Below, in pieces: positions 1 to 64,000 of a stretch of DNA of 64,000 nucleotides. Position 1 is the first letter of the stretch. Every line of letters begins with the position of its first letter. This DNA is from Luteolibacter sp. SL250 (lineage in GTDB: Bacteria; Verrucomicrobiota; Verrucomicrobiia; Verrucomicrobiales; Akkermansiaceae): contig NZ_CP113054.1 of NCBI RefSeq assembly GCF_026625605.1, positions 372,001-436,000 on the forward strand, given 5' to 3'. The position numbers were made by a program, and so were the translations under genes. The notes beneath the pieces were generated by a model. The model did no database searches and was not told the DNA's origin. It was given only the letters and a program-made list of their open reading frames with translations.

Positions 1-1209
1 GTGCGCCTGGACGAACGCCTGGGCTTTCCCCATGTCCGTTTCCAGCCAGCGCCAGAGCAGGCGCTGGTAGGTGGCGTTGCGCTGACCTTCATCCGTGATG
101 CGGGAGATGGTGTTCGCGGCGATTTCCGGATCCTTGCCCGCCGCATTCCTGACAAAGTCGCGCACCACGCCGTCATTCACATCGCCCGGGTAGCGGTCCA
201 TCAATGCAAGCGCCGCCTTAGGGTCGTTGGACGCCTCCCGGCTGATCACGCCGCCGAGGGCGATGCTGCGCTGGTCGCCGACAGGGAGGGTGTTGAGCGA
301 AGCGATCGCGGAGTCGAGATCCTTGCCCGCCCACGTTTCATAGACATCATCCAGCCGGCGGTTGGAGGCCTGTCCGGGATTTTTCACCAGCCATTCGGCG
401 GTGCCCTTGGGATCAACGTCGGCCAGCGGTTCCGCCATCCGCATCATCGCGCCTTCGCGGAGGCGTTCGTCATCCAGCGCCATGATCCAGCCGCGGGATG
501 CCTCCGGACCCTGTTTCAGGATGTGCTGCATCATTCCCGCCAGGGCCTCCGCGCGCTGCTCGCCGAAGGGCATGCCCTTGAGCAGCTCCGTGGCGCGCTG
601 CGGGTTGCTCTCCGCGATTCCGCGGATCACGCCGACGAGGAACGGGTTCGCACCGGTGCCGTCGAAATTCGTTTCGGCCCAGCGGAGCGCCGCATCCGGG
701 TCGATGCTGGCCCATGAGGAAAGGATGGTGCTGGAGGCAAATCCGCCCTGGGTGTTGTTGCGCGCGTATTCCAGCGCGGCGAAGGGATCGACCTTCGCCC
801 AGGCGGATAGCAGCATGGAGTATTCGCCGAGACGGTTCTGGGTGATGCCGAGTGCGCGGAACTGGGCGATGACGTCCTCGAACTCCCCCGGAGCCAGTTG
901 GTCGATCAAGGCCAGCAGCGCGCGGCTGCGGTCGAGCTGGTTCTCCCCGCGCATGATGGTCTCCATTTTCTGGAGCTTCTCCGCCAAGGGGGCTCCCCGG
1001 CCTCCGCTGCGGGCATCGGCGGATCGGCTGGCTCCCTGCGCACCCTCGCCCGAAGCTGGCACCGCCCCACCAGGGCGGACCCTTTCGGGCCGGGAGACTT
1101 CGGCTTTCGCCGCCGTGGCATCCCCGTCCGAGGAGATCCGGCCGACGATGAATCCTCCTGTCGCGACGACGACAAGGCCTGAAATGACGACGACGGGGCT
1201 GGCTTTCAT
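1..1209 (-). CDS. Exported/anchored alpha-helical repeat protein, C-terminus cut by window edge
   Basis: Reading the minus strand from the ATG at 1209 gives 403 uninterrupted codons up to the window edge, so the C-terminus is missing. The N-terminus has a hydrophobic stretch (residues about 5-23, VVVISGLVVVATGGFIVG), probably a membrane anchor or uncleaved signal. A low-complexity Gly/Ala/Arg linker follows, then a long run of degenerate 30-45 residue units containing DPxxAxxW or NPxxAxxL motifs (WAKVDPFAALEYA, WASIDPDAALRWAE, VDPKGTAEWL). Proteins of this kind are abundant and uncharacterised in Verrucomicrobiota. No catalytic motif is visible and the function is unknown. The repeats suggest a scaffold for protein-protein contacts on the outer side of the inner membrane. 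Confidence 0.75.
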   Translation of the reverse strand, partial: MKASPVVVISGLVVVATGGFIVGRISSDGDATAAKAEVSRPERVRPGGAVPASGEGAQGASRSADARSGGRGAPLAEKLQKMETIMRGENQLDRSRALLALIDQLAPGEFEDVIAQFRALGITQNRLGEYSMLLSAWAKVDPFAALEYARNNTQGGFASSTILSSWASIDPDAALRWAETNFDGTGANPFLVGVIRGIAESNPQRATELLKGMPFGEQRAEALAGMMQHILKQGPEASRGWIMALDDERLREGAMMRMAEPLADVDPKGTAEWLVKNPGQASNRRLDDVYETWAGKDLDSAIASLNTLPVGDQRSIALGGVISREASNDPKAALALMDRYPGDVNDGVVRDFVRNAAGKDPEIAANTISRITDEGQRNATYQRLLWRWLETDMGKAQAFVQAH

Positions 1210-1286
1210 GGGTTCTGGTGGATGGGGTTTGGGAGAAAACGTCCTCCGGGGGAGAGACTTATCAACCCCCGGATATTCCGGAAATC

Positions 1287-2147
1287 TCACCCGGCGAACG
1301 CATTCGCGGGGACGCCTTTCACCCCGAGGCCGCGCACGACGAACAACCGCCCGCCGTGTTCCTCCTGGATTTTCCCATGGATGCCGGTGGTGATATAGAG
1401 CTCGTCCAGATCCGCGCCGCCAAAGGCACAGGAAGTCGTTTCCAGCGCGGGCACTTCCACCCGGCGCAGTTCCTGTCCGGACCGCGCGTCGAAGCACGCG
1501 ACACAGCCGCCGTGGCAGAACGCGACCCACAGGTTCCCCTCCGCATCGATGGTCATGCCGTCCGGCGACGCCTCGATGTGGGAGGTGTCCGCCACGGTCC
1601 GCATGTTCCGCAGGTGTCCGTCCGCCTCATAGTCGAAGGCGAGGATCTCCTTCCGCGGGGTGTCGATGTAGAAAACCGTCTTTCCATCCCCGGACCAGAC
1701 GATCCCGTTGGAGTTCGTCACCGGACCAAAGGCTTCGTGCAGCGTGAGGTCCGGGTCCAGGCGGTAGAGCCGCGCGTCGCCGGTCTTTTTCACCAGGCTG
1801 ATGGTCCCGGCGAAGAAGCGTCCGTCCGGGGAGCACTTGCCGTCGTTGAAGCGGTTGTCGGGCTTCTTGTCCGGTTCCGGATCCGCGATGGGGGTGATCT
1901 TCCCGCTTTCCGGATCGAGGAAGGAAATGCCGTTGTCCCCGGCGATGACCAGTCCGCCGCTCTCGCGCGGCACCACCGTGCCGACCCGCTGGCCCACGTC
2001 CCAGGAGGTTTCTTCACCCGTCACCGGATCGAACTTCCAGACCTTGTGCCCCTCGATGTCCACGTAGAGCAGGGCACCATCCCACCAGACCGCGCCTTCG
2101 CCCCACTTGCTCCGCACCGTACCTACAGGTTCAACAATCAACGTCAT
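1287..2147 (-). CDS. SMP-30/gluconolactonase/LRE family protein
   Basis: The 286-residue protein has the six-bladed beta-propeller sequence pattern of the SMP-30/gluconolactonase family, which hydrolyses sugar lactones with a bound divalent metal. Metal-ligand signatures are visible in order: the N-terminal Glu in GEGAVWW (about residue 17), the Asn/Asp block NRFNDGKCSPDG (about 99-110), NSNGIVWS (about 145) and SPDGMTIDAEG near residue 195. There is no signal peptide, so it is probably cytoplasmic and acts in sugar-acid catabolism. It is a lone gene on this strand, 77 bases from its neighbour. The exact substrate cannot be read from sequence. Confidence 0.85.
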   Translation of the reverse strand: MTLIVEPVGTVRSKWGEGAVWWDGALLYVDIEGHKVWKFDPVTGEETSWDVGQRVGTVVPRESGGLVIAGDNGISFLDPESGKITPIADPEPDKKPDNRFNDGKCSPDGRFFAGTISLVKKTGDARLYRLDPDLTLHEAFGPVTNSNGIVWSGDGKTVFYIDTPRKEILAFDYEADGHLRNMRTVADTSHIEASPDGMTIDAEGNLWVAFCHGGCVACFDARSGQELRRVEVPALETTSCAFGGADLDELYITTGIHGKIQEEHGGRLFVVRGLGVKGVPANAFAG

Positions 2148-2227
2148 GCCCCTTTCATCGGCCCGCCGGCGGAAGATTTCAATGTTCGATGTTGGACGGG
2201 TGCCACGCGATGCCCCATCCTGCCTCC

Positions 2228-3064
2228 ATGCCGCAGATCGGCCAGCGCGCCACCCTTCCTGTCCTCCGCGAATCCAAGTTCGGCCTCTATCTCGATGGAG
2301 GGGACCTGGGGCGCATTCTGCTGCCCACCCGGGAGATGCCGGCGAACTGGTCCGTCGGCGCCTTCGTCGACGTCTTCCTGCACCACGACTCCGAGGACCG
2401 CCCGGTGGCGACCATGAAGCAGCCGAAGGCCGTGGCAGGTGACTTCGCGAAGCTGAAATGCGTCTCCGTCACCGGTGTCGGCGCGTTCCTCGACTGGGGC
2501 CTGCCGAAGGACCTGATGGTGCCCTTCCGGGAGCAGAAGACACGCATGGTCCCGGGGAAATCCTATCTCGTCCATGTCTTCGTGGATGAAGAAACCGGCC
2601 GCCTGATCGGCACCACGCGGCTCACCCGCCACCTCGACAAGACCCCGCCCCCGTGGCGCGGCGGGGAGAAGGTGGACATCATCCTCTTTGCCAAGACGCC
2701 GCTCGGCTACAAGGCGGTCATCGAGAACACCCACACCGGCCTACTGTTCGCCAACCAAGTGTTCCAGGACGTGCAGCCGGGCGAACGCTTCACCGCCTAC
2801 ATCGCCGACCGCCGCCCGGACGGAAAGATCGACCTGACCCTGAACGCCCCCGGACGGCAGCGGATGGACGACCTGTCCGAACAGATCCTCAACGAGCTGA
2901 AGGCGCGCGGCGGCTTCTGGCCCATCGGCGACCACAGCTCCGCGGAGGAGATCAAGGATGAGCTGGGCGTGAGCAAACGCACCTTCAAGCAGACCATCGG
3001 CGCGCTGCTCAAGGCCCGGACGATCACGGCGGACGGGAAGGGGATCCGGCTGGCAGCCACGTGA
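2228..3064 (+). CDS. cvfB: S1-like RNA-binding protein of the CvfB family
   Basis: The 278-residue product begins MPQIGQRATLPVLRESKFG, which matches the usual CvfB N-terminus, so the internal ATG at 2228 is preferred over in-frame starts 39 bases upstream. The body shows three consecutive OB/S1-like segments (FVDVFLHHDSEDRP, VSVTGVGAFLDWGLPKDLMVPF, VIENTHTGLLFANQVFQDVQPGE) and a C-terminal winged helix (SAEEIKDELGVSKRTFKQTIGALL). CvfB proteins bind RNA and affect virulence or translation in Firmicutes; in other phyla the role is unknown. It stands alone, convergent with the MBL gene. Confidence 0.85.
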   Translation: MPQIGQRATLPVLRESKFGLYLDGGDLGRILLPTREMPANWSVGAFVDVFLHHDSEDRPVATMKQPKAVAGDFAKLKCVSVTGVGAFLDWGLPKDLMVPFREQKTRMVPGKSYLVHVFVDEETGRLIGTTRLTRHLDKTPPPWRGGEKVDIILFAKTPLGYKAVIENTHTGLLFANQVFQDVQPGERFTAYIADRRPDGKIDLTLNAPGRQRMDDLSEQILNELKARGGFWPIGDHSSAEEIKDELGVSKRTFKQTIGALLKARTITADGKGIRLAAT

Positions 3065-3118
3065 CGGAGCCTGCTTCTTTCCCGGGAACAGCCACCACTT
3101 CCGCGGTCCCAGTTCCGG

Positions 3119-3796
3119 TCACCGCCGCGCGAGCTTCCGCAGCCTCTCCAGATGGACTTCCGGCGGTGCATCGTCCCCATGATTCGGGATCACGCCGCGC
3201 AACGGCAGGTCGAGCGCCTTCTCCACACTGCGGAGCATGCTGGCTTTCTCCTGATTGAAGATCCGGGGTGGGAAGTGGCTGAAGCCCGGATAGCTGGCGA
3301 AGAGGTCCCCGCAGAACAGAAGGCCCAGCTTCCCGCAGAAGTATCCCGTGTGTCCGGCGGTGTGGCCCGGGAGATGGACGGCCCGCAGACCCTGCCAGAC
3401 ATCGAGGAAATCCCCGTGATCGATCCAGTGGTCAGGAGTGAACGGCTCGAAGCCAAGCAAGGGCCTGCCGATGCACTCAAGGATGCCCGCCACCTTTGAC
3501 CATCCCGCATACTTCGGGCGGCCACTGTAGTGCGCCGCATCCAGCCGGGGCGCGGCGATCCATGCCCCGTGCCTTCCCGCGATCTCCGCCACGTTGAGGA
3601 TGTGGTCGAGATGGCCATGCGTCACAATCACGCCGAGGATCGGCTCATTTTCCCAACCCTTTGCCGCGAGATGTTTCCGCAGCATCCTATCCCCACCGAT
3701 GAATCCGGCATCGATCAGGTGAAGGCCGCGGCTGTCACGCAGCACATGAAAATTCACCGGAAAACTCCGGACGGAGAGCAGGTCATCCCTGCTCAT
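3119..3796 (-). CDS. MBL-fold metallo-hydrolase
   Basis: The 225-residue protein has the metallo-beta-lactamase fold signature THGHLDH (HxHxDH), a later LPGHTAGHTG histidine, CGDLFAS (the bridging Asp) and a C-terminal PNHGDD histidine. A dinuclear Zn/Fe hydrolase site therefore seems intact. The closest general type is glyoxalase II-like or a generic hydrolase. The start is the ATG at 3796, which overlaps the upstream membrane-protein stop as ATGA and implies translational coupling. Longer in-frame openings run into that gene and are not credible. The substrate is unknown. Confidence 0.88.
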   Translation of the reverse strand: MSRDDLLSVRSFPVNFHVLRDSRGLHLIDAGFIGGDRMLRKHLAAKGWENEPILGVIVTHGHLDHILNVAEIAGRHGAWIAAPRLDAAHYSGRPKYAGWSKVAGILECIGRPLLGFEPFTPDHWIDHGDFLDVWQGLRAVHLPGHTAGHTGYFCGKLGLLFCGDLFASYPGFSHFPPRIFNQEKASMLRSVEKALDLPLRGVIPNHGDDAPPEVHLERLRKLARR

Positions 3797-4380
3797 GGGG
3801 ACGCGGGCAGCATCTTGGCGGGCACATCCCCCGGAGCGAAGCTCCTCGGCTTGTTCTTCATGATCCAGGAACCGGCGGTGGGGATGTAGAACAGCACGAT
3901 CAGGAGTTTCACCACCACCAGTCCCGTCACCGCGGAACCCATGGTGAAAAAGACGACCACCAGCAGGAGCAGCATGCCCGTGAGGAAGCCGGTCTGCAGA
4001 AGCCAGCTCCACCAAGAGGTTCCCGTGGTGAAGCGGCAGGACGGATTGATGGCGGCGGCGCGGGGCACGAGGAGCCGCACCAGTTCGTTGTAGCTGGCGC
4101 TGCGGTCCTCGAAGTCCATTACACCCCGGTAGTGCTCGTTCTGGAACGCTCCGCAGCGTCCGCCGGCGTTGTGGAGGTGGCATTGGTAGCGGTTGCGCTG
4201 CATCCGCGTGGGGGAAAACAACAACCTCACCTCCTTCAAGGAGGCCAGCGGAATGGGCATCGCCGGATACTCTCCCGCCGCGACCCACAACACGTCCCCC
4301 TGCAGGGTCCACCGCTTCTCGGCCTCAAGCACGGAAATCCGGCAGGCATGCACGGCGGTGAGGGGAGGAGGCAGGCTCAT
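3793..4380 (-). CDS. Uncharacterised protein with two C-terminal membrane segments
   Basis: The 195-residue protein has a soluble N-terminal half of beta-rich character with HLHNAGGRCGAF (His/Cys pairs, possible metal site). Two hydrophobic helices follow at about residues 130-150 (FLTGMLLLLVVVFFTMG) and 152-172 (GLVVVKLLIVLFYIPTAG). The family is not recognised. It overlaps the MBL hydrolase by 4 bases (ATGA), so the two are co-translated. It may be a membrane anchor or partner for that hydrolase, which is inference from coupling only. Confidence 0.7.
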   Translation of the reverse strand: MSLPPPLTAVHACRISVLEAEKRWTLQGDVLWVAAGEYPAMPIPLASLKEVRLLFSPTRMQRNRYQCHLHNAGGRCGAFQNEHYRGVMDFEDRSASYNELVRLLVPRAAAINPSCRFTTGTSWWSWLLQTGFLTGMLLLLVVVFFTMGSAVTGLVVVKLLIVLFYIPTAGSWIMKNKPRSFAPGDVPAKMLPASP

Positions 4381-4420
4381 GGAATCCGGGGGAGGGGTGT
4401 CCTTTCGTCGCCGTGGACGC

Positions 4421-4969
4421 TCAGCGGCGCTTCCGCTCCTTCCTGGGGGTGAAGTCCACCTTTTCCGGCTCGAACTTCTCCGGCTCGTATCCCGGGTTCA
4501 TCCAGCCGATCTCGCCGTGCAACGCCTGCATGTACTGGAAATGCCCGCCGAAGTCCTCCGGCGGACACGCACGCCCGCCGTCGATGATCTTGGGCCCGCC
4601 TTCACCCTCTTCCTTTTTCTCGAAGACGACCTCATGGATCCACTCGTCCGCGAAGTCATAGCGGTAGAGCAGCCGCATCGGCAGCTTCTTCTTGCCGATG
4701 TAGTCCGCCACCGTGACCTGCGTCTCATCCTGGAACTCGCCGATGACGCCCTGGATGCCGACCGGGCCGATCACATCGACCAGGCGCTTGCCCTTGCCAT
4801 GGCGGAATTCATGGGGACTCTTGTTCTCCCACCCCATCGACGCCTGGATCGCGTTGTGGAGGTCGAGGAAGGTCGCCTGCGTGGAAATGGAGAAGCGTCT
4901 CCAGATCTCCGGCTTGATGCCATAGAGGAACACCTTCACCACCACGCGGCCGCCATTTTCTTTCGACAT
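4421..4969 (-). CDS. Plasmid pRiA4b ORF-3 family protein
   Basis: The 182-residue protein opens with VVVKVFLYGIKPEIWRRF, followed by ATFLDLHNAIQASMGWEN, HEFRHGKG, and later YRYDFADEWIHEV and GGRACPPEDFGG. This is the diagnostic series of the pRiA4b ORF-3-like domain. The domain is widespread on chromosomes and plasmids and has no established biochemical role. The full domain is present and it ends in a basic tail (PRKERKRR). No signal or membrane segment is visible. It is transcribed with the genes around it on the minus strand but is not closely coupled to them. Confidence 0.88.
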   Translation of the reverse strand: MSKENGGRVVVKVFLYGIKPEIWRRFSISTQATFLDLHNAIQASMGWENKSPHEFRHGKGKRLVDVIGPVGIQGVIGEFQDETQVTVADYIGKKKLPMRLLYRYDFADEWIHEVVFEKKEEGEGGPKIIDGGRACPPEDFGGHFQYMQALHGEIGWMNPGYEPEKFEPEKVDFTPRKERKRR

Positions 4970-5086
4970 GCCGCCAGCATGGAAAATCCGCGCGGAAGGA
5001 TCAAATGGGAATTCTCCGCGTCCGGGCGGGACGCAGTGTCAACCGATGCGCGCTCCGCCAAACCGGAGCGCGGGAATTTCCACCGC

Positions 5087-5296
5087 TCAGAACTTCCAGC
5101 TTCCCTGGGAGGTCGGCGGCAGCGGGGAGCCCTCCTTGGTCTGGCCGGTCGATTCGAGATCCTCCGAAGGCGCGATGCGGTGCTGGCGGATCTTGGTCGC
5201 CTGGTCGCCCGGCAATTCAGGCCGGCGTTCCGTGGCGCAGGAAGCGAGGAACAGGGACACGGCGGCGCAGCAGAACAGCAGGGCGGATTTTGTCAT
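5087..5296 (-). CDS. Small lipoprotein, unknown function
   Basis: Starting at the ATG at 5296, the 69-residue product has a textbook lipoprotein signal: MTKSALLFCCAAVSLFLASC with lipobox LASC, so Cys20 would be lipidated. The mature part is about 50 residues, polar and Pro/Ser/Gly-rich, with no recognisable domain. A longer reading frame extends upstream but lacks signal-like character, so the internal start is chosen. Small lipoproteins of this type are common in Verrucomicrobiota genomes. Confidence 0.65.
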   Translation of the reverse strand: MTKSALLFCCAAVSLFLASCATERRPELPGDQATKIRQHRIAPSEDLESTGQTKEGSPLPPTSQGSWKF

Positions 5297-5364
5297 GGAG
5301 CGGAATCTAACGGATCGGCGCGGAACTTGCAAACCGCTTGTGGGGGTCCCGTGGAAAAAGCCAC

Positions 5365-5805
5365 TCAGGGCGCCGGAGCCTCCCGCGGGGGCAGGGGGAA
5401 CTGGATCTCCAGGTAGCCCTGGGGCAGGTCGTTGAGGAGGGCCGCGCCCTTGTATTTCTCCGGATCCTTGGGGATCCACAGCTTGTGGGTGAAGCCCATC
5501 TGGATCCGCTTCCGGTCCGCCAGATTCGCGGTGTCCTCCGCCTTTGCGGGCAGCACGTCGCAGCGCATGGGAGCAATCGACCCGTCCGCCATCCGGATGC
5601 GGAAGTTGGCCTTCGCAAGGTCCAGGGTTTCCCCAGGCTTCGCCGCCTTGAGGAATGCCGCGACCATTTTCACCCCACCCACATCCTCACCCGGCATCTG
5701 GTGCGCGAACTGCGCGAACTCATCGTAAGGGAAGACATTCGGTTCGGCGGCGGAAAGCGTGCCTGCCACCAACAGGAAACCCATCGCCATCAAAAGGACG
5801 CGCAT
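5365..5805 (-). CDS. Exported hypothetical protein
   Basis: The ATG at 5805 gives a 146-residue product with a signal peptide (MRVLLMAMGFLLVAGTLSAAE, cleavage after SAA). The mature protein contains FPYDEFAQFAHQMPGEDVGG and a C-terminal beta-rich segment ending in a proline-rich tail. No family is recognised and no catalytic residues are evident. An in-frame start 63 bases upstream would bury the signal peptide and is rejected. Probably periplasmic. Confidence 0.65.
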   Translation of the reverse strand: MRVLLMAMGFLLVAGTLSAAEPNVFPYDEFAQFAHQMPGEDVGGVKMVAAFLKAAKPGETLDLAKANFRIRMADGSIAPMRCDVLPAKAEDTANLADRKRIQMGFTHKLWIPKDPEKYKGAALLNDLPQGYLEIQFPLPPREAPAP

Positions 5806-5886
5806 ATCCCGGACACTACCACCCCAGCCCGGCTCCGTCGAGCAGTATGGAGGTCGGCCCACCTGCATCCCCGCATCCCAGAATGC

Positions 5887-5991
5887 TCAATACCCGGCGA
5901 TGATCCTCACCGTGACGATCACAAACGCGACCAGCGCGAGGATCTCAAGGATGATCAGAATCAGGGGGATGCCTTTTCTGGTGGGCTTCAT
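5887..5991 (-). CDS. Candidate 34-residue single-span membrane protein
   Basis: From the ATG at 5991 the frame encodes a positively charged start (MKPTRKG), then an uninterrupted hydrophobic helix of about 22 residues (IPLILIILEILALVAFVIVT), ending RIIAGY. This is the shape of a genuine small membrane protein rather than chance. A longer in-frame opening from 6102 has no such order. It is isolated between an exported protein and the helicase. The remaining intergenic bases 5992-6179 show no other gene. Confidence 0.45.
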   Translation of the reverse strand: MKPTRKGIPLILIILEILALVAFVIVTVRIIAGY

Positions 5992-6179
5992 GCGGGAACA
6001 GGAGCCAGTTTGCGCAATCGCAAAACACCATTCAATAGGTAAAAAAGAAGGAAAGGAAAGGACGGAAACGGAGAAGCGCATCCATCGTCCGATTTTCCGC
6101 ATGGCTGCTACGATTTGCCATCGTGATATGGATCACGGACTTTGAATAATGCGGCTTCTTCCTGCCGGGGGAAAGTCCC

Positions 6180-8882
6180 TCACTTGTCCAGCAGGCCACG
6201 GATCATGGTCGCATCGAGGCGGCCTGAGATGTCCGCGTCCGACAACAGGCCCGCGGCGAGCTTCGCCTTGTCCTGCTGCAGCCGGTGGATGCGCTCTTCC
6301 ACAGTGTCTTGGCAGAGGAGCTTGTGGACGAAAACCGGCTTGTCCTGGCCGATGCGGTAGGCGCGGTCGGTCGCCTGCGCCTCCGCCGCCGGGTTCCACC
6401 ACGGGTCGTAGTGGATGACGGTGTCCGCCGCTGTCAGATTGAGGCCGGTACCACCCGCCTTCAGCGAGATGAGGAACAGCGGCGCCTTTCCGGTCTGGAA
6501 ATCCTCCACCAGTTTCCCGCGGTCCTTCGAGGCGCCGGTCAGCTTCAGGTAAGGGATCTTTTCCCGGACCAGATGCTCCTCGATGAGGGAGAGCATGGAG
6601 GTGAACTGCGAGAACAGCAGGATGCGGCGGCCTTCCTCGATGAGCAGCTCCAGCAGTTCCGTCAGGAAATCCAGCTTCGCGGACTCACGCACGTCGTTGG
6701 AAAACTCCGCCGGCAGCATCCGCGGGTCGCAGCAGATCTGGCGGAGCTTCAGCAGCGCGTCGAGGAACACGATCTGCGACTGCTCCACACCCCGTGCGGC
6801 GATGGCCTCCCGCACGCGCTTGTCCATGGTGGCACGGACGGTTTCGTAAAGATCCTTCTGGGCGCTGTGCAGCTCGATGAGATGGACCAGCTCCGTCTTC
6901 GGCGGCAGTTCCTTCGCCACTTGGTCCTTTGTCCGGCGCAGGATCAGTGGGGCCACGCGCTCTTTCAGCGACTCGTTGCGGTCCGCGTCGCCCTCTTTCT
7001 CGATGGGTTTCCGGTAGCGCGTGTTGAAGGTGTCCTCACTGCCGAGGAAGCCGGGCATCAGGAAACGCATGAGGCTCCACAGCTCCCCGAGGTGGTTCTC
7101 GACCGGGGTGCCGGAAAGGCAGAGCCGGTGGGAAGCGTCCAGCCGGCAGGCCGCCTGCGCCACCTTCGAGCGCGGGTTCTTGATGTACTGCGCCTCATCC
7201 AGCACGACGAGGTGGAAATGATGCTCCCGCAGCCGGTCGATGTCCCGCTGGAGCAGGGCGAAGGAGGTGAGCACCACATCCGCATGCGGGATGGAGCGGT
7301 GGTATTTCCTCCGCTCCGGACCGTTCAGGACGAGCACGCGCAGTTCCGGGGCGAACTTGAGTGCCTCCGCCCGCCAGTTCGGCACCACGGAGGTCGGCGC
7401 CACCACCAGCACGGGCCTGCCCTTCGAGTGGCCCGACTTCTTCTCCGTCAGGATGTGGGTGATGGTCTGCAGCGTTTTCCCCAGGCCCATGTCATCCGCC
7501 AGGATGCCGTGCAGGCCATGGCGGGCGAGGAACTGCATCCAGTGGAAGCCCGCGAGCTGGTAGTCCCGCAGCGTGGCGCGCAGCCCATCGGGCACCGGCA
7601 CCCGCTCGATGCCGGAAAAGTCACGCAGCTTGCCCGCCAGCGCCGCGAGATCCGGCGGCGAGTCCAGCCCAAGCTCCGCCACCCCGGCCAGCGCCACGGC
7701 ATCCAGCGCGTGCAGCCTCGTCTTTCCCGGAAACTTCGGGTCGATGAGCGCGGAAAGATGGTGGAGGATCTTCCGCACCCGGCCGATGGGCAGGCGCAGC
7801 GCGTCCCCGTCCGGCAGCGGGGCATAGACGTGGCCGTTGTTCGGCCGGTCCAGGGTTTCCTCCAGGAAGGCGTTCTCCAGCAGACCGGCGAGGATGGGCA
7901 GCAGGTCGTAACGCTGGCCGGACACATCGAACCCGACGGAAAGGCTGAACCAGCCGCCATCGCCCGGCGACAGCGCGGTCTCCCAGTGGTCCGGATCCGC
8001 ATCATGCACGCGGTGGCCCACGTTGTCATCGACCACCACCGTCCATCCCAGCTCCTGCAGGCGGCCGACCATCTCCCCGCGGAACTGGTGCCAGAAGGCG
8101 TCCGTCGGCACGCGCCCGGGGTCCGGGAACCAGCGGTCCGGTGTCTTCACCCCGGCATTTTCCTTCGCCTTGAGGTTGAGGAGGAACCTCCACGACGGGT
8201 TCGAGTGGAGGGATGAAAGCCCGGTGTCCCGGAGCTGCTGCGCGGCGCATCCCTCCGCACCCGCGTCATGCTGGATGAGGGCGGGCTGGCCACCGTGGCT
8301 CACCAGGCTGGTCCACTCCGGCGCGGCGGAACGCAGCGGACTACGATGCTTTTCGTAGATGGCGAACGCCTCCGCGGAGATCCACATGTCCGGTTCCGCC
8401 TGGCCGAGCGACTGCAGCAGGAGCCGCGTCGCACGGTCCGCCGGCTGGCGGGTGACGTGCAGCTCGAACCGCGGCTCGAACTCCAGCAGCGGCAGGTCAT
8501 CCGGAGGGCTCTTCATCAGCTCACGGGCGGAGGGCAGGGCGGCGGCGGCCTCCTTCGCGGGCACGCGGCCCACCAGGCGGGTCGCGTCCTTTTCCTTCGC
8601 CGCCCGCAGCAACAGGGCGGCGGCATGGTGGCAGAAAGACCCCACATCACAGCCACAGGACGTCTCCAGATCCCAGATCCCGTCGGTGTCCCACAGATCG
8701 ACCCGCACCTCCTCCCCGGCGATCACGCCGGAAATGGCAACGGAGGCGGGATCCGGCCCGACCACCCGGAGGTCGCGCGTCTTTCCGACAAAAGAAGGCG
8801 CCACGGCGAGGATCTCGTCGTCGAAGCGGTCCTTCCACCGCCCGGCAGCGAGAAAGGATTGGATGGATTCGGTGTCTGCCAA
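6180..8882 (-). CDS. SWIM zinc-finger SNF2-family helicase/ATPase
   Basis: The 900-residue protein has an N-terminal SWIM zinc finger (C76-x-C78-x5-C84-x-H86). About 350 residues of bacterial-SNF2-associated sequence follow, then a full Swi2/Snf2 motor: motif I ADDMGLGKT, Ia VVAPTSVVPNW, II LDEAQYIKN, III LSGTPVENHLGELW, V LISLKAGGTGLNLTAAD and VI QATDRAYRIGQDKPV. Such HepA/RapA-like bacterial SNF2 proteins translocate on duplex DNA and remodel bound proteins or polymerase; the exact role is unknown. It is a single-gene unit. The two genes nearest its start are separated from it by a strong terminator. Confidence 0.93.
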   Translation of the reverse strand: MADTESIQSFLAAGRWKDRFDDEILAVAPSFVGKTRDLRVVGPDPASVAISGVIAGEEVRVDLWDTDGIWDLETSCGCDVGSFCHHAAALLLRAAKEKDATRLVGRVPAKEAAAALPSARELMKSPPDDLPLLEFEPRFELHVTRQPADRATRLLLQSLGQAEPDMWISAEAFAIYEKHRSPLRSAAPEWTSLVSHGGQPALIQHDAGAEGCAAQQLRDTGLSSLHSNPSWRFLLNLKAKENAGVKTPDRWFPDPGRVPTDAFWHQFRGEMVGRLQELGWTVVVDDNVGHRVHDADPDHWETALSPGDGGWFSLSVGFDVSGQRYDLLPILAGLLENAFLEETLDRPNNGHVYAPLPDGDALRLPIGRVRKILHHLSALIDPKFPGKTRLHALDAVALAGVAELGLDSPPDLAALAGKLRDFSGIERVPVPDGLRATLRDYQLAGFHWMQFLARHGLHGILADDMGLGKTLQTITHILTEKKSGHSKGRPVLVVAPTSVVPNWRAEALKFAPELRVLVLNGPERRKYHRSIPHADVVLTSFALLQRDIDRLREHHFHLVVLDEAQYIKNPRSKVAQAACRLDASHRLCLSGTPVENHLGELWSLMRFLMPGFLGSEDTFNTRYRKPIEKEGDADRNESLKERVAPLILRRTKDQVAKELPPKTELVHLIELHSAQKDLYETVRATMDKRVREAIAARGVEQSQIVFLDALLKLRQICCDPRMLPAEFSNDVRESAKLDFLTELLELLIEEGRRILLFSQFTSMLSLIEEHLVREKIPYLKLTGASKDRGKLVEDFQTGKAPLFLISLKAGGTGLNLTAADTVIHYDPWWNPAAEAQATDRAYRIGQDKPVFVHKLLCQDTVEERIHRLQQDKAKLAAGLLSDADISGRLDATMIRGLLDK

Positions 8883-8930
8883 GGGTCGGGGCGCAGACTT
8901 TCACATGTTCGCGTGAACGTCTAACGGAAA

Positions 8931-8964
8931 GAAAAACCCGCGGCCGCATGAGCGGACCGCGGGT
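8931..8964 (-). terminator. Intrinsic terminator (minus strand) after the peptidoglycan-binding protein gene
   Basis: On the minus strand an ACCCGCGG/CCGCGGGT stem (8957-8964 with 8936-8943) closes a 13-base loop that can pair further. A TTTTT run follows at once. It lies 26 bases beyond the stop of the 8990-9355 gene and separates it from the SNF2 gene. Confidence 0.8.
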
Positions 8965-8989
8965 GGTGGTCAGGATGCTTTCTCCGGCC

Positions 8990-9355
8990 TCAGAGACGGA
9001 GCGCGCGGCGGGTGCGTTCGTCGAGCCAGCCGGTCGGCCGCAGGCGGCTGTCACGCTGGAAGCGGGCGAGCGCGGCCTGCGAACCACGGCCGAAGGAACC
9101 GTCGATGGGGCCCCTGTAGTAGCCGAGCTCGCGGAGGCGGAGCTGAGCACGGGCCTCCGTGCTCATCCGTGGGCGGCCGCGGTCACGGTCAAAGCGGTCA
9201 TCCCGATGATCGTGACGGTTGTCATGCCGGTGGTCGTGGCGATGGTCATGCCGGTCGTCGTGCTTCTTGAAAAGGAAGTCCAGCGGGCCTGCTTCGGCGA
9301 TGCCTGCCGAACCGATGAGAAGAGCGCTCAATGCGATGGTCGATATGGTTTTCAT
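8990..9355 (-). CDS. Exported peptidoglycan-binding domain protein with a His/Asp/Arg repeat
   Basis: The 121-residue product starts at the ATG at 9355 with a signal peptide (MKTISTIALSALLIGSAGIAEA). The next stretch is LDFLFKKHDD, then tandem HDHRHDNR-type units (six or so in about 30 residues), then a PG_binding_1 domain: AQLRLRELGYYRGPIDGSFG, ALARFQRDSRLRPTGWLDERTRRAL. The domain is the usual three-helix cell-wall anchor. The His/Asp repeat could chelate divalent metal, which is inference. It is followed by a strong terminator and is monocistronic. Confidence 0.85.
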   Translation of the reverse strand: MKTISTIALSALLIGSAGIAEAGPLDFLFKKHDDRHDHRHDHRHDNRHDHRDDRFDRDRGRPRMSTEARAQLRLRELGYYRGPIDGSFGRGSQAALARFQRDSRLRPTGWLDERTRRALRL

Positions 9356-9435
9356 AACATTGGGTGAAACGGTTGTTGGCCCGCTTCTATTCAAAAATAA
9401 TTTCGCCCCGATCTATCAGCACGCAACCATGGATT

Positions 9436-11025
9436 TCACCGCAGGTCATCGAAGCACAGGCCGAACCTCGCCAGGTATTTCTTCAGCCGGTCCGCATCAT
9501 TGGTGACCGCACGCTTCCCACGCGACACGCTGAAAATCTCGCGGCCCGCATCGGAGAGATTCTTCGATCTCATGCAGACCTCCGCCACATAGCAGAGCTG
9601 CACGCGGTCGAAGGGATCGATCGTCTCTAACAGATCATCGGGAAGGCGGTGCCGCGCGACCTCGCAGCCACGCTCCGGCCGCTGCCAGCTTTCCTTCAGC
9701 CGCGTGATCTCCTCCGCCACATCCTCCGGCCGGATGCGCCCTCTGGGAGCCAGCGTGGCCATGCGGGTGACCGCCGCGTTCAGGTCGCGGAAGTTCCCCC
9801 GCCACGGCGTGTCCACCGCTTCCGCGAACTTCAGGAAATGCGTCCGCGCCTCCTTGTTCAGGCTCACCGCCCGGCCATGGTTGCGGTGGTATTTCTCCAG
9901 CTCGAACTCCAGGTTCGGGCCGATGTCCTCCCGCCGCTCCGCGAGACCCGGCAGAGCGAAGGTCCACAGGTGGATCCGCGCCAGCAGATCCTCCCGGAAC
10001 GTACCCGCCGCCACCTCCGCTCGCAGGTCCTTGTTCGTGCCCGCGATGAGCTGGAAATCGCTCGTCACCGCACGGTCCGCGCCCACCGGCAGGAAGGTCT
10101 TGTCCTCCAGCGCGCGCAGCAGCATGGCCTGTTCGTCCAGGCCCAGCTCGCCGATCTCATCGAGGAACAGCAGCCCTCCGTCCGCCTCCCGCAGCAGGCC
10201 GGGGCGGTCCTTCTGCGCTCCGGTGAAGGAACCCCTCACATGGCCGAACAGCGCGGACGCGGCGGTGTCCCCGGTGAGCGTGGCGCAGTTCACCTCCACG
10301 AAGCCTCCGCGCAGACCCGCCCGCTGTTTCCGCAAGTCATAGATGCGCTTGGCGAGGTGGGATTTCCCCGCGCCGGTCGGGCCGGTCAGCAGCATGGGCG
10401 CCTTCGACCGCATGGCCACCTGCTCGATCCGTTCGATCAGGCGGTTGAACGTCGGGTTCCGCGTGGCGATCCCGCTTTTCAGGAAGTCCAGCACCTCCGT
10501 CTGCTCCCGTTCGAAGCGAGTACTAAGCTGGTCGTACTTGGAAAGGTCGAGGTCGATGACCGCATACCTCGGCGGTGGCGGATTCCGGAACTTGCCCGAA
10601 GGAGGTGGCGAACTCTGGATGAGCTTGCCCGGCAGCGTCCCCGCCTCGTTGAGGAGGAACAGGGAGATCTGCGCGATGTGCGTGCCGGTCGTGATGTGGA
10701 TGAAGTATTCCTCGTTCTCCGGGTCGAAGCGGTAGCCGCGCGACCAGTCGTGGAGCACGCTGTACACCTTCTCCAGGTCCCAGGGGTCCTTCCCGAAGTC
10801 CGTCCGGTGGAGCTCGACGGAGGTCTCCGGTGACACCATCCGGATGTCATCCGCCACCTGCTTCGCCAGGATGTTGAAGCTGGGCTCCGCCAGCAACTCC
10901 ATGCGGTCCCACGCCAGATCCTCATGCTGGAACAGCGAAACGGTGGGCCGCCAGCGGTCCCACCGCCACGCTTCCGTGCCTCCATCCATCTTTGTTCCCA
11001 GCAGCCCTATCAGAACTCGCTTCAT
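9436..11025 (-). CDS. rtcR: RtcR, sigma-54-dependent activator of the RNA-repair operon
   Basis: The 529-residue protein from the ATG at 11025 begins KRVLIGLLGTKMD, the RtcR-type N-terminal sensor (CARF-like Rossmann domain, residues about 1-180). An AAA+ sigma-54 activator core follows: Walker A GPTGAGKS (215-222), the L1 loop GSFTGA (265-270, canonical GAFTGA with Ala replaced by Ser), Walker B LLFLDE (285-290) and arginine-finger region FREDLLARI. The C-terminus is a DNA-binding region. In Proteobacteria the sensor domain responds to damaged RNA ends and releases the AAA+ core to activate rtcBA. Here it is divergent from the Ro gene with a -24/-12 promoter between them, supporting the same role. 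Confidence 0.92.
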   Translation of the reverse strand: MKRVLIGLLGTKMDGGTEAWRWDRWRPTVSLFQHEDLAWDRMELLAEPSFNILAKQVADDIRMVSPETSVELHRTDFGKDPWDLEKVYSVLHDWSRGYRFDPENEEYFIHITTGTHIAQISLFLLNEAGTLPGKLIQSSPPPSGKFRNPPPPRYAVIDLDLSKYDQLSTRFEREQTEVLDFLKSGIATRNPTFNRLIERIEQVAMRSKAPMLLTGPTGAGKSHLAKRIYDLRKQRAGLRGGFVEVNCATLTGDTAASALFGHVRGSFTGAQKDRPGLLREADGGLLFLDEIGELGLDEQAMLLRALEDKTFLPVGADRAVTSDFQLIAGTNKDLRAEVAAGTFREDLLARIHLWTFALPGLAERREDIGPNLEFELEKYHRNHGRAVSLNKEARTHFLKFAEAVDTPWRGNFRDLNAAVTRMATLAPRGRIRPEDVAEEITRLKESWQRPERGCEVARHRLPDDLLETIDPFDRVQLCYVAEVCMRSKNLSDAGREIFSVSRGKRAVTNDADRLKKYLARFGLCFDDLR

Positions 11026-11160
11026 GGATATTTCCACTATCCGTTTGGCGAACTTATTTCAATCCCGGGATATTCCCCGGAACCTGGTCCGATTTTCTAA
11101 CAAATTTCATCTTGTTCGATGTCAAAGGGTTGCACAGATCTGAAATGGCGATTTTTCACG

Positions 11161-11177
11161 TTGGCACAGCGCATGCC
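11161..11177 (+). promoter_or_regulatory. Sigma-54 (-24/-12) promoter of the RNA-repair operon
   Basis: The sequence TTGGCACAGCGCATGCC has GG at 11163-11164 and GC at 11175-11176, exactly ten bases apart, inside a TTGGCAC-N5-ATGCC context close to the sigma-54 consensus. Transcription would begin near 11188, about 26 bases before the Ro gene ATG. The upstream 135 bases to rtcR contain a 10-base palindrome ATCCCGGGAT (11062-11071), about 100 bases upstream of -24, where activator sites usually lie. Its use as an RtcR site is inference. Confidence 0.8.
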
Positions 11178-11213
11178 AATAGGTTCCGCATCCTGACCAA
11201 CGGATACAACCCC

Positions 11214-12788
11214 ATGGCAAACCCAAACCTCTTCCAAACCATCCGCGGCGCTCTCGTCCCTGCGACCAACACGGTCAACGAAGCGGGAGGCCGTGCCTAC
11301 GAACTGTCCGCCGAAGCCGCGCTCGCCCAACTGGCGGTCACCGGCTGCCTGTCCGGAACCTACTACGCCTCCGCGGAGTCCCAGCTCGACAAGACGCTGG
11401 AGCTGGCCCGGCAGGTGGATGTGGATTTCCTCGCCCGGACCGCCCTCTACGCCCGGCGGAAAGGCTTCATGAAGGACATGCCCGCCCTGTTGTGCGCGGT
11501 GCTGGCAACCCGTGACCTGGACCGCCTGACGGAGATCTTCCCCCAGGTGATCGACAACGGAAAGATGCTCCGGAACTTCGTCCAGATCATCCGCTCCGGT
11601 GTCACCGGCAGGAAATCCCTCGGCTCCGCCCCGAAGCGGCTGGTCCGCCAATGGCTGGACTACGCGACGGACCGCCAGCTCATCCAGGCCTCCGTCGGCA
11701 ATGTGCCTTCGCTCGCGGACATCGTGAAGATGGTCCATCCCCAGCCCCTCACCGCGACCCGTGAGGCGTTCTACGCTTGGCTGGTCGGCAAGCCCTGGAC
11801 CAGCGACGCGCTGCCCCAGGCGCTGCGGGAGTTCGAGGCATGGAAGAAAGACCGCCAGGGCGCCGTCCCCGACGTTCCCTTCCAGATGCTCACCGCCCAG
11901 AACCTGGGGGAAGCGGAATGGGCCACCATCGCGGACAGCGCCTCCTGGCAGACCACGCGGATGAACCTCAACACCTTCGCGCGGCACGGCGTCTTCAACG
12001 ACACGGATCGGGTGAAACGCATCGCCGCACGGCTCGCCGACGCGGACCTGGTCCGGAAGGCGCGGGTGTTCCCCTACCAGCTCCTCGTCGCCTACCTCAA
12101 CGCGGGCAACGAAGTGCCCGGGGCCATCCGCGAGTCCCTCCAGGACGCGATGGAAGCCTCGCTCGCCAACGTGCCCGCCATCGCTGGGAAAGTGGTCGTC
12201 TGCCCCGACGTGTCCGGCTCCATGCAGTCCGCCGTGACCGGTCACCGGAAGAGCGCGACCTCGAAGGTGCGCTGCATCGACGTGGCCGCGCTGGTCGCCG
12301 CCGCTTTCCTCCGCATGAACAAGGACGCCGATGTGCTGCCTTTCGAGTGCGATGTGGTGAACCTGCGGCTCAACCCCCGCGACTCCGTCATGACCAACGC
12401 GGTGAAGCTCGCCAAGATCGGCGGTGGCGGAACCAACTGCTCCGCGCCCCTGGCGCAGCTCAACCGCGACAAGGCCAAGGTGGATCTGGTGATCTTCGTC
12501 TCCGACAACGAGTCGTGGGCGGATGCGAGGGCGAACCGTGGCACCGCCATGATGGCGGAGTGGGAAAAGCTCCGGCTCCGCAATCCCAAGGCGAAGCTCG
12601 TCTGCATCGACATCGCCCCCTACACGACCACCCAGGCCGCAAGCCGGGCGGACATCCTCAACATCGGCGGCTTCAGTGACACCGTCTTCGACATCATCGC
12701 CGGATTCGCCTCCGGTGAAAACGGAGCGGACCACTGGATCCAGCGGATCAACCAACAACCCCTCAACCATCGCATGAAAACCGCATGA
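11214..12788 (+). CDS. rsr: Ro/TROVE-domain ring protein (Rsr), Y-RNA-binding
   Basis: The 524-residue protein is the bacterial Ro60 orthologue. Residues about 1-320 are the HEAT-repeat TROVE ring that binds Y RNA and misfolded or damaged RNA ends. Residues about 325-500 are a von Willebrand A domain with an intact MIDAS: DVSGS (332-336), Thr in GGGTNCS (about 407) and Asp431 in FVSDNES. The ATG at 11214 follows the sigma-54 promoter, and longer frames upstream cross the promoter. Four Y-like RNAs lie directly downstream, as expected for an Ro ribonucleoprotein. Ro acts with exoribonucleases or repair enzymes; here rtcB and rtcA follow. Confidence 0.93.
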   Translation: MANPNLFQTIRGALVPATNTVNEAGGRAYELSAEAALAQLAVTGCLSGTYYASAESQLDKTLELARQVDVDFLARTALYARRKGFMKDMPALLCAVLATRDLDRLTEIFPQVIDNGKMLRNFVQIIRSGVTGRKSLGSAPKRLVRQWLDYATDRQLIQASVGNVPSLADIVKMVHPQPLTATREAFYAWLVGKPWTSDALPQALREFEAWKKDRQGAVPDVPFQMLTAQNLGEAEWATIADSASWQTTRMNLNTFARHGVFNDTDRVKRIAARLADADLVRKARVFPYQLLVAYLNAGNEVPGAIRESLQDAMEASLANVPAIAGKVVVCPDVSGSMQSAVTGHRKSATSKVRCIDVAALVAAAFLRMNKDADVLPFECDVVNLRLNPRDSVMTNAVKLAKIGGGGTNCSAPLAQLNRDKAKVDLVIFVSDNESWADARANRGTAMMAEWEKLRLRNPKAKLVCIDIAPYTTTQAASRADILNIGGFSDTVFDIIAGFASGENGADHWIQRINQQPLNHRMKTA

Positions 12789-12893
12789 CACTCTCCGGCA
12801 TGGCGTATGCCTGGCGGGACTACATCAAACAACCATGTTGGCTAACGCCGATGTCCCACCAACAACTCGACGCCATGCCGGTCCACCCTCCCT

Positions 12894-13003
12894 CCGCGAA
12901 TGCCTGGATGAATACATTGGTCGCCGGTTCGATCCCGGCTCCCGCGAAAGCGGGGTAGCTCAGTGGCAGAGCAGTTATCGGCTCATCCGTCTCCTTGTCG
13001 CGG
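12894..13003 (+). ncRNA. Y-RNA-like RNA 1 (YrlA type, permuted tRNA mimic)
   Basis: The ends pair CCGCGA (12894-12899) with TCGCGG (12998-13003). After an asymmetric loop beginning ATGC, a second helix pairs GGATGA (12906-12911) with TCATCC (12983-12988). Inside lies a tRNA elbow in permuted order: T-arm GCCGG-TTCGATC-CCGGC (12923-12939), acceptor stem TCCCGC closed by GAAA to GCGGGG (12940-12955), then D-arm GCTC-AGTGGCA-GAGC (12958-12972). No anticodon arm or CCA end exists, so this is not a tRNA gene. The Ro-binding helix replaces the anticodon stem, as known for bacterial YrlA RNAs. Confidence 0.85.
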
Positions 13004-13013
13004 TTCCTCTCAC

Positions 13014-13072
13014 GGAGCGCCGGCTTCAGCCGGCATCTTCCCGATACCAAAGCCGGCTGAAGCCGGCGCTCC
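13014..13072. repeat. Dispersed inverted repeat (GGAGCGC family), copy 1
   Basis: Two perfect 21-base arms (13014-13034 and 13052-13072) are separated by 17 bases. Each arm is itself a hairpin (CCGGCT-TC-AGCCGG). The arm layout matches copies at 15872-15941 and 61109-61167: starting GGAGCGC or GGAGTGC and containing CTTCAG in the middle, with paired changes in the stem. It resembles a REP doublet (REPIN). It sits between Y-like RNAs 1 and 2 and would form a strong hairpin in the operon transcript. Confidence 0.85.
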
Positions 13073-13087
13073 ATCCCTCCCTCCTCT

Positions 13088-13210
13088 CCGCGAATGCACA
13101 GAAGACTACAAGGGCTCCAGCGGTCGCCGGTTCGAATCCGGCTCCGGAGAAACTCTCCGGATAGCTCAGCCTGGCAGAGCACTGGAATGTCTTCCCACAC
13201 TTTGTCGCGG
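13088..13210 (+). ncRNA. Y-RNA-like RNA 2 (YrlA type, permuted tRNA mimic)
   Basis: Outer helix CCGCGA (13088-13093) with TCGCGG (13205-13210), inner helix GAAGAC (13101-13106) with GTCTTC (13189-13194). The tRNA-like core has T-arm GCCGG-TTCGAAT-CCGGC (13126-13142), a 7-bp acceptor stem TCCGGAG/CTCCGGA with an AAACT loop (13143-13161), and a D-arm with a canonical GG-containing loop (GCTCAGCCTGGCAGAGC). It keeps the ATGC...GACTACA sequence shared by all four copies on the 5' side and CTTTG on the 3' side. Of the four it is one of the two closest to true tRNA geometry. Confidence 0.85.
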
Positions 13211-13252
13211 ATTCCCGTCCAACACCTCCATCAACACTTCGTCTCTCTCACT

Positions 13253-13383
13253 TCGCGAATGCCGCGATGACTACATGACCAACGCCCCGTAGCAGGGGTT
13301 GCGGGTATCCAATCCCGCCGGACCAAGGTCCGTGGCGGAACCAGACGCATTGAACCAACGATGTCATCGCACCCTTGTCGCGA
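13253..13383 (+). ncRNA. Y-RNA-like RNA 3 (divergent copy)
   Basis: The Ro-binding part is intact: TCGCGA (13253-13258) pairs with TCGCGA (13378-13383), and CGATGAC (13265-13271) pairs with GTCATCG (13363-13369), with the shared ATGC, GACTACA and CCTTG elements. The tRNA-like part has diverged. An extra CCCC-GTAGCA-GGGG hairpin precedes a T-arm-like hairpin GCGGG-TATCCAAT-CCCGC with an eight-base loop. The acceptor-like stem is CGGAC/GTCCG. The D-arm region (GGCGGAACCAG) no longer looks canonical. It may bind Ro but present a different surface. Confidence 0.7.
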
Positions 13384-13411
13384 TCCTTTTCCAACCAACC
13401 ACCGTCCCATC

Positions 13412-13525
13412 CCTGCGGATGCCTTGAAGACTACATATGTCGCCGGTTCGAATCCGGCCTCCGTGAAAACGGAGTAGCTCAGTTGGTAGAGCGATGCCCC
13501 GTCTTCGACCCGAACTTGCCGCAGG
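13412..13525 (+). ncRNA. Y-RNA-like RNA 4 (YrlA type, permuted tRNA mimic)
   Basis: Outer helix CCTGCGG (13412-13418) with CCGCAGG (13519-13525), inner helix GAAGAC (13426-13431) with GTCTTC (13501-13506). The outer helix differs in sequence from copies 1-3 on both strands, which is compensatory change. Core: T-arm GCCGG-TTCGAAT-CCGGC (13442-13458), acceptor CTCCGT closed by GAAA to ACGGAG (13459-13474), D-arm GCTC-AGTTGGTA-GAGC (13477-13492). It ends 22 bases before the CPCC-protein start codon, so processing would leave that mRNA with a short leader. Confidence 0.85.
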
Positions 13526-13547
13526 TTCCCCACCCAACTCCCGAACC

Positions 13548-14318
13548 ATGAAACATACCTGTCCATGCTGCGGCCACCGCGTCCATTCCGAGCCAATCAT
13601 GGGCGGGTCCATGCAAATCTGTCCGATCTGCTTTTGGGAAGATGTGCCCGGCGAACATCCCGATGATCGTTCGAACGGGGTGAGCCTTCTGGATGCTCAG
13701 GAGAACTATCGCAAGGAAGGTGCCTGTGACCCGGAATTCATCAACGTCGTGCGCGCACCCAACTCGGATGAGGAACCAGATTCCACATGGCGCTCATTCC
13801 GGGACGATGCCCATGCCACCATTGAACTGATCGAGCACGCCTTTGGAAGTGTTGCCCTCGGCAACGGAATGACCATCCATCAACGGGAGGTCATCAGCGA
13901 CTATGGCACCCAACATGACTTCGACGCGGCCCGCCGACTGGATACCGAGAGACGTTGGCAGGACATTGCCGGTCCGAAGATCGGCCAGCTTGGCACCACT
14001 CTTATCTTCCTCGATCCCGAATCCATCCGCTATCATCTCCCCGCTTTCATGCGGCATGTCATCCGTTCTTGGCTCGAAACGAGCGATTTCGACGACGAAA
14101 TGGTGCTCTATTCTCTGTCCGACGGACCATGCTCCGACGGCTATCACGCCGACTCTTTCACCCTCCTCAACCCAGAACAGAAGCAGGCCACAGCCACCTT
14201 TCTCCAATTCATTGCTTCAGTCGATTCAATCTACGGTCCCGAGGCCGGAGAAGGCCTCACCAATGGCTGGGACAAGTGGCTTAGCACCTCAACACCCCCA
14301 ACATCCAGATTCCCATGA
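13548..14318 (+). CDS. CPCC zinc-ribbon protein with DUF6714-like C-terminus
   Basis: The ATG at 13548 gives 256 residues. The first 45 residues are a cysteine-rich CPCC domain: CPCC at 5-8 and CPICFWED at 25-32, a four-Cys zinc site. The rest, from about residue 75, resembles a DUF6714-type region (AHATIELIEHAF, LTTLIFLDPESIRYHLPAFMRHVI, FTLLNPEQKQATATFLQFI). The function is not known. Its stop overlaps the rtcB start as ATGA, so it is translated with the ligase. That argues for a role in the RNA-repair response rather than a chance insertion. Starts further upstream would lie inside Y RNA 4 and are rejected. Confidence 0.8.
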   Translation: MKHTCPCCGHRVHSEPIMGGSMQICPICFWEDVPGEHPDDRSNGVSLLDAQENYRKEGACDPEFINVVRAPNSDEEPDSTWRSFRDDAHATIELIEHAFGSVALGNGMTIHQREVISDYGTQHDFDAARRLDTERRWQDIAGPKIGQLGTTLIFLDPESIRYHLPAFMRHVIRSWLETSDFDDEMVLYSLSDGPCSDGYHADSFTLLNPEQKQATATFLQFIASVDSIYGPEAGEGLTNGWDKWLSTSTPPTSRFP

Positions 14319-15799
14319 ACACCATCCATAAAACCGACGAAGCCTTTGGTTTCATCCCTCTTCCTGACAGCGCGGGCAAGCCGATCACCGTGGTCGGTAC
14401 CGACGCGATCCGCGACAACTTCGATGACACCTGCCTCCAGCAGGCGGTGAACTCCCGCATGGCTCCGGGCGTGACGGATGTGATCCTGAACCCCGACGCG
14501 CACGCCGGCTACGGCGCGCCGGTCGGCTGTGTGATGGTTTCCCCGACGCACATCTATCCGGGTCCGGTGGGCGTGGACATCAAGTGCTCCATGTCGCTGC
14601 TCCAGCTCGACATCCCGGAAGATGTCATCATCGACAAACAGACCCGGCGCGCGTTGATCAACGCCATCGTCGAGCGCACCCCGACCGGTGCCGGACGCGG
14701 CCAGCGGACGGCGAAGAAGTCCCGCCACGTGGACCGGGAGACAGGCGTGCTGGCGGTGACCGAGGGCGCGACCACCCGCGTCTGCGAGGCTCTCGGCATC
14801 CCTCCGGAATGGGCGGACCGCTGCGAGGATTCGTCCCACCGCGGCCACGATGGGACGTATGACGCGCTCAACAACCGCCTGGATTATATTCTGGCGCAGG
14901 GCCGCATCCGGAATTTCGGCGACAAGATCGGCCAGCTCGGTTCCTACGGAGGTGGCAACCACTTCGGCGAGTGCGAGATCACCCGCGTGGTGGACCGTCC
15001 GTCGATGCGTGCGGCCGCGGACGTCTTCGGCCTGAAGGACGGCCACGTTTCCTTCCTCAGCCACTGCGGATCCCGCGGACTGGGCAACCTGCTCGCGCAG
15101 GGCCAGTTCAAGGACTTGGAGAAGAAGTTCCGCGACTGGGCGACCCCGTTTCCGGCCGGTGACAAGCAGCTCGTCTACGCGCCGCTGGGAACCCCGGAGG
15201 CCAACGCCTACATCGATGACATGTCCATCGGCGCGAACTTCGCGACGGTGAACCACATGCTGATCAACGCGCTGGTGCTGGAGGCCTTCCAGGAAGTCCT
15301 GCCCGGTGCCACCGGAAAGCTGGTCTATTTCATCTCCCACAACATCGCGCGGGAGGAAATCGTCGATGGCAAGAAAGCATGGGTCCACCGCAAGGGGGCG
15401 ACCCGCGCGATCCCGGGCGGCCACTTCTCGCTCGCCGGAACCCCGTTCGCGGAGACCGGCCACCCGATCCTGCTGCCGGGCAACCCGCGCGACGGATCCG
15501 TCGTGATGGTCGCCCAGGGCGGCGCGGAGCGGACCGCATGGTCCGTGAACCACGGCGCGGGCCGGGCCATGGGCCGGAAGCACGCGGCGCGGACGCTGGA
15601 CCAGAAGTCCGTGGATGCGGACTTCGACGTTTCCGACATCCTCACCAACTGCCGCAAGTATCCGATCGACGAGGCGCCGGATGCCTACAAGAACTTCCCG
15701 GAGGTCCTCCGCAGCGTGGAAACCGCCGGGTTGGCACAATCCGTCGCCAAGCTGCAGGCCCGCTTTGTCATCAAGGACGAGAGCGGCGCGGATGACTGA
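14315..15799 (+). CDS. rtcB: RtcB, RNA-splicing ligase (3'-phosphate to 5'-OH)
   Basis: The 494-residue protein carries the RtcB signature in order: NPDAHAGYG (59-67), GVDIKCSM with metal-binding Cys91, GSYGGGNHFGE (209-219), SHCGSRGLG (249-257), SHNIAREE with His342, HRKGATRA (358-365), NPRDGSVVMV and NHGAGRAMGR with the guanylylated His413. The active site therefore looks complete. RtcB joins 2',3'-cyclic phosphate or 3'-phosphate ends to 5'-OH ends using GTP and Mn2+, repairing nuclease-cut tRNA and other RNA. It is longer than E. coli RtcB (about 408), as in RtcB subgroups with insertions. Its start overlaps the CPCC gene. Confidence 0.95.
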   Translation: MNTIHKTDEAFGFIPLPDSAGKPITVVGTDAIRDNFDDTCLQQAVNSRMAPGVTDVILNPDAHAGYGAPVGCVMVSPTHIYPGPVGVDIKCSMSLLQLDIPEDVIIDKQTRRALINAIVERTPTGAGRGQRTAKKSRHVDRETGVLAVTEGATTRVCEALGIPPEWADRCEDSSHRGHDGTYDALNNRLDYILAQGRIRNFGDKIGQLGSYGGGNHFGECEITRVVDRPSMRAAADVFGLKDGHVSFLSHCGSRGLGNLLAQGQFKDLEKKFRDWATPFPAGDKQLVYAPLGTPEANAYIDDMSIGANFATVNHMLINALVLEAFQEVLPGATGKLVYFISHNIAREEIVDGKKAWVHRKGATRAIPGGHFSLAGTPFAETGHPILLPGNPRDGSVVMVAQGGAERTAWSVNHGAGRAMGRKHAARTLDQKSVDADFDVSDILTNCRKYPIDEAPDAYKNFPEVLRSVETAGLAQSVAKLQARFVIKDESGADD

Positions 15800-15805
15800 A
15801 CAACC

Positions 15806-15832
15806 ACCCATCTCCTGACGACGGAGATGGGT
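15806..15832. other. 10-bp hairpin between rtcB and rtcA
   Basis: ACCCATCTCC (15806-15815) pairs perfectly with GGAGATGGGT (15823-15832) around a 7-base loop, 6 bases after the rtcB stop. There is no T run on either strand, so it is more likely an mRNA-stability or processing hairpin than an intrinsic terminator. Confidence 0.6.
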
Positions 15833-15871
15833 AATGCGAATCAAGGAGAGAGCCGTTGTCGTTGTCTGATT

Positions 15872-15941
15872 GGAGCGCGGACTTCAGTCCGCCCCGGAGA
15901 ATCCGTCCATGCGAAGCCAAGCGGACTGAAGTCCGCGCTCC
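15872..15941. repeat. Dispersed inverted repeat (GGAGCGC family), copy 2
   Basis: Perfect 21-base arms (15872-15892 and 15921-15941) with a 28-base spacer; each arm contains the nested hairpin GCGGACT-TC-AGTCCGC. It is the same family as 13014-13072. Together with the hairpin at 15806 it fills most of the 260-base gap between rtcB and rtcA, where no gene is visible. Confidence 0.88.
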
Positions 15942-16059
15942 GTTCCAAATGACTTCGGGCAATGAGTACATCTGTAAAATCCGTTCGATCCGTTGTTGAA
16001 TGTCCGCGCATCGGAATTGCCGGCCCATCACGACCATCCCGCATCACAAGAACCAATCC

Positions 16060-17076
16060 ATGAGCAAACTCATCCAAATCGACGGCCAGGAAGGCGGCGG
16101 GCAGATGCTCCGCACGGCGCTGTCGCTCGCCATGATCACGGGACAGCCGTTCCGGATGACCAACATCCGCGGCAAGCGGCCAAAGCCGGGACTCATGCGC
16201 CAGCACCTGACCTGCGTGCGCGCGGCGGTGGAAATCTCCGACGGCACCGCGGACGGCGCGGAGATCGGCTCCACGGAGCTGGTTTTCCGTGCCGGAAAGG
16301 TGAGGGGAGGGGACCATCGTTTCGCCATCGGCACCGCCGGCAGCACGGGCCTGTTGTTCCAGACGCTGCTGCCCGCGCTGCTCCATGCGGACGGCGCGAG
16401 CACGCTGCGGCTGGAGGGCGGCACGCACAATCCTCTGGCCCCGCCGTTCGAGTTCCTGGATCACGTCTTCCTGCCGGCCATCCGCCGGATGGGGGCGGAC
16501 GCCACAATTTCCCTGCTGGAGACCGGTTTCGCACCGGCGGGCGGCGGCATCATGGAGGCGGTCATCCAACCGTCACGGAAGCTTTCCCCGGTGGAGTTCC
16601 ATGACCGCGGCGAACTCCGCTCCACGAACATCCGTGTCCCGGTGCGCCACCTCAGCCTCGACATCGCGGGCCGGATCCTTGATTCCGCGCTCGCCACGCT
16701 GCCGTGCGAGGATGCCTCCATCGAGCGCCGCGAACCCGGGCCGGGACGTGGCGTGACGTGCCTTGTTTCCGCCACCTTCGACCACGTGAACGAACTCACC
16801 AGCGCGCTGGGCGAGATGGGGGTGACCGCCGAAGCGGTGGGCCACCGTGCCGCGAAGTCGATGCGCAACCACATCCAGTCCGGCCTCCCGGTCGGCCGCT
16901 GGCTGGCGGACCAGTTGCTGCTGCCTATGGCCCTCGCCGGTGGTGGCAGCTTCACGACCGGATCGCTCGACTCCCACGTGGCGACGAACATCTCCGTCAT
17001 CGGGAAATTTCTGCCGGTGAAGTTCCAGATCGATTCCATCGAGCGGGGGCGTAACCTGATCCGCGTTCATGAGTGA
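16060..17076 (+). CDS. rtcA: RtcA, RNA 3'-terminal phosphate cyclase
   Basis: The ATG at 16060 gives 338 residues, the normal RtcA length, beginning with the family start IQIDGQEGGGQMLRTALSLA. Other family blocks are RPKPGLMRQHLTCVRAA, FAIGTAGSTGLLFQTLLPALL, GGTHNPLAPPFEFLDH and GFAPAGGG. The adenylylated histidine is about residue 306 in the C-terminal SLDSHVATNI segment. RtcA converts RNA 3'-phosphates to 2',3'-cyclic phosphates with ATP, giving ends suited to RtcB. It overlaps the following nucleotidyltransferase gene by 8 bases. An in-frame start 60 bases earlier adds non-conserved sequence. Confidence 0.95.
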   Translation: MSKLIQIDGQEGGGQMLRTALSLAMITGQPFRMTNIRGKRPKPGLMRQHLTCVRAAVEISDGTADGAEIGSTELVFRAGKVRGGDHRFAIGTAGSTGLLFQTLLPALLHADGASTLRLEGGTHNPLAPPFEFLDHVFLPAIRRMGADATISLLETGFAPAGGGIMEAVIQPSRKLSPVEFHDRGELRSTNIRVPVRHLSLDIAGRILDSALATLPCEDASIERREPGPGRGVTCLVSATFDHVNELTSALGEMGVTAEAVGHRAAKSMRNHIQSGLPVGRWLADQLLLPMALAGGGSFTTGSLDSHVATNISVIGKFLPVKFQIDSIERGRNLIRVHE

Positions 17077-18913
17077 CGTGGAGATCGGCAACCTGTTGGA
17101 GCGGCTGGAAGCACTGTATGGTGTGAGGATCCTCTACGCCTGCGAGTCGGGCAGCCGTGCCTGGGGATTCGCCTCGCCGGACAGCGACTTCGACATCCGC
17201 TTCATCTACCTGCGCCCGGCGGAGACCTATCTTTCCGTGAAGGAACATGCGGACACCATCGAGCGTCCGCTGGAGGGCCTGCTGGACGCGGGTGGATGGG
17301 ATGTGCGGAAGGCGCTGAAGCTGCTGGCGAAGTCCAACGGCGCGCTGGTGGAGTGGCTGCACTCCCCGATCATCTACCGTGAAACCCCCGGCTTCCGGGA
17401 ACGGTGGCAGGCGGCGGCGCGGGAAGTGTTCGCTCCACGTGCCTCGTCCGACCACTACCGGGGCCTGGCCCGCCAGATGATGAAGGGCAAGCTGGATGCG
17501 GAGAAGGTCCGGGCGAAGGACTACCTCTATGCCATGCGCGCGCTGCTTTCCGCCGCCTGGGTCACAGCCGGAAAAGGCCCGCCGCCCGTCGAGTTCGACC
17601 GGCTGCTGTCCCTGGCACCCGCCGATGTCATGGCGGAAATCCCCGGCCTGCTGGAGTACAAGGCGCGCAGCGCGGAAGGCGACCGGATGGACAAGCTGCC
17701 GGTGATCGACGCTTTTCTGGAATCGATCATCCTCGATCTGGATGAAAAGGCCGCCGGTCTCGCGCGGCTCGCCGATCATTTCGATATCCTCGACCGCATG
17801 CTGCGGGAGGAACTGGAGTCGGATGCGCCGCGCCTCGCAATGCCGGCGGAGGCCTTTTCCATCGACCGCGTGCGCCAGTCCGACTTGCTCCTGTTCGACT
17901 GCGTGGCAGGCAGCAAGGCCTACGGCACGGACCTCCCCCGCTCCGACGAGGACCTGCGCGGCGTGTTCGTCGCACCCACGGATTTCATCCTCGGGCTGGA
18001 TCACCTCGACCAGGTTGCCGACGAACGCGGGGACATCGTTTACTACGAGGTGGGCCGCTTCGTGGAGCTGCTGCTGAAGAACAACCCGAACGCGCTGGAG
18101 CTGCTCGGCATGCCGGAAGACTGCATCCGCCACCGGCATCCGTTGTTCGACCTGCTGCCGCCGGGGCTTTTCCTTTCCAAGCTGTGCGCGAAAACCTTCG
18201 GCGAGTACGCGATGGGCCAGATCCGCAAGGCGCGTGGACTGAACAAGAAGATCGTCAATCCCCAGCCGGAGCAGAGGCTGGCCTTGCTGGATTTCTGCCA
18301 CGTGCCGCAGGGACAGGGCAGCGTGCCGGTGCTGTCATGGCTGGCGGAGCGTGGCATCACGCCGGAGCAATGCGGCCTGACCGCCGTGCAGCACGCCGCG
18401 GGGATGTATGCCATCTACCATGACGGCGTGACGAACTACCGTGGCCTCGTTTCCCTGAAGGATCCGGATGCCCTGGTCTTCAGCAGCGTGCCCATCGGCG
18501 CGGAGCCGGTCGGCTGGATGCACTGCAACCACGATGCTTTCCAAGCCCACTGCAAGGCCCACCGCGAGTATTGGGAATGGGTCGCGAACCGGAACGAGGA
18601 ACGCTACCAGACCAACTCCCAGCATGGCCGCGGCTATGACTCGAAGAACCTGATGCACACGCTGCGCCTGCTGGATATGGCCAGGGAGATTGCCACTACG
18701 GGAGAGCTGGCCGTCCGTCGTCCGGACCGGGAGTTCCTGCTGCGGGTGCGGGCGGGGGAGTTCGACTACGACGAACTCGTCTCACTGGCGGAACGGAAGC
18801 TCCAGGAAGCGACGGAGGCGTTCGCAAACTCCGGCCTGCCCGATGCTCCGGACCGTGATCAGGTGAACCGTGCGCTGGTGGAGATCCGCAGGAAATTTCA
18901 CCGCATCACATGA
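17069..18913 (+). CDS. Double RlaP-type nucleotidyltransferase fused in tandem
   Basis: The 614-residue protein contains two pol-beta-type nucleotidyltransferase domains of the RlaP family, a family tied to RNA-repair operons. Domain 1 (about 1-230) has GSRAWG (28-33) and SDFDIR (39-44). Domain 2 (about 265-610) has GSKAYG (281-286) and SDEDLRG (292-298), plus the longer C-terminal helical part (SKLCAKTFGEYAMGQIRKARG and YDSKNLMHTLRLL). Both metal-binding Asp pairs appear intact. It begins inside the rtcA 3' end, so the two are coupled. It may add nucleotides to damaged 3' ends before ligation, which is inference. Its last 16 bases overlap the convergent DUF2017 gene. Confidence 0.85.
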   Translation: MSDVEIGNLLERLEALYGVRILYACESGSRAWGFASPDSDFDIRFIYLRPAETYLSVKEHADTIERPLEGLLDAGGWDVRKALKLLAKSNGALVEWLHSPIIYRETPGFRERWQAAAREVFAPRASSDHYRGLARQMMKGKLDAEKVRAKDYLYAMRALLSAAWVTAGKGPPPVEFDRLLSLAPADVMAEIPGLLEYKARSAEGDRMDKLPVIDAFLESIILDLDEKAAGLARLADHFDILDRMLREELESDAPRLAMPAEAFSIDRVRQSDLLLFDCVAGSKAYGTDLPRSDEDLRGVFVAPTDFILGLDHLDQVADERGDIVYYEVGRFVELLLKNNPNALELLGMPEDCIRHRHPLFDLLPPGLFLSKLCAKTFGEYAMGQIRKARGLNKKIVNPQPEQRLALLDFCHVPQGQGSVPVLSWLAERGITPEQCGLTAVQHAAGMYAIYHDGVTNYRGLVSLKDPDALVFSSVPIGAEPVGWMHCNHDAFQAHCKAHREYWEWVANRNEERYQTNSQHGRGYDSKNLMHTLRLLDMAREIATTGELAVRRPDREFLLRVRAGEFDYDELVSLAERKLQEATEAFANSGLPDAPDRDQVNRALVEIRRKFHRIT

Positions 18914-19371
18914 TCCAGCAGCAGGCTCTGGATCGCCAAATAGAACTGCGAGCGGAAGAAAGCGGAGCGCCGCGCGGGGTGGAGGTCCTCCATGGACACA
19001 TCCTCGCTCGGCCCGAAATGGTGCAGCTCCTCCAGCGCCAGCCGCGCCTGGTTGAGCGCGCCATACCAGATGAAACCGTCCGGTTTGCTGATCCAGATGG
19101 ACCCCGCCTCTCCGCCGGACCGCTCCATCGCGCCTTCGATGGCCTTGGCCACTTTTGAAATCTGGTCGCCGAACTCGTCACGCAGGTCCGGCACCACGAA
19201 GTCCCGCCAGTCCTCCGCGCCCGCTTCCTCCGAAATGAGCGCGCCGAGGCTTTGGGCAAGATCGGTCTCACCACGCTTCGCATCGTGCAGGATGGCGTGG
19301 AGGATCTCCCAGTCACTGAGGTCCTCCGCATCGATCCGCAGACCGCCTTCCAGTGTCGGACCGACTTTCAT
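18898..19371 (-). CDS. DUF2017-like protein coupled to clpS
   Basis: The 157-residue all-alpha protein (EDLSDWEILHAILHDAKRG, AQSLGALISEEAGAEDWRDFVVPDL, GFIWYGALNQARLALEEL) starts in the clpS stop codon (ATGA overlap). DUF2017 proteins sit next to clpS in actinobacteria and are thought to be linked to ClpS/ClpP proteolysis, though their activity is unknown. The assignment rests on context plus overall composition and length, so it is moderate. No signal or membrane segment. It converges on the nucleotidyltransferase gene with a 16-base overlap. Confidence 0.6.
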   Translation of the reverse strand: MKVGPTLEGGLRIDAEDLSDWEILHAILHDAKRGETDLAQSLGALISEEAGAEDWRDFVVPDLRDEFGDQISKVAKAIEGAMERSGGEAGSIWISKPDGFIWYGALNQARLALEELHHFGPSEDVSMEDLHPARRSAFFRSQFYLAIQSLLLDHVMR

Positions 19372-19649
19372 TCCGCCTTCTCCAGCGAGGATTTCAATTG
19401 GTGGGCCTGGAGCTGCTGGACGTAGAACTCCGCCTTTTCCTTTTCCCCGGACCAGACGACGGAGCGGCCCGCCTTGTGGACCTGCATCATCAGGATGCCG
19501 GCCTTCTTTTCGTCATAGCCGAAGATTTTCATCAGCACGAAGGTCACGTAGCCCATGAGGTTCACCGGGTCATCATGGACGAGCACGTTCCAGGGGGAGG
19601 CCGTGGCGACCTCCTCCCGGGTCAGCGTCAGTGTGTCGGTATCCGCCAT
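19368..19649 (-). CDS. clpS: ClpS, N-degron adaptor for ClpAP/ClpCP
   Basis: The 93-residue protein has the ClpS core: PWNVLVHDDPVNLMGYVTFVLMKIFGYDEKKAGILMMQVHKAGRSVVWSG, with the NxxxD/DD region and the conserved VH/G segment that bind N-end-rule residues. ClpS delivers proteins with bulky hydrophobic N-termini to the Clp ATPase. It lies 9 bases downstream of ispG and overlaps the DUF2017-like gene, so ispG-clpS-DUF2017 form one transcription unit on the minus strand. Confidence 0.93.
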   Translation of the reverse strand: MADTDTLTLTREEVATASPWNVLVHDDPVNLMGYVTFVLMKIFGYDEKKAGILMMQVHKAGRSVVWSGEKEKAEFYVQQLQAHQLKSSLEKAE

Positions 19650-19658
19650 GGGATTGTC

Positions 19659-21446
19659 TCAAGCTTCGGCCGCCGCGGGTTCCGGGGCGTCCACCCATTT
19701 GTCGTGCTCCTTGATCAGGTCGATGAGGCGCTGGACGGCCTCATCCTCCGGGATGTTGAACTTCACCGGCGTCTTTCCGACGTAGAGGTTGATCTTGTTC
19801 GGAGCGCCGCCGACGTAGCCGAAGTCGGCATCCGCCATCTCGCCGGGGCCGTTGACGATGCAGCCCATCACCGCGATGCGCACGCCCTTCAGGTGGCCGG
19901 TTGCGGCGCGGATCTTCTGGGTGGTGGACTGGAGGTTGAACAGGGTGCGCCCGCAGCTCGGGCAGGCAACGTAGTCCGTCTTGAAGATGCGGTTCCCGGA
20001 CGCCTGCAGGATGTTGTAGGCGAGGCGGAGGGACTGCCCGGGGGCGGTCTCGCCACGGACGAGGATGGCATCGCCGATGCCGTCGCAGAGCAGCGATCCG
20101 ATGTTCCGCGCGGCGGGTAGCAGGGCCTCCAGGAAATCCGTGTCCCCGGACGGTGGTTCCAGCGTGTCCTTCAGCAGGATGGGGTGGCGCGGATCCACCT
20201 CGAACGCGAGCTGGCGGAACGCATGGATGACCTCCAGGCCGATGCCGTCCTTCACCGTGACCAGATGGGGCTCCGTCAGGTCGTTGAGATGGGAAACCGC
20301 CGCTTCGTCGCGCGGGTCGATCTCGATCACTCCGGACTTCTCTAAAATGATCTCCGGCTTGAAGTCACCCATCGAGGCGATCTTGTGCGCCAGCGCGTTC
20401 CAGCGCTCCTGGGTGGTGAAGACGCGCACCGTCTTGTCCCCGCCGAACTCATGCCCCATGAGCGTCATCACGGAGCTGCGGCGACGCTCGTAGGAGAAGG
20501 GGTCATAGGATGGGGTGAATTCTGCCACAGTGGCTGGGGCATCTTTCTTTTCATTGAACGGCCGCGCCATCGCCCTGGCGACGGGGATCTCATGCACCGC
20601 ATCCTCCGTCAGCGAGACCCGGATGGTATCGCCGATGCCGTCCGCGAGCAGGGAGCCGATGCCGATGGCGCTCTTGATGCGGCCATCCTCGCCGTCGCCC
20701 GCTTCGGTGACGCCGAGGTGGATGGGATAGTTCCAGTCCGCCCCTTCCGCCTTCAGGCGGGCGACGAGCAGGCGGTAGGCCTCGATCATGACCTTCGGGT
20801 TGGAGGCCTTCATCGAGAAGACGAAGTTGTGGTAGTCGTGATCGCGGGCGATGCGGGCGAATTCGAACGCGCTCTCCACCATGCCCAGCGGCGTGTCGCC
20901 ATACCGGTTCATAATCCGGTCGGAAAGCGAGCCATGGTTGGTGCCGATGCGCATGGCACGGCCCAGATCCTTGCAGAGATGGACCAGGGGGGTGAACTCC
21001 TCGCGGATGCGCTCCAGCTCCTCTTCATATTCCGCGTCGGTGTATTCGCGGACCTCGAACTTTTTCTTATCCGCGTAGTTGCCGGGGTTCACGCGGACTT
21101 TCTCCACCCACTTCGCGGCCTCCATGGCGGCGTCCGGCTTGAAGTGGATGTCCGCCACCAGCGGCACGTTGCAACCGGCGGCACGGACCTCACGGGCGAT
21201 GTTCTCCAGGTTCGCCGCGTAGATCCGTGTCTGCGCGGTGATGCGGACGATCTCACAGCCCGCCTCCGCCAGGTCCAACACCTGCTTCACCGACGCCGGT
21301 GTGTCCCGGGTGTCGGAGGTGATCATCGACTGGATGCGGATGGGGTGGTGCGCGCCGATCCCAACATTCCCCACCATCACCTCCCGGGTCTCCCGGCGGG
21401 CGTATTGGAGCAGGTCCGGACAGTATCGCAGCGACGCGTGATTCAT
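19659..21446 (-). CDS. ispG: IspG (GcpE), 4-hydroxy-3-methylbut-2-enyl diphosphate synthase, large form
   Basis: From the ATG at 21446 the 595-residue protein begins NHASLRYCPDLLQYARRET and carries the IspG blocks VMVGNVGIGAHHPIRIQSM, VADIHFKPDAAMEAAKWVEKVRVNPGNY and IGTNHGSLSDRIMNRYGDTP. The [4Fe-4S] cysteines lie in CPSCGRTLF and MGCIVNGPGEMADADFGYVG. The length, about 200 more than E. coli IspG, shows the large-insert form found in Chlamydiae, Bacteroidetes and plastids, with the insert between about residues 270 and 470. It makes HMBPP in the MEP isoprenoid pathway. An ATG 54 bases upstream is less likely. Confidence 0.95.
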   Translation of the reverse strand: MNHASLRYCPDLLQYARRETREVMVGNVGIGAHHPIRIQSMITSDTRDTPASVKQVLDLAEAGCEIVRITAQTRIYAANLENIAREVRAAGCNVPLVADIHFKPDAAMEAAKWVEKVRVNPGNYADKKKFEVREYTDAEYEEELERIREEFTPLVHLCKDLGRAMRIGTNHGSLSDRIMNRYGDTPLGMVESAFEFARIARDHDYHNFVFSMKASNPKVMIEAYRLLVARLKAEGADWNYPIHLGVTEAGDGEDGRIKSAIGIGSLLADGIGDTIRVSLTEDAVHEIPVARAMARPFNEKKDAPATVAEFTPSYDPFSYERRRSSVMTLMGHEFGGDKTVRVFTTQERWNALAHKIASMGDFKPEIILEKSGVIEIDPRDEAAVSHLNDLTEPHLVTVKDGIGLEVIHAFRQLAFEVDPRHPILLKDTLEPPSGDTDFLEALLPAARNIGSLLCDGIGDAILVRGETAPGQSLRLAYNILQASGNRIFKTDYVACPSCGRTLFNLQSTTQKIRAATGHLKGVRIAVMGCIVNGPGEMADADFGYVGGAPNKINLYVGKTPVKFNIPEDEAVQRLIDLIKEHDKWVDAPEPAAAEA

Positions 21447-21556
21447 TGACAAAGACCTGTAAGCGAAAATCCCCGCATCGGCAACGGTCGCCCGCGCCAA
21501 CCTTTACAAATCCCTCGCCGCACGGGGGTTCCGGTGCCAGAATCCGGCCCACTGCC

Positions 21557-22402
21557 ATGAAACGTCCCGCCGTTCTCGCCGCCGCGCTGCTTTTCCTCCT
21601 GCCGGTCCACTCCCGGGCGGAGGAAGGGGGGTTCATCCGCGTGGAGGAGGATGCGAAGGCGGCCCGGCTTCAGACCGGGGTCACCCGCTACGAGAAAGAC
21701 GGCGCGGTGGTGGATCTCATCGGTGCCGTCCACATCGGCGACAAGGCCTACTACGAGGACCTCAACAAGCGGTTCGCGGGCTACGAGGTGCTGCTTTTCG
21801 AAATGATCGGCGGGGAGGGCATCAAACCGGGTGACGAAGCCGCCCCAAAGGTGGCTGACCAGGAAGCGCCCGATCCCCTCGCCGTCATCTATGACAAGAT
21901 CGCCCGCGCGCTGAAGCTGGTGGGGCAGGTGGATCACATCGACTACCACGCGGAGAACTTCCTCCACGCGGACTTGAGCGCCAGCGAGTTCAGCGAGAAG
22001 CTGGAGGAACGGGACGAATCCCTCCTCAAGTTCATGCTCAACCTCGACCACTCCGGCACCCAGCCGAACCCGGTCAAATTCATCCTCGGAGCCGTCTTCG
22101 GCCGGGCGGATCTGCTGAAGCTCTCCCTCATCCACACGCTGGGGGATGCGGAGGACCAGATCTCCAAGCTCGCGGGGGACAACGTGATCATCGGCGACCG
22201 CAACATCCGCTGCCTGGAGGTGCTGGCGCGGGAACTCGGCGCGGGCCGGAAAAAGGTCGGCATCTTCTACGGTGCCGCCCACTACCCGGACATGCAGCAG
22301 CGCCTGCTGGAGCAGGGCTTCACCCGCACCGGCCACGAGTGGGTGACCGCCTGGAACGTGCTGAAGCCGGTCAGGAAACCGGCGGCCCCGGCGGGATCAT
22401 GA
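21557..22402 (+). CDS. Exported TraB/GumN family protein
   Basis: The ATG at 21557 encodes 281 residues with a signal peptide (MKRPAVLAAALLFLLPVHSRAEE). The mature protein has the TraB/GumN (Tiki-like) signature: VVDLIGAVHIGDKAYYEDLNKRFAGYEVLLFEM near the N-terminus and KKVGIFYGAAHYPDMQQRL near the C-terminus, each with a conserved GxxH. Related proteins are putative metalloproteases or hydrolases. Upstream in-frame codons extend over the ispG promoter region without signal character. The 3' end overlaps the convergent zinc-ribbon gene by 6 bases. Confidence 0.85.
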   Translation: MKRPAVLAAALLFLLPVHSRAEEGGFIRVEEDAKAARLQTGVTRYEKDGAVVDLIGAVHIGDKAYYEDLNKRFAGYEVLLFEMIGGEGIKPGDEAAPKVADQEAPDPLAVIYDKIARALKLVGQVDHIDYHAENFLHADLSASEFSEKLEERDESLLKFMLNLDHSGTQPNPVKFILGAVFGRADLLKLSLIHTLGDAEDQISKLAGDNVIIGDRNIRCLEVLARELGAGRKKVGIFYGAAHYPDMQQRLLEQGFTRTGHEWVTAWNVLKPVRKPAAPAGS

Positions 22403-22750
22403 TTTGAAGCTGTGGCTGGCTTTCACGCCTTTGCCACAGTACACGCAGCGGAGCTTGCCCGTGCTGGTCCGTTGGCCGCAATGCGGACATTGGATGATTT
22501 CCTCCCCCACCTTCCCGTCCAGTTTCCCGTCACGGGCATCGATTTCCAGAACCTTCGCGTAGAGCTGGTCTTCGGTCAGTCCGTGGCGATCGCGCAAGAG
22601 TTCCCACATTGCCTGGCATGCCAAGGTGAGCCGCTCGACCTTTTCGTCGGTTGAGGCAACCCGTGTCCGCTGTCCGTCCGCCTGACGGATGGCTTCCCGG
22701 GCCTCGTTGCGTGCTTTATCAATCTGGAAGTGCTGGATAAGATCCCACAT
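22397..22750 (-). CDS. Small protein with C-terminal zinc ribbon
   Basis: The preferred ATG at 22750 yields 117 residues beginning MWDLIQHFQIDKARNEARE. The first 75 residues are helical and charged (a likely coiled coil: EKVERLTLACQAMWELLRDRHGLTEDQL). The last 35 hold a zinc ribbon with two knuckles, CPHCGQ and CVYCGK. Function unknown; perhaps a regulator or adaptor. A start 36 bases upstream exists but adds unconserved residues. Confidence 0.7.
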   Translation of the reverse strand: MWDLIQHFQIDKARNEAREAIRQADGQRTRVASTDEKVERLTLACQAMWELLRDRHGLTEDQLYAKVLEIDARDGKLDGKVGEEIIQCPHCGQRTSTGKLRCVYCGKGVKASHSFKS

Positions 22751-22859
22751 GATCCCTGATCCTGACACTTTTCCCGTTCGCTGCACAACTGGAATGGCCG
22801 TCTGAATTTACACTCCCTTTACGGACGGCACCGGCGGGCGGCCCCATCATGCGGTCGTC

Positions 22860-24023
22860 ATGAAAACGACCTACACCTACATCCTCGGCGCTCTCGCCGC
22901 CCTCGCCCTTCCTTCTTTCGCAGCGGAAGATCCGAAGCCCACCGACAAGAAACCCACCGATCCGAAGCCGGAGTCCAACAAGGTCCAGATCGCCATCCTG
23001 CTCGATACCTCCAGCAGCATGGACGGCCTGATCGACCAGGCGAAAAGCCAGCTCTGGAAAGTCGTCAACTCCTTCACCGAAGCGAAGCGGGACGGCCAGA
23101 CACCCTTCGTCGAGGTGGCCCTTTACGAATACGGCAACAGCGGCCTCAGCGTGGCGAACCAGTACATCCGCCTGGTGGAGCCGATGGGCCGTGACCTGGA
23201 TGAACTCAGCCGTGAGCTGTTCTCCCTGAAAACGAATGGTGGCGAGGAATACTGCGGCGCGGTGATCCAGCGCGCGCTTTCCGACCTGAACTGGGATCTG
23301 TCCAAAAACACCTACAAGGCCATCTTCATCGCCGGAAACGAGCCATTCACCCAGGGATCCGTGGATGCCCGCCAGGCCTGCAAGGACGCGCTGGCAAAGG
23401 GCGTCGTCGTCAACACCATCCACTGCGGCGGCCGGGAGGAAGGCATGCAGGGTTCCTGGCATGACGGCGCGGCCATCGCGGAAGGGAAATTCCTCGTCAT
23501 CGACCAGGACCGCAAGATCGCCAGCATCCCCGCGCCCCAGGACAAGGAGATCTCCGACCTCGGTGTCGAGCTGAACAAGACCTACATCGGCTACGGCAGC
23601 AAGCGGCAGGAAGCGAAAATGAAGCAAGCCGCCGCCGACACGGACGCCGCCAGCGAGACCGCCGCCGCCGCTCCGGTGGAGCGCGCCATTTCCAAGGCCA
23701 GCAAGAACTACGACAACCGCGGCTGGGACCTGGTGGATGCGGTGCGGGAAAAGACGGTCGATCTGGCCAAGGTCCCCGCAGAGGAACTGCCTGAGAACAT
23801 GCGCGGGATGAAGCCGGAGGAACGCAACGCCTTCGTGGAGGAAGCGACGAAGCAGCGGGCCGCCATCCAGAAGAAGATCACGGAACTCGGCGCGCAGCGT
23901 GACGAGTTCATCGCCAAGGAACGCGCGAAGCAGGCCACGGCCGGTGAGAAGACGCTGGATGAGGCGATGGTGGAGACCACCCGTGAACAGGCCGCCCGCG
24001 TGGGCTATGTCTTCGGCAACTGA
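22860..24023 (+). CDS. Exported von Willebrand factor A domain protein
   Basis: The 387-residue protein has a signal peptide (MKTTYTYILGALAALALPSFAAED) and a Lys/Pro/Asp-rich linker. A VWA domain follows with MIDAS DTSSSMDG near residues 49-56 and TNGGEEYCG near 125. The C-terminal third is Glu/Lys-rich and probably coiled coil (KASKNYDNRGWDLVDAV, EERNAFVEEATKQRAAIQKKITELGAQRDEF). VWA proteins of this type bind ligands through a bound divalent metal, but the partner is unknown. It lies 60 bases before the two-component system and may be co-transcribed. Confidence 0.85.
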   Translation: MKTTYTYILGALAALALPSFAAEDPKPTDKKPTDPKPESNKVQIAILLDTSSSMDGLIDQAKSQLWKVVNSFTEAKRDGQTPFVEVALYEYGNSGLSVANQYIRLVEPMGRDLDELSRELFSLKTNGGEEYCGAVIQRALSDLNWDLSKNTYKAIFIAGNEPFTQGSVDARQACKDALAKGVVVNTIHCGGREEGMQGSWHDGAAIAEGKFLVIDQDRKIASIPAPQDKEISDLGVELNKTYIGYGSKRQEAKMKQAAADTDAASETAAAAPVERAISKASKNYDNRGWDLVDAVREKTVDLAKVPAEELPENMRGMKPEERNAFVEEATKQRAAIQKKITELGAQRDEFIAKERAKQATAGEKTLDEAMVETTREQAARVGYVFGN

Positions 24024-24082
24024 GGAAGATCGACTTTCCCACCACCATTTCACAGAATGAACCGACTTCCGGCCTCCAACCG

Positions 24083-24769
24083 ATGATCCCCGACATCCCC
24101 ATCCTCGTCGTTGAAGACGATCCCGCCGTCCGCCAGGGCATCGTGGATGTGCTGGAGTACGCCGGATATCGTACTTTGGAGGCTCCGGACGGGCATGTCG
24201 GGATGGAAATGGCGCTGAAGGCGAACTACCGGCTGCTGTTGCTGGATCTGGTGATGCCCGGCCCGTCCGGCTTCGAGATCCTGCAGGCGCTGAAGAAAAA
24301 GCGGCCGGGGCAGGCGGTCATCATCCTCTCCGCCCGCGGGGAGGAGAATGACCGCGTGCGCGGCCTGACCACCGGCGCGGATGACTACGTGGTGAAGCCC
24401 TTCAGCATGAAGGAACTGCTCGCCCGCGTGGACGCCGTGCTGCGGCGCACCTGCGAGCGGGCCGCCCCGTCCGATGAACGCGCCGTCCCGGGTGGCACGG
24501 TGGATTTCCGCCGCCGCCAGCTCGCCTTTCCGGACCGCCGGGAGGATCTTTCCGACAAGGAGGCGGAGCTGCTGCGCTACCTGCTGGACGCCAACGGCCG
24601 GATCGTCTCCCGGGAGGAGATCCTGCGCCAGCTCTGGGGGCTGGACCCGGAGAAGACGGAAACGCGGACGATCGACATGCACATCATGCACCTGCGGACG
24701 AAGCTGGGCGACAAGGAGCAGGCGTATCTGAAAACCATCCGCGGCAAGGGCTACCAACTGACTTCCTGA
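24083..24769 (+). CDS. OmpR/PhoB-family response regulator
   Basis: The 228-residue protein has a receiver domain: acidic pair EDD at about 10-12, phosphoacceptor Asp in LLLDLVMPG, Thr/Ser in IILSARG, and Lys in VVKPFS. It is linked to an OmpR-type winged helix (DLSDKEAELLRYLLDANGRIVSREEILRQLWG, RTIDMHIMHLRTKLG, IRGKGYQLTS). Its stop shares a base with the start of the adjacent histidine kinase (TGATG), so they are a cognate pair. Target genes are not evident; the downstream TPR and pseudokinase genes on the same strand are candidates. Confidence 0.95.
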   Translation: MIPDIPILVVEDDPAVRQGIVDVLEYAGYRTLEAPDGHVGMEMALKANYRLLLLDLVMPGPSGFEILQALKKKRPGQAVIILSARGEENDRVRGLTTGADDYVVKPFSMKELLARVDAVLRRTCERAAPSDERAVPGGTVDFRRRQLAFPDRREDLSDKEAELLRYLLDANGRIVSREEILRQLWGLDPEKTETRTIDMHIMHLRTKLGDKEQAYLKTIRGKGYQLTS

Positions 24770-26550
24770 TGAGAAATTCCCGCACATGGCTGGTATGGGC
24801 GGCCTTCGCGCTCTGCGCGGCCACCATCCTCGGCGCGATGGCCTGGCAGACACGGAATGCCATGGCGTCCGAGCGCGAACGCATCGCCGCCGTCCGGCAG
24901 GCGGACCTGCAGGAAAAGATGCGGCTGGCCCTGTGGCGGATGGACACCATGGGCGCGGACCTGCTGCTGGAGGAGGGCCTGGGCGGCCCGGCGGAGTTCA
25001 TCCGTGCGCGCCTGCTGTGGAAGGACAACGGCCAGCTCACCCAGCCGGATGGCACCCCTGCCTCCGGCGAACTGCAACGGGCGATCACCCAGCCTGGAGA
25101 GTCGTTCGAGCGCTATTTCGTCCGGGTGGGGAATGCCTCTCCCACGTGGAAGTCCATCCCCGCCGGCAGCAAGGCGGCGCCGGATGAAGCGATGGCACCC
25201 GCCCCCCGGAGCGAGAAAGCCCAGCAGATCGCCAACAACCTGGAGCTGGAACAGCGCAACCGGGCCATCGATGGCGCGACCATGCGCCAGAAGGCGATCA
25301 TCGAGGAAATCGCGCAGGCCCCGAAGATGGCTCCCGCGAAGAAGAAGGCGGAGAGCAGAAAAGCGGCCGAAGCGGAACTGGCGGAGGCCGCCACCGCCGA
25401 TGCCATCCAGGCACCCGCCGAGCCTCCACCGGCAGCCGAGGCACCGGCGTCCCCCGCACCATCACCCGACCCGCCCGCCGCCGCGCCGCCGCCGACGGAG
25501 ATCATGTCCGCGACCAAGCCGGTCTGGATCGGTGACGAGCTGTTCCTGCTGCGGTCGGTGTCCGGCCCGCAGCGCGCCATCACCGGCTCCTGGATGCGGC
25601 TGGATGTCCTGCAAGCCCGGCTGCTCGGGGAGATCCGCGACCTGCTCCCCGCCGCACGCCTCCTCCCGGCGAAGGCACCGTCCTCGGACGGTCTGGTGCT
25701 GGCCTCCCTGCCGCTGCGGCTGGAGCCTGGGCCGCTGGATTTCCGCAGCATGCCCGACACCCCGGCACCGGCAGTGCTGCTCTCCCTCGCCACCGGCTGG
25801 GCGGCGGCGCTGCTGGCCATCATGGCCGCCTCTTTTCTGGTCTTCGGCATCATGCGGCTGAGCGAGCGTCGTGCCTCCTTCGTCTCCGCCGTCACCCATG
25901 AGCTGCGGACCCCACTGACCACCTTCCGCCTCTACTCGGACATGCTGGAGAGCAATGCGGTGAAGCCGGAGAAGCGCGGCGACTACCTGCGCGTCCTGTC
26001 CCGGGAGGCGGACCGGCTTTCCCACCTGGTGGAAAACGTCCTTGCCTTCTCCCGCATCGAGCGGGGGAGCGCCCGCTCCGCCGTCTCTTCCAGCCGTGCC
26101 GCGGACCTGCTCGCCCCCATGAGGGAACGCTTCGAGGCCCGGCTGGCCACCGCCGGGATGTCCCTGCACATGCCGCTGGATGAGTCCGGGGCGGCAGAGA
26201 CGCTGCGGGCTGACTCCACCGCCATCGAGCACATCCTGTTCAACCTGGTGGACAACGCCGCGAAGTATGCCGCCAGCGGGTCACCCGCCACCCTCGACAT
26301 CTCCGTCACCCGCAATCAGGGAAAGCTTGAGATCCGCGTCACCGACCACGGGCCGGGCATCCCTCCTGGGGAACACCGCCGGATCTTCCGCGCCTTCCAC
26401 AAGTCCGCGCGGGAGGCCGCGGAGAGCCGTCCCGGCGTGGGGTTGGGCCTGGCCCTTTCCCGCCGCCTCGCCCGTGGCATGGGCGGGGATCTCACCTGTG
26501 AATCCACCACCGGGAAGGGCGCCACCTTCATCCTTTCCCTTCCCGCCTGA
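24769..26550 (+). CDS. Membrane sensor histidine kinase with a long Pro/Ala-rich periplasmic loop
   Basis: The 593-residue kinase has a TM segment near 9-24 and another near 348-370 (LLAIMAASFLVFGIM). The large periplasmic region contains a coiled, Lys/Ala/Glu-rich stretch and an Ala/Pro-rich linker (about 200-245). The cytoplasmic part has H-box SAVTHELRTPLTTFRLYS, N-box LFNLVDNAAKYAA, G1 VTDHGPGIP, F-box IFRAFHKS and G2 GVGLGLALSR. It overlaps the response regulator stop by one base. The low-complexity loop is unusual and may act as a flexible tether rather than a ligand-binding fold. Confidence 0.93.
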   Translation: MRNSRTWLVWAAFALCAATILGAMAWQTRNAMASERERIAAVRQADLQEKMRLALWRMDTMGADLLLEEGLGGPAEFIRARLLWKDNGQLTQPDGTPASGELQRAITQPGESFERYFVRVGNASPTWKSIPAGSKAAPDEAMAPAPRSEKAQQIANNLELEQRNRAIDGATMRQKAIIEEIAQAPKMAPAKKKAESRKAAEAELAEAATADAIQAPAEPPPAAEAPASPAPSPDPPAAAPPPTEIMSATKPVWIGDELFLLRSVSGPQRAITGSWMRLDVLQARLLGEIRDLLPAARLLPAKAPSSDGLVLASLPLRLEPGPLDFRSMPDTPAPAVLLSLATGWAAALLAIMAASFLVFGIMRLSERRASFVSAVTHELRTPLTTFRLYSDMLESNAVKPEKRGDYLRVLSREADRLSHLVENVLAFSRIERGSARSAVSSSRAADLLAPMRERFEARLATAGMSLHMPLDESGAAETLRADSTAIEHILFNLVDNAAKYAASGSPATLDISVTRNQGKLEIRVTDHGPGIPPGEHRRIFRAFHKSAREAAESRPGVGLGLALSRRLARGMGGDLTCESTTGKGATFILSLPA

Positions 26551-26611
26551 CCGGCGAATGCCACCCACGGCGGATTGACACCGGGTTCCGACCTGCCATC
26601 TTCCCCCGACA

Positions 26612-27757
26612 ATGCCCGGACCCGAAGCCAAAGCTGCTGTGGCGTCAAAAGCCCCGATCTTTCCGATCGCCTGCTGGGCGATGGGGATCGTTGGCTTCAG
26701 CCAGCTTGTCATCGCAGGCATGTCCCTGGCAGAACGGCTGGAGGCATCCAAGCAGGTCCGTATTGTCGAAAAAGAGGTGACGAAGATCGTCCCCGTGGAG
26801 GTTCCGGCAAAACGCCCGGACCGGCAGGATGAAGCCTCCATCGTCGCCCGTCCACCGGTCGCCCCGGCCCCGCCGCCTCCGGTCGTGCCCGCACCGGAGC
26901 CGACCCCCATCGCCGCGCCGGCAATCGCGGATCCGCTGTCGGAACGGCTGGTGAAGGAGGCGCGGAAGGCTCGCGTCGCAGGTGACATCATGGCCGCCAT
27001 CACCAAGCTGGATGAGGCCCTGAAACAATCACCCGACGATCCGAGCGTGCACTACGAGCTGGGCCTCATGCACGAAACCATGGGCACCTACTACAAGGCG
27101 TCCGCCCACTACGAGAGGGTTTTCCAGATGGGTGTGTCCGGTGCCGGTGCGCTCTACGAACTGGCGGCGGCGAAACTGCGCGATGGCTTCGAACAACCGG
27201 GCGACGCCCTGGGCAAACTCGCCCTCGGCCGCGTCCGTATCTTCAAGGACACCCGCGTGGAGAAAGGCGAGCGCGTGATCCTCACCATCCCCGTCCAGAA
27301 AGGTCCGGATGCGGCGATCGACCCGGCGGAAATTTCCGTCGAGGTGGAGTTCTTCAACCGCAACTCGAAGGGGGAGATCATGAAAGCGATCGACTCCCCC
27401 GCGATGGAGTCGAGCAAGGATGAATGGCCGTCGATGCCCATCGACTTCGCCGGCGGCGAGGAACCGCTGCGGGTGACCTACGCCATCCAGCCCCAGGAGG
27501 GCGCCACGGGGCACCTTTTCGGCCAGGAGAAATACTACGGCCAGATCGTCTCCCTCTTCTACAAAGGGGAGATCCTCGACGTGCAGGCATGGCCGCGGGA
27601 CCTGCTGGGGCGCGCCAAGGCCCAGCCCGCCCAGCAAATGCCGGTGCAGGAACCTTCCTTCGACCAGCTACCGCCGGACATCAACTACAACGCGCCCCTC
27701 CTCCCGACACTGGAGGTGCCTCCGATCGAGTCCCTCCCGCCACTCCCCGGCAACTGA
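26612..27757 (+). CDS. Membrane-anchored TPR protein
   Basis: The 381-residue protein has one N-terminal hydrophobic segment (about 17-40, IFPIACWAMGIVGFSQLVIAG) followed by a Pro/Ala/Val-rich linker. A TPR-like pair is at about 110-190 (ARVAGDIMAAITKLDEALKQSPDDPSVHYELGLM, YYKASAHYERVFQMG). A C-terminal beta-rich region follows (ERVILTIPVQKG, ISVEVEFFNRNSKGEI, EPLRVTYAIQPQEG) with a Pro-rich tail. Function unknown. It is 19 bases before the pseudokinase-FGE gene, suggesting a common transcript and perhaps a common complex at the membrane. Confidence 0.75.
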   Translation: MPGPEAKAAVASKAPIFPIACWAMGIVGFSQLVIAGMSLAERLEASKQVRIVEKEVTKIVPVEVPAKRPDRQDEASIVARPPVAPAPPPPVVPAPEPTPIAAPAIADPLSERLVKEARKARVAGDIMAAITKLDEALKQSPDDPSVHYELGLMHETMGTYYKASAHYERVFQMGVSGAGALYELAAAKLRDGFEQPGDALGKLALGRVRIFKDTRVEKGERVILTIPVQKGPDAAIDPAEISVEVEFFNRNSKGEIMKAIDSPAMESSKDEWPSMPIDFAGGEEPLRVTYAIQPQEGATGHLFGQEKYYGQIVSLFYKGEILDVQAWPRDLLGRAKAQPAQQMPVQEPSFDQLPPDINYNAPLLPTLEVPPIESLPPLPGN

Positions 27758-27776
27758 TTTCCCTGACCCGCCACCA

Positions 27777-29279
27777 ATGGAATCCACCCATGAAGAACGC
27801 CGGCTCGGCGACTATCTGCTGATCGAACGGTTGGTGGAAACCCCCCTCATCACCACCTGGCTCGCCGAACAGGTCTCCGTAGGCCGCCGCGTGCTGGTGG
27901 ATGAACTGGACCCGCAGCGCGCGTCCCGCAGCGCCGCCTTCCTGGCGGACATCCGGGCAAAGGCGGCCGTGGACCACCCCCACGTCGGGACCGTCTATGA
28001 AGCTGTCATCGAGCGGGACCTTTGCTTCTACGCCCACGAGTTCCTGCCCGGCGCCACCTTCGAAGACCGCAGGCTGGCGGAGGAAACCTTCCTCCCGGAG
28101 AAGATGGCCGTGTTCCTCCGCCGCATCGCGGAAGCGAACCTCTATCATGAGTCCCACGGCTTCGCCACGTCCCACCTGAACCTGGACTCCATCCACCTGG
28201 ACGACCACAATGTCATCCGCCTGAAGAACCTGGTCATCGCCGGCGGACGGACGCCCGACCAGTCCCTGCGCGACATCCGGAAAATGGGCGAGGCGCTCCG
28301 GTCACTGGTCGCGCTGAACCAGCCGGGGACCACCCGCATCCAATCCGTACTCGGCTGGATGAGGGGGGAAGGCGTCGTGGAGCCCATCGGCTGGCAGGAT
28401 GTGAAGACCTTCTGCGAACAGATCGAGGAACAGCTCACGGGTCCTCTCTCCAACATCAGCGCCCCCTACGGCAAGCAGGACATCACCAAGCGGAAGCCCA
28501 TCCTGATGATCTCCATCATCACCGGAGCCGCCCTGGCCGCCATCGCGTTCATCGCTTTCAAGACCAAGCCGCCTGTCTCCAAAGCGGCGGCACGCCTCCC
28601 GCTGCCGGATCCCGTGCTGGTCCCCCAGGGAACCTATCCCACGCCGGATGGGACGGAGGAAACGCTGCGCTCCTTCCGCATCTCCGCCCATGAAACCACC
28701 ATCGGCGAATACCTCGAGTTCCTCGACGCGCTGACCATCCTCGCGAAGTCGGACCGCGAAAAGCTGTTCGACCCCCAGGGGCAACCCGCGGAAAAAACCA
28801 GCCACGAGCCGGAGGACTGGGCCGCGCTGCTGGCCGCCGCAAAGGGCAATGGTACCTGGAAAGGCCGCAACGTCACCCTGCAGTCTCCCGTCGTCGGAGT
28901 CGACTGGTGGGATGCCATGACCTACGCCGAATGGAAAGGCGCCCGCCTGCCCACGCAGGAAGAATGGTTCGCCGCCCTCCGCAAGTCCGTCCCCAAGCCC
29001 TCCGCACTGCCCATCGGCAACTGGCTCTCCGCCGTCACCGACAAGACACCCGACCGCACCCCGGACGGCATCGTCGGCATGGCCGGGTCCGTCTCCGAAT
29101 GGATCCTCCGCCCGGCGCCCGATCCGTCGAATCCGCTCGGTGAAAGCCTCCGCGTCATCATCGGTGGATCCTACCTGAAGCCCGCCCAGGGTGCGCTGTC
29201 CCGCGAGTGGACGGCGGACCGTTCCCTCCGCCGCCCGGACCTGGGCTTCCGCGTGGTGTACGAGCCGGACGCGCAATGA
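27777..29279 (+). CDS. Pseudokinase fused through one membrane segment to an FGE-sulfatase domain
   Basis: The 500-residue protein has three parts. Residues 1-235 follow a Ser/Thr kinase layout, but the catalytic loop HRDxKxxN is replaced by SHLNLDSIHL and DFG is replaced by RLKNL, so it should be catalytically dead. A TM segment lies at about 242-262 (ILMISIITGAALAAIAFIAF). Residues 270-500 form a formylglycine-generating-enzyme-type fold (FRISAHETTIGEYLEFLDAL, VGVDWWDAMTYAEWKGARLPTQEEW, LGFRVVYEPD). The copper-binding Cys pair of true FGE is missing. It is probably a membrane-spanning structural or sensory protein. Confidence 0.8.
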   Translation: MESTHEERRLGDYLLIERLVETPLITTWLAEQVSVGRRVLVDELDPQRASRSAAFLADIRAKAAVDHPHVGTVYEAVIERDLCFYAHEFLPGATFEDRRLAEETFLPEKMAVFLRRIAEANLYHESHGFATSHLNLDSIHLDDHNVIRLKNLVIAGGRTPDQSLRDIRKMGEALRSLVALNQPGTTRIQSVLGWMRGEGVVEPIGWQDVKTFCEQIEEQLTGPLSNISAPYGKQDITKRKPILMISIITGAALAAIAFIAFKTKPPVSKAAARLPLPDPVLVPQGTYPTPDGTEETLRSFRISAHETTIGEYLEFLDALTILAKSDREKLFDPQGQPAEKTSHEPEDWAALLAAAKGNGTWKGRNVTLQSPVVGVDWWDAMTYAEWKGARLPTQEEWFAALRKSVPKPSALPIGNWLSAVTDKTPDRTPDGIVGMAGSVSEWILRPAPDPSNPLGESLRVIIGGSYLKPAQGALSREWTADRSLRRPDLGFRVVYEPDAQ

Positions 29280-29303
29280 TGCGGAAGGAGCCCGCATCCC
29301 ATT

Positions 29304-30122
29304 TCACGGATGCTGCCAGGACACCCGCAGTTCCGGGAGATCCCCTTTATACTGCGGACCTAGTACGAAATGCGCCGTGGCCCACGCCGACGCCGTCGCG
29401 CAGTCCGCGGCGATCACCGTCACGGATGACGGCGGGCGGATGACGGGTTTTCCCGTCACGGGATCGATGATGTGCGTGACCAGGCCCTCCTCCGTCTCCC
29501 GGAACTGCCGGTAGTTGCCGCTGGTGGCGACCGCCTGATTTTCCAGCATCACCACGTGATCCTCCACGGACTCCGCCAACAGGGGTTTCTCGATCTCCAC
29601 CTGCCACGGCCGGCCCACTGCCCGTACCTCACCGGCGAGCGCGAAGACGAAGTCCCGCATGCCCAGCTTGCCGAGATGTTCACAGACACGGTCCACGGCG
29701 AATCCCTTGCCGATGGAGGAAAGATCGACGCCTTTCCCCTGCGGGCCGAATCCCGCCGCATGCACCTCCGCGAGCAGGTGATGGTCGAAGGCGCCGCCTG
29801 ACTTCCGCTTGATCCCATCCGCCAGTTCCAGCACCCGGGCCAGCTCCGGGGTCGCAGGCTCACCCCGGTTGAAGCGGGAAAGATCCGAATCCGGCCGCCA
29901 CTGGCTGAGAACCTGCTCCCATTTCTCCAGGGTCGCGGAAATCTCCCGCTTCAGGACCACCGGTTCCGGGGCGTCGCCCCGCCACTCCACCGTCCAGTGG
30001 GTGCCCATCGCGGAACCACGGATGGACGCAACCTCTCCTCCGGATTTCCGGACCAGGACGACGGCGAGCATCCCGAGGACCACCAGGATGAATCCCGGCA
30101 GGACGATGGATCTCCCGGTCAT
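29304..30122 (-). CDS. apbE: ApbE, FAD:protein FMN transferase
   Basis: The ATG at 30122 gives 272 residues with an N-terminal membrane anchor (GRSIVLPGFILVVLGMLAVVLV). The flavin transferase motifs are RGSAMGTHWTVEW, WRPDSDLSRFNRG, DLSSIGKGFAVDRV, FVFALAGEVRAVG, VATSGNYRQF and HIIDPVTGKPV. ApbE attaches FMN covalently to a Thr/Ser in exported electron-transfer proteins. It overlaps the upstream NosR-like gene by 4 bases (ATGA), and that gene carries two candidate flavinylation motifs, so its substrate is evident. A longer frame into that gene has no family similarity. Confidence 0.93.
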   Translation of the reverse strand: MTGRSIVLPGFILVVLGMLAVVLVRKSGGEVASIRGSAMGTHWTVEWRGDAPEPVVLKREISATLEKWEQVLSQWRPDSDLSRFNRGEPATPELARVLELADGIKRKSGGAFDHHLLAEVHAAGFGPQGKGVDLSSIGKGFAVDRVCEHLGKLGMRDFVFALAGEVRAVGRPWQVEIEKPLLAESVEDHVVMLENQAVATSGNYRQFRETEEGLVTHIIDPVTGKPVIRPPSSVTVIAADCATASAWATAHFVLGPQYKGDLPELRVSWQHP

Positions 30123-31813
30123 CGTTTGATGATTACCAGCACGAGGGAGGCAAGGACAAGTGCCCCGGCGATGGTATCCTTCGACGTCCACCGGCCCGGT
30201 GCGTGGGTCAGGAACTTGAACATCGCACCCGTCGGGCAGCCGTAGTGGCAGTATGCCTGTGGCAGGAAGAACGCGCCGATGATGCCGATGGTGAAGATCG
30301 CTGCAGGGATGAAGGCGACGAATCCGCTGCTCCACGTCTCGAATGGCTCGAAGTAAGCGAAGGGAATGCCACTGCCAAGGAACGCAAGGACCCAGATGAC
30401 GCCGAGCGTGAGCCAGGGCACCCGCTCCATGACGGCATGGACTTTCTTCGGCAACGGGAAACGCTTCTTGATCACCTGCCCGGCGAGGGACTGCGCGGCG
30501 CCATGGGGACAGATGCGGGCGCAATAGATGTTCTTCCCGGTGAAGGCGGGGACGACCATCGCCACCGCGGTCAGCACCAGCAGAGGCAGCGCGCCACGCA
30601 GGCTGAAACCATTCTCACCCCAGCCGACCAACTGGTCCTGGCTCACCATCCAGCCGAGCGTCACCCCGGCAGCGACGGAGATGACGGCGAAGCCGAGCCT
30701 CACCTTCGCCTTGTTGCCCCACTTCGCCAGGCCGACCACCACTCCGAGGCCGATCCATGAAAAGGCCAGCGCGCTCTTCCAGGGGAAGCCATGCCCGCCC
30801 TCCTCCGCGGCATGGCGGCGGAGCATTTCGTGGACACTCTCGATCACCGCGTAGGTGGTGACGCTGGCGCCACTGACGAAGAGGCTCTCCGACTGGTCCG
30901 GATCCTCCTCCAGCACTTCCGCCACGGTCTTTCCGGCGAAGCCGTCCGCGTACTTCATCTCCTCCCGCACATCATCGATGTACGGCACGTTGTCACGGCT
31001 GCCGAGGAATCCCACTCCCAGGATCTTCCCTCCCGCCGGGTCCAGGCAGACGATGACGTCGGAGGTGCCGTTGAAGCCGCGGGCGGAAACACCCATCCGG
31101 CTGCTGCGGAGTACGGTGCCCATCGTAGTTCCGCCCTTGGTGATGCGGGAGGCTCCGGGCTCGCGGGTCTCCGCGATGCCGTCCGCTCCTGGGAACCACT
31201 TGGCGACCTGGTCCAGCTTCAGCGGTTCCGGGAACCATTCGTCCATGCCCTCCGCACCGAAGCGCGCCGCGATGCCGCGGGCGATGGCCTCGCTGGTGAT
31301 GGTCGCTCCGGAGACCACACGCGGTTTCTCCAGCTTGCCGAGGGTGGACTCGGCCCTGCCGGTCCATTGCTCCCAGAATGGCAGGTCATCCCGGACCATC
31401 TTCACGTGGCCCGCGGTGTCCGCGCTGTTGAGGAAACGCACCGCCTTCACCGCGCGGTTGGCATCGAAGATGACGAGGACCTCACTGGGGCCGGAATAGC
31501 CCTGGATCTTCGCTCCTTGGGGAAAATTCGAGGTGGCCCATCCGATGGGGGTCTCACCGTTGGCATCCAGCAGGGGATACATCCCTTCGCTCGGGTCCCC
31601 GATGGAAGCCGTGTTCGGAAAAACGGACTTCGCCTCCGTGAGGAGGCGGTCCGTATCAAGGGAAGGTCCGGCCTTCGGCAGCGCCCGCAGACATGCGAGC
31701 GCCGCCAGAATGATGCCGAGCCGGTAGCAGGCGATCGCCCACTTTTTCAGCCGCCGCCTGCCCTCAGAGGGTAGGCGCTTTGGCTTTGTCGTCGAGGGAC
31801 TTGCGCAGCTCAT
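30119..31813 (-). CDS. NosR-like membrane flavoprotein with two FMN-binding domains and NapH-type Cys motifs
   Basis: The 564-residue protein has an N-terminal TM segment (about 28-42), then two exported FMN-binding domains. Each ends in a flavinylation motif: SGATITS at about 167-173 and SGASVTT near 310. Five or six TM helices follow. The C-terminal half carries two cysteine clusters of NosR/NapH type, CARICPHGA and CHYGCPTGA. Such proteins move electrons across the membrane to periplasmic acceptors. The ATG at 31813 lies 50 bases inside the upstream gene and is preceded by GGAG at a good distance. The adjacent apbE would load FMN. Confidence 0.85.
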   Translation of the reverse strand: MSCASPSTTKPKRLPSEGRRRLKKWAIACYRLGIILAALACLRALPKAGPSLDTDRLLTEAKSVFPNTASIGDPSEGMYPLLDANGETPIGWATSNFPQGAKIQGYSGPSEVLVIFDANRAVKAVRFLNSADTAGHVKMVRDDLPFWEQWTGRAESTLGKLEKPRVVSGATITSEAIARGIAARFGAEGMDEWFPEPLKLDQVAKWFPGADGIAETREPGASRITKGGTTMGTVLRSSRMGVSARGFNGTSDVIVCLDPAGGKILGVGFLGSRDNVPYIDDVREEMKYADGFAGKTVAEVLEEDPDQSESLFVSGASVTTYAVIESVHEMLRRHAAEEGGHGFPWKSALAFSWIGLGVVVGLAKWGNKAKVRLGFAVISVAAGVTLGWMVSQDQLVGWGENGFSLRGALPLLVLTAVAMVVPAFTGKNIYCARICPHGAAQSLAGQVIKKRFPLPKKVHAVMERVPWLTLGVIWVLAFLGSGIPFAYFEPFETWSSGFVAFIPAAIFTIGIIGAFFLPQAYCHYGCPTGAMFKFLTHAPGRWTSKDTIAGALVLASLVLVIIKR

Positions 31814-33608
31814 CGATGTTCTCCACGCGTTCCTTGCCTGGCTTCTTCCAGAGCGTCTTCACTTCATCGAGGTGCTTGGTGTAGATGTCGCGTGGCATGC
31901 AGTCACGGGCCGTGGCCAGGGCGGCGGCGCGACCGACGGTCACACCCATCATGCCGATGGTCTTCATCACGCGGATGGTGCCGAGAGCCTCACGGCCCAC
32001 ACTGATGTTCCGTCCAGCCATGAACAGGTTCGGCACGTTGCGGGAGTAGAGCGTGCGGTATGGGATCGGGTAGCCGACGTTCTTGTCCACGCCCTTGCCG
32101 TGAACGGCGCGGGAGATGAACGGATGGCCGGGAATCGAGTCCTTGTACTTGTCGACCGGATAGTGAAGGTCGATCGACCAGGTGGTCAGCACGGTCGCGT
32201 CGTTGAACTCCTTCTTGCCGACGATGTCTTCTCCGGAGAGGACGACGTCGCCGAGGATCTGAACGGTTTCACGGGTACCACCGACATAGGCGAGCCAGGT
32301 GAGGGCGGCGTTCTCGTGTTTCTTCGGGTCACGGTCCGCATAGGCACCGTGGTTCTTGATGGAGTTCCAGGCGCTGAACGAGGCGAGCAGGTTCAGGTCG
32401 CGGATTTTTTCAAGGTCGTTGATCGGGTGGTCGTCATAGCCACTTTCCCAGAACCACTCCGCGTGGCCGAAGCCGTGGCGGATGCGGGGATACGGGAAGT
32501 TGTCGGCGGTGAACTTCACCATCCAGGGTTGCTCGGGGAATTTCACCGGTTCAGCCTGGTTTTCCCACATCCACATGTTGCTCATGCCCATGCGGCCTTT
32601 TTCAGCCATCTCGGTGTCCGCTTTCGACCACAGGCCGATGAAGCCGTGACCGGTGCAGTCCGCGAAGAGGCGGCCGTTGACGCGCTTGATCTTGCCGGCT
32701 TCGACATCGACGGCTTTGACGGAGGCGATCTTGCCGTCCTTCATGTCCAGCCCGTAGGCGTGGTGGCCGAGGAAAAGGGTGATGTTCTTCTCCGCTTTCA
32801 CAGCGTCCATCTTCTTGTCATCGACGAACTCCTTCGCCGGGGCGGGAGAGGCGGATGCCTTGTCCTCGAACTCCTTGATGATGTCGGAAAGCGCGTACTC
32901 GCTCGGCGGATAGTTGCCCATCGCCCAGACCCGGATCTCGGAAGATCCGTTGCCGCCGAGAACCTTGCGGTTCTGGATGAGCGCGACCTTCGCACCCATG
33001 CGGGCGGCGGAAATCGCAGCGCCGAGGCCGCCGTAGCCACCGCCGACAACCACGAGGTCGTAGTTTTCCGTGTCCTCGATCGCGCTTGGCACGCCCGGGA
33101 TCTTCCACGCGGTGCGCTCCTCGAAGGTGGCGTCACCCGGAGGATTGAAGGATTCGTCGCTGCTGAAAAGAACGGCGTCCGCGCGGCCGTCGAAGCCGGT
33201 GAGGTCCTTGAGGCCGACCTTCACCTTGCCCGCCTTCAGGTCAACCTTGCCCGCTGGCTGCCAGGTCCACTTGGTGTCGTCCTTGCCCAGCTCCGCGACG
33301 AGCGGCTTGCCGTCGATGGAGACCTGGAAGCGTCCGGCGCTGTCCTTCTGGCCGAGACGCTTGGTCCAGTCGATGGTGCGGACCCAGACACGATAGTTGC
33401 CCGCTTCCTTCACCTCGACTTCGGTGTTCGCATCCGCCACCGGTTTGCCAAGGCCGTGGGCGATCAGGTAAGGTGAGCCCATGGTCTCAATGAACTGGGT
33501 ATCAACGCCCCAACCGCCCTTGTCGGCGAATTGTTCCGCTTCAACGAGGAAAGTTCCGGCGTGCAGCGGCAACGCGGCGGAAAGACATAAGGGTAAAAGA
33601 AATTTCAT
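31764..33608 (-). CDS. Exported FAD-dependent oxidoreductase with N-terminal carbohydrate-binding-like domain
   Basis: The ATG at 33608 gives 614 residues with a signal peptide (MKFLLPLCLSAALPLHAG). Residues about 20-185 look like a beta-sandwich (YRVWVRTIDWTKR, FQVSIDGKPL). Residues 195-600 are a FAD oxidoreductase: Rossmann GGGYGGLGAAISAARMG and LGGNGSSEIRVW, ending with NLFMAGRNISVGREALGTIRVMKTIGMMGVTVG. It belongs to the FAD_oxidored group common in Planctomycetes and Verrucomicrobia, often tied to polysaccharide or sugar-acid use. The gene overlaps the NosR-like gene, so electrons from substrate oxidation may pass to that membrane protein; this is inference. Confidence 0.85.
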   Translation of the reverse strand: MKFLLPLCLSAALPLHAGTFLVEAEQFADKGGWGVDTQFIETMGSPYLIAHGLGKPVADANTEVEVKEAGNYRVWVRTIDWTKRLGQKDSAGRFQVSIDGKPLVAELGKDDTKWTWQPAGKVDLKAGKVKVGLKDLTGFDGRADAVLFSSDESFNPPGDATFEERTAWKIPGVPSAIEDTENYDLVVVGGGYGGLGAAISAARMGAKVALIQNRKVLGGNGSSEIRVWAMGNYPPSEYALSDIIKEFEDKASASPAPAKEFVDDKKMDAVKAEKNITLFLGHHAYGLDMKDGKIASVKAVDVEAGKIKRVNGRLFADCTGHGFIGLWSKADTEMAEKGRMGMSNMWMWENQAEPVKFPEQPWMVKFTADNFPYPRIRHGFGHAEWFWESGYDDHPINDLEKIRDLNLLASFSAWNSIKNHGAYADRDPKKHENAALTWLAYVGGTRETVQILGDVVLSGEDIVGKKEFNDATVLTTWSIDLHYPVDKYKDSIPGHPFISRAVHGKGVDKNVGYPIPYRTLYSRNVPNLFMAGRNISVGREALGTIRVMKTIGMMGVTVGRAAALATARDCMPRDIYTKHLDEVKTLWKKPGKERVENIDELRKSLDDKAKAPTL

Positions 33609-33644
33609 GTGTTGTCTGTGGGCTTGGTTCAGGAGCGTGGTGAT

Positions 33645-33658
33645 ACTCCACGTGGAGT
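33645..33658. promoter_or_regulatory. 14-base palindrome upstream of the FAD oxidoreductase operon
   Basis: ACTCCACGTGGAGT is a perfect palindrome 37 bases before the start codon at 33608. It shares CCACGTGG with the ParB-site-like sequences at mnmG but lacks their flanking GTT/AAC, so it more likely is an operator for a dimeric regulator of this operon. No regulator is identified. Confidence 0.5.
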
Positions 33659-33712
33659 GGTAGTTTTTCAAAAAAATATGGCAGGGAAAGCCGAATCATC
33701 GGCGAGTGGAAA

Positions 33713-34354
33713 CTAAGGCCGATTATCCAACCGGAAGACCTGGCCGCTGGTATGCGGCAGGCCCTCATGGAGGAAATGGACGAATCCGGCCACCGCCCGG
33801 ACCGTATTGAAACGGCCCAGACAGTGTGCGCCCAGTATTTCGTGACGCCGCCTTGGTGTGACTCCACCGGTCATCTTCGTCTCCAGAAATCCGGGGAGGA
33901 TGGCATTCACCCGCACATTCGTCCCCCCGTGGGTTCGCGCCAAGGACTCGGTGAGGCCGAGCAACGCCGCCTTCCCGGTGGCATAGGCTGCCTGTCCAGC
34001 CGGAGGATGGATGGCGGAATTGCTGGAGATGAAGACGACGTGCCCTTCCTTCCGATTTCTCATCCCGGGGATCACGGCTGCAGCGGCGGCGGCGGCCCCG
34101 GCAAAGTTCACCTCCAGCGAGCGGTCCCAATCTTCCGGGGACGTCCGTGCCAGCAAAGCGTCCGAGATCTCGCCCGCACAACACACCAGCAGATCGACCG
34201 GAGCGGACCCGCAATAGGCCGCCACCTTCTCCCGGTCACAAACATCCAGGACGTCACGACCGGGTGCGTCAACCTGCCAGCCTTCCTCCCGGAACACGGC
34301 TGCGATCTCCTTTCCAAGATCCCCCTGGCCACCTGTGATGATGATTCTCCTCAC
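33713..34354 (-). CDS. Short-chain dehydrogenase/reductase
   Basis: Starting at a GTG (34354), the 213-residue protein begins RRIIITGGQGDLGKEIA, the TGxxxGxG cofactor motif. It continues with CAGEI, the catalytic Ser in FISSNSAIHPP, and Tyr/Lys in YATGKAALLG. All three catalytic residues of classical SDRs are present, and an NAILPGF segment follows. No ATG gives a sensible N-terminus, and longer frames include unrelated sequence. Closest general type is 3-oxoacyl-ACP reductase-like; substrate unknown. Confidence 0.85.
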   Translation of the reverse strand: MRRIIITGGQGDLGKEIAAVFREEGWQVDAPGRDVLDVCDREKVAAYCGSAPVDLLVCCAGEISDALLARTSPEDWDRSLEVNFAGAAAAAAAVIPGMRNRKEGHVVFISSNSAIHPPAGQAAYATGKAALLGLTESLARTHGGTNVRVNAILPGFLETKMTGGVTPRRRHEILGAHCLGRFNTVRAVAGFVHFLHEGLPHTSGQVFRLDNRP

Positions 34355-34424
34355 CTTGGAAACGCTGCAATGATCCACACCGGGCGGCAAGCACCACGAT
34401 ATTCCCAGCATTCCGTTCAAAGGA

Positions 34425-34433
34425 TGTGGATAA
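34425..34433 (-). promoter_or_regulatory. Perfect DnaA-box sequence in a 290-base intergenic region
   Basis: TGTGGATAA (34425-34433) is the exact complement of the consensus DnaA box TTATCCACA. A one-mismatch version, TTGTTCACA, lies at 34570-34578, and AT-richer sequence with GATCTTATGAGG follows at about 34590-34625. The region 34355-34644 holds no gene that can be supported. It could be a control region or part of a replication origin; two boxes alone are weak evidence. Confidence 0.35.
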
Positions 34434-34644
34434 CCTACGAATGTCTGCGAAAAGGGACTTTGCCAGCCCGGCTCCGGATGCCTTTTTCCCGGGCGGTGCA
34501 GGTTGTTGCCCACGTTATTCTTTCCGTGGAACGTGCATCACTGCAATGGGGAACAGCCATTTCCGGAGGTTGTTCACACGATGAAGAAGAAGATCTTATG
34601 AGGTCAAAAATGAAGAATTCATCAGAAAGAGCAGGCAAGGGGGC

Positions 34645-34974
34645 TCAAGGAAGGTAGGGCGCACACTTCACTTTCAGGATTCTGATGAGCTCCTGGTCCA
34701 TGTAGTCGTAGTTGTCCGGGATATTGAGCACGGCAACCCGCTTGCCCTTCAGGGAGGCCCCGTGGTGCCGCGCCAGCCGGTTGCGGTGGGTGGACTCCAT
34801 GACAAGGATGACGTCCGCCCAGGCGAGCTGTTCGGGGCTGAGGGGGACGATGGCATCATGATTCAACCCGGCGGAGTCCGCTTCGATGCCCGGTGTGTCC
34901 GCAAAGATGGTCTCCGCGGTGGGGCTGCGGAGTTTGTTCTGGGAGCAGATGAAGAGGAGTTTTCTGGCAGGCAT
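34645..34974 (-). CDS. Low-molecular-weight protein-tyrosine-phosphatase-like protein
   Basis: The ATG at 34974 gives 109 residues beginning PARKLLFICSQNKLRSPTAE, the CX5RS P-loop of LMW-PTP-like phosphatases. It continues with GIEADSAGLN and LSPEQLAWADVILVMESTHRNRL. It is shorter than classical LMW-PTPs (about 150), lacking the usual DP general-acid segment: the end is NIPDNYDYMDQELIRILK, where IPDNYD may supply the acid. It follows pdhC on the same strand. Substrate unknown. Confidence 0.8.
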   Translation of the reverse strand: MPARKLLFICSQNKLRSPTAETIFADTPGIEADSAGLNHDAIVPLSPEQLAWADVILVMESTHRNRLARHHGASLKGKRVAVLNIPDNYDYMDQELIRILKVKCAPYLP

Positions 34975-34987
34975 GGGGGAAATGCGG

Positions 34988-35019
34988 AAAGCGGCGGTTC
35001 CCCGGAAGGAGCCGCCGCT
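34988..35019 (-). terminator. Hairpin after pdhC, possible weak terminator
   Basis: On the minus strand AGCGGCGG (35012-35019) pairs with CCGCCGCT (34988-34995), followed by TTTCC. The T run is short. It lies in the 72-base gap between pdhC and the phosphatase-like gene, so some read-through is likely. Confidence 0.4.
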
Positions 35020-35046
35020 GGTTGAATCTGACAATCCGTTCCGGGA

Positions 35047-36351
35047 TCAGAGAAGCATCAGAGCGGGTTGCTCGAGCAGCTTCTTGACCTGGGAGAGGAA
35101 CTCCGCGCCAACGGCGCCATCGACCACGCGGTGGTCGCAGGAGAGACCGATGTTCATACGGAGACCGGGGACGATCTGGCCGCCTTTGACGACGGGTTTT
35201 TCGATGGCCGCTCCGACGGAGAGGATGGCCGCCTGTGGTGGGTTGACGATCGCGTCGAAGGATTCGATGCCCCAGGCACCCAGGTTGGAGACGGTGATGG
35301 TGCCGCCGTCGAACTCATCCGGCTTGAGCTTCTTGTCCTTCGCGCGTTTGGCGAAGTCCTTGACGGCCTGGGAAATGGCGAGCAGGGACTGGGTTTCCGC
35401 CTTCTTGATGACCGGGGTGACCAGACCGTCCTCGACGGCGATGGCGACGGAGAGTCCGACGTGCTTGAACTTCACGATGTGGTCACCGGCGAAGGAGGCG
35501 TTGATCGCTGGCACCGCTTCCGCCGCGCGGATGGTGGCGAGAAGGATGAAGTCGTTGACGGAGAACTTGTTGCCGTGGGTCTTTTCCGCCTGGTCGTTGA
35601 CCTGCTTGCGGAGCGACATGAGCGGGGCCGCGTCCACTTCCAGATGGAGGTAGAAGTGGGGGATGGTGACCTTCGAGGTGAGCAGGCGGGAAGCGATGAC
35701 TTTCCGCATGCTGGAGAGTTCGATGCGTTCGTCGCCTTCCTTCGCGGTGGGCAGGATGGCCTGGGCGGCTGGAGCGGCTGCCGCAGCAGGTGCCGACGCC
35801 TTGCCCTTTGCGGAGGCGGCCAGCGCGGCGGCGGCGGAGGCGTCGCTGGAGGGCTTCTTCGCAGGTGAGGAGGAGGCATTCTCGACGTCCTTTTTCACGA
35901 TCCGGCCGGCTGGGCCGCTGCCGGTGACGTTGCCGAGATCGACATTGAGGTCCGCTGCGATCTTGCGGGCGAGAGGGGATGCCTTGATGCGCTCACCGTC
36001 TTCACGTGGAGCCGCGGCGGGAGCCGGGGTGCTGGCAGCGGCAGGTGCGGTTTCCCCTGCCTTCGGTTCGGCTGCTTTGGTTTCCGCGGCCGGCGCAGGC
36101 GCGCTGCCTCCACCTTCGCCGCCGAGCACGGCGAGAACGGAACCGATGGTTGCCTTGTCACCTTCCTGCACGCGGATCTCCGTGAGCACGCCTTCGTCGA
36201 AGGCTTCCATCTCCATCGTGGCCTTGTCCGTTTCGACTTCCGCGAGGATGTCGCCGATCTCGACGTTATCGCCGACTTTTTTGTGCCATTTGATAAGGGT
36301 GCCCTCGGTCATGGTGTCCGAGAGTTTTGGCATTTCGATGTTCACTGACAT
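35047..36351 (-). CDS. pdhC: Pyruvate dehydrogenase E2, dihydrolipoamide acetyltransferase
   Basis: The 434-residue protein has one N-terminal lipoyl domain (VETDKATMEME, lipoyl Lys about residue 43), an Ala/Pro-rich hinge, and a peripheral-subunit-binding domain near 125-160 (IKASPLARKIAADLNVDLGNVTGSGPAGRIVKKDV). A second Ala-rich hinge leads to the catalytic acetyltransferase core ending GLSCDHRVVDGAVGAEFLSQVKKLL, where H and D of HRVVDG form the active site. It makes acetyl-CoA with E1 (pdhAB) and E3. It is separated from pdhAB by a toxin module and three small lipoprotein genes. No E3 gene is in the window. Confidence 0.93.
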   Translation of the reverse strand: MSVNIEMPKLSDTMTEGTLIKWHKKVGDNVEIGDILAEVETDKATMEMEAFDEGVLTEIRVQEGDKATIGSVLAVLGGEGGGSAPAPAAETKAAEPKAGETAPAAASTPAPAAAPREDGERIKASPLARKIAADLNVDLGNVTGSGPAGRIVKKDVENASSSPAKKPSSDASAAAALAASAKGKASAPAAAAAPAAQAILPTAKEGDERIELSSMRKVIASRLLTSKVTIPHFYLHLEVDAAPLMSLRKQVNDQAEKTHGNKFSVNDFILLATIRAAEAVPAINASFAGDHIVKFKHVGLSVAIAVEDGLVTPVIKKAETQSLLAISQAVKDFAKRAKDKKLKPDEFDGGTITVSNLGAWGIESFDAIVNPPQAAILSVGAAIEKPVVKGGQIVPGLRMNIGLSCDHRVVDGAVGAEFLSQVKKLLEQPALMLL

Positions 36352-36430
36352 GGCTTGGATGAAAATGGGGTCGAGGTGAAGATGGGAGAATGACGGGGGT
36401 TTTCCAGCCTTTTCAGGCCATGAGGGGAAA

Positions 36431-36466
36431 GAAAAAGCGCGGGGCTTTGGATGGCCGCCGCGCTTT
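36431..36466 (-). terminator. Intrinsic terminator before pdhC (minus strand)
   Basis: On the minus strand AAAGCGCGG pairs with CCGCGCTTT across about 15 bases, followed by TTC. It follows the stop of the Cys-rich lipoprotein gene at 36491 and shows that pdhC has its own promoter in the 36352-36430 interval. Confidence 0.7.
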
Positions 36467-36490
36467 GGAAATGGGTTCTGGTCAGGTGTC

Positions 36491-36877
36491 TCAGGGAGCC
36501 AGTGGCTTCATGGAAGGAACGAGGCCCATGTGGGGGCTGCCGGTTCCGCCCTGGACGGTGGCCATCTTGAGGAACTTGTCATGGGAGGTGCCGCAGCAGC
36601 CCTTCTTCGGGCAGTAGAAGCGCACGCAGGAACCGCACTTCACCTTGACCTTCTTGGTCACGGTTTTGTAGCGGGGAACCTTCTTCTCGACGGTCTCGGT
36701 CATGCCACCTTTGGCACCGGGAGTGTGGACTTGCTCGGTGACGATGTCATAGCCGCAGGTTTTCACTTTTTTGGTGACCGTGCGGTAGTCGGCGGTCTGG
36801 GCGCCGAACATGGAGCAGCAGGAGGAGAAGCCGAGGGAAACGGCGACGAGGGAGACGAGGAGCAGCAGGTTTTTCAT
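36491..36877 (-). CDS. Cys-rich lipoprotein-like protein with repeated YxTVTKKVK segments
   Basis: The ATG at 36877 gives 128 residues with a lipoprotein-type signal (MKNLLLLVSLVAVSLGFSSCC). The mature part has two similar units, YRTVTKKVKTCGYDIVTEQV and YKTVTKKVKVKCGSCVRFYC, followed by PKKGCCGTSH, giving eight or more cysteines that may bind metal or form disulfides. No family is recognised. It ends before a clear terminator. A gene of 24 codons with a similar Cys-rich lipobox lies immediately upstream. Confidence 0.65.
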   Translation of the reverse strand: MKNLLLLVSLVAVSLGFSSCCSMFGAQTADYRTVTKKVKTCGYDIVTEQVHTPGAKGGMTETVEKKVPRYKTVTKKVKVKCGSCVRFYCPKKGCCGTSHDKFLKMATVQGGTGSPHMGLVPSMKPLAP

Positions 36878-36902
36878 GACGGGTTCGAGTTTTTGTTGGA
36901 AA

Positions 36903-36977
36903 TCAGAAGAGGCAGCAGCAGGAGCTGAGGGCGACCGCCACGGCGGCAAGTGCGAGATGGACGGCAATGCGTTTCAT
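36903..36977 (-). CDS. Candidate 24-residue Cys-rich lipopeptide
   Basis: The frame from the ATG at 36977 reads a Lys/Arg start (MKRIAVHLALAAVAVA), then LSSCCCLF and a stop. This is a complete lipoprotein signal with almost no mature part, like entericidin-type peptides. It sits 26 bases upstream of the Cys-rich lipoprotein gene on the same strand, so it may also serve as a leader peptide. The evidence is signal-like composition only. Confidence 0.35.
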   Translation of the reverse strand: MKRIAVHLALAAVAVALSSCCCLF

Positions 36978-37043
36978 AATGATGGAAATGCTAGAAGCGG
37001 AGTGGGTCTTGGCAATGAAAAAGCACCTCGGGCACCCGTGAAT

Positions 37044-37343
37044 CTAACCGGTTGTGACCTTTGTCACCACTCCTTTTTCAACCGTGAAGTTGAGGCGCTC
37101 CGGCCGGTAGTCGCGGGTGACGGGAAAGTCCTCGCCGTCCTTTCTAACAACACGGCAGGGGAGGTCCGCTTCCTTGGCCTTCGCTTCGGCCGCTTCAAGG
37201 GTCAGCCCGACGAAGGAATCCGGCGTGGGAACCGCATCGGAAGGCTGCTTTCCGGCGGCATCCGGCGGTGGGGGATCCGGAGCGTTCTTCGGCTGGCAGG
37301 CGGCGGTGAGCAGGGCAAGGGGCAGGAGGAGGGACGCTTTCAT
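37044..37343 (-). CDS. Lipoprotein with peptidase-inhibitor I78-like domain
   Basis: From the ATG at 37343 the 99-residue product has a lipobox (MKASLLLPLALLTAAC, Cys16) and a Pro/Asp-rich linker. The compact C-terminal domain is GLTLEAAEAKAKEADLPCRVVRKDG, then TRDYRPERLNFTVEKGVVTKV. The DYRPxRLN plus KGxVTKV pattern is the hallmark of I78 inhibitors of subtilisin-like proteases. It is likely a periplasmic or outer-membrane inhibitor. Confidence 0.75.
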   Translation of the reverse strand: MKASLLLPLALLTAACQPKNAPDPPPPDAAGKQPSDAVPTPDSFVGLTLEAAEAKAKEADLPCRVVRKDGEDFPVTRDYRPERLNFTVEKGVVTKVTTG

Positions 37344-37384
37344 AACTCCTAAATTCGGACGGACGGCTCGGGGTGCAAGGATTT

Positions 37385-37795
37385 TCAGGCGGGCGGGGAG
37401 GTGACCGACCGCAGCCAGCCGGCGAAGGATTCCTCGGTGTGGTCGCCGGCGGCGAGGGCGAGAAAGTGGGGATACTTCTCCTCTTCCCCGACAAGGAAGA
37501 AGACGCCATTCAGGTTCAGGAAGAGTTCGCAGGCGATGGCAGCGGTCCGCTTGTTGCCGTCGAGGAAAGGATGATTCTTGGCAAGACCGTGGGCGTAGCT
37601 GGCAGCGAGCTGGCAAAAATCTGGCGGTGGATCTCCGTAGCACCAAAGTTGCTGGGGCCGTGCGACGGCGGAGAGAAACAACCCTTCGTCTCGGATTCCC
37701 GGCAGCCCACCGTGCTCGGCGAGCTGCCGCTGATGGACGAGGCGCAGGGTTGTCTCGGCCACCCACTCAGGTTCTGGAGCGCTCATGGAGTTCAC
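37385..37795 (-). CDS. doc: Doc/Fic-type toxin
   Basis: The 136-residue protein has the Fic motif HPFLDGNKRT and the Doc layout LVHQRQLAEHGGLPGIRDEGLFLSAVARPQQL and ASYAHGLAKNHPFLDGNKRTA. Doc phosphorylates EF-Tu and is neutralised by a co-encoded antitoxin. It begins at a GTG overlapping the antitoxin stop (GTGA), or at an ATG nine bases later. The antitoxin is AbrB-like rather than Phd, a known alternative partner for Doc. The pair sits between pdhB and pdhC. Confidence 0.9.
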   Translation of the reverse strand: MNSMSAPEPEWVAETTLRLVHQRQLAEHGGLPGIRDEGLFLSAVARPQQLWCYGDPPPDFCQLAASYAHGLAKNHPFLDGNKRTAAIACELFLNLNGVFFLVGEEEKYPHFLALAAGDHTEESFAGWLRSVTSPPA

Positions 37796-38019
37796 TGGGC
37801 AAGCTTTCTGAGCATGTTCCGGTTCTCACGCATGATCCGCTCCGCCACTTCCATCTGGCGGGCGACGGTCTCATCGAAAGGAGTCAGAAGGAGGCCATCG
37901 GGGGTCTCCGTAAGAGTAATGCTGTCGCCCTTGCTCACCCGGAGCTTTTCCAAAACCTCCTTGGGAAGGATGATTCCAGCCGAGTTTCCGATGGTTGTAA
38001 TCTTCAGGGTCGCATTCAT
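37792..38019 (-). CDS. AbrB/MazE-type antitoxin
   Basis: The 75-residue protein is a SpoVT/AbrB swapped-hairpin DNA-binding domain: LKITTIGNSAGIILPKEVLEKLRVSKGDSITLTETPDGLLLTPFD. A C-terminal helical tail (VARQMEVAERIMRENRNMLRKLAQ) would wrap the toxin. It precedes and overlaps doc by 4 bases. It has its own sigma-70 promoter in the 43-base gap after the pdhB terminator and probably autoregulates there. Confidence 0.9.
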   Translation of the reverse strand: MNATLKITTIGNSAGIILPKEVLEKLRVSKGDSITLTETPDGLLLTPFDETVARQMEVAERIMRENRNMLRKLAQ

Positions 38020-38027
38020 TTTGGTAA

Positions 38028-38055
38028 GTTATAACCCATGTTCCAACGGAATCAA
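38028..38055 (-). promoter_or_regulatory. Sigma-70-type promoter of the toxin-antitoxin pair
   Basis: On the minus strand TTGATT (38050-38055) and TATAAC (38028-38033) are spaced 16 bases apart. Transcription would begin a few bases before the antitoxin ATG at 38019. The spacing and -10 match are good and the -35 is fair. Confidence 0.6.
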
Positions 38056-38061
38056 GACGCT

Positions 38062-38098
38062 AAAAAAACCCGGCACACGGGAAGCGCGCCGGGTTTTT
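38062..38098. terminator. Bidirectional intrinsic terminator after pdhB
   Basis: AACCCGGCGCGC and GTGTGCCGGGTT pair around a short loop, with runs of seven T (minus strand) and five T (plus strand) on the two sides. It ends the pdhAB transcript 28 bases after the pdhB stop. Confidence 0.9.
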
Positions 38099-38125
38099 GA
38101 AGTTCTGGGACTTCCGTCAAACGGA

Positions 38126-39112
38126 TCAGCCGAGGGCCAGCACCTTCTCCACGATCCGGCGTGGGTTCGGAAGCTGCTCATTCTCAATGTGCGGCGAGTA
38201 GATCGCAGGCGCGTCGATGGTGGTGACACGCTTGACCGGCGCGTCGAGGTAGTCGAAGGCGTGCTCCTGGATGAGGTGGGAAACCATCGCGGAGACACCG
38301 CCGAAGCCTTTCGATTCATCCACGAGGACGACGCGGTTGGTCTTCTTGACAGTCTTCAGGATGGCATCCTGATCGAGCGGTCGGATCGAGCGGAGGTCGA
38401 GAACCTCGGCGTTGATGTTGTGCTTTTCCTTGAGGATCTCCGCGGCGGCGAGCGCCTGGATCACGGAGCGGCCGTGGGCGATGAGCGAGACATCCGAGCC
38501 TTCGCGCTTGATGTCGGCCAGACCGAGCGGCACGACGAAGTCACCGTCGGCGGGGTCCGGCACGGAACCGGTGGTGCCATAGAGAAGGGTGTTCTCCATG
38601 ACATAGACCGGGTCGTTGTCACGGATGGCCGCCTTGATCAGACCTTTCGCATCGGCGGGGGTTGCGGGAGCGCAGACCTTCAGACCGGGGAATGCGGCGA
38701 AAAGGCCTTCCGGAATGTGGGAGTGCGTGGCACCCACCCCGGTGCCGCCGTTGGCAGGGCCGCGGACCACGATGGGGCAGTTGGCGAGGCCGCCGGACAT
38801 ATAGCGGACACAGGCGGCATTGTTGACGAGCTGGTCGAAGGCCACGGAGTGGAAGGACCAGAACATCAGCTCCATGACCGGACGGACGCCCAGCATGGAA
38901 GCACCGATGCCCATGCCGATGAAGCCGGCTTCGGAGATGGGGGTGTCGACGATGCGCTTGTCGCCCCACTTTTTCCAGAGGCCCTCGGTGACCTTGTAGG
39001 CGCCGTTGTATTGGGCGACTTCCTCGCCCATCAGGACGACGTTCTCATCGCGGGCGAGTTCCTCATCGAGACCTTCGCGGAGCGCTTCACGGTAGGTAAG
39101 AATACGTGACAT
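38126..39112 (-). CDS. pdhB: Pyruvate dehydrogenase E1 component, beta subunit
   Basis: The 328-residue protein has the transketolase-like pyrimidine domain and C-terminal transketolase domain: VVLMGEEVAQYNGAYKVTEGL (TPP-activating Glu), VDTPISEAGFIGMGIGASM, MELMFWSFHSVAFDQLVNNAA and LIAHGRSVIQALAAAEIL. With pdhA it forms the alpha2beta2 E1 that decarboxylates pyruvate and acylates the lipoyl arm of E2. It follows pdhA by 39 bases and ends at a strong terminator. Confidence 0.95.
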   Translation of the reverse strand: MSRILTYREALREGLDEELARDENVVLMGEEVAQYNGAYKVTEGLWKKWGDKRIVDTPISEAGFIGMGIGASMLGVRPVMELMFWSFHSVAFDQLVNNAACVRYMSGGLANCPIVVRGPANGGTGVGATHSHIPEGLFAAFPGLKVCAPATPADAKGLIKAAIRDNDPVYVMENTLLYGTTGSVPDPADGDFVVPLGLADIKREGSDVSLIAHGRSVIQALAAAEILKEKHNINAEVLDLRSIRPLDQDAILKTVKKTNRVVLVDESKGFGGVSAMVSHLIQEHAFDYLDAPVKRVTTIDAPAIYSPHIENEQLPNPRRIVEKVLALG

Positions 39113-39151
39113 GTAAGTGGAAATTGGGAGGTGTGAAGGTGGATGGGGAAA

Positions 39152-40228
39152 TCAGTCGTTGAAGAAGTGGCGGCCGATCTTGGAAGCCTCGGTGTTGTTG
39201 TCACTTTCCCAATAGATGTCCGTCATGATGTCCGCGACGGTCGGCGGTGGGGATTCCTCGGCGAACTTCACCGCGTCGGCGGCTTCCGCCTGGGCGGCCT
39301 TGTTGATCTCGTCGGCCTTCTCCTCGGTGAGGACTCCTTCGTCGATCAGGCGCTTGCGGAAGAGGTTGATCGGATCGTGGTTCTGCTTGTAGTTTTCGAT
39401 CTCCTCCGGAGTGCGGTATTTCTTGGCGTTGGCGTCGGCGACGCTGTGGCCGTAATAGCGGTAGGTGTCGATCTCCAGCAGCGTGGGGCGGCTCTCGTTG
39501 TGCGCGCGTTCCAGGGCGATCTGGGTTTTGGCGCGGACCTCATAGACGTCGGAGCCGTTGATGACATCCCACTCCATGTCATAGCCTTCCGCCCGTTGGG
39601 CGAGGCAACCCTTGTAGGCGGAGGACCGCTTCTGGGAGGTGCCCATCGAGTAGCCGTTGTTTTCGATGACGAAGATGACGGGAATGTCGAAAAGGGAAGC
39701 GATGTTGAGGGATTCGTGGAAGGCACCCTGGTTGACGGCGCCGTCGCCAAGGTAGCAGAGGCAGGCACCCTTCCTGCCGAGATACTTCACCCCGTAGGCG
39801 AGGCCGAGGCCGAGCGGGGTCTGACCGCCGACGATGCCGTGGCCGCCCCAGTAGTTCTTGTCCGGAGCGAAGTAGTGCATCGAGCCACCCTTGCCCTTGG
39901 AGCAACCGGTCTGCTTGCCGTAGTTCTCCGCCATGCACTCGTTCATGTTCATACCGGAGGCGAGGCCGTGGCCGTGGTTGCGGTAGGCGGTGATGACGTG
40001 GTCGTCCTTGCCGCAGAGGGAGATGGTGCCGACAGCGACCGACTCCTGGCCGATGTAGAGGTGGAGGAAGCCACCCATCTTACCCGCGTTGTAATACTTC
40101 AGCGATGCCTGTTCGAACCGGCGGATGCGGACCATCTGGGTGAAGAGACCGATCTTTTCCTCCGCAGTGAGGTTCTTGTTGATCGCGGCAGTTGAGAAAT
40201 CAAGAGGGGTCGAGGTGGCGCTGGACAT
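39152..40228 (-). CDS. pdhA: Pyruvate dehydrogenase E1 component, alpha subunit
   Basis: From the ATG at 40228 the 358-residue protein shows MVRIRRFEQASLKYY, GGHGIVGGQTPLGLGLAYG, and the TPP-binding GDGAVNQGAFHESLNIA...VIENNGYSMGTS block, with phosphorylation-loop-type HSVADANAKKYRTPEE near the end. It is the thiamine-diphosphate subunit of E1. A further 51 bases upstream are open but not conserved. It heads the pdhAB transcript. Confidence 0.95.
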   Translation of the reverse strand: MSSATSTPLDFSTAAINKNLTAEEKIGLFTQMVRIRRFEQASLKYYNAGKMGGFLHLYIGQESVAVGTISLCGKDDHVITAYRNHGHGLASGMNMNECMAENYGKQTGCSKGKGGSMHYFAPDKNYWGGHGIVGGQTPLGLGLAYGVKYLGRKGACLCYLGDGAVNQGAFHESLNIASLFDIPVIFVIENNGYSMGTSQKRSSAYKGCLAQRAEGYDMEWDVINGSDVYEVRAKTQIALERAHNESRPTLLEIDTYRYYGHSVADANAKKYRTPEEIENYKQNHDPINLFRKRLIDEGVLTEEKADEINKAAQAEAADAVKFAEESPPPTVADIMTDIYWESDNNTEASKIGRHFFND

Positions 40229-40282
40229 GGACTGGCGTTTGGAAGGTAGGGACTTAGAAAGCGGGGCAGTAACGGGCAAGAC

Positions 40283-40852
40283 TTATCTCGCGGCGATTTG
40301 GGATGGGGCTTTGGCGGTGCCAGGAAGGGAAAGGCGGGCGAGGAGGAAGAGGCCGGTGAAGAGCGTGTTCGCGACGATGAGATTGCGGAGGAAAACCCAG
40401 GTCGGGCCGAGACCCACCGGACCGGTCCACTGGGCCTGGACGAATCCGGCGGCGTCCTTTGTGTAGAGCGGGTCGGTCAGGAAGGAGACCAGATTGGTCA
40501 GGAAGTAGAAGATGACAGCGGAGGCGACGGCACCGGTGAGCACCGGTGTGGCGGCGGGCTTCGGACGAACCACCATGGCGATGCTGATGGTTGCGGCGAT
40601 CCCCAGGGCGATGGCGGCATGGTGCCAGCCAAAAACCGGATAGCCTTGGAGGGCACTGGTAACCGGGTCGGTCAGCACCCAGACGATGCCTGGCACCAAC
40701 CAACGTTGCTTCCCGTCGAGGAAAATGAAGCTGCAGAGGAACAGTGCCAGCAGCGGTTGGAGATTCGGGAGGGTGGTGGGAAAGGCGCTGCCCAGCACGC
40801 GGAAGACAGCCAGCAAGGCGATCAGGATGAGGACGGGGACCCAGCGGTTCAT
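40283..40852 (-). CDS. DUF6580-like multi-span membrane protein
   Basis: From the ATG at 40852 the 189-residue protein has about six membrane segments (WVPVLILIALLAVFRVLG, LQPLLALFLCSFIFLDG, HHAAIALGIAATISIAMVV, GAVASAVIFYFLTNLVSFL, NTLFTGLFLLARL). The block FYFLTNLVSFLTDPLYTKDAAG matches the FFLLTNxxxW pattern of DUF6580 proteins, an uncharacterised family that may be a transporter substrate-binding unit. It is 54 bases upstream of pdhA on the same strand. Upstream in-frame residues would overlap the parS-like site. Confidence 0.7.
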   Translation of the reverse strand: MNRWVPVLILIALLAVFRVLGSAFPTTLPNLQPLLALFLCSFIFLDGKQRWLVPGIVWVLTDPVTSALQGYPVFGWHHAAIALGIAATISIAMVVRPKPAATPVLTGAVASAVIFYFLTNLVSFLTDPLYTKDAAGFVQAQWTGPVGLGPTWVFLRNLIVANTLFTGLFLLARLSLPGTAKAPSQIAAR

Positions 40853-40925
40853 GCGGCGACGATGGAGGATTTCCCGGTAGTGGGCGAGGGGAAAATCCTT
40901 TGTTTGGAAGGATTCGTCGGCTCTA

Positions 40926-40941
40926 TGTTCCACGTGGAACA
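40926..40941. promoter_or_regulatory. parS-like ParB-binding palindrome 1
   Basis: TGTTCCACGTGGAACA matches the parS consensus TGTTNCACGTGNAACA at all 16 positions, and the palindrome extends to 18 bases (ATGTTCCACGTGGAACAT, 40925-40942). It lies in the intergenic space just upstream of mnmG. No ParB gene is in the window. Confidence 0.75.
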
Positions 40942-40973
40942 TCACCAGATCCGTGCTTGAGGTGGGGAGTTCC

Positions 40974-42863
40974 ATGGCTAAACTGCGCCCCCGGCCGATG
41001 TTCAGATACCCGAAAACCTATGATGTGATTGTGATTGGTGCCGGCCATGCCGGGGTGGAGGCTGCCTTGGCTGCCGCCCGTCTCGGTTGCCAGGTGGCGG
41101 TGCTGACGCAAAATCTGGACACCGTCGGGCAGATGTCCTGCAACCCCGCGATCGGAGGCCTGGCGAAGGGACACATGGTCCGGGAGATCGACGCCCTCGG
41201 CGGTGCGATGGGTCTGAATACGGACGCGACCGCCATCCAGTGGCGGATGCTCAACGCATCGAAAGGTCCATCGGTCCGGGCTCCTCGTGCCCAGTGCGAC
41301 AAGAAAGCCTACCAGTTCCGGATGAAGCGGGAGCTGGAAGGCATGCCCGGAGTGGATCTTCACCAAGGCAACGTCGCCGATCTGCTGGTAGAGAACGACC
41401 ACATCACAGGTGTGATGACGTCCCTCGGCATGGAGCTGGTGGGGAAATCTGTCATCCTCAGTGCCGGAACTTTCATGCGTGGCCTCATGCACGTTGGCCT
41501 GCGGAATGAGAAAGGGGGTAGGATGGGGGATGCCACCTCCACTGTATCCGATTCCCTGAAGCGCCTCGGCTTCCAGGTGGAGCGGTTCAAGACCGGCACT
41601 CCTTGCCGCCTGAATGGCCGATCACTCGACTTCTCCAAGTGCGAGCGTCAGGAAGGGGACAGCCCGGTGCCGAAGTTCAGCTACATCGCAGACACCCTGC
41701 TAAGGCAGGACGATGACCTGTTCACGCTGAATCCTTGGTGTGATCCGACGTTCCACGTGGAACAAATGCCCTGCTGGATCACCTACACCAACCCCGCCAC
41801 CCACGACATCATCCGGGAAAATCTCGACCAGTCGCCCATGTATTGTGGCGTGATCGAGGGAGTTGGGCCGCGATATTGCCCCTCCATCGAGGACAAGGTG
41901 GTCCGTTTTGCCGAAAAGGAACGCCATCAGGTGTTCCTTGAACCGGAGGGGCGACACACCTTGGAGTATTACGTGAACGGGGTTTCGACCTCCTTGCCCT
42001 ATGAAGTGCAGCTCGCTTTCCTGCGGACCATTCCCGGTCTGGAGAAGTGCGAGATCCTCCGCCCGGGCTATGCGGTGGAATATGATTACTGCCCGCCCAC
42101 CCAGTTGCTGCCCACCCTTGAGACAAAGCAGGTGGAGGGCCTCTACTTCGCGGGTCAGATCAACGGCACCTCCGGCTACGAGGAGGCAGCAGGGCAGGGG
42201 CTGATCGCCGGGGCAAATGCCGCCCTCAAGGTGCTGGGTCGCCCGGATTTCGTGCTCGGTCGGGACGAAGCCTACCTGGGTGTGATGGTGGACGATCTGG
42301 TGACCCGTGGCTGCACGGAGCCCTACCGCATGTTCACCAGCCGCGCCGAATACCGCTTGCTCCTCCGTCAGGACAACGCGGATCTCCGGCTTACGCCGAA
42401 GGCGGCTGAGCTCGGCCTTGTGGCAGGGGAGCGGGTTCGGCGGATCAGGGAGAAGGAGGCGGATCTCGCCCGGGCGGAAACCTGGGTGCGGCAGACCTCC
42501 CATGAAGGGGTCAAACTGGACCTGTGGCTGCGCCGCAACGAGAACCAGTGGGAATCGCTGCCGGAATCCCTCCTCGGAGAGTTCCACGTGGAACTTTGGC
42601 CGCTGATCGAGACGAATTTCAAGTATGAGGGGCACCTCGAACGCCAGCAGGCTCAGATCAACCGCATGTCACGGCAGGAGAACCGGAGGCTTCCCGGAGA
42701 TCTTGACTACGGTTCGATCCGTGGTTTGAAGAAGGAGGCGCAGCTCCGCTTCTCGGAGATCAAGCCCTTGACCATCGGCCAGGCAGCGCGCATTCCGGGC
42801 ATCACTCCGGCGGACATCGCCATGCTGGTCGTCTGGCTGGAGAAGCTGGAACGGGAAAGGTAG
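40974..42863 (+). CDS. mnmG: MnmG (GidA), tRNA uridine 5-carboxymethylaminomethyl modification enzyme
   Basis: The 629-residue protein has the FAD motif [20 protein letters not shown], the MnmG blocks [47 protein letters not shown] (catalytic-region Cys), [21 protein letters not shown] and [20 protein letters not shown], and the C-terminal domain ending [20 protein letters not shown]. With MnmE it modifies wobble U34. The ATG at 40974 is preferred because GGGGAG lies 6-11 bases upstream; GTG codons 12 and 21 bases earlier are weaker. Two further parS-like palindromes lie in its coding sequence, each read as Phe-His-Val-Glu. Confidence 0.95.
41750..41763. promoter_or_regulatory. parS-like ParB-binding palindrome 2 (inside mnmG)
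   Basis: GTTCCACGTGGAAC is the full 14-base core of parS. The outer base is C on the left and A on the right, so it has 15 of 16 consensus matches. It is read in frame as part of FHVEQ in MnmG. Confidence 0.65.
42581..42594. promoter_or_regulatory. parS-like ParB-binding palindrome 3 (inside mnmG)
   Basis: GTTCCACGTGGAAC again, flanked by A and T to make a 16-base perfect palindrome that misses the consensus T/A at the two outermost positions. In MnmG it is read as FHVEL. Spacing from copy 2 is 831 bases. Confidence 0.6.
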
Positions 42864-42869
42864 GAGGGT

Positions 42870-42896
42870 GGACATTGCGGCAGAGCCGCTATGTCC
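42870..42896. repeat. Short hairpin repeat (GGACAT family) after mnmG
   Basis: GGACATTGCGGC pairs with GCCGCTATGTCC around AGA with one mismatch. The same sequence, including the upstream stop-codon context TAGGAGG/TAAGGAGG, recurs after priA at 49630-49656. It may stabilise mRNA ends. No T run follows. Confidence 0.7.
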
Positions 42897-42922
42897 GCTT
42901 CTTCCCTGAAAACTTCTTCTCT

Positions 42923-43324
42923 TCATCCCACCCACTCCGCAGGCAGACGCACAGGCTTTCCTTCCGGCATCTGCACGAGGGCCAGCGACTGCCGGGCAGT
43001 GACCAGGGTGGTGCCATCGCTTTCCCGGATCATTTCAAACTGGCACCAGAAGCGCGCCTTTGAAATTTCCGCCACAGCACCGCGGATGGTCAGCCAGTCA
43101 CCCAGCTTCGCCGGACGGCGGTAGTCGATCTCTGTTCGCGTGACCACAGGGAAAAGCTGGGTTTCCGACATGCTCCGCAGATCCATGCCCATGCCCGCGG
43201 CCAGCCGGGTGCGGCAGGTCTCGATCATCCGCAGGTAGGCGATGTTGTGGACCACGCCTCCGCAGTCCGTGTCGAAAAACATCACCTCCTCGCGGGTTTC
43301 CATCGTCGGGAATGAAATCGGCAT
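42923..43324 (-). CDS. YbgC-type hotdog acyl-CoA thioesterase
   Basis: About 133 residues from the ATG at 43324. It has the hotdog thioesterase signature EEVMFFDTDCGGVVHNIAYLRMIE with catalytic Asp in FDTDC, then RTEIDYRRPAKLGDWLTIRG, FWCQFEMIRESDGTTLVTARQSLALV and PEGKPVRLP. YbgC-like enzymes hydrolyse acyl-CoA, often near the Tol-Pal system, which is not seen here. The start is uncertain: ATGs at 43303, 43324 and 43336 are all open. It converges on mnmG, with the hairpin repeat between. Confidence 0.85.
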   Translation of the reverse strand: MPISFPTMETREEVMFFDTDCGGVVHNIAYLRMIETCRTRLAAGMGMDLRSMSETQLFPVVTRTEIDYRRPAKLGDWLTIRGAVAEISKARFWCQFEMIRESDGTTLVTARQSLALVQMPEGKPVRLPAEWVG

Positions 43325-43428
43325 GGCGGAATCCATGCCGCAAAGGGAGCCGTTTGCCAAGGGATCGTCGTCGGGATTGCAATGTTCGCTTGAGCTTCGT
43401 CGTAGGAGTGGCCAGTCTGGTTTGAAAA

Positions 43429-45231
43429 ATGGCTGCGTGGGGAATCAGATGCGGAAGTTGGATCATCGCCGGAGTGCTGGCGGTGGGGGACATGGCCGCC
43501 GCAGCGGGACACTTTGAAGTGCCGAAGGAAGGGCCGGTGGCGTTCCGCCGGGACCGTCTGCCCATTGAGGTGGATTTGATGACCAACCTTTCATCGGACC
43601 TGGTGGCGTTGAGCCATGCGCAGCGGCGTGAGAACGCGGCGGACCGGAGGATCGTCGCCCAGATGTTGGCACTCGCCCTGGCATTGAACCCGGCCAGTGC
43701 CGAGGCCCGTACTGCTTTGGCTGCGGCGGCCAAAGGAGCACCGGGAGGGAAGGCGGGGAAACGTGAGCTGCAACGAAGCCGCGAAGAGATCTGGGGTGTG
43801 CTCAAGTGGTTGGGATCCCCTGAGGCCGGACCGGATGGCCAAGCTCTCGCCGCCTGTCTGGGAGATGTCATTTCCATGGCGGATCCCAGCCATCCGGATG
43901 CAGCATCGTTGCTGGAAAAAGGGGAGAAAGGCGCCTGGACGCCCTGGGTAGCGGACCTGAAAGCTTTTGATCGAGTGCAACCTGCTGACAAAGAGGTTGT
44001 TGTGGATAGCATGCCGATGCCGGAGGGTGGGAATCCGCAGGCAAAGGAGACACCGCTGCCACAGACCACGCTCCAGTTGGAATCCGCCACCATTTTCACT
44101 CCACTCTGGGAGCTGGACAAGGATACCGGCGACGAACAGCTCAAGCTGACCTCCGTGGCAATGAAGGCGTCCATCCTGCCTTCGCCTCCACCGGAGGCTC
44201 CCGTCGTAAAGCCGATGACCTTCACCATCGATTTCACGCTGGAGAACACGCAGGTCAACCGGATGAACCGGGCCCTGCATGCGGTGCTTGTGAAGCGGCA
44301 TGGCGCCCTGCCTGCCGGCTCCCAGGTCACCTTGAATCTGGGGGAGGAGAACTCCTACCTCCCGGTCCGTAACCGCGATGCGCTTTCGGGTGCGGCGGCT
44401 GTGTTGCTGGATGCCGCCCTTTCCGGGAAGGCACCTGCTGGCATTGTGATCGGGAGGCTGGATGCGGATGGCTCGTTCAAATCGCCACCGGATGTGTGGG
44501 ACCGGCTGCGTGCGTTGTCCGGTGGTCCCGGCGGACGGCTGGTGATCCCGGCGGATGCCGCCGAACTCTTGCCTTGGATCCTGGCATTGGAGAATCCGGA
44601 GTTTTTCCTGAGGTACGATGTCCTGTTGGCGTCCAACCATCAGGAGCTGGTCGAGCGGTCCGCTGCGGCAACCGCCAGCCCGCTTACGGAAATCCTGGCC
44701 CGTTTCCAGGAGGTCAGGAGCAAGGGCGCGACATTGCCGATCGGCCAGTACGTTACCAACCGCTTCGTGAGGCAGAGGCTGGCGGAGTTGTCAGCGGAAG
44801 CTCCGTATTTCGCTTCTCCGAAGCTGCTGGCCATCCAGGGTGCCGGTGAGCGCCCGACCCGGATCTCGCGGAAGATTCTCGCCTTCGAGCTGCGCAGCGC
44901 CATGCAGCCATTGGCCTGGCTGCGGGGGAAGGCCGCTGCGGACATCGATCTTGCCAAGCTCGACAAGAATTACGACTCCGCCCGGGCGCAGGTGGACAGC
45001 TTGGAGAAATACTCGGAGGACCGGGACCTGTTGGCGTCGGTCCGGGAAATGACCACCACTCTCCGGACGTTTTCCCGCGCACAACGGCTCAGCCTCAGCC
45101 GGGAGCGGGAAGCCGCTGCCGCAGCGGAAGCGTTCGTTGAGATGAGGGAGTCCCTCAACGCCACCTTGGATGAACTGAATGCCGTGATCGGTGAGGTGCC
45201 GGAGACCGATGCCGGGGAGGATGCCCAGTGA
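43429..45231 (+). CDS. Exported protein with a degenerate Lon-protease-like domain
   Basis: The 600-residue protein has an N-terminal signal-like segment (WIIAGVLAVGDMAAAAG). The middle, about 260-420, resembles the Lon (S16) proteolytic fold: LPAGSQVTLNL, NRDALSGAAAVLLDAALSG (Ser320 in the position of the catalytic Ser), AGIVIGRLDADGSFKSPPDVWDRLRAL, GGRLVIPADAAELLPWI. The catalytic Lys expected in the GGLKEK position is replaced (DVWDRL), so it is probably inactive. The C-terminal part is helical. Function unknown. It is transcribed divergently from the thioesterase. The Lon relation is my reading and is moderate. Confidence 0.6.
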   Translation: MAAWGIRCGSWIIAGVLAVGDMAAAAGHFEVPKEGPVAFRRDRLPIEVDLMTNLSSDLVALSHAQRRENAADRRIVAQMLALALALNPASAEARTALAAAAKGAPGGKAGKRELQRSREEIWGVLKWLGSPEAGPDGQALAACLGDVISMADPSHPDAASLLEKGEKGAWTPWVADLKAFDRVQPADKEVVVDSMPMPEGGNPQAKETPLPQTTLQLESATIFTPLWELDKDTGDEQLKLTSVAMKASILPSPPPEAPVVKPMTFTIDFTLENTQVNRMNRALHAVLVKRHGALPAGSQVTLNLGEENSYLPVRNRDALSGAAAVLLDAALSGKAPAGIVIGRLDADGSFKSPPDVWDRLRALSGGPGGRLVIPADAAELLPWILALENPEFFLRYDVLLASNHQELVERSAAATASPLTEILARFQEVRSKGATLPIGQYVTNRFVRQRLAELSAEAPYFASPKLLAIQGAGERPTRISRKILAFELRSAMQPLAWLRGKAAADIDLAKLDKNYDSARAQVDSLEKYSEDRDLLASVREMTTTLRTFSRAQRLSLSREREAAAAAEAFVEMRESLNATLDELNAVIGEVPETDAGEDAQ

Positions 45232-45340
45232 GTCGTCACAGGTAGGATTCCCGGAAGATGATGGGAGATAAGATGTCCGTTTTTCCTGAGTTTTCGCGGA
45301 CTTGATCTCGTATGGCTGAATCGTTAGCCTGCGGCTGATC

Positions 45341-47344
45341 GTGAAAAGACGGGGGATTTCATGTGCCACGCGGGCATGTCTCGTGGTGATGGCCGCAGGA
45401 ATGATCGTATCGTGCGACAGCCCGAAGAAGAAGGCGTTGCGCGGTTTGAGCCGTGCCGGCATCGAGCCGACGGGACGCTCCTTGGTGGAGGCCGTGGAAG
45501 CGCGGAATGGCCCTCTCGTCGATTCACTGTTGCTCGCGGAGGTCGACACGGAGCGCAAGGATACGCAGGGCCGCACCCCGCTCCGGCTCAGTGTGGATGC
45601 GGATGACCGCGCGACCGCGCTCAGGCTGGTGGACGGAGGCGCGAATGTGGACTCCCGTGCGACGGATGGCTCCAGCGTCCTGGGTGCCGCCGTCCGGCGG
45701 ATGGATGTCGCTTTCATCCGCAGGCTGCTGGAGCGCGGGGCCAGCCCCGACGCGACCATGCCCGGTGGTGAGGAGATCCTGCCATGGGCCATCCGGGAGG
45801 GGAGTGCGGAGCTGGTGGAGCTGCTGATGGCGGCGGCCCCGGATCCACACATGACCGACCGCGAGGGGAATCCTCTGCTCCACGTGGCCATGCAAGCGGA
45901 CCGCCGCGACCTGATGGAGGCCATCATCAAGCTGGGCGCGGACCCCGGGCAGAAGAACGCCCGTGGTGAATCCACCCTCCACACCGCGATCCGGAACGGA
46001 TGGCTGGAGACGGTGCCTTCATTGGTGAAAGCCGGAGCGGACCCGAACCTGCCGGGGCCATCCGGCCATTCTCCGCTCGCCCAGGCGGTGATGGACGCGG
46101 ATCTGGGGATGATGGGTCTGCTGTTGGGCACCGGAGCGGATCCGAATTTCCGCCACCCGGTCGGGGAGGATGGGACACTTTCAAAGACGCCGCTGGAGCT
46201 TGCCTTCGCCCATCAGGACCGCCGCGTCTTCCAGATGTTCCTGGACCGGAAGGTGAAGCTCGAGCAATCCAGGATCGACCTCTGGCTGGCGGACGCGCTG
46301 GAGGCGAAGGACATGGGCATGGTGCGGCTGCTGCTGCGCGGCGGCGCCCGGCCGAACCTGCATGGGAGCGACGGCTGGCTGCCCATCGAGCGGGCCGTGC
46401 TGGCGCGTGAGGGCAGCATGGTGAAGCTGCTTTCGGACTATGGCAGTCCGGCGGGCCGTTCACTTCACCTCGCGGCGGCGGTGGGGGACAGGCTGATGAT
46501 CGACCTGCTGCTGCACCTGGGCATGAACCCGGATGTGGTGCATCCGCCCTTCCTGGACCGCCCGCTTTCCGTGGCCATCCGCCACCGCCATGACGCGGCG
46601 GCGGCCGCATTGGTCCGGGGCGATGCGAAGATCCGTTTCCGCATGCCGGAAGGCCAGACGCCGCTGCACCTGGCGGTCGCTCTCGGCTGCCCCGTTACGG
46701 TGAAGGCGCTGGTCGGACATGGAGCGGACCCGAACGAGACTTTCGAGGTTCCCGCACAACGGGAGTTCGTCCGCCAGGTGCGGCCGGGCATCGCCCGCTG
46801 GGCGTTGCGCCTGGACCGGAACGTCACCCCGCTCATGATCGCGGCGGACTCCGGGAACACGGCGGTGGCCCGCCATCTCATCAACGCCGGGGCGAAGAAG
46901 AACACCTGGTCCCGCGTGTCCAGCTTGTGGCCCATCAACTTCGCCTCGCGGCGCGGGGATGTGAAGATGATGCGCCTGATCCTCGGTCGCGACCCGCACA
47001 AGGAGGACCGCCACATCGTGGTCAACCTGAAGGAACAGAAAGCCAGCGTCTATGACGCGGAGGGGAATGAGATCTTCACCACGAAGGTCTCCACCGGCCG
47101 CAAGGGCTACGCGACGCCGACCGGTGAGTACGTCATCACCAACAAGCACCGCGCCTGGACCTCCACCATCTACCACGCCAGCATGCCGTATTTCCAGCGG
47201 CTGAGTTGCAGTGATTTCGGCCTCCATGCCGGGGTGGTGCCGGGTTACCCGGCATCGCACGGCTGCATCCGCGTGCCTGCGGGAAATGCGGCCAAGCTGT
47301 TCGCCATGACGGAGGCCGGTGACCGTGTGATGATCGTGCCGTAA
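45341..47344 (+). CDS. Lipoprotein fusion of ankyrin repeats and an L,D-transpeptidase
   Basis: The 667-residue protein starts at a GTG with a lipoprotein signal (RRGISCATRACLVVMAAGMIVSC). About 500 residues of ankyrin repeats follow (about 13 units such as QGRTPLRLSVDADDRATALRLVDGG). The C-terminal YkuD domain is at about 565-667: HIVVNLKEQKASVYDAEG, VSTGRKGYATPTGEYVI and ASHGCIRVP with the active-site Cys. L,D-transpeptidases crosslink peptidoglycan or attach proteins to it. The ankyrin part is unusual for such enzymes and suggests binding to a protein partner in the periplasm. It ends 49 bases before the priA start. Confidence 0.88.
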   Translation: MKRRGISCATRACLVVMAAGMIVSCDSPKKKALRGLSRAGIEPTGRSLVEAVEARNGPLVDSLLLAEVDTERKDTQGRTPLRLSVDADDRATALRLVDGGANVDSRATDGSSVLGAAVRRMDVAFIRRLLERGASPDATMPGGEEILPWAIREGSAELVELLMAAAPDPHMTDREGNPLLHVAMQADRRDLMEAIIKLGADPGQKNARGESTLHTAIRNGWLETVPSLVKAGADPNLPGPSGHSPLAQAVMDADLGMMGLLLGTGADPNFRHPVGEDGTLSKTPLELAFAHQDRRVFQMFLDRKVKLEQSRIDLWLADALEAKDMGMVRLLLRGGARPNLHGSDGWLPIERAVLAREGSMVKLLSDYGSPAGRSLHLAAAVGDRLMIDLLLHLGMNPDVVHPPFLDRPLSVAIRHRHDAAAAALVRGDAKIRFRMPEGQTPLHLAVALGCPVTVKALVGHGADPNETFEVPAQREFVRQVRPGIARWALRLDRNVTPLMIAADSGNTAVARHLINAGAKKNTWSRVSSLWPINFASRRGDVKMMRLILGRDPHKEDRHIVVNLKEQKASVYDAEGNEIFTTKVSTGRKGYATPTGEYVITNKHRAWTSTIYHASMPYFQRLSCSDFGLHAGVVPGYPASHGCIRVPAGNAAKLFAMTEAGDRVMIVP

Positions 47345-47393
47345 CGGCGGGATGACTTGGCGCTTGGCCCGCGGATGGACGCGGCGCATCCTC

Positions 47394-49622
47394 ATGGCAT
47401 TGAACGCGCGCGTGCTCATCGACGGACCTTCGGAGCTGGTCTTCGACTATGGCATCCCCGCCGGGATGAATGTCCGGCCGGGCTGCCGCGTGCGTGTCCC
47501 CCTGCGCCGGAAGTCCGCCGCGGGCACCGTCCTCTCCGTCGGGGAGGCGGACGGCCAGGCCGACTTCGCCCTGCGGGAGCTGGAGGCGCTGGTGGAGCCG
47601 GAGCCGCTCATCACCCCCGTGCTGCTGGAGACCGGGCGGTGGATCGCGGACTACTATGGATGCAGTATTGAATCCGTCGTGCGGTCCCTCCTTCCGGAGG
47701 CGGTCAGGACGGAGGAAAACTCGGCGAAGACCCGGCGCATCGCCATCCTGGCCGCGGAGCCTGACGCGGCGGCGTTGGAGAAGCTCGGAAAACGCGCGCC
47801 GCGCCAGCATGCCATCCTGTCGCTGCTCATGCACGCGGAGGGAAAACGCCTGGCGGTGGCTGATCTCGGGGATGGTTCCGCGGCGACGCTGAAGGCGCTC
47901 GAGAAAGCCGGCATGATCACCCTGGAGGCGGAGGAAGTCCGCCGTGACCCGGACGGCGACATGGTGGAGGAGATCCTGGAGTCGAAGCCGCTGCAACTGA
48001 ACACGGAGCAGGCGGAGGCGCTGGAGGCCGTGTGCCGGGCGGTGGCGGAGCCGCAGGCCGCCAAGCCCATCCTGCTGCTGGGCGTCACCGGATCGGGAAA
48101 AACGGAGGTCTATCTCCAGGCGGCGCGGCACGTGCTGGATCTGGGAAAGACGGTGCTTGTCCTGGTGCCGGAGATTTCACTGACGCCTCAGACCGTGCGG
48201 CGCTTCAAGGCACGCTTCGCCGCCATGCAGGACCAGGTCGCCGTGCTGCACTCCAACCTTTCGCAGGGCGAACGCTTCGACGAATGGCACCGCATCCGCA
48301 AGGGAAAGGCGCGTATCGTCATCGGCGCGCGTTCCGCGGTGTTCGCACCGCTGCCGGACCTCGGGCTGATCCTGGTGGATGAGGAGCATGAAAATTCCTA
48401 CAAGCAGGAGAACCCGCCCCGCTATCACGGCCGGGACGTCGCCGTGCTGCGCGCCCATTTCGAGCCTTGCGCCGTGGTGCTCGGTTCCGCCACCCCTTCA
48501 CTGGAGTCATGGCAGAACTGCACGACCGGGAAATATGACCTCGTGAGGCTGACCCAGCGCGCGGACGGCCAGTCCATGCCGCTGGTGCGGGTCGTGGACA
48601 TGCGGCTGGAGAAAGCGAAGATGAAAGGCGGACTGCCCATCCTTTCCGACAAGCTGCGCACCGCGCTGGAGCAGCGGCTGGAAAAAGGGGAACAGTCCAT
48701 CCTGTTCCTGAACCGCCGCGGCTTCGCCCGCTCCCTCCAGTGCCCGAAGTGCGGCCACGTCTGCCAGTGTCCGCACTGCGCGGTCGCGTTGACCTACCAC
48801 CGTACCGACGAGCGGCTCGTCTGCCACGTCTGCGGCCACCAGGCGATCGTCCCGCGCAAGTGCCCGGAATGCCATGACCCCGCCATCATCCTCCAGGGCT
48901 TCGGCACGCAGAAGGTGGAGGAGGTGCTGGCGAAGGTGTTCCCGTCCGCGAAGTTCGCGCGCATCGATGCGGACGCCATGCGGCGGAAAAACGCGCTGCG
49001 CGACACGCTGAACGCGTTCAAGGCGCACAAGATCGACATCCTCATCGGCACCCAGATGATCGCGAAGGGCCTGCATTTCCCGAACGTGACGTTGGTCGGC
49101 ATCCTGAACGCGGACCTCGGCCTGCATGTGCCGGACTTCCGGGCGGGGGAGCGCACCTTCCAACTGCTCACGCAGGTAGCGGGCCGCGCCGGGCGGGGGG
49201 ATCTGGCGGGAGAGGTCATCGTGCAGACCTTCACCCCGCACTCGCCGTCCATCCAGTACGCGCGGAAGCATGACTTCGACGGCTTCTCGGAACAGGAGAT
49301 GGAGTTCCGCCACCAGTTCTCCTTTCCGCCGTACGCCCACTGCGCGGTACTGACCGCCCGCTCCACCCACGAACGTCGGGCGGAGTTCACCCTCCAAACC
49401 CTTCACCTGCGGCTGGCGGAGGACCTCCCCGCGGGCATGAGCCTGGGCGAAGTACTACCTTCACCGTTGATCCGCTCCCACGGCCAGTTCCGCTTCCAGA
49501 TCACCCTCCGCTGCCGCCGCGCGCGCACCCTCACGCGCCACGTCCAGGCCGTCCTCGCTAGGACCACCCTGCCGGAGGACGTCATCGTCACCTTCGACAT
49601 GGATGCGCTGAATTTTTCGTAA
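47394..49622 (+). CDS. priA: PriA, primosomal replication-restart helicase
   Basis: From the ATG at 47394 the 742-residue protein begins ALNARVLIDGPSELVFDYGIPAG. It has Walker A GVTGSGKTEVYLQAARHVL, DEAD-type LVDEEHENSYKQE, GSATPSLESW, and the four-pair zinc region CPKCGHVCQCPHC...CHVCGH...CPECHD, then GTQKVEEVL, IGTQMIAKGLHFPNVTLVGILNAD and QLLTQVAGRAGRG. PriA reloads the replisome at stalled forks. A start 42 bases earlier is open but not conserved. Confidence 0.95.
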   Translation: MALNARVLIDGPSELVFDYGIPAGMNVRPGCRVRVPLRRKSAAGTVLSVGEADGQADFALRELEALVEPEPLITPVLLETGRWIADYYGCSIESVVRSLLPEAVRTEENSAKTRRIAILAAEPDAAALEKLGKRAPRQHAILSLLMHAEGKRLAVADLGDGSAATLKALEKAGMITLEAEEVRRDPDGDMVEEILESKPLQLNTEQAEALEAVCRAVAEPQAAKPILLLGVTGSGKTEVYLQAARHVLDLGKTVLVLVPEISLTPQTVRRFKARFAAMQDQVAVLHSNLSQGERFDEWHRIRKGKARIVIGARSAVFAPLPDLGLILVDEEHENSYKQENPPRYHGRDVAVLRAHFEPCAVVLGSATPSLESWQNCTTGKYDLVRLTQRADGQSMPLVRVVDMRLEKAKMKGGLPILSDKLRTALEQRLEKGEQSILFLNRRGFARSLQCPKCGHVCQCPHCAVALTYHRTDERLVCHVCGHQAIVPRKCPECHDPAIILQGFGTQKVEEVLAKVFPSAKFARIDADAMRRKNALRDTLNAFKAHKIDILIGTQMIAKGLHFPNVTLVGILNADLGLHVPDFRAGERTFQLLTQVAGRAGRGDLAGEVIVQTFTPHSPSIQYARKHDFDGFSEQEMEFRHQFSFPPYAHCAVLTARSTHERRAEFTLQTLHLRLAEDLPAGMSLGEVLPSPLIRSHGQFRFQITLRCRRARTLTRHVQAVLARTTLPEDVIVTFDMDALNFS

Positions 49623-49833
49623 GGAGGGAGGACATTGAGGCAGAGCCGCCATGTCCGCTTCGCTCCCATTCCTGTCCTCCGGCTGCAACGGGAACCCATA
49701 GGAAAGGCATCCCGGGATAGATCCACCTGTCCCTTTATTCGCCAATGCCGCCGAGGGACAGGAGTGTCCCTCCTCCTTACTCTCCAGCTCCGGCTGTTCC
49801 CAGTAAGGAGGGTGGACACTCTTGTCCACCGGC
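49621..49833. repeat. Cluster of degenerate GGTGGACA-family inverted-repeat elements
   Basis: A degenerate element (49621-49781) has a left part AAGGAGGGAGGACA and right part GGGACAGGAGTGTCCCTCCTCCTTACT-like, with internal sequence (CCGGCTGCAACGGGAACCCATAG) shared with the intact element at 54389-54553. A second isolated arm, 49802-49833 (AGTAAGGAGGGTGGACACTC, then TTGTCCACCGGC), follows. With the 49919-50089 element these fill the 512-base gap between priA and the POTRA gene, in which no gene is seen. Confidence 0.75.
49630..49656. repeat. Short hairpin repeat (GGACAT family) after priA
   Basis: GGACATTGAGGC and GCCGCCATGTCC pair imperfectly around AGA. The sequence is nearly identical to 42870-42896 and sits at almost the same distance from the stop codon. 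Confidence 0.65.
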
Positions 49834-49918
49834 TGGAACGGGAACACAAAGCACATGCCGGATTCAATGATCAGGCATTCTCCGCCAAAAGCCGATGCTT
49901 CTCTGGGAGTCCCCTTCA

Positions 49919-50089
49919 ACGCGGCAGCGTCATGGAGTGCGGCAGCCCTCTGCCGCTATCAGTAGCAGGCGTGACTCCCCCCGAAATGAAGAGGTACTTC
50001 GCATCCCCCGTGGTGCCCATCATTTCTCCTTCGGTGTGGTCCTCCGCCAAAGCGGCAGAAGACTGCCGCACTCCATGACGCTGCCGCGT
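49919..50089. repeat. MITE-like element (GCGGCAGCGTC family)
   Basis: Near-perfect terminal inverted repeats of about 39 bases (49919-49957 and 50051-50089) flank a 93-base interior. The ends read ACGCGGCAGCGTCATGGAG and its complement, followed by an internal hairpin (GCGGCAG...CTGCCGC). No transposase is encoded, so mobility would need one in trans. Sharp ends and 171-base length fit a miniature element or REPIN-like doublet. Confidence 0.75.
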
Positions 50090-50134
50090 CCGGTGTGGAT
50101 CCCATCCGTGCGACAGACCGTGGCGTGATTCAGC

Positions 50135-50689
50135 TCACTGGAGCGGACCTTCGGTGATCTCGAAGCACAAGTCGGTGGTGACACCTTGTTCACGGAGGCG
50201 CCTGACAACAACGGAGACGTGATGATAGCCTCTCCGTTGATAGAATTTTTCCAGCCGGGTGATAGCCTTAAAGGTATCCGTCTCGCTTTCGGGTACTCCT
50301 TTCAATCCGCTGGCCCTAATCAACATCAGGTCGCTGAATGCATGGTTGCCCGAGAAGCCCAATGGACTGCCCAGCGGCGGGGGAGTGGTAACGTTGAACC
50401 GGAGAGTCACTTCATCATCGCCTGAAGGTTCCGCTCGGATTTGGACATCATCGACCAGACCGGTGTAGAACAAACGCCGGATGTCCTCATCCACGAGATT
50501 GGCAGAGTATATGGCACCCGATTTGGCCTCAATGAACTGCCGCAGGCGACTTTCATCCACAGTCTTCGCGCCTTCATAGACGACATCCAACCGGCTGATC
50601 TTCCTACCCTCCAGATTCACCGGGGGAGCGGCGCAGGAAGCCAGAGCCGCGATGATTGGAATCAGCAGGAAGCGTGGCGGAAGCTTCAT
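50135..50689 (-). CDS. POTRA-domain lipoprotein
   Basis: From the ATG at 50689 the 184-residue protein has a lipobox (LPPRFLLIPIIAALASC) and two POTRA-like modules: ISRLDVVYEGAKTVDESRLRQFIEAKSGAIYSANLVDEDIRRLFYTGLVDDVQIRAE and the one with PLGFSGNHAFSDLMLIRASGLKG and TRLEKFYQRRGYHHVSVVV. POTRA modules bind outer-membrane-protein substrates in BamA, but no beta-barrel follows. A soluble lipidated POTRA protein may assist outer-membrane assembly. It follows oppC on the same strand. Confidence 0.8.
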   Translation of the reverse strand: MKLPPRFLLIPIIAALASCAAPPVNLEGRKISRLDVVYEGAKTVDESRLRQFIEAKSGAIYSANLVDEDIRRLFYTGLVDDVQIRAEPSGDDEVTLRFNVTTPPPLGSPLGFSGNHAFSDLMLIRASGLKGVPESETDTFKAITRLEKFYQRRGYHHVSVVVRRLREQGVTTDLCFEITEGPLQ

Positions 50690-50760
50690 TGGAGTAGGGA
50701 CGAAGCCGAGGAAGTCAGAGGTTTTTGGAGGAAGACGGCGACCAACGATCACCACCCGTT

Positions 50761-51738
50761 CTAATCCTTCGCCGATTTCGGATCGAGCGCGTCGCGCAGC
50801 CCGTCACCCAGGAAATTCAGCGAGAACAGCGTGGTGGCGAAGAAGAGGGTGGGGAAGAACAGCAGCCACGGGTTTGAAATCATCCGGTTCGCGCCTTCGT
50901 CGATGAGGATGCCCCAGGAGCTGTGCGGAGGTTTCACCCCCATGGTCAGGAAAGACATCGTCGCCTCCAGCAGCATCACGCTGGGGATGGTGAGCGTGGT
51001 GTAGACGATGATCGGCCCCAGCGTGTTCGGCAGGATGTGGCGGAACAGGATGCGCACCGGCCCCAGGCCCAGCGAGCGGGCCGCTTCCACATACTCCTGC
51101 TTCGCCACGCTCTGGACCTGCGCGCGGACGATGCGGGAAACGGTGAGCCAGGACAGCGTGCCGATCGCGATGAACAGCGGCACCAGCGTGGTGATCGGCT
51201 CCACCTTCGAGCGGATCCGGTTGACGTCGGAGGTCGTCGCGTCGCTGCCGCTGATCAGATCGACGATCCATTCCGTCAGGTCCGCGGTCATCGGTTCCAG
51301 GGTCTTGCCCAGCAGGATGACGATGATGAGGAAAGGCAGTGCGTAGAGGATATCCACGATGCGCATCATCAGCGCGTCGATCTTGCCGCCCGCGTAGCCC
51401 GCCGTTGCGCCCCAGCACACGCCGATGGAGACGGAAACCAGCGTGGTGATGAGGCCCACCGCAATGGAGATGCGGCCTCCGTAGAGCACCCGGGAGAGGA
51501 TGTCCCGTCCGAGGTGATCGGTGCCGAACCAGTGTGCGCCGGAGGGAGGGAGGTTCTTGTTCGGCAGGTTCTGCGCGTTCGGGTCCTGCAGCAGGTCCTT
51601 GATGGCGGGCAGGAGGATGCATGCGCCGATGATGAGTAGCAGCAGCACGGCGCTCACCATCGCGGCGCGGTTGCGCTGCAGCCGGTGGAAGGCGTCTTTC
51701 CACAGGGACTGGCTTTTCTCGAAGTCGGTTCCGGACAT
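50761..51738 (-). CDS. Oligopeptide/dipeptide ABC transporter permease (OppC/DppC type)
   Basis: The 325-residue permease has an N-terminal TM (MVSAVLLLLIIGACILLPAI) and the OppC region GAHWFGTDHLGRDILSRVLYGGRISI. About five more TM segments follow, with the EAA-like ATPase-contact loop EYVEAARSLGLGPVRILFRHILPN. It forms the membrane channel with the neighbouring OppB-type permease. The oppA-oppB-oppC order is kept on the minus strand. No ATPase (OppD/F) gene lies in the window, so the transporter must share or use a distant ATPase. Confidence 0.9.
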   Translation of the reverse strand: MSGTDFEKSQSLWKDAFHRLQRNRAAMVSAVLLLLIIGACILLPAIKDLLQDPNAQNLPNKNLPPSGAHWFGTDHLGRDILSRVLYGGRISIAVGLITTLVSVSIGVCWGATAGYAGGKIDALMMRIVDILYALPFLIIVILLGKTLEPMTADLTEWIVDLISGSDATTSDVNRIRSKVEPITTLVPLFIAIGTLSWLTVSRIVRAQVQSVAKQEYVEAARSLGLGPVRILFRHILPNTLGPIIVYTTLTIPSVMLLEATMSFLTMGVKPPHSSWGILIDEGANRMISNPWLLFFPTLFFATTLFSLNFLGDGLRDALDPKSAKD

Positions 51739-51751
51739 GGCGGGTAGGGGG

Positions 51752-52681
51752 TCAGCGGCTGCCGCGCAGGCGTGGGTTCAGCCAGATGCCGATGAGGTCG
51801 GTGGCGAAGTTGGCGATGATGATGAGCAGTCCGTAGAGCATGACCACGCCGAGGATGACGGGTGCGTCGCCGACCTCGATGGACTTGATGAAATGCAGGC
51901 CCAGCCCCGGCATGGCGAAGATGCTCTCCACCACCACCGCGCCGGAGATCACCGCGGCGAATGCCGGTCCGATGTAGGCGATGGCAGGGATGATGCCGCC
52001 GCGCAGGCAGTGGCGGACCAGCAGGCGGAAGCTGCCCACGCCCTTCGCCCGCGCCGTGCGGATGAAGTCCTGGTTCAGGATGTCCAGCATCCCGGCGCGC
52101 GTCAGGCGGGAGATGTAGGCCGCCGTCACCAGTCCCAGCGTGATGGATGGCAGCAGCAGGGAGGACGGCACGGACGGGTTCCAACCCATCACCGGCACCA
52201 GTTGCAGGTAACGGCCGAAGAAGTCCGCCAGCAACGGCCCGACGACAAAGGCGGGGATGCAGATCCCGATCATCGCCAGCCCCATCGCGGAGTAGTCCAG
52301 CAGCGTGTTCTTTTTCCACGCCGCGATCACCCCCAGCGGGATGCCGGTGACGATGGCGAACGCCATGGCCAGCACCCCCAGCCTCAGTGAAACGGGAAAG
52401 CCCTGTGAAATGATTTCCGTCACCGCCCGTCCCTCCAGCCGGGTGCTGGTGCCCGGGTCGCCTTTCAGCAGGTTGCCCAGTTGCTTCGCATACTGGACGT
52501 AGGTCGGTTTATCGAGGCCGTAGTAGGCTTCCTGCCGGAGGCGGATGTGCTCAGGGATCGCGCGTTCGGCGGATTTGAATGGTCCGCCAGGCAGCGCCTT
52601 GATCAGGAAAAACGAGATCGTGTAGAGCACGAAGAGAACCAGCAGGCCCTGCAGCAGGCGTTGGAGGATGTTGGCGAGCAT
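51752..52681 (-). CDS. Oligopeptide/dipeptide ABC transporter permease (OppB/DppB type)
   Basis: The 309-residue permease has an N-terminal TM segment (LLQGLLVLFVLYTISFFLI), a periplasmic loop and about five later TM segments. The EAA loop is LNQDFIRTARAKGVGSFRLLVRHCLRGG. The pattern LGNLLKGDPGTSTRLEGRAVTEIISQGFP is typical of OppB. It lies 13 bases upstream of the OppC-type permease gene and 18 bases downstream of the oppA gene, so the three are one transcription unit. Confidence 0.92.
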   Translation of the reverse strand: MLANILQRLLQGLLVLFVLYTISFFLIKALPGGPFKSAERAIPEHIRLRQEAYYGLDKPTYVQYAKQLGNLLKGDPGTSTRLEGRAVTEIISQGFPVSLRLGVLAMAFAIVTGIPLGVIAAWKKNTLLDYSAMGLAMIGICIPAFVVGPLLADFFGRYLQLVPVMGWNPSVPSSLLLPSITLGLVTAAYISRLTRAGMLDILNQDFIRTARAKGVGSFRLLVRHCLRGGIIPAIAYIGPAFAAVISGAVVVESIFAMPGLGLHFIKSIEVGDAPVILGVVMLYGLLIIIANFATDLIGIWLNPRLRGSR

Positions 52682-52699
52682 GTCGGAAAGGTGGGCGTA

Positions 52700-54295
52700 T
52701 TACTTCTCGAGGCGGATCGCCTTCCAGGGATGGTGGTCCAGCAGCAGCGGGTGCCAGTTCGTGGCGGACGGATGGTGCAGGTAGTTCCGGGCGTAGTGGG
52801 TCATCGGCAGGATCGGCAGCGCGCCCATCAGGATCGTCTCCGCCTGCTGCAGGTATTCCAGCCGCTTGGCCGGGTCCGCCTGGGCGGCGGCCTCGCGCAG
52901 CATCTCTTCATAGCGCGTGTCGCTCCAGCCGGTGTTGTTGTTGCCGTTGCCCTTCGTCCACATGCCGAGGAAAGTGGTCGGGTCCAGGTAGTCGCCGATC
53001 CATCCCGCCGCGGCCATGTCGAAGTCCAGGCTCTGCTGGGCGGCCACATAGGAACCCCAGTCCTTGTTCTGGATGTCGATGAGGATGTTGAGATGCGTCT
53101 TCCACATCGCCTGGATGGCCTCCGCGCTGGCGCGTGCGGATGGCCGCGCGATCAGCAGGGAAAATCGCGGGAACTTGTCCCCGTTCGGGAAACCGGCCTC
53201 CGCCAGCAGGCGGCGCGCCTTTTCGGGATCGAAGGTCAGCACCGGCTGCGGGTGGAACGACCCCATGTCCGGCGTGAAGGAAACGGTCGGCTGGAAGCCC
53301 TCCGTGACGTGTTCGCACAGCAACTGGCGGTCGATGGTCAGCGCCAGCGCCTCGCGGACCCGCGCGTCGTTCAGCACCGGCCGCGTCGTGTTGAGGCGGA
53401 TGAAGGTGGTGCCGACATACGGCTCCTGCCGGAAGTAGCGCGAGTGGTCCCGCTTCATCGACTTGATCAGGTCGGACGGCACCTGGTACGTCGTGTGGAG
53501 CTGCCCGGCCAAGAACGCCCGCGTCTCCGTGTAGGGGTTCTCGATCGGCAGGAAGCGGATGCCGTTGATGCCCACGTTCGCGGCGTCCCAGTAGTGGGGG
53601 TTGCGGTCCACCTCGATGACGTCATGGAAGCGCCACTCCTTCAGCTTGAACGGACCGTTGCCCACCATGTTCGGGAACATGAACCACGGGTTGTCACGCG
53701 CCTCCATCTTGCCGTGTTTCAGGATCACGTGGCGCGGCGCGGGGAACCACGTGTAGTGGCGGGTGAGTGAGGGGAGGAAGGGGACAGGCTCGCGCAGCTT
53801 CACCCGCAGCGTCAGGGCGTCGATGGCCTTCACCCCCACCTGTGAGAAATCCTTCTGCGTGCCCCGGTTGAAATCCTCCGCTCCGGTGATGAAATACAGC
53901 ATCTCCGCATACGGTCCGCCGAGGTCAGGGTGGAGCAGCCGGTGATAGGCGAAGACGAAGTCCTCCGCCGTGACCGGCACGCCGTCGGACCACTTGCCCT
54001 CCGGCTGGAGCTTGAACGTCCACTCCGTCATGTCCTCGTTGTGCACCCAGGAGGCCGCCGCGCCGGGCGGCGTCGCGTCGTCGCTCACCGCGTCATTCGC
54101 AACCAGACCTTCGAACAGGGCGGTCAGCACCTTGCTCTCGATGACGCCCGTCACCAAGTGGATGTCCAGCGACTTCGGCTCCGCGGAGTTCCCGACCAGG
54201 AGGATGCCCTCACGGTTCGCCTTTTCGACCTGCGTTTCTCTCTGGCAGGAAAAAAGCGGGATGGTCAGGGCGAGACAGGCGATCCAACGTAGCAT
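52700..54295 (-). CDS. Oligopeptide-binding lipoprotein (OppA type, SBP family 5)
   Basis: The 531-residue protein has a lipobox (LRWIACLALTIPLFSC, Cys17) and the SBP family-5 signature AEPKSLDIHLVTGVIESKVLTALFEGLV, WTFKLQPEGKWSDGVPVTAEDFVFAYHRLLHP, NPHYWDAANVGINGIRF and AGFPNGDKFPRFSLL. It captures peptides in the periplasm for the OppB/OppC channel. Immediately upstream lies the 165-base inverted-repeat element at 54389-54553, which may affect its promoter. Confidence 0.93.
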   Translation of the reverse strand: MLRWIACLALTIPLFSCQRETQVEKANREGILLVGNSAEPKSLDIHLVTGVIESKVLTALFEGLVANDAVSDDATPPGAAASWVHNEDMTEWTFKLQPEGKWSDGVPVTAEDFVFAYHRLLHPDLGGPYAEMLYFITGAEDFNRGTQKDFSQVGVKAIDALTLRVKLREPVPFLPSLTRHYTWFPAPRHVILKHGKMEARDNPWFMFPNMVGNGPFKLKEWRFHDVIEVDRNPHYWDAANVGINGIRFLPIENPYTETRAFLAGQLHTTYQVPSDLIKSMKRDHSRYFRQEPYVGTTFIRLNTTRPVLNDARVREALALTIDRQLLCEHVTEGFQPTVSFTPDMGSFHPQPVLTFDPEKARRLLAEAGFPNGDKFPRFSLLIARPSARASAEAIQAMWKTHLNILIDIQNKDWGSYVAAQQSLDFDMAAAGWIGDYLDPTTFLGMWTKGNGNNNTGWSDTRYEEMLREAAAQADPAKRLEYLQQAETILMGALPILPMTHYARNYLHHPSATNWHPLLLDHHPWKAIRLEK

Positions 54296-54388
54296 GCGGC
54301 CCTATCTTGACGGCATATGGAGGGGATTGCAGCGGAATTTTTCGTAGAATCGCATGTGCCCACTCATTCGACCACTCCGGATGTCTCC

Positions 54389-54553
54389 AGTAAGGAGGGT
54401 GGACACTCCTGTCCACCGGCTGCAACCGGAACCCATAGCAATGGTGACCGACAAAAGATCTCGTGTGAATGCCCCCGATCTTTGCGCCTTTGCGGTGAAT
54501 CTCTCCTGATTCGCCAATGCCGCCGGTGGACAAGAGTGTCCACCCTCCTTACT
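54389..54553. repeat. MITE-like element (AGTAAGGAGGGTGGACA family)
   Basis: Two 32-base terminal inverted repeats (54389-54420 and 54522-54553) match with one mismatch around a 101-base centre. Each arm contains its own hairpin (GTGGACA...TGTCCAC). Degenerate relatives occur at 49621-49833. The right end touches the stop codon of the downstream beta-helix gene. No coding capacity; mobility would depend on a transposase elsewhere. Confidence 0.82.
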
Positions 54554-56279
54554 ACTTCACCACGGCCTCGTTCACGAACGTCCCTTGGCCCTCGATCCGG
54601 TTACCTTCATAGATCACGCCGGAGCTTTCCTTGATCCACACCACGGAGTCCTTGGGAATGCGGTAGCTGGCTCCGGTGTCCGGTGCGGCTTCGGTGAGCG
54701 GGGAGACGAACCGGTTGTTCCTCACGGTGAGTCCCTCGGCGGAGGAGACCACCAGATGCGGTCCCTGGCCGCCTTCGATGATGTTGTCCTCGATGACCAC
54801 GTTCTTGAAGACGGGGGCGGAGCGCAATTGGTCCTTTTCCCCGGTGGCGGTGAGTGAAAGCGCACCGGCTTGGCTGGACCATGGTGCGGCGCAAAACCAT
54901 CCCGCATTGCGGATGACGTTCTTGCGGATGACCAGATCCTCGATGCCCGCAGCGGCGCTTCCCGGTAGTTCCGCGCAGACGATGAACGCGTGCGGCGTGT
55001 CCAGCGTGTTGCCCTCCACCAGGCCACCGGCTTTCAGCAACAGGCGGCCCGGGCTATGGAGATGGTTGTTCCGGAAAACGAAGCCCTGGCCCATGCGGTC
55101 CGGGGAATAGACGGAATCTCCGGGTTTCAGATCGGACGGCTGGTCCAGCGTCAGGACGATGCACTTCGGACTCACCTTCCAGACGTCCCATGTCTTCGCG
55201 GCTGTCAGCTTTTCCAACACTTCCGGTGCGAGACCGGCGTCCTTGCGCGGCACCACCGTGCGGGAGGTGATCTTCCATTCCGGCCCGTTCACACCGGCAC
55301 GGATGCGGTCGCCGTTCTGGACGCCCTCGGTGAACTCGTCGCGGCTGGCGATGACGACGGTGCCGCCTTCGTTCTTCACCACCAGAAAGTCGGATGACTG
55401 CACGCTCCAGGAGTCATCCCCGGCATGGCTGATCTCACAGCCCTCCACCAGCGGTCCCTTGCGGATCGTCTTGCTCTGGAAGGCATCCCAGGAACTGCTC
55501 AGCAGGCGTTCCTCCGTCGCGCCCTCCGGCTTCGGCCCGGGGACGATGCGGCATTTCGTGAAGCTCGATCCGCCTTCGCCGTCCGCTTCCAGGATGCCCA
55601 TGCCCGGCGCGCTGAAAACCGTCACGTTGCGGAGGTTGATACGCTCCGACTGGTCGATGGAAATCGCATGCGGCGCGCCCGCTTCCTGGCCGGTGCTGAG
55701 GGACGCCAGGTCGCCTGGCTTCGCCGCGTTCGCGATGCCGTTGAGCTTCACCCGCACCACATCCTCGCCCACCATCTCCGCCTTCGTGCCCCAGAGAAAG
55801 GGCATGCCCTTTTTCCGGAAGCGGGTCTTCGCATCAACGACATCGATCCGGGCGTAAGGCTTCTTCGGATAGCCCGCGTGGATTTTCACGTCGATCGAGT
55901 TGCCATCCTCCGCCGCGGCGATGACCTCGCCCTGGGTGAAGGGCAGGGGATCATAGTCCACCGTCAGGCCCTGGAGGGTCACGCCGGCGCATTTGTGCAT
56001 GCTGATGGCCCGCATCAGCTTCGTGCCGACCATCGTCACGCCATCGGCGATGATCTCCACATCCTTCACCCCGCTCAGCACCCACAGTTCCCCGCCGCCG
56101 CCTTTCGGGGCGATGCGGTAGGTCCCGGGCGGGATGACGACGCGTTTCTCGCCGCGCTTGATCGCGTCGTTGGCCAACGGACGGAAGTCCTCTTGCGCGG
56201 AAAGCAGCGTTGCGGAGAAAAACAGAATCAAGGAGGCGAGCCGGCTCATCCTGAATCTGATTTCGCGGAAAGGTGTCAT
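54552..56279 (-). CDS. Exported right-handed beta-helix protein
   Basis: From the ATG at 56279 the product has 575 residues, with a signal peptide inside (SRLASLILFFSATLLSAQE). An alternative ATG at 56249 removes 10 residues and starts at the signal. The longer start overlaps the pseudouridine synthase stop by 4 bases (ATGA). The rest shows parallel beta-helix coils (VEIIADGVTMVG, VTLQGLTVDY, NNHLHSPGRLL, LVIRKNVIRNAGW, VVIEDNIIEGG, LTVRNNRFVSP). Such proteins bind or cleave polysaccharides; no lyase catalytic motif is clear. Confidence 0.82.
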   Translation of the reverse strand: MTPFREIRFRMSRLASLILFFSATLLSAQEDFRPLANDAIKRGEKRVVIPPGTYRIAPKGGGGELWVLSGVKDVEIIADGVTMVGTKLMRAISMHKCAGVTLQGLTVDYDPLPFTQGEVIAAAEDGNSIDVKIHAGYPKKPYARIDVVDAKTRFRKKGMPFLWGTKAEMVGEDVVRVKLNGIANAAKPGDLASLSTGQEAGAPHAISIDQSERINLRNVTVFSAPGMGILEADGEGGSSFTKCRIVPGPKPEGATEERLLSSSWDAFQSKTIRKGPLVEGCEISHAGDDSWSVQSSDFLVVKNEGGTVVIASRDEFTEGVQNGDRIRAGVNGPEWKITSRTVVPRKDAGLAPEVLEKLTAAKTWDVWKVSPKCIVLTLDQPSDLKPGDSVYSPDRMGQGFVFRNNHLHSPGRLLLKAGGLVEGNTLDTPHAFIVCAELPGSAAAGIEDLVIRKNVIRNAGWFCAAPWSSQAGALSLTATGEKDQLRSAPVFKNVVIEDNIIEGGQGPHLVVSSAEGLTVRNNRFVSPLTEAAPDTGASYRIPKDSVVWIKESSGVIYEGNRIEGQGTFVNEAVVK

Positions 56280-56977
56280 GTGAAAAGATTGTCGTGGTCC
56301 TCCGCGGATAGCACACGCCACTCACCTTCCTCCAGATCCTCAGGCAGTTTCAGTCCGCCGATGGAAATGCGCTCCAGATCCAGCACGTGGTTGCCCACGG
56401 CGGCGAACATGCGGCGCACCTGGTGGTAGCGGCCTTCATGGAGCGTGATGAGCGCTTCCTTTTCCCCGGTGACCTCCAGCTTCGCGGGCAGCAGCGGTTT
56501 TGTCTCGCTGTTCAACATCAGCTCACCGGACGCGAAGATCTCCCCCTCATGCCCTTCCAGCGGGCGGTCGAGCGTGGCGCGGTAGACTTTCAGGCAGTTC
56601 GACTTCGGGTGGATGATCTTGTGGAGCAGCTTCCCGTCATCCGTCATCAGCAGCAGGCCGGTGGTGTCCTTGTCCAGCCTGCCGATGGGATTGAGGCCCG
56701 GGTTGCGGTGGGCGAAGCGTTCCGGCAGCAGGTCATAGATGGTGCTGCCCGGATCCTCCGCGCTGCAGGTGTAGCCGTCCGGTTTGTTGAGGAGGATGGT
56801 GAAAGGGCCCTGCGGGTCCAGCGGCTCCCCGCGGAAAAGGATGCGGTCGTGGCCGGGCACTTCGCTTTCGCCCAGCACCTTGCCATCGAGGTCCGTGACC
56901 GCGCCGGTCTTGATGAAGCGCTGGACTTCCTTGCGTGAGCCGTAGCCGAGGTTGGCGAGCAGTTTGACGAGTTTCAT
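56276..56977 (-). CDS. RsuA/RluB-family rRNA pseudouridine synthase
   Basis: The 233-residue protein has an N-terminal S4 domain (VKLLANLGYGSRKEVQRFIKTGAVTDLDG) and the RsuA catalytic motif GRLDKDTTGLLLMTDDG with the nucleophilic Asp, plus LNKPDGYTCS and the KVYRATLDRPL segment. It isomerises a specific uridine in rRNA, 16S U516 if RsuA, otherwise 23S. It is 6 bases from the rsmC-like gene, suggesting an rRNA-modification operon, and it couples to the beta-helix gene by ATGA. Confidence 0.93.
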   Translation of the reverse strand: MKLVKLLANLGYGSRKEVQRFIKTGAVTDLDGKVLGESEVPGHDRILFRGEPLDPQGPFTILLNKPDGYTCSAEDPGSTIYDLLPERFAHRNPGLNPIGRLDKDTTGLLLMTDDGKLLHKIIHPKSNCLKVYRATLDRPLEGHEGEIFASGELMLNSETKPLLPAKLEVTGEKEALITLHEGRYHQVRRMFAAVGNHVLDLERISIGGLKLPEDLEEGEWRVLSAEDHDNLFT

Positions 56978-56983
56978 GAAAAG

Positions 56984-58117
56984 TCAGCGTTGGTCGGCGA
57001 AAAGGAGCTTGTAGACATGGTCCTCCGCCACCTTCCTCCAGGAAAACTTCAGCGCGGAGAGTTCCGCTTCGTAGGGAAGCTGGCGGTTGGCGACCAGCAG
57101 CAATTTCCCGCCGCGATTCAGCGCGCACGCTGCCACCCGGATGAAAGCGCGGCCAAGGTCCACATCCGTGGCCTGTCCGGTGTGGAAGGGAGGATTCATC
57201 AGGATGATGTCATACCGTTCCGGCAGGCCCTTCGTCACATCATCCCAATGGAAGGTGAGAGGGATCTCGTCCGCCACCATGCACGCCGGGGATTCCAGCG
57301 AAAGCGGGTCATCCTTCTCGCCGAGGCCACGTTGATACTCCGCCAGATTCCTTTCCGCGCAGGCCAGCGCGCGGGCGTCCGCTTCGTAGAGGTCCACGGA
57401 GGTAATTTTCGGGCAGCGCTTCAGCAGGGCATCCGTCAGGTAGCCCCACCCGGCGCCCAGATCGGCCGCCTTGCCCCGCAGCGATGCCGGGAGATGCGCC
57501 ACCAGCAACTTTGAGCCGGGGTCGATGTGGTCCGCGCTGAAAATGCCGGCTTCCGTGGTGAAGCGGGTGTCCGGGATGCTCCTCCGCCCACCGAGCGACC
57601 GCCACTCCTCTAGCAGCGCCTGATTCCATGACGGTGACTTCACCGCGTGGAAGGCCCGGCACTTGTGCTTCTGGATCGACCGGATCTCCCCGGCGGCCTG
57701 GGACAGCTCCTTTTCAAAGCGCGCCGCGCCCGCGGTGTTCGGCATCGCCACCAATAGCGTGCCGCCCGGTTCCAGAAGATCATGGGCGAGCGCGAACCAG
57801 TGGAGCGCCTCGTCGCGGGACTTGCCGGGCAGGACCATCACCAGCGGCCAGGTGCCTTCCGGAGCGGAGGTGCGGGTGAGGCCCGCGTTGTCCCACGCAT
57901 CCGCCTTGGGCTTGAAAGGCTGCCAGCCGGTGACCTGCGGCCACCCCGCCAGATCCGCATGCGGCTCCGCGCCCAGGAACAGTGCCCGCTGCGGGACAGG
58001 GAGGCCGTCCGCGGCGAAGGCGAGCATCAGGGTTTCCAGCGCGGGATTCATCGCCGGAGGCTCCGGTTTCCCATCGGTTTTGGCGAGAGCAAGTTGCGGC
58101 GCATCCGCCGCATCCAT
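56984..58117 (-). CDS. RsmC/RlmG-like rRNA methyltransferase
   Basis: From the ATG at 58117 the product is 377 residues. The N-terminal half is a degenerate methyltransferase copy. The C-terminal half holds the active Rossmann fold: LVAHLPASLRGKAADLGAGWGYLTDALL, VDLYEADARALACAERN, and the catalytic MNPPFHTGQATD. RsmC methylates 16S G1207 and RlmG 23S G1835; which one is not decided by these motifs. A later ATG at 58051 is also open. It lies 6 bases before the pseudouridine synthase gene. Confidence 0.88.
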   Translation of the reverse strand: MDAADAPQLALAKTDGKPEPPAMNPALETLMLAFAADGLPVPQRALFLGAEPHADLAGWPQVTGWQPFKPKADAWDNAGLTRTSAPEGTWPLVMVLPGKSRDEALHWFALAHDLLEPGGTLLVAMPNTAGAARFEKELSQAAGEIRSIQKHKCRAFHAVKSPSWNQALLEEWRSLGGRRSIPDTRFTTEAGIFSADHIDPGSKLLVAHLPASLRGKAADLGAGWGYLTDALLKRCPKITSVDLYEADARALACAERNLAEYQRGLGEKDDPLSLESPACMVADEIPLTFHWDDVTKGLPERYDIILMNPPFHTGQATDVDLGRAFIRVAACALNRGGKLLLVANRQLPYEAELSALKFSWRKVAEDHVYKLLFADQR

Positions 58118-58186
58118 GGCGGAAAATGACGGGTTTTTGAAAGGTCGTGCATTGTTTCCCGGAGTGGTGGCTGGGATACTGGCGGC

Positions 58187-59185
58187 ATGATCTGCGCCGT
58201 CTTCGATGCCAAGCCCTACGACCGTGAGTTCCTCACCCGCGCCGCTTCCGGGACGGCCCTGGAGTTGCGGTTCCTGGAGTTCCGCCTCGGGCAGGAGACG
58301 GTGTTTTCCGCCGATGGGGCGCAGGGTGTCTGCGTGTTCGTGAATGACCGCGTGGACCGCCCGGTGGTGGAGTCGCTGGCGGAAAAGGGCATCCGTAACA
58401 TCGCGTTGCGCTGCGCCGGGTTCAACAATGTCGATCTGGAGGCGGCGAAGGAACACGGCATCACCGTCACGCGGGTGCCGGCCTATTCACCCTACGCCGT
58501 GGCGGAGCACACCGTGGCGCTGCTGATGACGCTCAACCGCAAGATCCACCGTGCCTACAACCGCGTGCGGGAGCAGAATTTCTCCCTCAACGGGCTGGTC
58601 GGGTTCGACCTGCATGGAAAGACGGTGGGCATCGTCGGCACCGGGAAGATCGGCAGGATCACCGCCTCCATCTTCCGCGGCTTCGGCTGCCGGGTGCTGG
58701 CGCAGGATCCGTATGAAAGCGCGGAGTGGGCCGCGGAGAATGGCGTCACCTACACCTCGCTCGATGAGCTGCTCGCCGCGAGTGACATCGTCTCTTTGCA
58801 TTCGCCGCTCTTTCCGGAAACCTACCACCTGCTGGACGCCGGCCGCTTCGCCCGCATGAAGCGCGGCGCCTACCTCATCAACACCAGCCGCGGAAAGCTG
58901 GTGGATACCGCCGCGCTCATCGCCGTCCTGAAAAGCGGCCACCTCGGCGGCGTCGCGCTGGACGTGTATGAGGAGGAGGAAGGCATCTTCTTCGAGGACC
59001 ATTCCGGCCATGTGCTGGGGGATGACATCCTCGCCCGGCTGCTCACCTTCCCGAACGTGCTGGTCACCTCCCACCAGGCATTCCTGACGGAGGAGGCGCT
59101 CGGTGAGATCGCCCGCGTGACGGTGGAGAACCTGACCCGGGTCGCGGAGGGGAAGGCCCCTCTCGACACCACCCTCCTGGGTTGA
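58187..59185 (+). CDS. ldhA: D-lactate dehydrogenase, 2-hydroxyacid dehydrogenase family
   Basis: The 332-residue protein has the D-2-hydroxyacid dehydrogenase fold: GTGKIGRITASIFRGFG for NAD, catalytic Arg in LINTSRGKLVDT, catalytic Glu in the VALDVYEEEEG region, and His in VTSHQAFLTEEAL. The EEHTVALLMTLNRKIH-type block (VAEHTVALLMTLNRKIHRAY) and the length fit D-lactate dehydrogenase LdhA best. It reduces pyruvate to D-lactate in fermentation. It is divergent from rsmC and 79 bases upstream of htpG. Confidence 0.9.
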   Translation: MICAVFDAKPYDREFLTRAASGTALELRFLEFRLGQETVFSADGAQGVCVFVNDRVDRPVVESLAEKGIRNIALRCAGFNNVDLEAAKEHGITVTRVPAYSPYAVAEHTVALLMTLNRKIHRAYNRVREQNFSLNGLVGFDLHGKTVGIVGTGKIGRITASIFRGFGCRVLAQDPYESAEWAAENGVTYTSLDELLAASDIVSLHSPLFPETYHLLDAGRFARMKRGAYLINTSRGKLVDTAALIAVLKSGHLGGVALDVYEEEEGIFFEDHSGHVLGDDILARLLTFPNVLVTSHQAFLTEEALGEIARVTVENLTRVAEGKAPLDTTLLG

Positions 59186-59263
59186 GGTGGCCGGGCGTCC
59201 CGTTTCCCGGGCTTGCCATTGTGGAAATGATGGGTTCTTTTCCCGCCACGAAACTTTCCCACC

Positions 59264-61099
59264 ATGTCCACGGCATCCCCGCAACAGCACACGTTCCAGG
59301 CAGAGGTCAAACAGCTCCTCGATATCGTCATCCACTCCCTCTACACGGATAAGGAAATCTTTGTCCGTGAGCTGGTCTCCAACGCCTCCGACGCGCTGGA
59401 AAAGATGCGCCTCAAGGAACTGACCGAGTCCGATGTCTTTGAGAAGGGCAAGGCCCTCGAGATCACCATCATCACGGATGAGGAGAACAAGACCCTCACC
59501 ATCGCGGACTCCGGCATCGGCATGACGGAGGAGGAACTGGTGCGCAATCTCGGCACCATCGCCCACTCCGGCACGAAGGCTTTCCTCCAGGCGATGAAGG
59601 AAAAGGGCGAGGCCGGTCCGGAGGTCATCGGCCAGTTCGGCGTCGGCTTCTACAGCGCCTTCATGGCGGCGGACCGCGTGGAGGTCTATACCCGCTCCTG
59701 GGAGCCGGGCGCACCCGGCCTGAAGTGGGAGAGCGACGGCCAGGGCGGCTACACCATCGAGCCGGTGGAGGACGTTGCCCGCGGCTCGAAGATGGTCCTG
59801 CACCTGAAGGACGAAACCTTCGCGAAGAAAAGCAAGGTCGAGGAGCTGCTGAAGAAATACTCCAACTTCGTTTCCTTCCCGATCCTCGTCGAAGGCGAGC
59901 GCGTCAACACCGTCGGAGCGATCTGGCTGAAGTCGAAGAACGAGGTGTCCAAGGAGGAGTACGCGGAGTTCTACAAGTTCATCGGCCACGCGTGGGACGA
60001 ACCGTTCTACACCATGCACTTCAGCGCGGACGCGCCCATCACCATCAACGCGCTGCTCTTCACCCCGGGTGAGAACAACGAGCGCTTCGGCATGGGCCAG
60101 ATGGAGCCGGGCGTCGCCCTCTACTGCAAGAAGGTGCTCATCGACCCGAAGCCGAAGGGCCTGCTCCCCGAGTGGCTGCGCTTCCTCAAGGGCGTGATCG
60201 ATTCCGCCGACCTGCCGCTCAACATTTCCCGCGAGTCCATGCAGGACAGCGCGCTGGTCAGGAAGCTGAACCAGCTCATCACGAAGCGTTTCCTCAAGTT
60301 CCTCGAAAAGCAGGCCGCGGACGAGCCGGAGAAATTCCGCGAGTTCCACGAAAAGTTCGGCCGCTTCCTCAAGGAAGGCATCGCCACCAGCTATGAGCAC
60401 CAGGAAGCCCTCGCCGGGCTGCTGCGTTTCGAAAGCTCCATGACGGAGGCCGGCACGCTCACCAGCTTCGCCGACTACAACACCCGCGCGAAAGAAGAGC
60501 AGAAGGAAATCTACTACCTCACCGGTCCATCCCGCGAGGTGATCGAAAGCGGTCCATATCTCGAGGCGTTCAAGGCCCGCGGCCTGGAAGTCGCCTTCTT
60601 CACGGATCCGGTGGACAGCTACGTGCTCCAGTCGCTGCCGGAGTTCGCCGGCAAGACCCTCGTGGCCGCCGACCGTGCGGAGATCGAGCTGGATGACCTT
60701 TCCGATGAAAAGGAAAAGCTCGGCGAGGCTGAGGCAAAGTCCCTCACCGAGTGGCTCCAGGAAAAGCTGGGCGGCAAGGTGGCGTCGGTGAACGTCGGCA
60801 AGCGTCTGGTCGAAAGCCCGGTCGTCGCCCTCACCCCGAAGGACTCCCTCAATCCGCAGATGCGCGCCATGATGAAGTCCATGGGCCAGGAAATGCCGGA
60901 GGAAAAGCCGACGCTGGAGATCAACGCCGGCCACGGCCTGGTGAAGAAACTTTCCTCGCTCAAGGACAGCGACCCGGAACTGGCGGAGGCCATCGGCGTG
61001 CAGCTCGCGGACCAGGCGCTGCTCGCTGCGGGCCTCGTGGAGAATCCGCAGGCCGTCGCCGCACGGATGAACGCGCTGCTGGAGCGGGTCATCAAGTGA
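59264..61099 (+). CDS. htpG: HtpG, Hsp90-family chaperone
   Basis: The 611-residue protein has the GHKL ATPase motifs of Hsp90: ELVSNASDALEKMR, LTIADSGIGMTEEELV, NLGTIAHSGTKAF and IGQFGVGFYSAFMAADRV. It continues with the middle-domain NISRESMQDSALVRKL and the C-terminal dimer domain. It folds or protects client proteins under stress. Length is normal. It is followed by an inverted-repeat element. Confidence 0.96.
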   Translation: MSTASPQQHTFQAEVKQLLDIVIHSLYTDKEIFVRELVSNASDALEKMRLKELTESDVFEKGKALEITIITDEENKTLTIADSGIGMTEEELVRNLGTIAHSGTKAFLQAMKEKGEAGPEVIGQFGVGFYSAFMAADRVEVYTRSWEPGAPGLKWESDGQGGYTIEPVEDVARGSKMVLHLKDETFAKKSKVEELLKKYSNFVSFPILVEGERVNTVGAIWLKSKNEVSKEEYAEFYKFIGHAWDEPFYTMHFSADAPITINALLFTPGENNERFGMGQMEPGVALYCKKVLIDPKPKGLLPEWLRFLKGVIDSADLPLNISRESMQDSALVRKLNQLITKRFLKFLEKQAADEPEKFREFHEKFGRFLKEGIATSYEHQEALAGLLRFESSMTEAGTLTSFADYNTRAKEEQKEIYYLTGPSREVIESGPYLEAFKARGLEVAFFTDPVDSYVLQSLPEFAGKTLVAADRAEIELDDLSDEKEKLGEAEAKSLTEWLQEKLGGKVASVNVGKRLVESPVVALTPKDSLNPQMRAMMKSMGQEMPEEKPTLEINAGHGLVKKLSSLKDSDPELAEAIGVQLADQALLAAGLVENPQAVAARMNALLERVIK

Positions 61100-61108
61100 C
61101 CCGGACGG

Positions 61109-61167
61109 AGTGCGGACTTCAGTCCGCTTGTTCCACCAAGGGGTGCGGACCGAAGTCCGCGCCCCCT
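61109..61167. repeat. Dispersed inverted repeat (GGAGCGC family), copy 3, degenerate
   Basis: Arms 61109-61129 and 61147-61167 follow the same plan as the copies at 13014 and 15872 (GGAGTGCGGACTTCAGTC and a degenerate complement), with three mismatched arm positions. It lies 10 bases after htpG and is followed by CCCTTTT, so it may also act as an htpG terminator. Confidence 0.75.
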
Positions 61168-61191
61168 TTTCTCGCATTCAGTGGCCGCCTT

Positions 61192-61221
61192 GACACCGAA
61201 GCCGTGTGCACTATTATAGTG
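61192..61221 (+). promoter_or_regulatory. Promoter and 13-base operator of the RHH-PIN module
   Basis: TTGACA (61192-61197) and TATAGT (61215-61220) are separated by 17 bases, a near-ideal sigma-70 promoter. The -10 lies inside the perfect palindrome CACTATTATAGTG (61209-61221), a likely site for the ribbon-helix-helix antitoxin. Only two bases separate it from the ATG at 61224, so the transcript is probably leaderless. Confidence 0.7.
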
Positions 61222-61223
61222 TG

Positions 61224-61442
61224 ATGAAGAATATCACGCTAAGCGCGGACGAAAATCTCATTGAGCAGGCGCGCGAAGAGGCCCGCGCGCAAAGAACCAC
61301 GCTCAACTCGCTGTTCCGGGATTGGCTGGTGGAACTGACCGCGCGCAAGCATCGCTCGAAGCAGGTCGATGAACTGCTGGACCGTCTCTCGTACGTCGAT
61401 GCCGGTGGAACCTTCAGCCGGGAGGAGATGAATGAGCGCTGA
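61224..61442 (+). CDS. Ribbon-helix-helix-type antitoxin
   Basis: The 72-residue protein starts at the ATG at 61224 and reads KNITLSADENLIEQAREEARAQRTTLNSLFRDWL. This is the beta strand then helix-helix layout of small RHH antitoxins, with a C-terminal toxin-binding tail. It overlaps the PIN toxin gene by 11 bases. A start 18 bases earlier is possible but would lie in the operator. Confidence 0.85.
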   Translation: MKNITLSADENLIEQAREEARAQRTTLNSLFRDWLVELTARKHRSKQVDELLDRLSYVDAGGTFSREEMNER

Positions 61443-61848
61443 GGTCTTCCTGGACACCAACGTGATCGTCTATTCCTTCGATCAAAGCTCGCCGGCGAAG
61501 CGGGAAAGATCCTTGGAGCTGTTGCGTGGTGATTCCTGGGCGGTAAGCTGGCAGGTGGTGCAGGAGTTTGCCTCCGTGGCGCTGCATCGTTTCAAAGCCC
61601 CGATGTCGGAGGGGGATCTCGCGGACTACATTGAACTCATTCTCATGCCACATTGCCGGGTTTTTCCATCTGCTTCGATCTACCGGCAGGCCTTGGCAGT
61701 GAGGGAACAGACAGGTTACAGGTTCTACGACAGCCTTGTCGTGACGGCGGCATTGGAGAGCGGCGCGAAATTCCTCTATTCCGAGGATCTCCAGCATGGA
61801 CGGAAAATCGGTGGAATGATGATCGTGAATCCATTCTCCGGCGCCTGA
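61432..61848 (+). CDS. PIN-domain ribonuclease toxin (VapC type)
   Basis: The 138-residue protein has the PIN acidic residues: Asp8 in VFLDTNVIVYSFD, Glu in VVQEFASV, Asp in YRFYDSLVVTAAL and Asp in LYSEDLQHG. VapC toxins cleave tRNA or rRNA. The preceding RHH antitoxin and its own operator complete a type II module. Such an RNA-cleaving toxin is a conceivable source of the broken RNAs that the RtcB system repairs, but nothing in this sequence links them directly. Confidence 0.9.
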   Translation: MSAEVFLDTNVIVYSFDQSSPAKRERSLELLRGDSWAVSWQVVQEFASVALHRFKAPMSEGDLADYIELILMPHCRVFPSASIYRQALAVREQTGYRFYDSLVVTAALESGAKFLYSEDLQHGRKIGGMMIVNPFSGA

Positions 61849-61890
61849 TTATTTCCTGCCCATCGGTTAGGGACTGTCTATGAAGGCGTC

Positions 61891-63258
61891 ATGCCAGATG
61901 CGCACGACAATCCCTACGTCCTGACCGCCGACCGTGCGGAGGCACCTCCGGCCACCTGGCTGGGGCGGATGAAATACCTCGGACCGGGGTTGATCCTCAC
62001 CGCCTCCATCGTGGGCTCCGGCGAGCTGATCGGCACCACCATCTTCGGCGCGCGCGCGGGCTTCATCTGCTTCTGGGTCATCCTGGTGAGCTGCCTGGTG
62101 AAGGTGGCCCTCCAGATCGAGTTCGGGAAATACGCGCTCTACACCGGAAAGAGCACCATGGCGGCGCTCAACGGGCTGCCAGGCCCTCGGTTCGGCCGTG
62201 CGGGCTGGGCCATCTGGGTGTGGTTCGTGGTCATGATGGTGAAGCTGCTGCAGGTCGGCGGCATCGTCGGCGGGATGGCGACCCTGCTCGCCATGGCGTT
62301 CCCTTCCGTGCCGGTGCTGGTGTGGCTGCCGCTGGTCGTCCTCACCAACTGCGCGTTCGTTTCCCGCGGATACTCCGCCATCGAGAAAGGCTCCATCGTG
62401 ATGACGGTGCTGTTCACCATCACCACCTTGCTCTCGCTGCTGGCGCTGCAGTGGACGGGCCTCGCCGTCACCGGGGAGGAACTGCTTTCCGGCCTCGCCT
62501 TCGGCATGCCGAAGGAGGTCGTCTTCTACGCGTGGGCCGCCTTCGGCATCACCGGCATCGGCGGGGATGAGATCCTCGTCTACAACTACTGGCTCATCGA
62601 GAAGGGCTACGCCGCGAAGACCGGCCCGCGTGACGACTCCCCGGAGTGGGTGGCCCGTGCGAAGGGCTGGATCACTGTCATGAAAATGGACGCCCTCATT
62701 TCCATGGTGGTCTATACCGTGGTCACGGCGGCCTTTTACCTTCTCGGCGCGGCGGTCCTCCACCGCCTCGGCCAGCTTCCCGATGACAAGGACCTGCTGA
62801 AGCAGCTCAGCCTCATCTACACCCAGTCGCTCGGACCATGGGCGAAGTGGGTTTACCTCGTCGGCGCCATTGTCGTGCTGGCCTCCACCATGCTCGCCGC
62901 CACCGGTGCGTGGAGCCGCCAGTTCGCGGATGCGGCTGGCCAGTTCGGCTTCATCAACTTCCTGGACAAGGCCCAGCGGGACAAGCTGGTCAAAATCTTC
63001 ACCTGGCTCTTCCCCTGCCTGTGGGCGCTGGTCTTCATGTATTTCCGCAACAGCGCGATGATGGTCCTCGTCGGCGGTGCGGCGACCATGGCGGTGCTAT
63101 TCGTCGTCGTCTTCGCCTCCATCTGGTTCCGCTTCAGGACGCTGCCCGCGTCGCTGAAGCCGGGCCGCGGCTATGACATCGCGCTTGCCGTCAGCATCCT
63201 CGCCATCCTCGCGGTCGGGGTGCAGGCGCTGGTCAGCGCCCTGCAGAAGATCTTGTAG
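61891..63258 (+). CDS. Nramp-related divalent cation transporter without the canonical metal site
   Basis: The 455-residue protein has about 11 membrane segments and the Nramp layout. The TM1 motif DPGN is replaced by IVGSGEL (ILTASIVGSGELIGTT) and the TM6 MPH motif is absent (GITGIGGDEILVYNYWLIEKGY). True Nramp transporters use DPGN and the Met of TM6 to bind Mn/Fe. This protein therefore belongs to an Nramp-related branch whose substrate is unknown (perhaps Mg or another ion or an organic solute). It is 42 bases after the PIN toxin gene. Confidence 0.8.
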   Translation: MPDAHDNPYVLTADRAEAPPATWLGRMKYLGPGLILTASIVGSGELIGTTIFGARAGFICFWVILVSCLVKVALQIEFGKYALYTGKSTMAALNGLPGPRFGRAGWAIWVWFVVMMVKLLQVGGIVGGMATLLAMAFPSVPVLVWLPLVVLTNCAFVSRGYSAIEKGSIVMTVLFTITTLLSLLALQWTGLAVTGEELLSGLAFGMPKEVVFYAWAAFGITGIGGDEILVYNYWLIEKGYAAKTGPRDDSPEWVARAKGWITVMKMDALISMVVYTVVTAAFYLLGAAVLHRLGQLPDDKDLLKQLSLIYTQSLGPWAKWVYLVGAIVVLASTMLAATGAWSRQFADAAGQFGFINFLDKAQRDKLVKIFTWLFPCLWALVFMYFRNSAMMVLVGGAATMAVLFVVVFASIWFRFRTLPASLKPGRGYDIALAVSILAILAVGVQALVSALQKIL

Positions 63259-63355
63259 GAGTGAGCGGCACCGTGTATTGCGGGCCACCCCGGTTTGCTG
63301 CTTTACTTCGCATTTTCTGGTCGTTTCAATGGTTGGAAACCCATTTGATAACACC

Positions 63356-64000
63356 ATGCTTCGACAGATCGCCCCCCTCTCCCTGCTTGGCCTGCTTTCC
63401 GCCCCTGCCGCAACCATCAGTTTCCAGGAAGGTGTCGGACCAACCGTGGGGTATGATCATATTTCCAAGGACATCCGGAGCTCGCCAGCCACCAACAACG
63501 GCGCGCAGACCCTTGTGGGCAACCAACCGGCCGGAGTGGGCAAGATCCGCACCCTGATGTCATTCGGCCTGTCGGCGATTCCGGCTGGATCGACCATCAA
63601 CAGCATCAGCCTCACCCTTGTCACCGACAACCAGGATCAGGGAGGGACCATGGCCGGTGTCGGCATCGTCAATCTGCATGAGGTCATCCCTGGTGGCATC
63701 GCCGCCAACAACATGACCGATGGTGCGACTTGGGCGAATTGGTCCACCAACGACACGTGGACGACGGTGGACGGAGGCGGTGACTACAGTCCGACGGCTT
63801 TGACCTCTTCCACACTCAACGATGCGAGCGGCAACGGCAAGCTGGAGTGGGGGGAAACCGCCGTCTTCTCGACGACCACGGCCTTTGTCGCTGCGGCATA
63901 GGCAGCATTCGACGCAAACCTGCCACTGGAGTTCATCCTCATCGCCCCCACAGCCGAGGCGGGGACCTCCAGCCAGAATTTCTTCCGGTTCGTCTCGGAC
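63356..64000 (+). pseudogene. Exported DNRLRE-type protein with an in-frame TAG, cut by window edge
   Basis: From the ATG at 63356 (signal peptide LRQIAPLSLLGLLSAPAATISF) the frame encodes a beta-sandwich exported protein: FQEGVGPTVGYDHISKD, GAQTLVGNQ, LMSFGLSAIPAGSTINSISLTLVTDN. After residue 181 it meets TAG (63899-63901). The same frame continues without stop to the window edge as AAFDANLPLEFILIAPTAEAG and so on, clearly part of the same domain. So it is either a nonsense-mutated pseudogene, a sequencing error or a read-through gene. It resembles CBM-like DNRLRE domain proteins common in Verrucomicrobiota. Confidence 0.65.

Follow-up and report, generated by a model that had tools for sequence, protein, structure and literature searches.

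An array of five Y-RNA-type elements with differing heads in the RNA-repair operon of Luteolibacter sp. SL250

The RNA-repair operon of Luteolibacter sp. SL250 raises the question of what several tRNA-like RNA elements might do side by side between rsr, the Ro gene, and rtcB, the RNA ligase gene. We analyzed this locus within a 64-kb stretch of the genome (“the window”, i.e. the whole stretch of 64,000 nt), for which an initial annotation had proposed four permuted tRNA mimics between the two genes. The kind of element had been recognized correctly, but the number was too low: the rsr-rtcB gap contains five Y-RNA-type elements, all on the operon (+) strand, the first of which is headless and precedes the annotated interval.

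Bacterial Y RNAs in an RNA-repair operon are a known kind of system. In Salmonella, 5′ tRNA fragments activate the operon via RtcR. Hughes et al. (PMC7790460) do not settle what Ro and the Y RNAs do there; they mention two options, tRNA decay with PNPase and competition with the anticodon nuclease. PMC8394870 describes that the YrlA stem tethers Ro and the head tethers PNPase, and that the free YrlA RNA, the structure of which is 6CU1, is modified by DusA and TruB.

The operon and its five Y elements

The regulator gene rtcR (9436..11037, minus strand) encodes a sigma54 activator with an RtcR sensor domain (Pfam RtcR 240.2 bits, Sigma54_activat 166.5 bits) and is divergent from the rsr/rtcB/rtcA operon. 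The operon starts on the plus strand with rsr, a Ro60 orthologue of 524 aa (11214..12788; vWA_Ro60 68.9 bits, TROVE 24 bits), and continues on the same strand with the Y array, a gene with CPCC and DUF6714 domains (13548..14318; Cys_rich_CPCC 71.6 bits, DUF6714 82.6 bits), rtcB for the RNA ligase (14315..15799; RtcB 330.8 bits), rtcA for the RNA 3′-phosphate cyclase (16060..17076; RTC 258.8 bits), and rlaP for a nucleotidyltransferase of RNA-repair pathways (17069..18913; RlaP 320.1 bits). The Pfam matches of rtcR, rsr, rtcB, rtcA, and rlaP bear out the RNA-repair setting that had been annotated, and the relatives of the genome are Verrucomicrobiota. The genome also encodes PNPase (878.9 bits).

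Upstream of rsr, a sigma54-like promoter of the form TGGCAC-N5-ATGC (GG-N10-GC) is predicted at 11162..11176 on the plus strand from its sequence motif. The strict motif is present in only 31 of 60 rtcR-rsr gaps tested, so that the support for the promoter is partial. The hallmarks of an RtcR-controlled RNA-repair operon, i.e. a divergent rtcR, rtcB/rtcA, and a sigma54 promoter, were thus found by Pfam in the case of the genes and by motif in the case of the promoter. Like the Salmonella rsr-yrlBA-rtcBA operon (PMC7790460), the locus has a divergent rtcR, rsr in first position, Y RNAs, and then rtcB and rtcA; it differs by having five Y elements instead of two, and by the additional CPCC-DUF6714 and rlaP genes.

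A CPCC-DUF6714 homologue has an equivalent position in Haloferula sp. BvORR071 (locus L104, 9660-10424). The sister genome G288 has no CPCC-DUF6714 gene between the array and rtcB, and a further Y-like element is found there instead. At locus L036, an rlaP homologue (2563-4386) lies beyond rtcR, as opposed to its position downstream of rtcA in the window.

The first element, Y0 (12795..12881, plus strand), starts six bases after the rsr stop codon and is a headless Y RNA element. It consists of an 11-bp outer stem, a GACUAC-type inner stem, and a short loop region, and the tRNA parts are absent. It folds with −42.2 kcal/mol (z −5.75), has a descriptor score of 13.4, and is identical to its counterpart in G288 at 81 of 83 positions. 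Searches with the Rfam YrlA family (RF02553) gave no match to Y0 up to an E value of 5. The score against YrlB (RF02565) is 19.2 bits (E 0.64) and does not reach the gathering score of 97 bits, so that Y0 is named YrlB-like only. Its likeness to YrlB is one of plan, i.e. a short element without a tRNA-like head; YrlB likewise shares an operon with YrlA.

Y1 (12893..13005), Y2 (13087..13212), and Y4 (13412..13526), all on the plus strand, are YrlA-type elements with elongator-tRNA-like heads. In all three, the T arm is directly seen to be followed by a closed acceptor stem and then the D arm; in Y1, GAAA closes the acceptor stem. Y3 (13252..13385, plus strand) has a head resembling that of tRNA-Leu, a class II tRNA (head profile 46.2 bits), and retains the permuted order with an altered T loop. 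The YrlA covariance model, which had been suggested as a check, matched all four copies, i.e. Y4 at 13412-13528 (79.4 bits), Y1 at 12893-13007 (74.7 bits), Y2 at 13087-13214 (68.2 bits), and Y3 at 13252-13387 (27.7 bits, E 0.0012). The description as three clear copies and one divergent copy was accurate. The gathering score of 69 bits is passed by Y1 and Y4; Y2 is 0.8 bits short of it, and Y3 and Y0 fail, so that two of the five elements are strict family members.

The two-helix scaffold that had been noticed is real, i.e. Y1 to Y4 all fold with a common two-helix base. Their fold z-scores are −0.81, −3.02, −2.97, and −3.21, respectively; Y1 taken alone folds no better than its shuffles. A stem descriptor gave five matches of at least 12 on the plus strand of the 64-kb window, and these are Y0 to Y4; for comparison, base-by-base shuffles in 300-nt blocks gave one such match in 2.4 Mb. 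With the YrlA model, the array was the sole locus in the genome at E values up to 10, apart from one match of 18.3 bits that overlaps a tRNA. A cluster of real tRNAs was rejected, because ARAGORN recognizes none in the window. The isotypes of Y1, Y2, and Y4 could not be assigned from D-arm alignments, which gave margins of only 1-2.

The elements share with YrlA (RF02553) the two-helix base with the AUGC...CUAC and CUUG motifs, the permuted T arm, acceptor, and D arm, and the position beside rsr and rtcB. The differences from YrlA are the number of five elements per array and the nature of Y3, which scores far below the cut-off and has neither a canonical T loop nor a GG in the D loop.

Between Y1 and Y2 lies a hairpin (13014..13072) that had been taken for an inserted element of the array. 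A half-site search of the genome revealed that it is a copy of a palindromic, REP-like repeat found throughout the genome, in which GGAGCGCNGNCTTCAGNCNGC faces its complement, and it was therefore rejected as a part of the RNA array. The half-sites occur 51+54 = 105 times in the genome with at most one mismatch, versus 1+0 for the reversed control, and the window contains two copies (13014-13072 and 15872-15941). Matches to Rfam microRNA families at 13011-13075 were dismissed, because they represent the palindrome.

Searches for such signals gave one promoter-like site (0.5 expected), which is on the minus strand in the rtcR-rsr gap, and four terminator-like sites (2.6 expected), none of them on the plus strand inside the array. 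Independent promoters or terminators within the array were rejected; its plus strand has no promoter- or terminator-like site. The latter result, together with the location of all five elements on the operon strand, would suit a reading of the elements as structured parts of the operon mRNA, i.e. processing or stability elements between rsr and rtcB, rather than as free small RNAs. We regard this as very unlikely, since the tRNA-like heads and the closed end-to-end helices match known free YrlA RNAs (6CU1; PMC8394870).

Conservation and spread of Y arrays

The genome G288 (locus L135, minus strand) is a close sister, with an Rsr that is 96% identical. Over four Y elements (copy 2 being covered partially), 414 of 421 aligned positions agree between the two genomes, compared to 56 of 65 positions in the two spacers between these elements (Fisher p 4e-5). 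The addition of a third, identical 13-nt spacer changes the latter value to 69 of 78 (p 2e-4). Two short stretches stand outside of this test: 29 nt of copy 1, of which 27 match, and the 21 nt that follow copy 4, of which 10 match. The Y elements are, hence, more conserved than the spacers between them. In place of Y1 and Y2, the sister has a hybrid in which the 5′ end of copy 1 is joined to most of copy 2; the bulk of Y1, the palindrome, and the 5′ portion of Y2 are missing. The hybrid looks like a product of recombination inside the array. Since no more than 85 of 112 aligned positions agree between Y1 and Y2, it is simpler to assume that the two fused recently in the sister.

Such a hybrid would be expected if array size shifted by recombination between similar copies and the head differences were drift without a role, and the range of copy numbers from one to nine (see below) would fit as well. 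The lower conservation of the spacers argues against neutral expansion, and so do two results described below, i.e. a similar order of head types at six other loci and an altered T loop common to eight Leu members. All in all, we regard neutral expansion as unlikely.

A looser descriptor yielded a catalogue of 223 elements (194 distinct) from 87 sources, with four matches in 2.46 Mb in the shuffle control. The covariance model and the descriptor were applied to 69 of these sources; the other 18 were duplicates, truncated contigs, or omitted. At least one element was found in 65 of the 69, and the total of 256 Y elements is a lower bound. Among the 65 arrays, one has one member, and 12, 19, 14, 8, 5, 2, 2, and 2 arrays have two, three, four, five, six, seven, eight, and nine members, respectively. 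These counts are lower bounds, because the last 17 of 231 covariance-model rows (E >0.004) were left out; with them, there are 10 more elements and 66 arrays, of which 37 have four or more members. Two very similar arrays (L034 and L036) were counted separately. Since a match to YrlA or Rsr was the criterion for choosing loci, the array sizes do not come from an unbiased sample.

Large Y arrays are thus not unique to the window. The assumption that loci usually hold one or two Y RNAs fails in this group, as 33 of the 65 arrays have four to nine members. Haloferula sp. BvORR071 (L104) has an array of eight, and two Planctomycetota, Lacipirellula (L102) and Pirellula (L100), have five elements each. 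A YrlA match with an E value of 1e-5 or better was found in 113 of 386 genomes of the order, and in 37 above the family cut-off.

Motif typing was performed with a head-only rule, since the handle itself may contain TGGCGGAAC. Of the 256 elements, 135 are elongator-like, 50 are short, and 17 have a head of T arm plus acceptor alone. A further 15 are initiator-like, 10 resemble Leu, 3 resemble Gln, 1 resembles Ser, and 25 fall into none of these types. Of the short elements, 48 lack the T-loop motif. In 30 of the 65 arrays, the first position is taken by a short element. L104 and L141 share the order short, initiator-like, elongator-like, mini, elongator-like, elongator-like, Leu, which recurs with variations at L136, L137, L157, and L086.

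An initiator tRNA has an A11:U24 pair. The initiator-like D arm reads UGGAGCA..GCUCGUCGG or near forms of it and is absent from the window; the 15 loci are L034, L035, L036, L037, L104, L130, L134, L136, L137, L141, L145, L146, L151, L157, and L162. For five initiator-like heads, the best alignment in the window's genome is to its initiator tRNA, which leads the other isotypes by margins of 8-13. In the same alignment, the Ser-like head and two Gln-like heads have margins of 9. The form at L035 reads AGAGUAA..CUCA and is nearest to Gln, with a score of 20 and a margin of 3, which is below the shuffle level.

Minihelix-like heads, i.e. a T arm and an acceptor hairpin only, account for the 17 elements mentioned above and are found, for example, at L104:8108-8206, L086:7931-8027, and L141:3675-3771. 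Two elements of genome G044 (L047:6556-6771 and 6928-7148) have a common insert of ~90 nt at an identical point of the T loop, with predicted hairpins of its own, the 28-nt core of which occurs only twice in that genome with at most three mismatches.

The tRNA-Leu-like subfamily

The divergent Y3 is the most informative copy of an array that is larger than first described. In class II tRNAs, the variable arm forms a hairpin before the T stem. Y3 has a variable-arm-like hairpin (13284-13299) in this place, followed by an altered T arm (13301-13318), an acceptor hairpin (13319-13332), and a Leu-like D arm (13333-13348) that reads UGGCGGAACCAGACGC. The D arm, UGGCGGAA..AGACGC, is like that of tRNA-Leu. 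Unlike tRNA-Leu, Y3 is circularly permuted, has no anticodon arm and a closed acceptor end, and is not recognized by ARAGORN. A search for the motif TGGCGGAA-N0..12-AGACGC gave a single match in the 64-kb window and none in 100 shuffles. In an alignment with the D arms of the genome's tRNAs, Leu was first for Y3, with a score of 20 and a margin of 5. The 95% level of shuffles is 22; single D-arm scores were therefore not counted as proof, and the Leu identity of Y3 rests on the subfamily.

By inspection, the Leu type has 12 representatives, i.e. 11 members and a probable one at L094; the head-only rule had missed those at L151 and L094. At L157, L151, and L104, the T loop is canonical, the Leu D loop is complete and includes the GG, and a hairpin capped by GAAA precedes the T stem. 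Against the genome's Leu D arms, the scores for L157, L104, and L151 are 40, 39, and 34, compared to best non-Leu values of 26, 27, and 22, respectively, and L104 has 20 exact nt in common with a tRNA-Leu of the window's genome.

A head profile of these three sequences placed seven further Leu types at ranks 4-10, including Y3 in eighth place among 181 heads; the sister copy at L135 came 14th, after three non-Leu heads. With a profile of nine Leu types that excluded the window and the sister, Y3 scored 46.2 bits (rank 9 of 181), compared to 14.4 bits for the best non-Leu head. Model R1 gave 85.7, 75.1, and 126.5 bits for L151, L104, and L169, all of which are outside its training set, with 63.6 bits as the highest score outside the Leu list and 29.1 bits for L094. 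At 75 bits or more and with strict filters, R1 detected the Leu type in 10 of 386 genomes of the order, all belonging to one family.

All 12 Leu types have a hairpin of at least 4 bp abutting the T stem; among the 154 other heads that possess a T stem, 42 do (p 6e-7, with a threshold chosen post hoc); for at least 3 bp, the values are 12 of 12 and 98 of 154 (p 0.009). Judged by these sequence features, Y3 belongs to a conserved tRNA-Leu-like subfamily. The idea that Y3 is a decayed copy was rejected, as it is conserved in the sister and represents a subfamily in other genomes.

The probable representative, L094:7824-7957, is from Hellea balneolensis (Pseudomonadota). Its head is like a tRNA-Leu opened in the D loop, i.e. 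the variable arm, the T arm, and the acceptor hairpin lie between two D-arm halves, with a GG within the split D arm. It is the weakest Leu type, as the score of its D region for Leu does not exceed the 18 obtained for Ser, and it is absent from the 16 best heads of any of the three head profiles. It was kept as probable for the split D arm and a 14-nt exact match.

The contacts of the tRNA elbow are used by tRNA enzymes. In eight of the 12 Leu types, including Y3, a loop of the form UAWCCAAY replaces the T-loop consensus and the D-loop GG is lost; the other four (L104, L151, L157, and L094) keep a canonical T loop and a GG. The T loop and the D-loop GG change together, which fits an elbow contact given up as a unit, and with both lost, Y3 and its seven relatives probably no longer offer tRNA enzymes the elbow contacts. 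On the Rsr tree, the canonical and altered states require several changes, so that exchange or repeated change is likely, and we do not claim a single origin.

Among the papers listed in literature searches, judged by title and start of the abstract, none dealt with Y RNAs in Verrucomicrobiota, and none with tRNA-Leu-like or initiator-like Y RNAs. As far as the searched literature shows, heads that imitate different tRNA classes, above all the Leu type, are new.

Possible roles of the heads

The window combines one headless, three elongator-tRNA-like, and one tRNA-Leu-like element. In the tRNA-like ones, the Ro handle replaces the anticodon arm and a small loop closes the acceptor end, and as a consequence such Y RNAs would escape both charging and cutting in the anticodon loop. 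In Deinococcus, a Y RNA is known to tether PNPase. We propose that the five-element array, with a common predicted Ro handle and different heads, is produced together with Ro and RtcB/RtcA upon tRNA breakage and couples Ro to several tRNA-handling partners, a reading to which we give an even chance. The array would be transcribed from the sigma54-like promoter under the control of RtcR when tRNAs are broken, and the transcript would be processed into discrete RNAs. Ro would bind to the two-helix handle common to all five elements, and the heads may serve as exchangeable docking surfaces on Ro for tRNA-handling partners, e.g. PNPase. One damage-response complex would then likely engage several such partners.

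The heads could also be decoys, i.e. uncleavable look-alikes of nuclease-attacked tRNAs that are made as tRNA halves accumulate and compete for anticodon nucleases. The missing anticodon arm agrees with this, a variety of isotypes would fit nucleases with differing targets, and Hughes et al. (PMC7790460) suggest a role as competitive inhibitor for the tRNA-like domain of YrlA, which was not cut by their nuclease. However, about one-fifth of the members are short (50 of 256), nearly all of these without the T-loop motif (48 of 50), and would be poor tRNA mimics, and Y3 lacks the elbow features. We consider decoys rather doubtful, and favor adaptors over decoys, because short members are common and could hardly be tRNA decoys.

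A more far-reaching possibility, which we advance tentatively and rate well below the adaptor reading, is that Verrucomicrobiota possess a Ro-bound library of uncleavable look-alikes of particular tRNAs (leucine, initiator methionine, serine, glutamine, and general elongators), which a cell with broken tRNAs might deploy as decoys or adaptors of the matching isotype, so that precisely the affected tRNAs are protected, sorted, or repaired.

The arrays make the purpose of the tRNA-like head of bacterial Y RNAs directly testable, as each head predicts its tRNA, tRNA enzyme, or anticodon nuclease. The Leu type offers a natural contrast for this, between members with the tRNA elbow features and members that have lost both halves of them.
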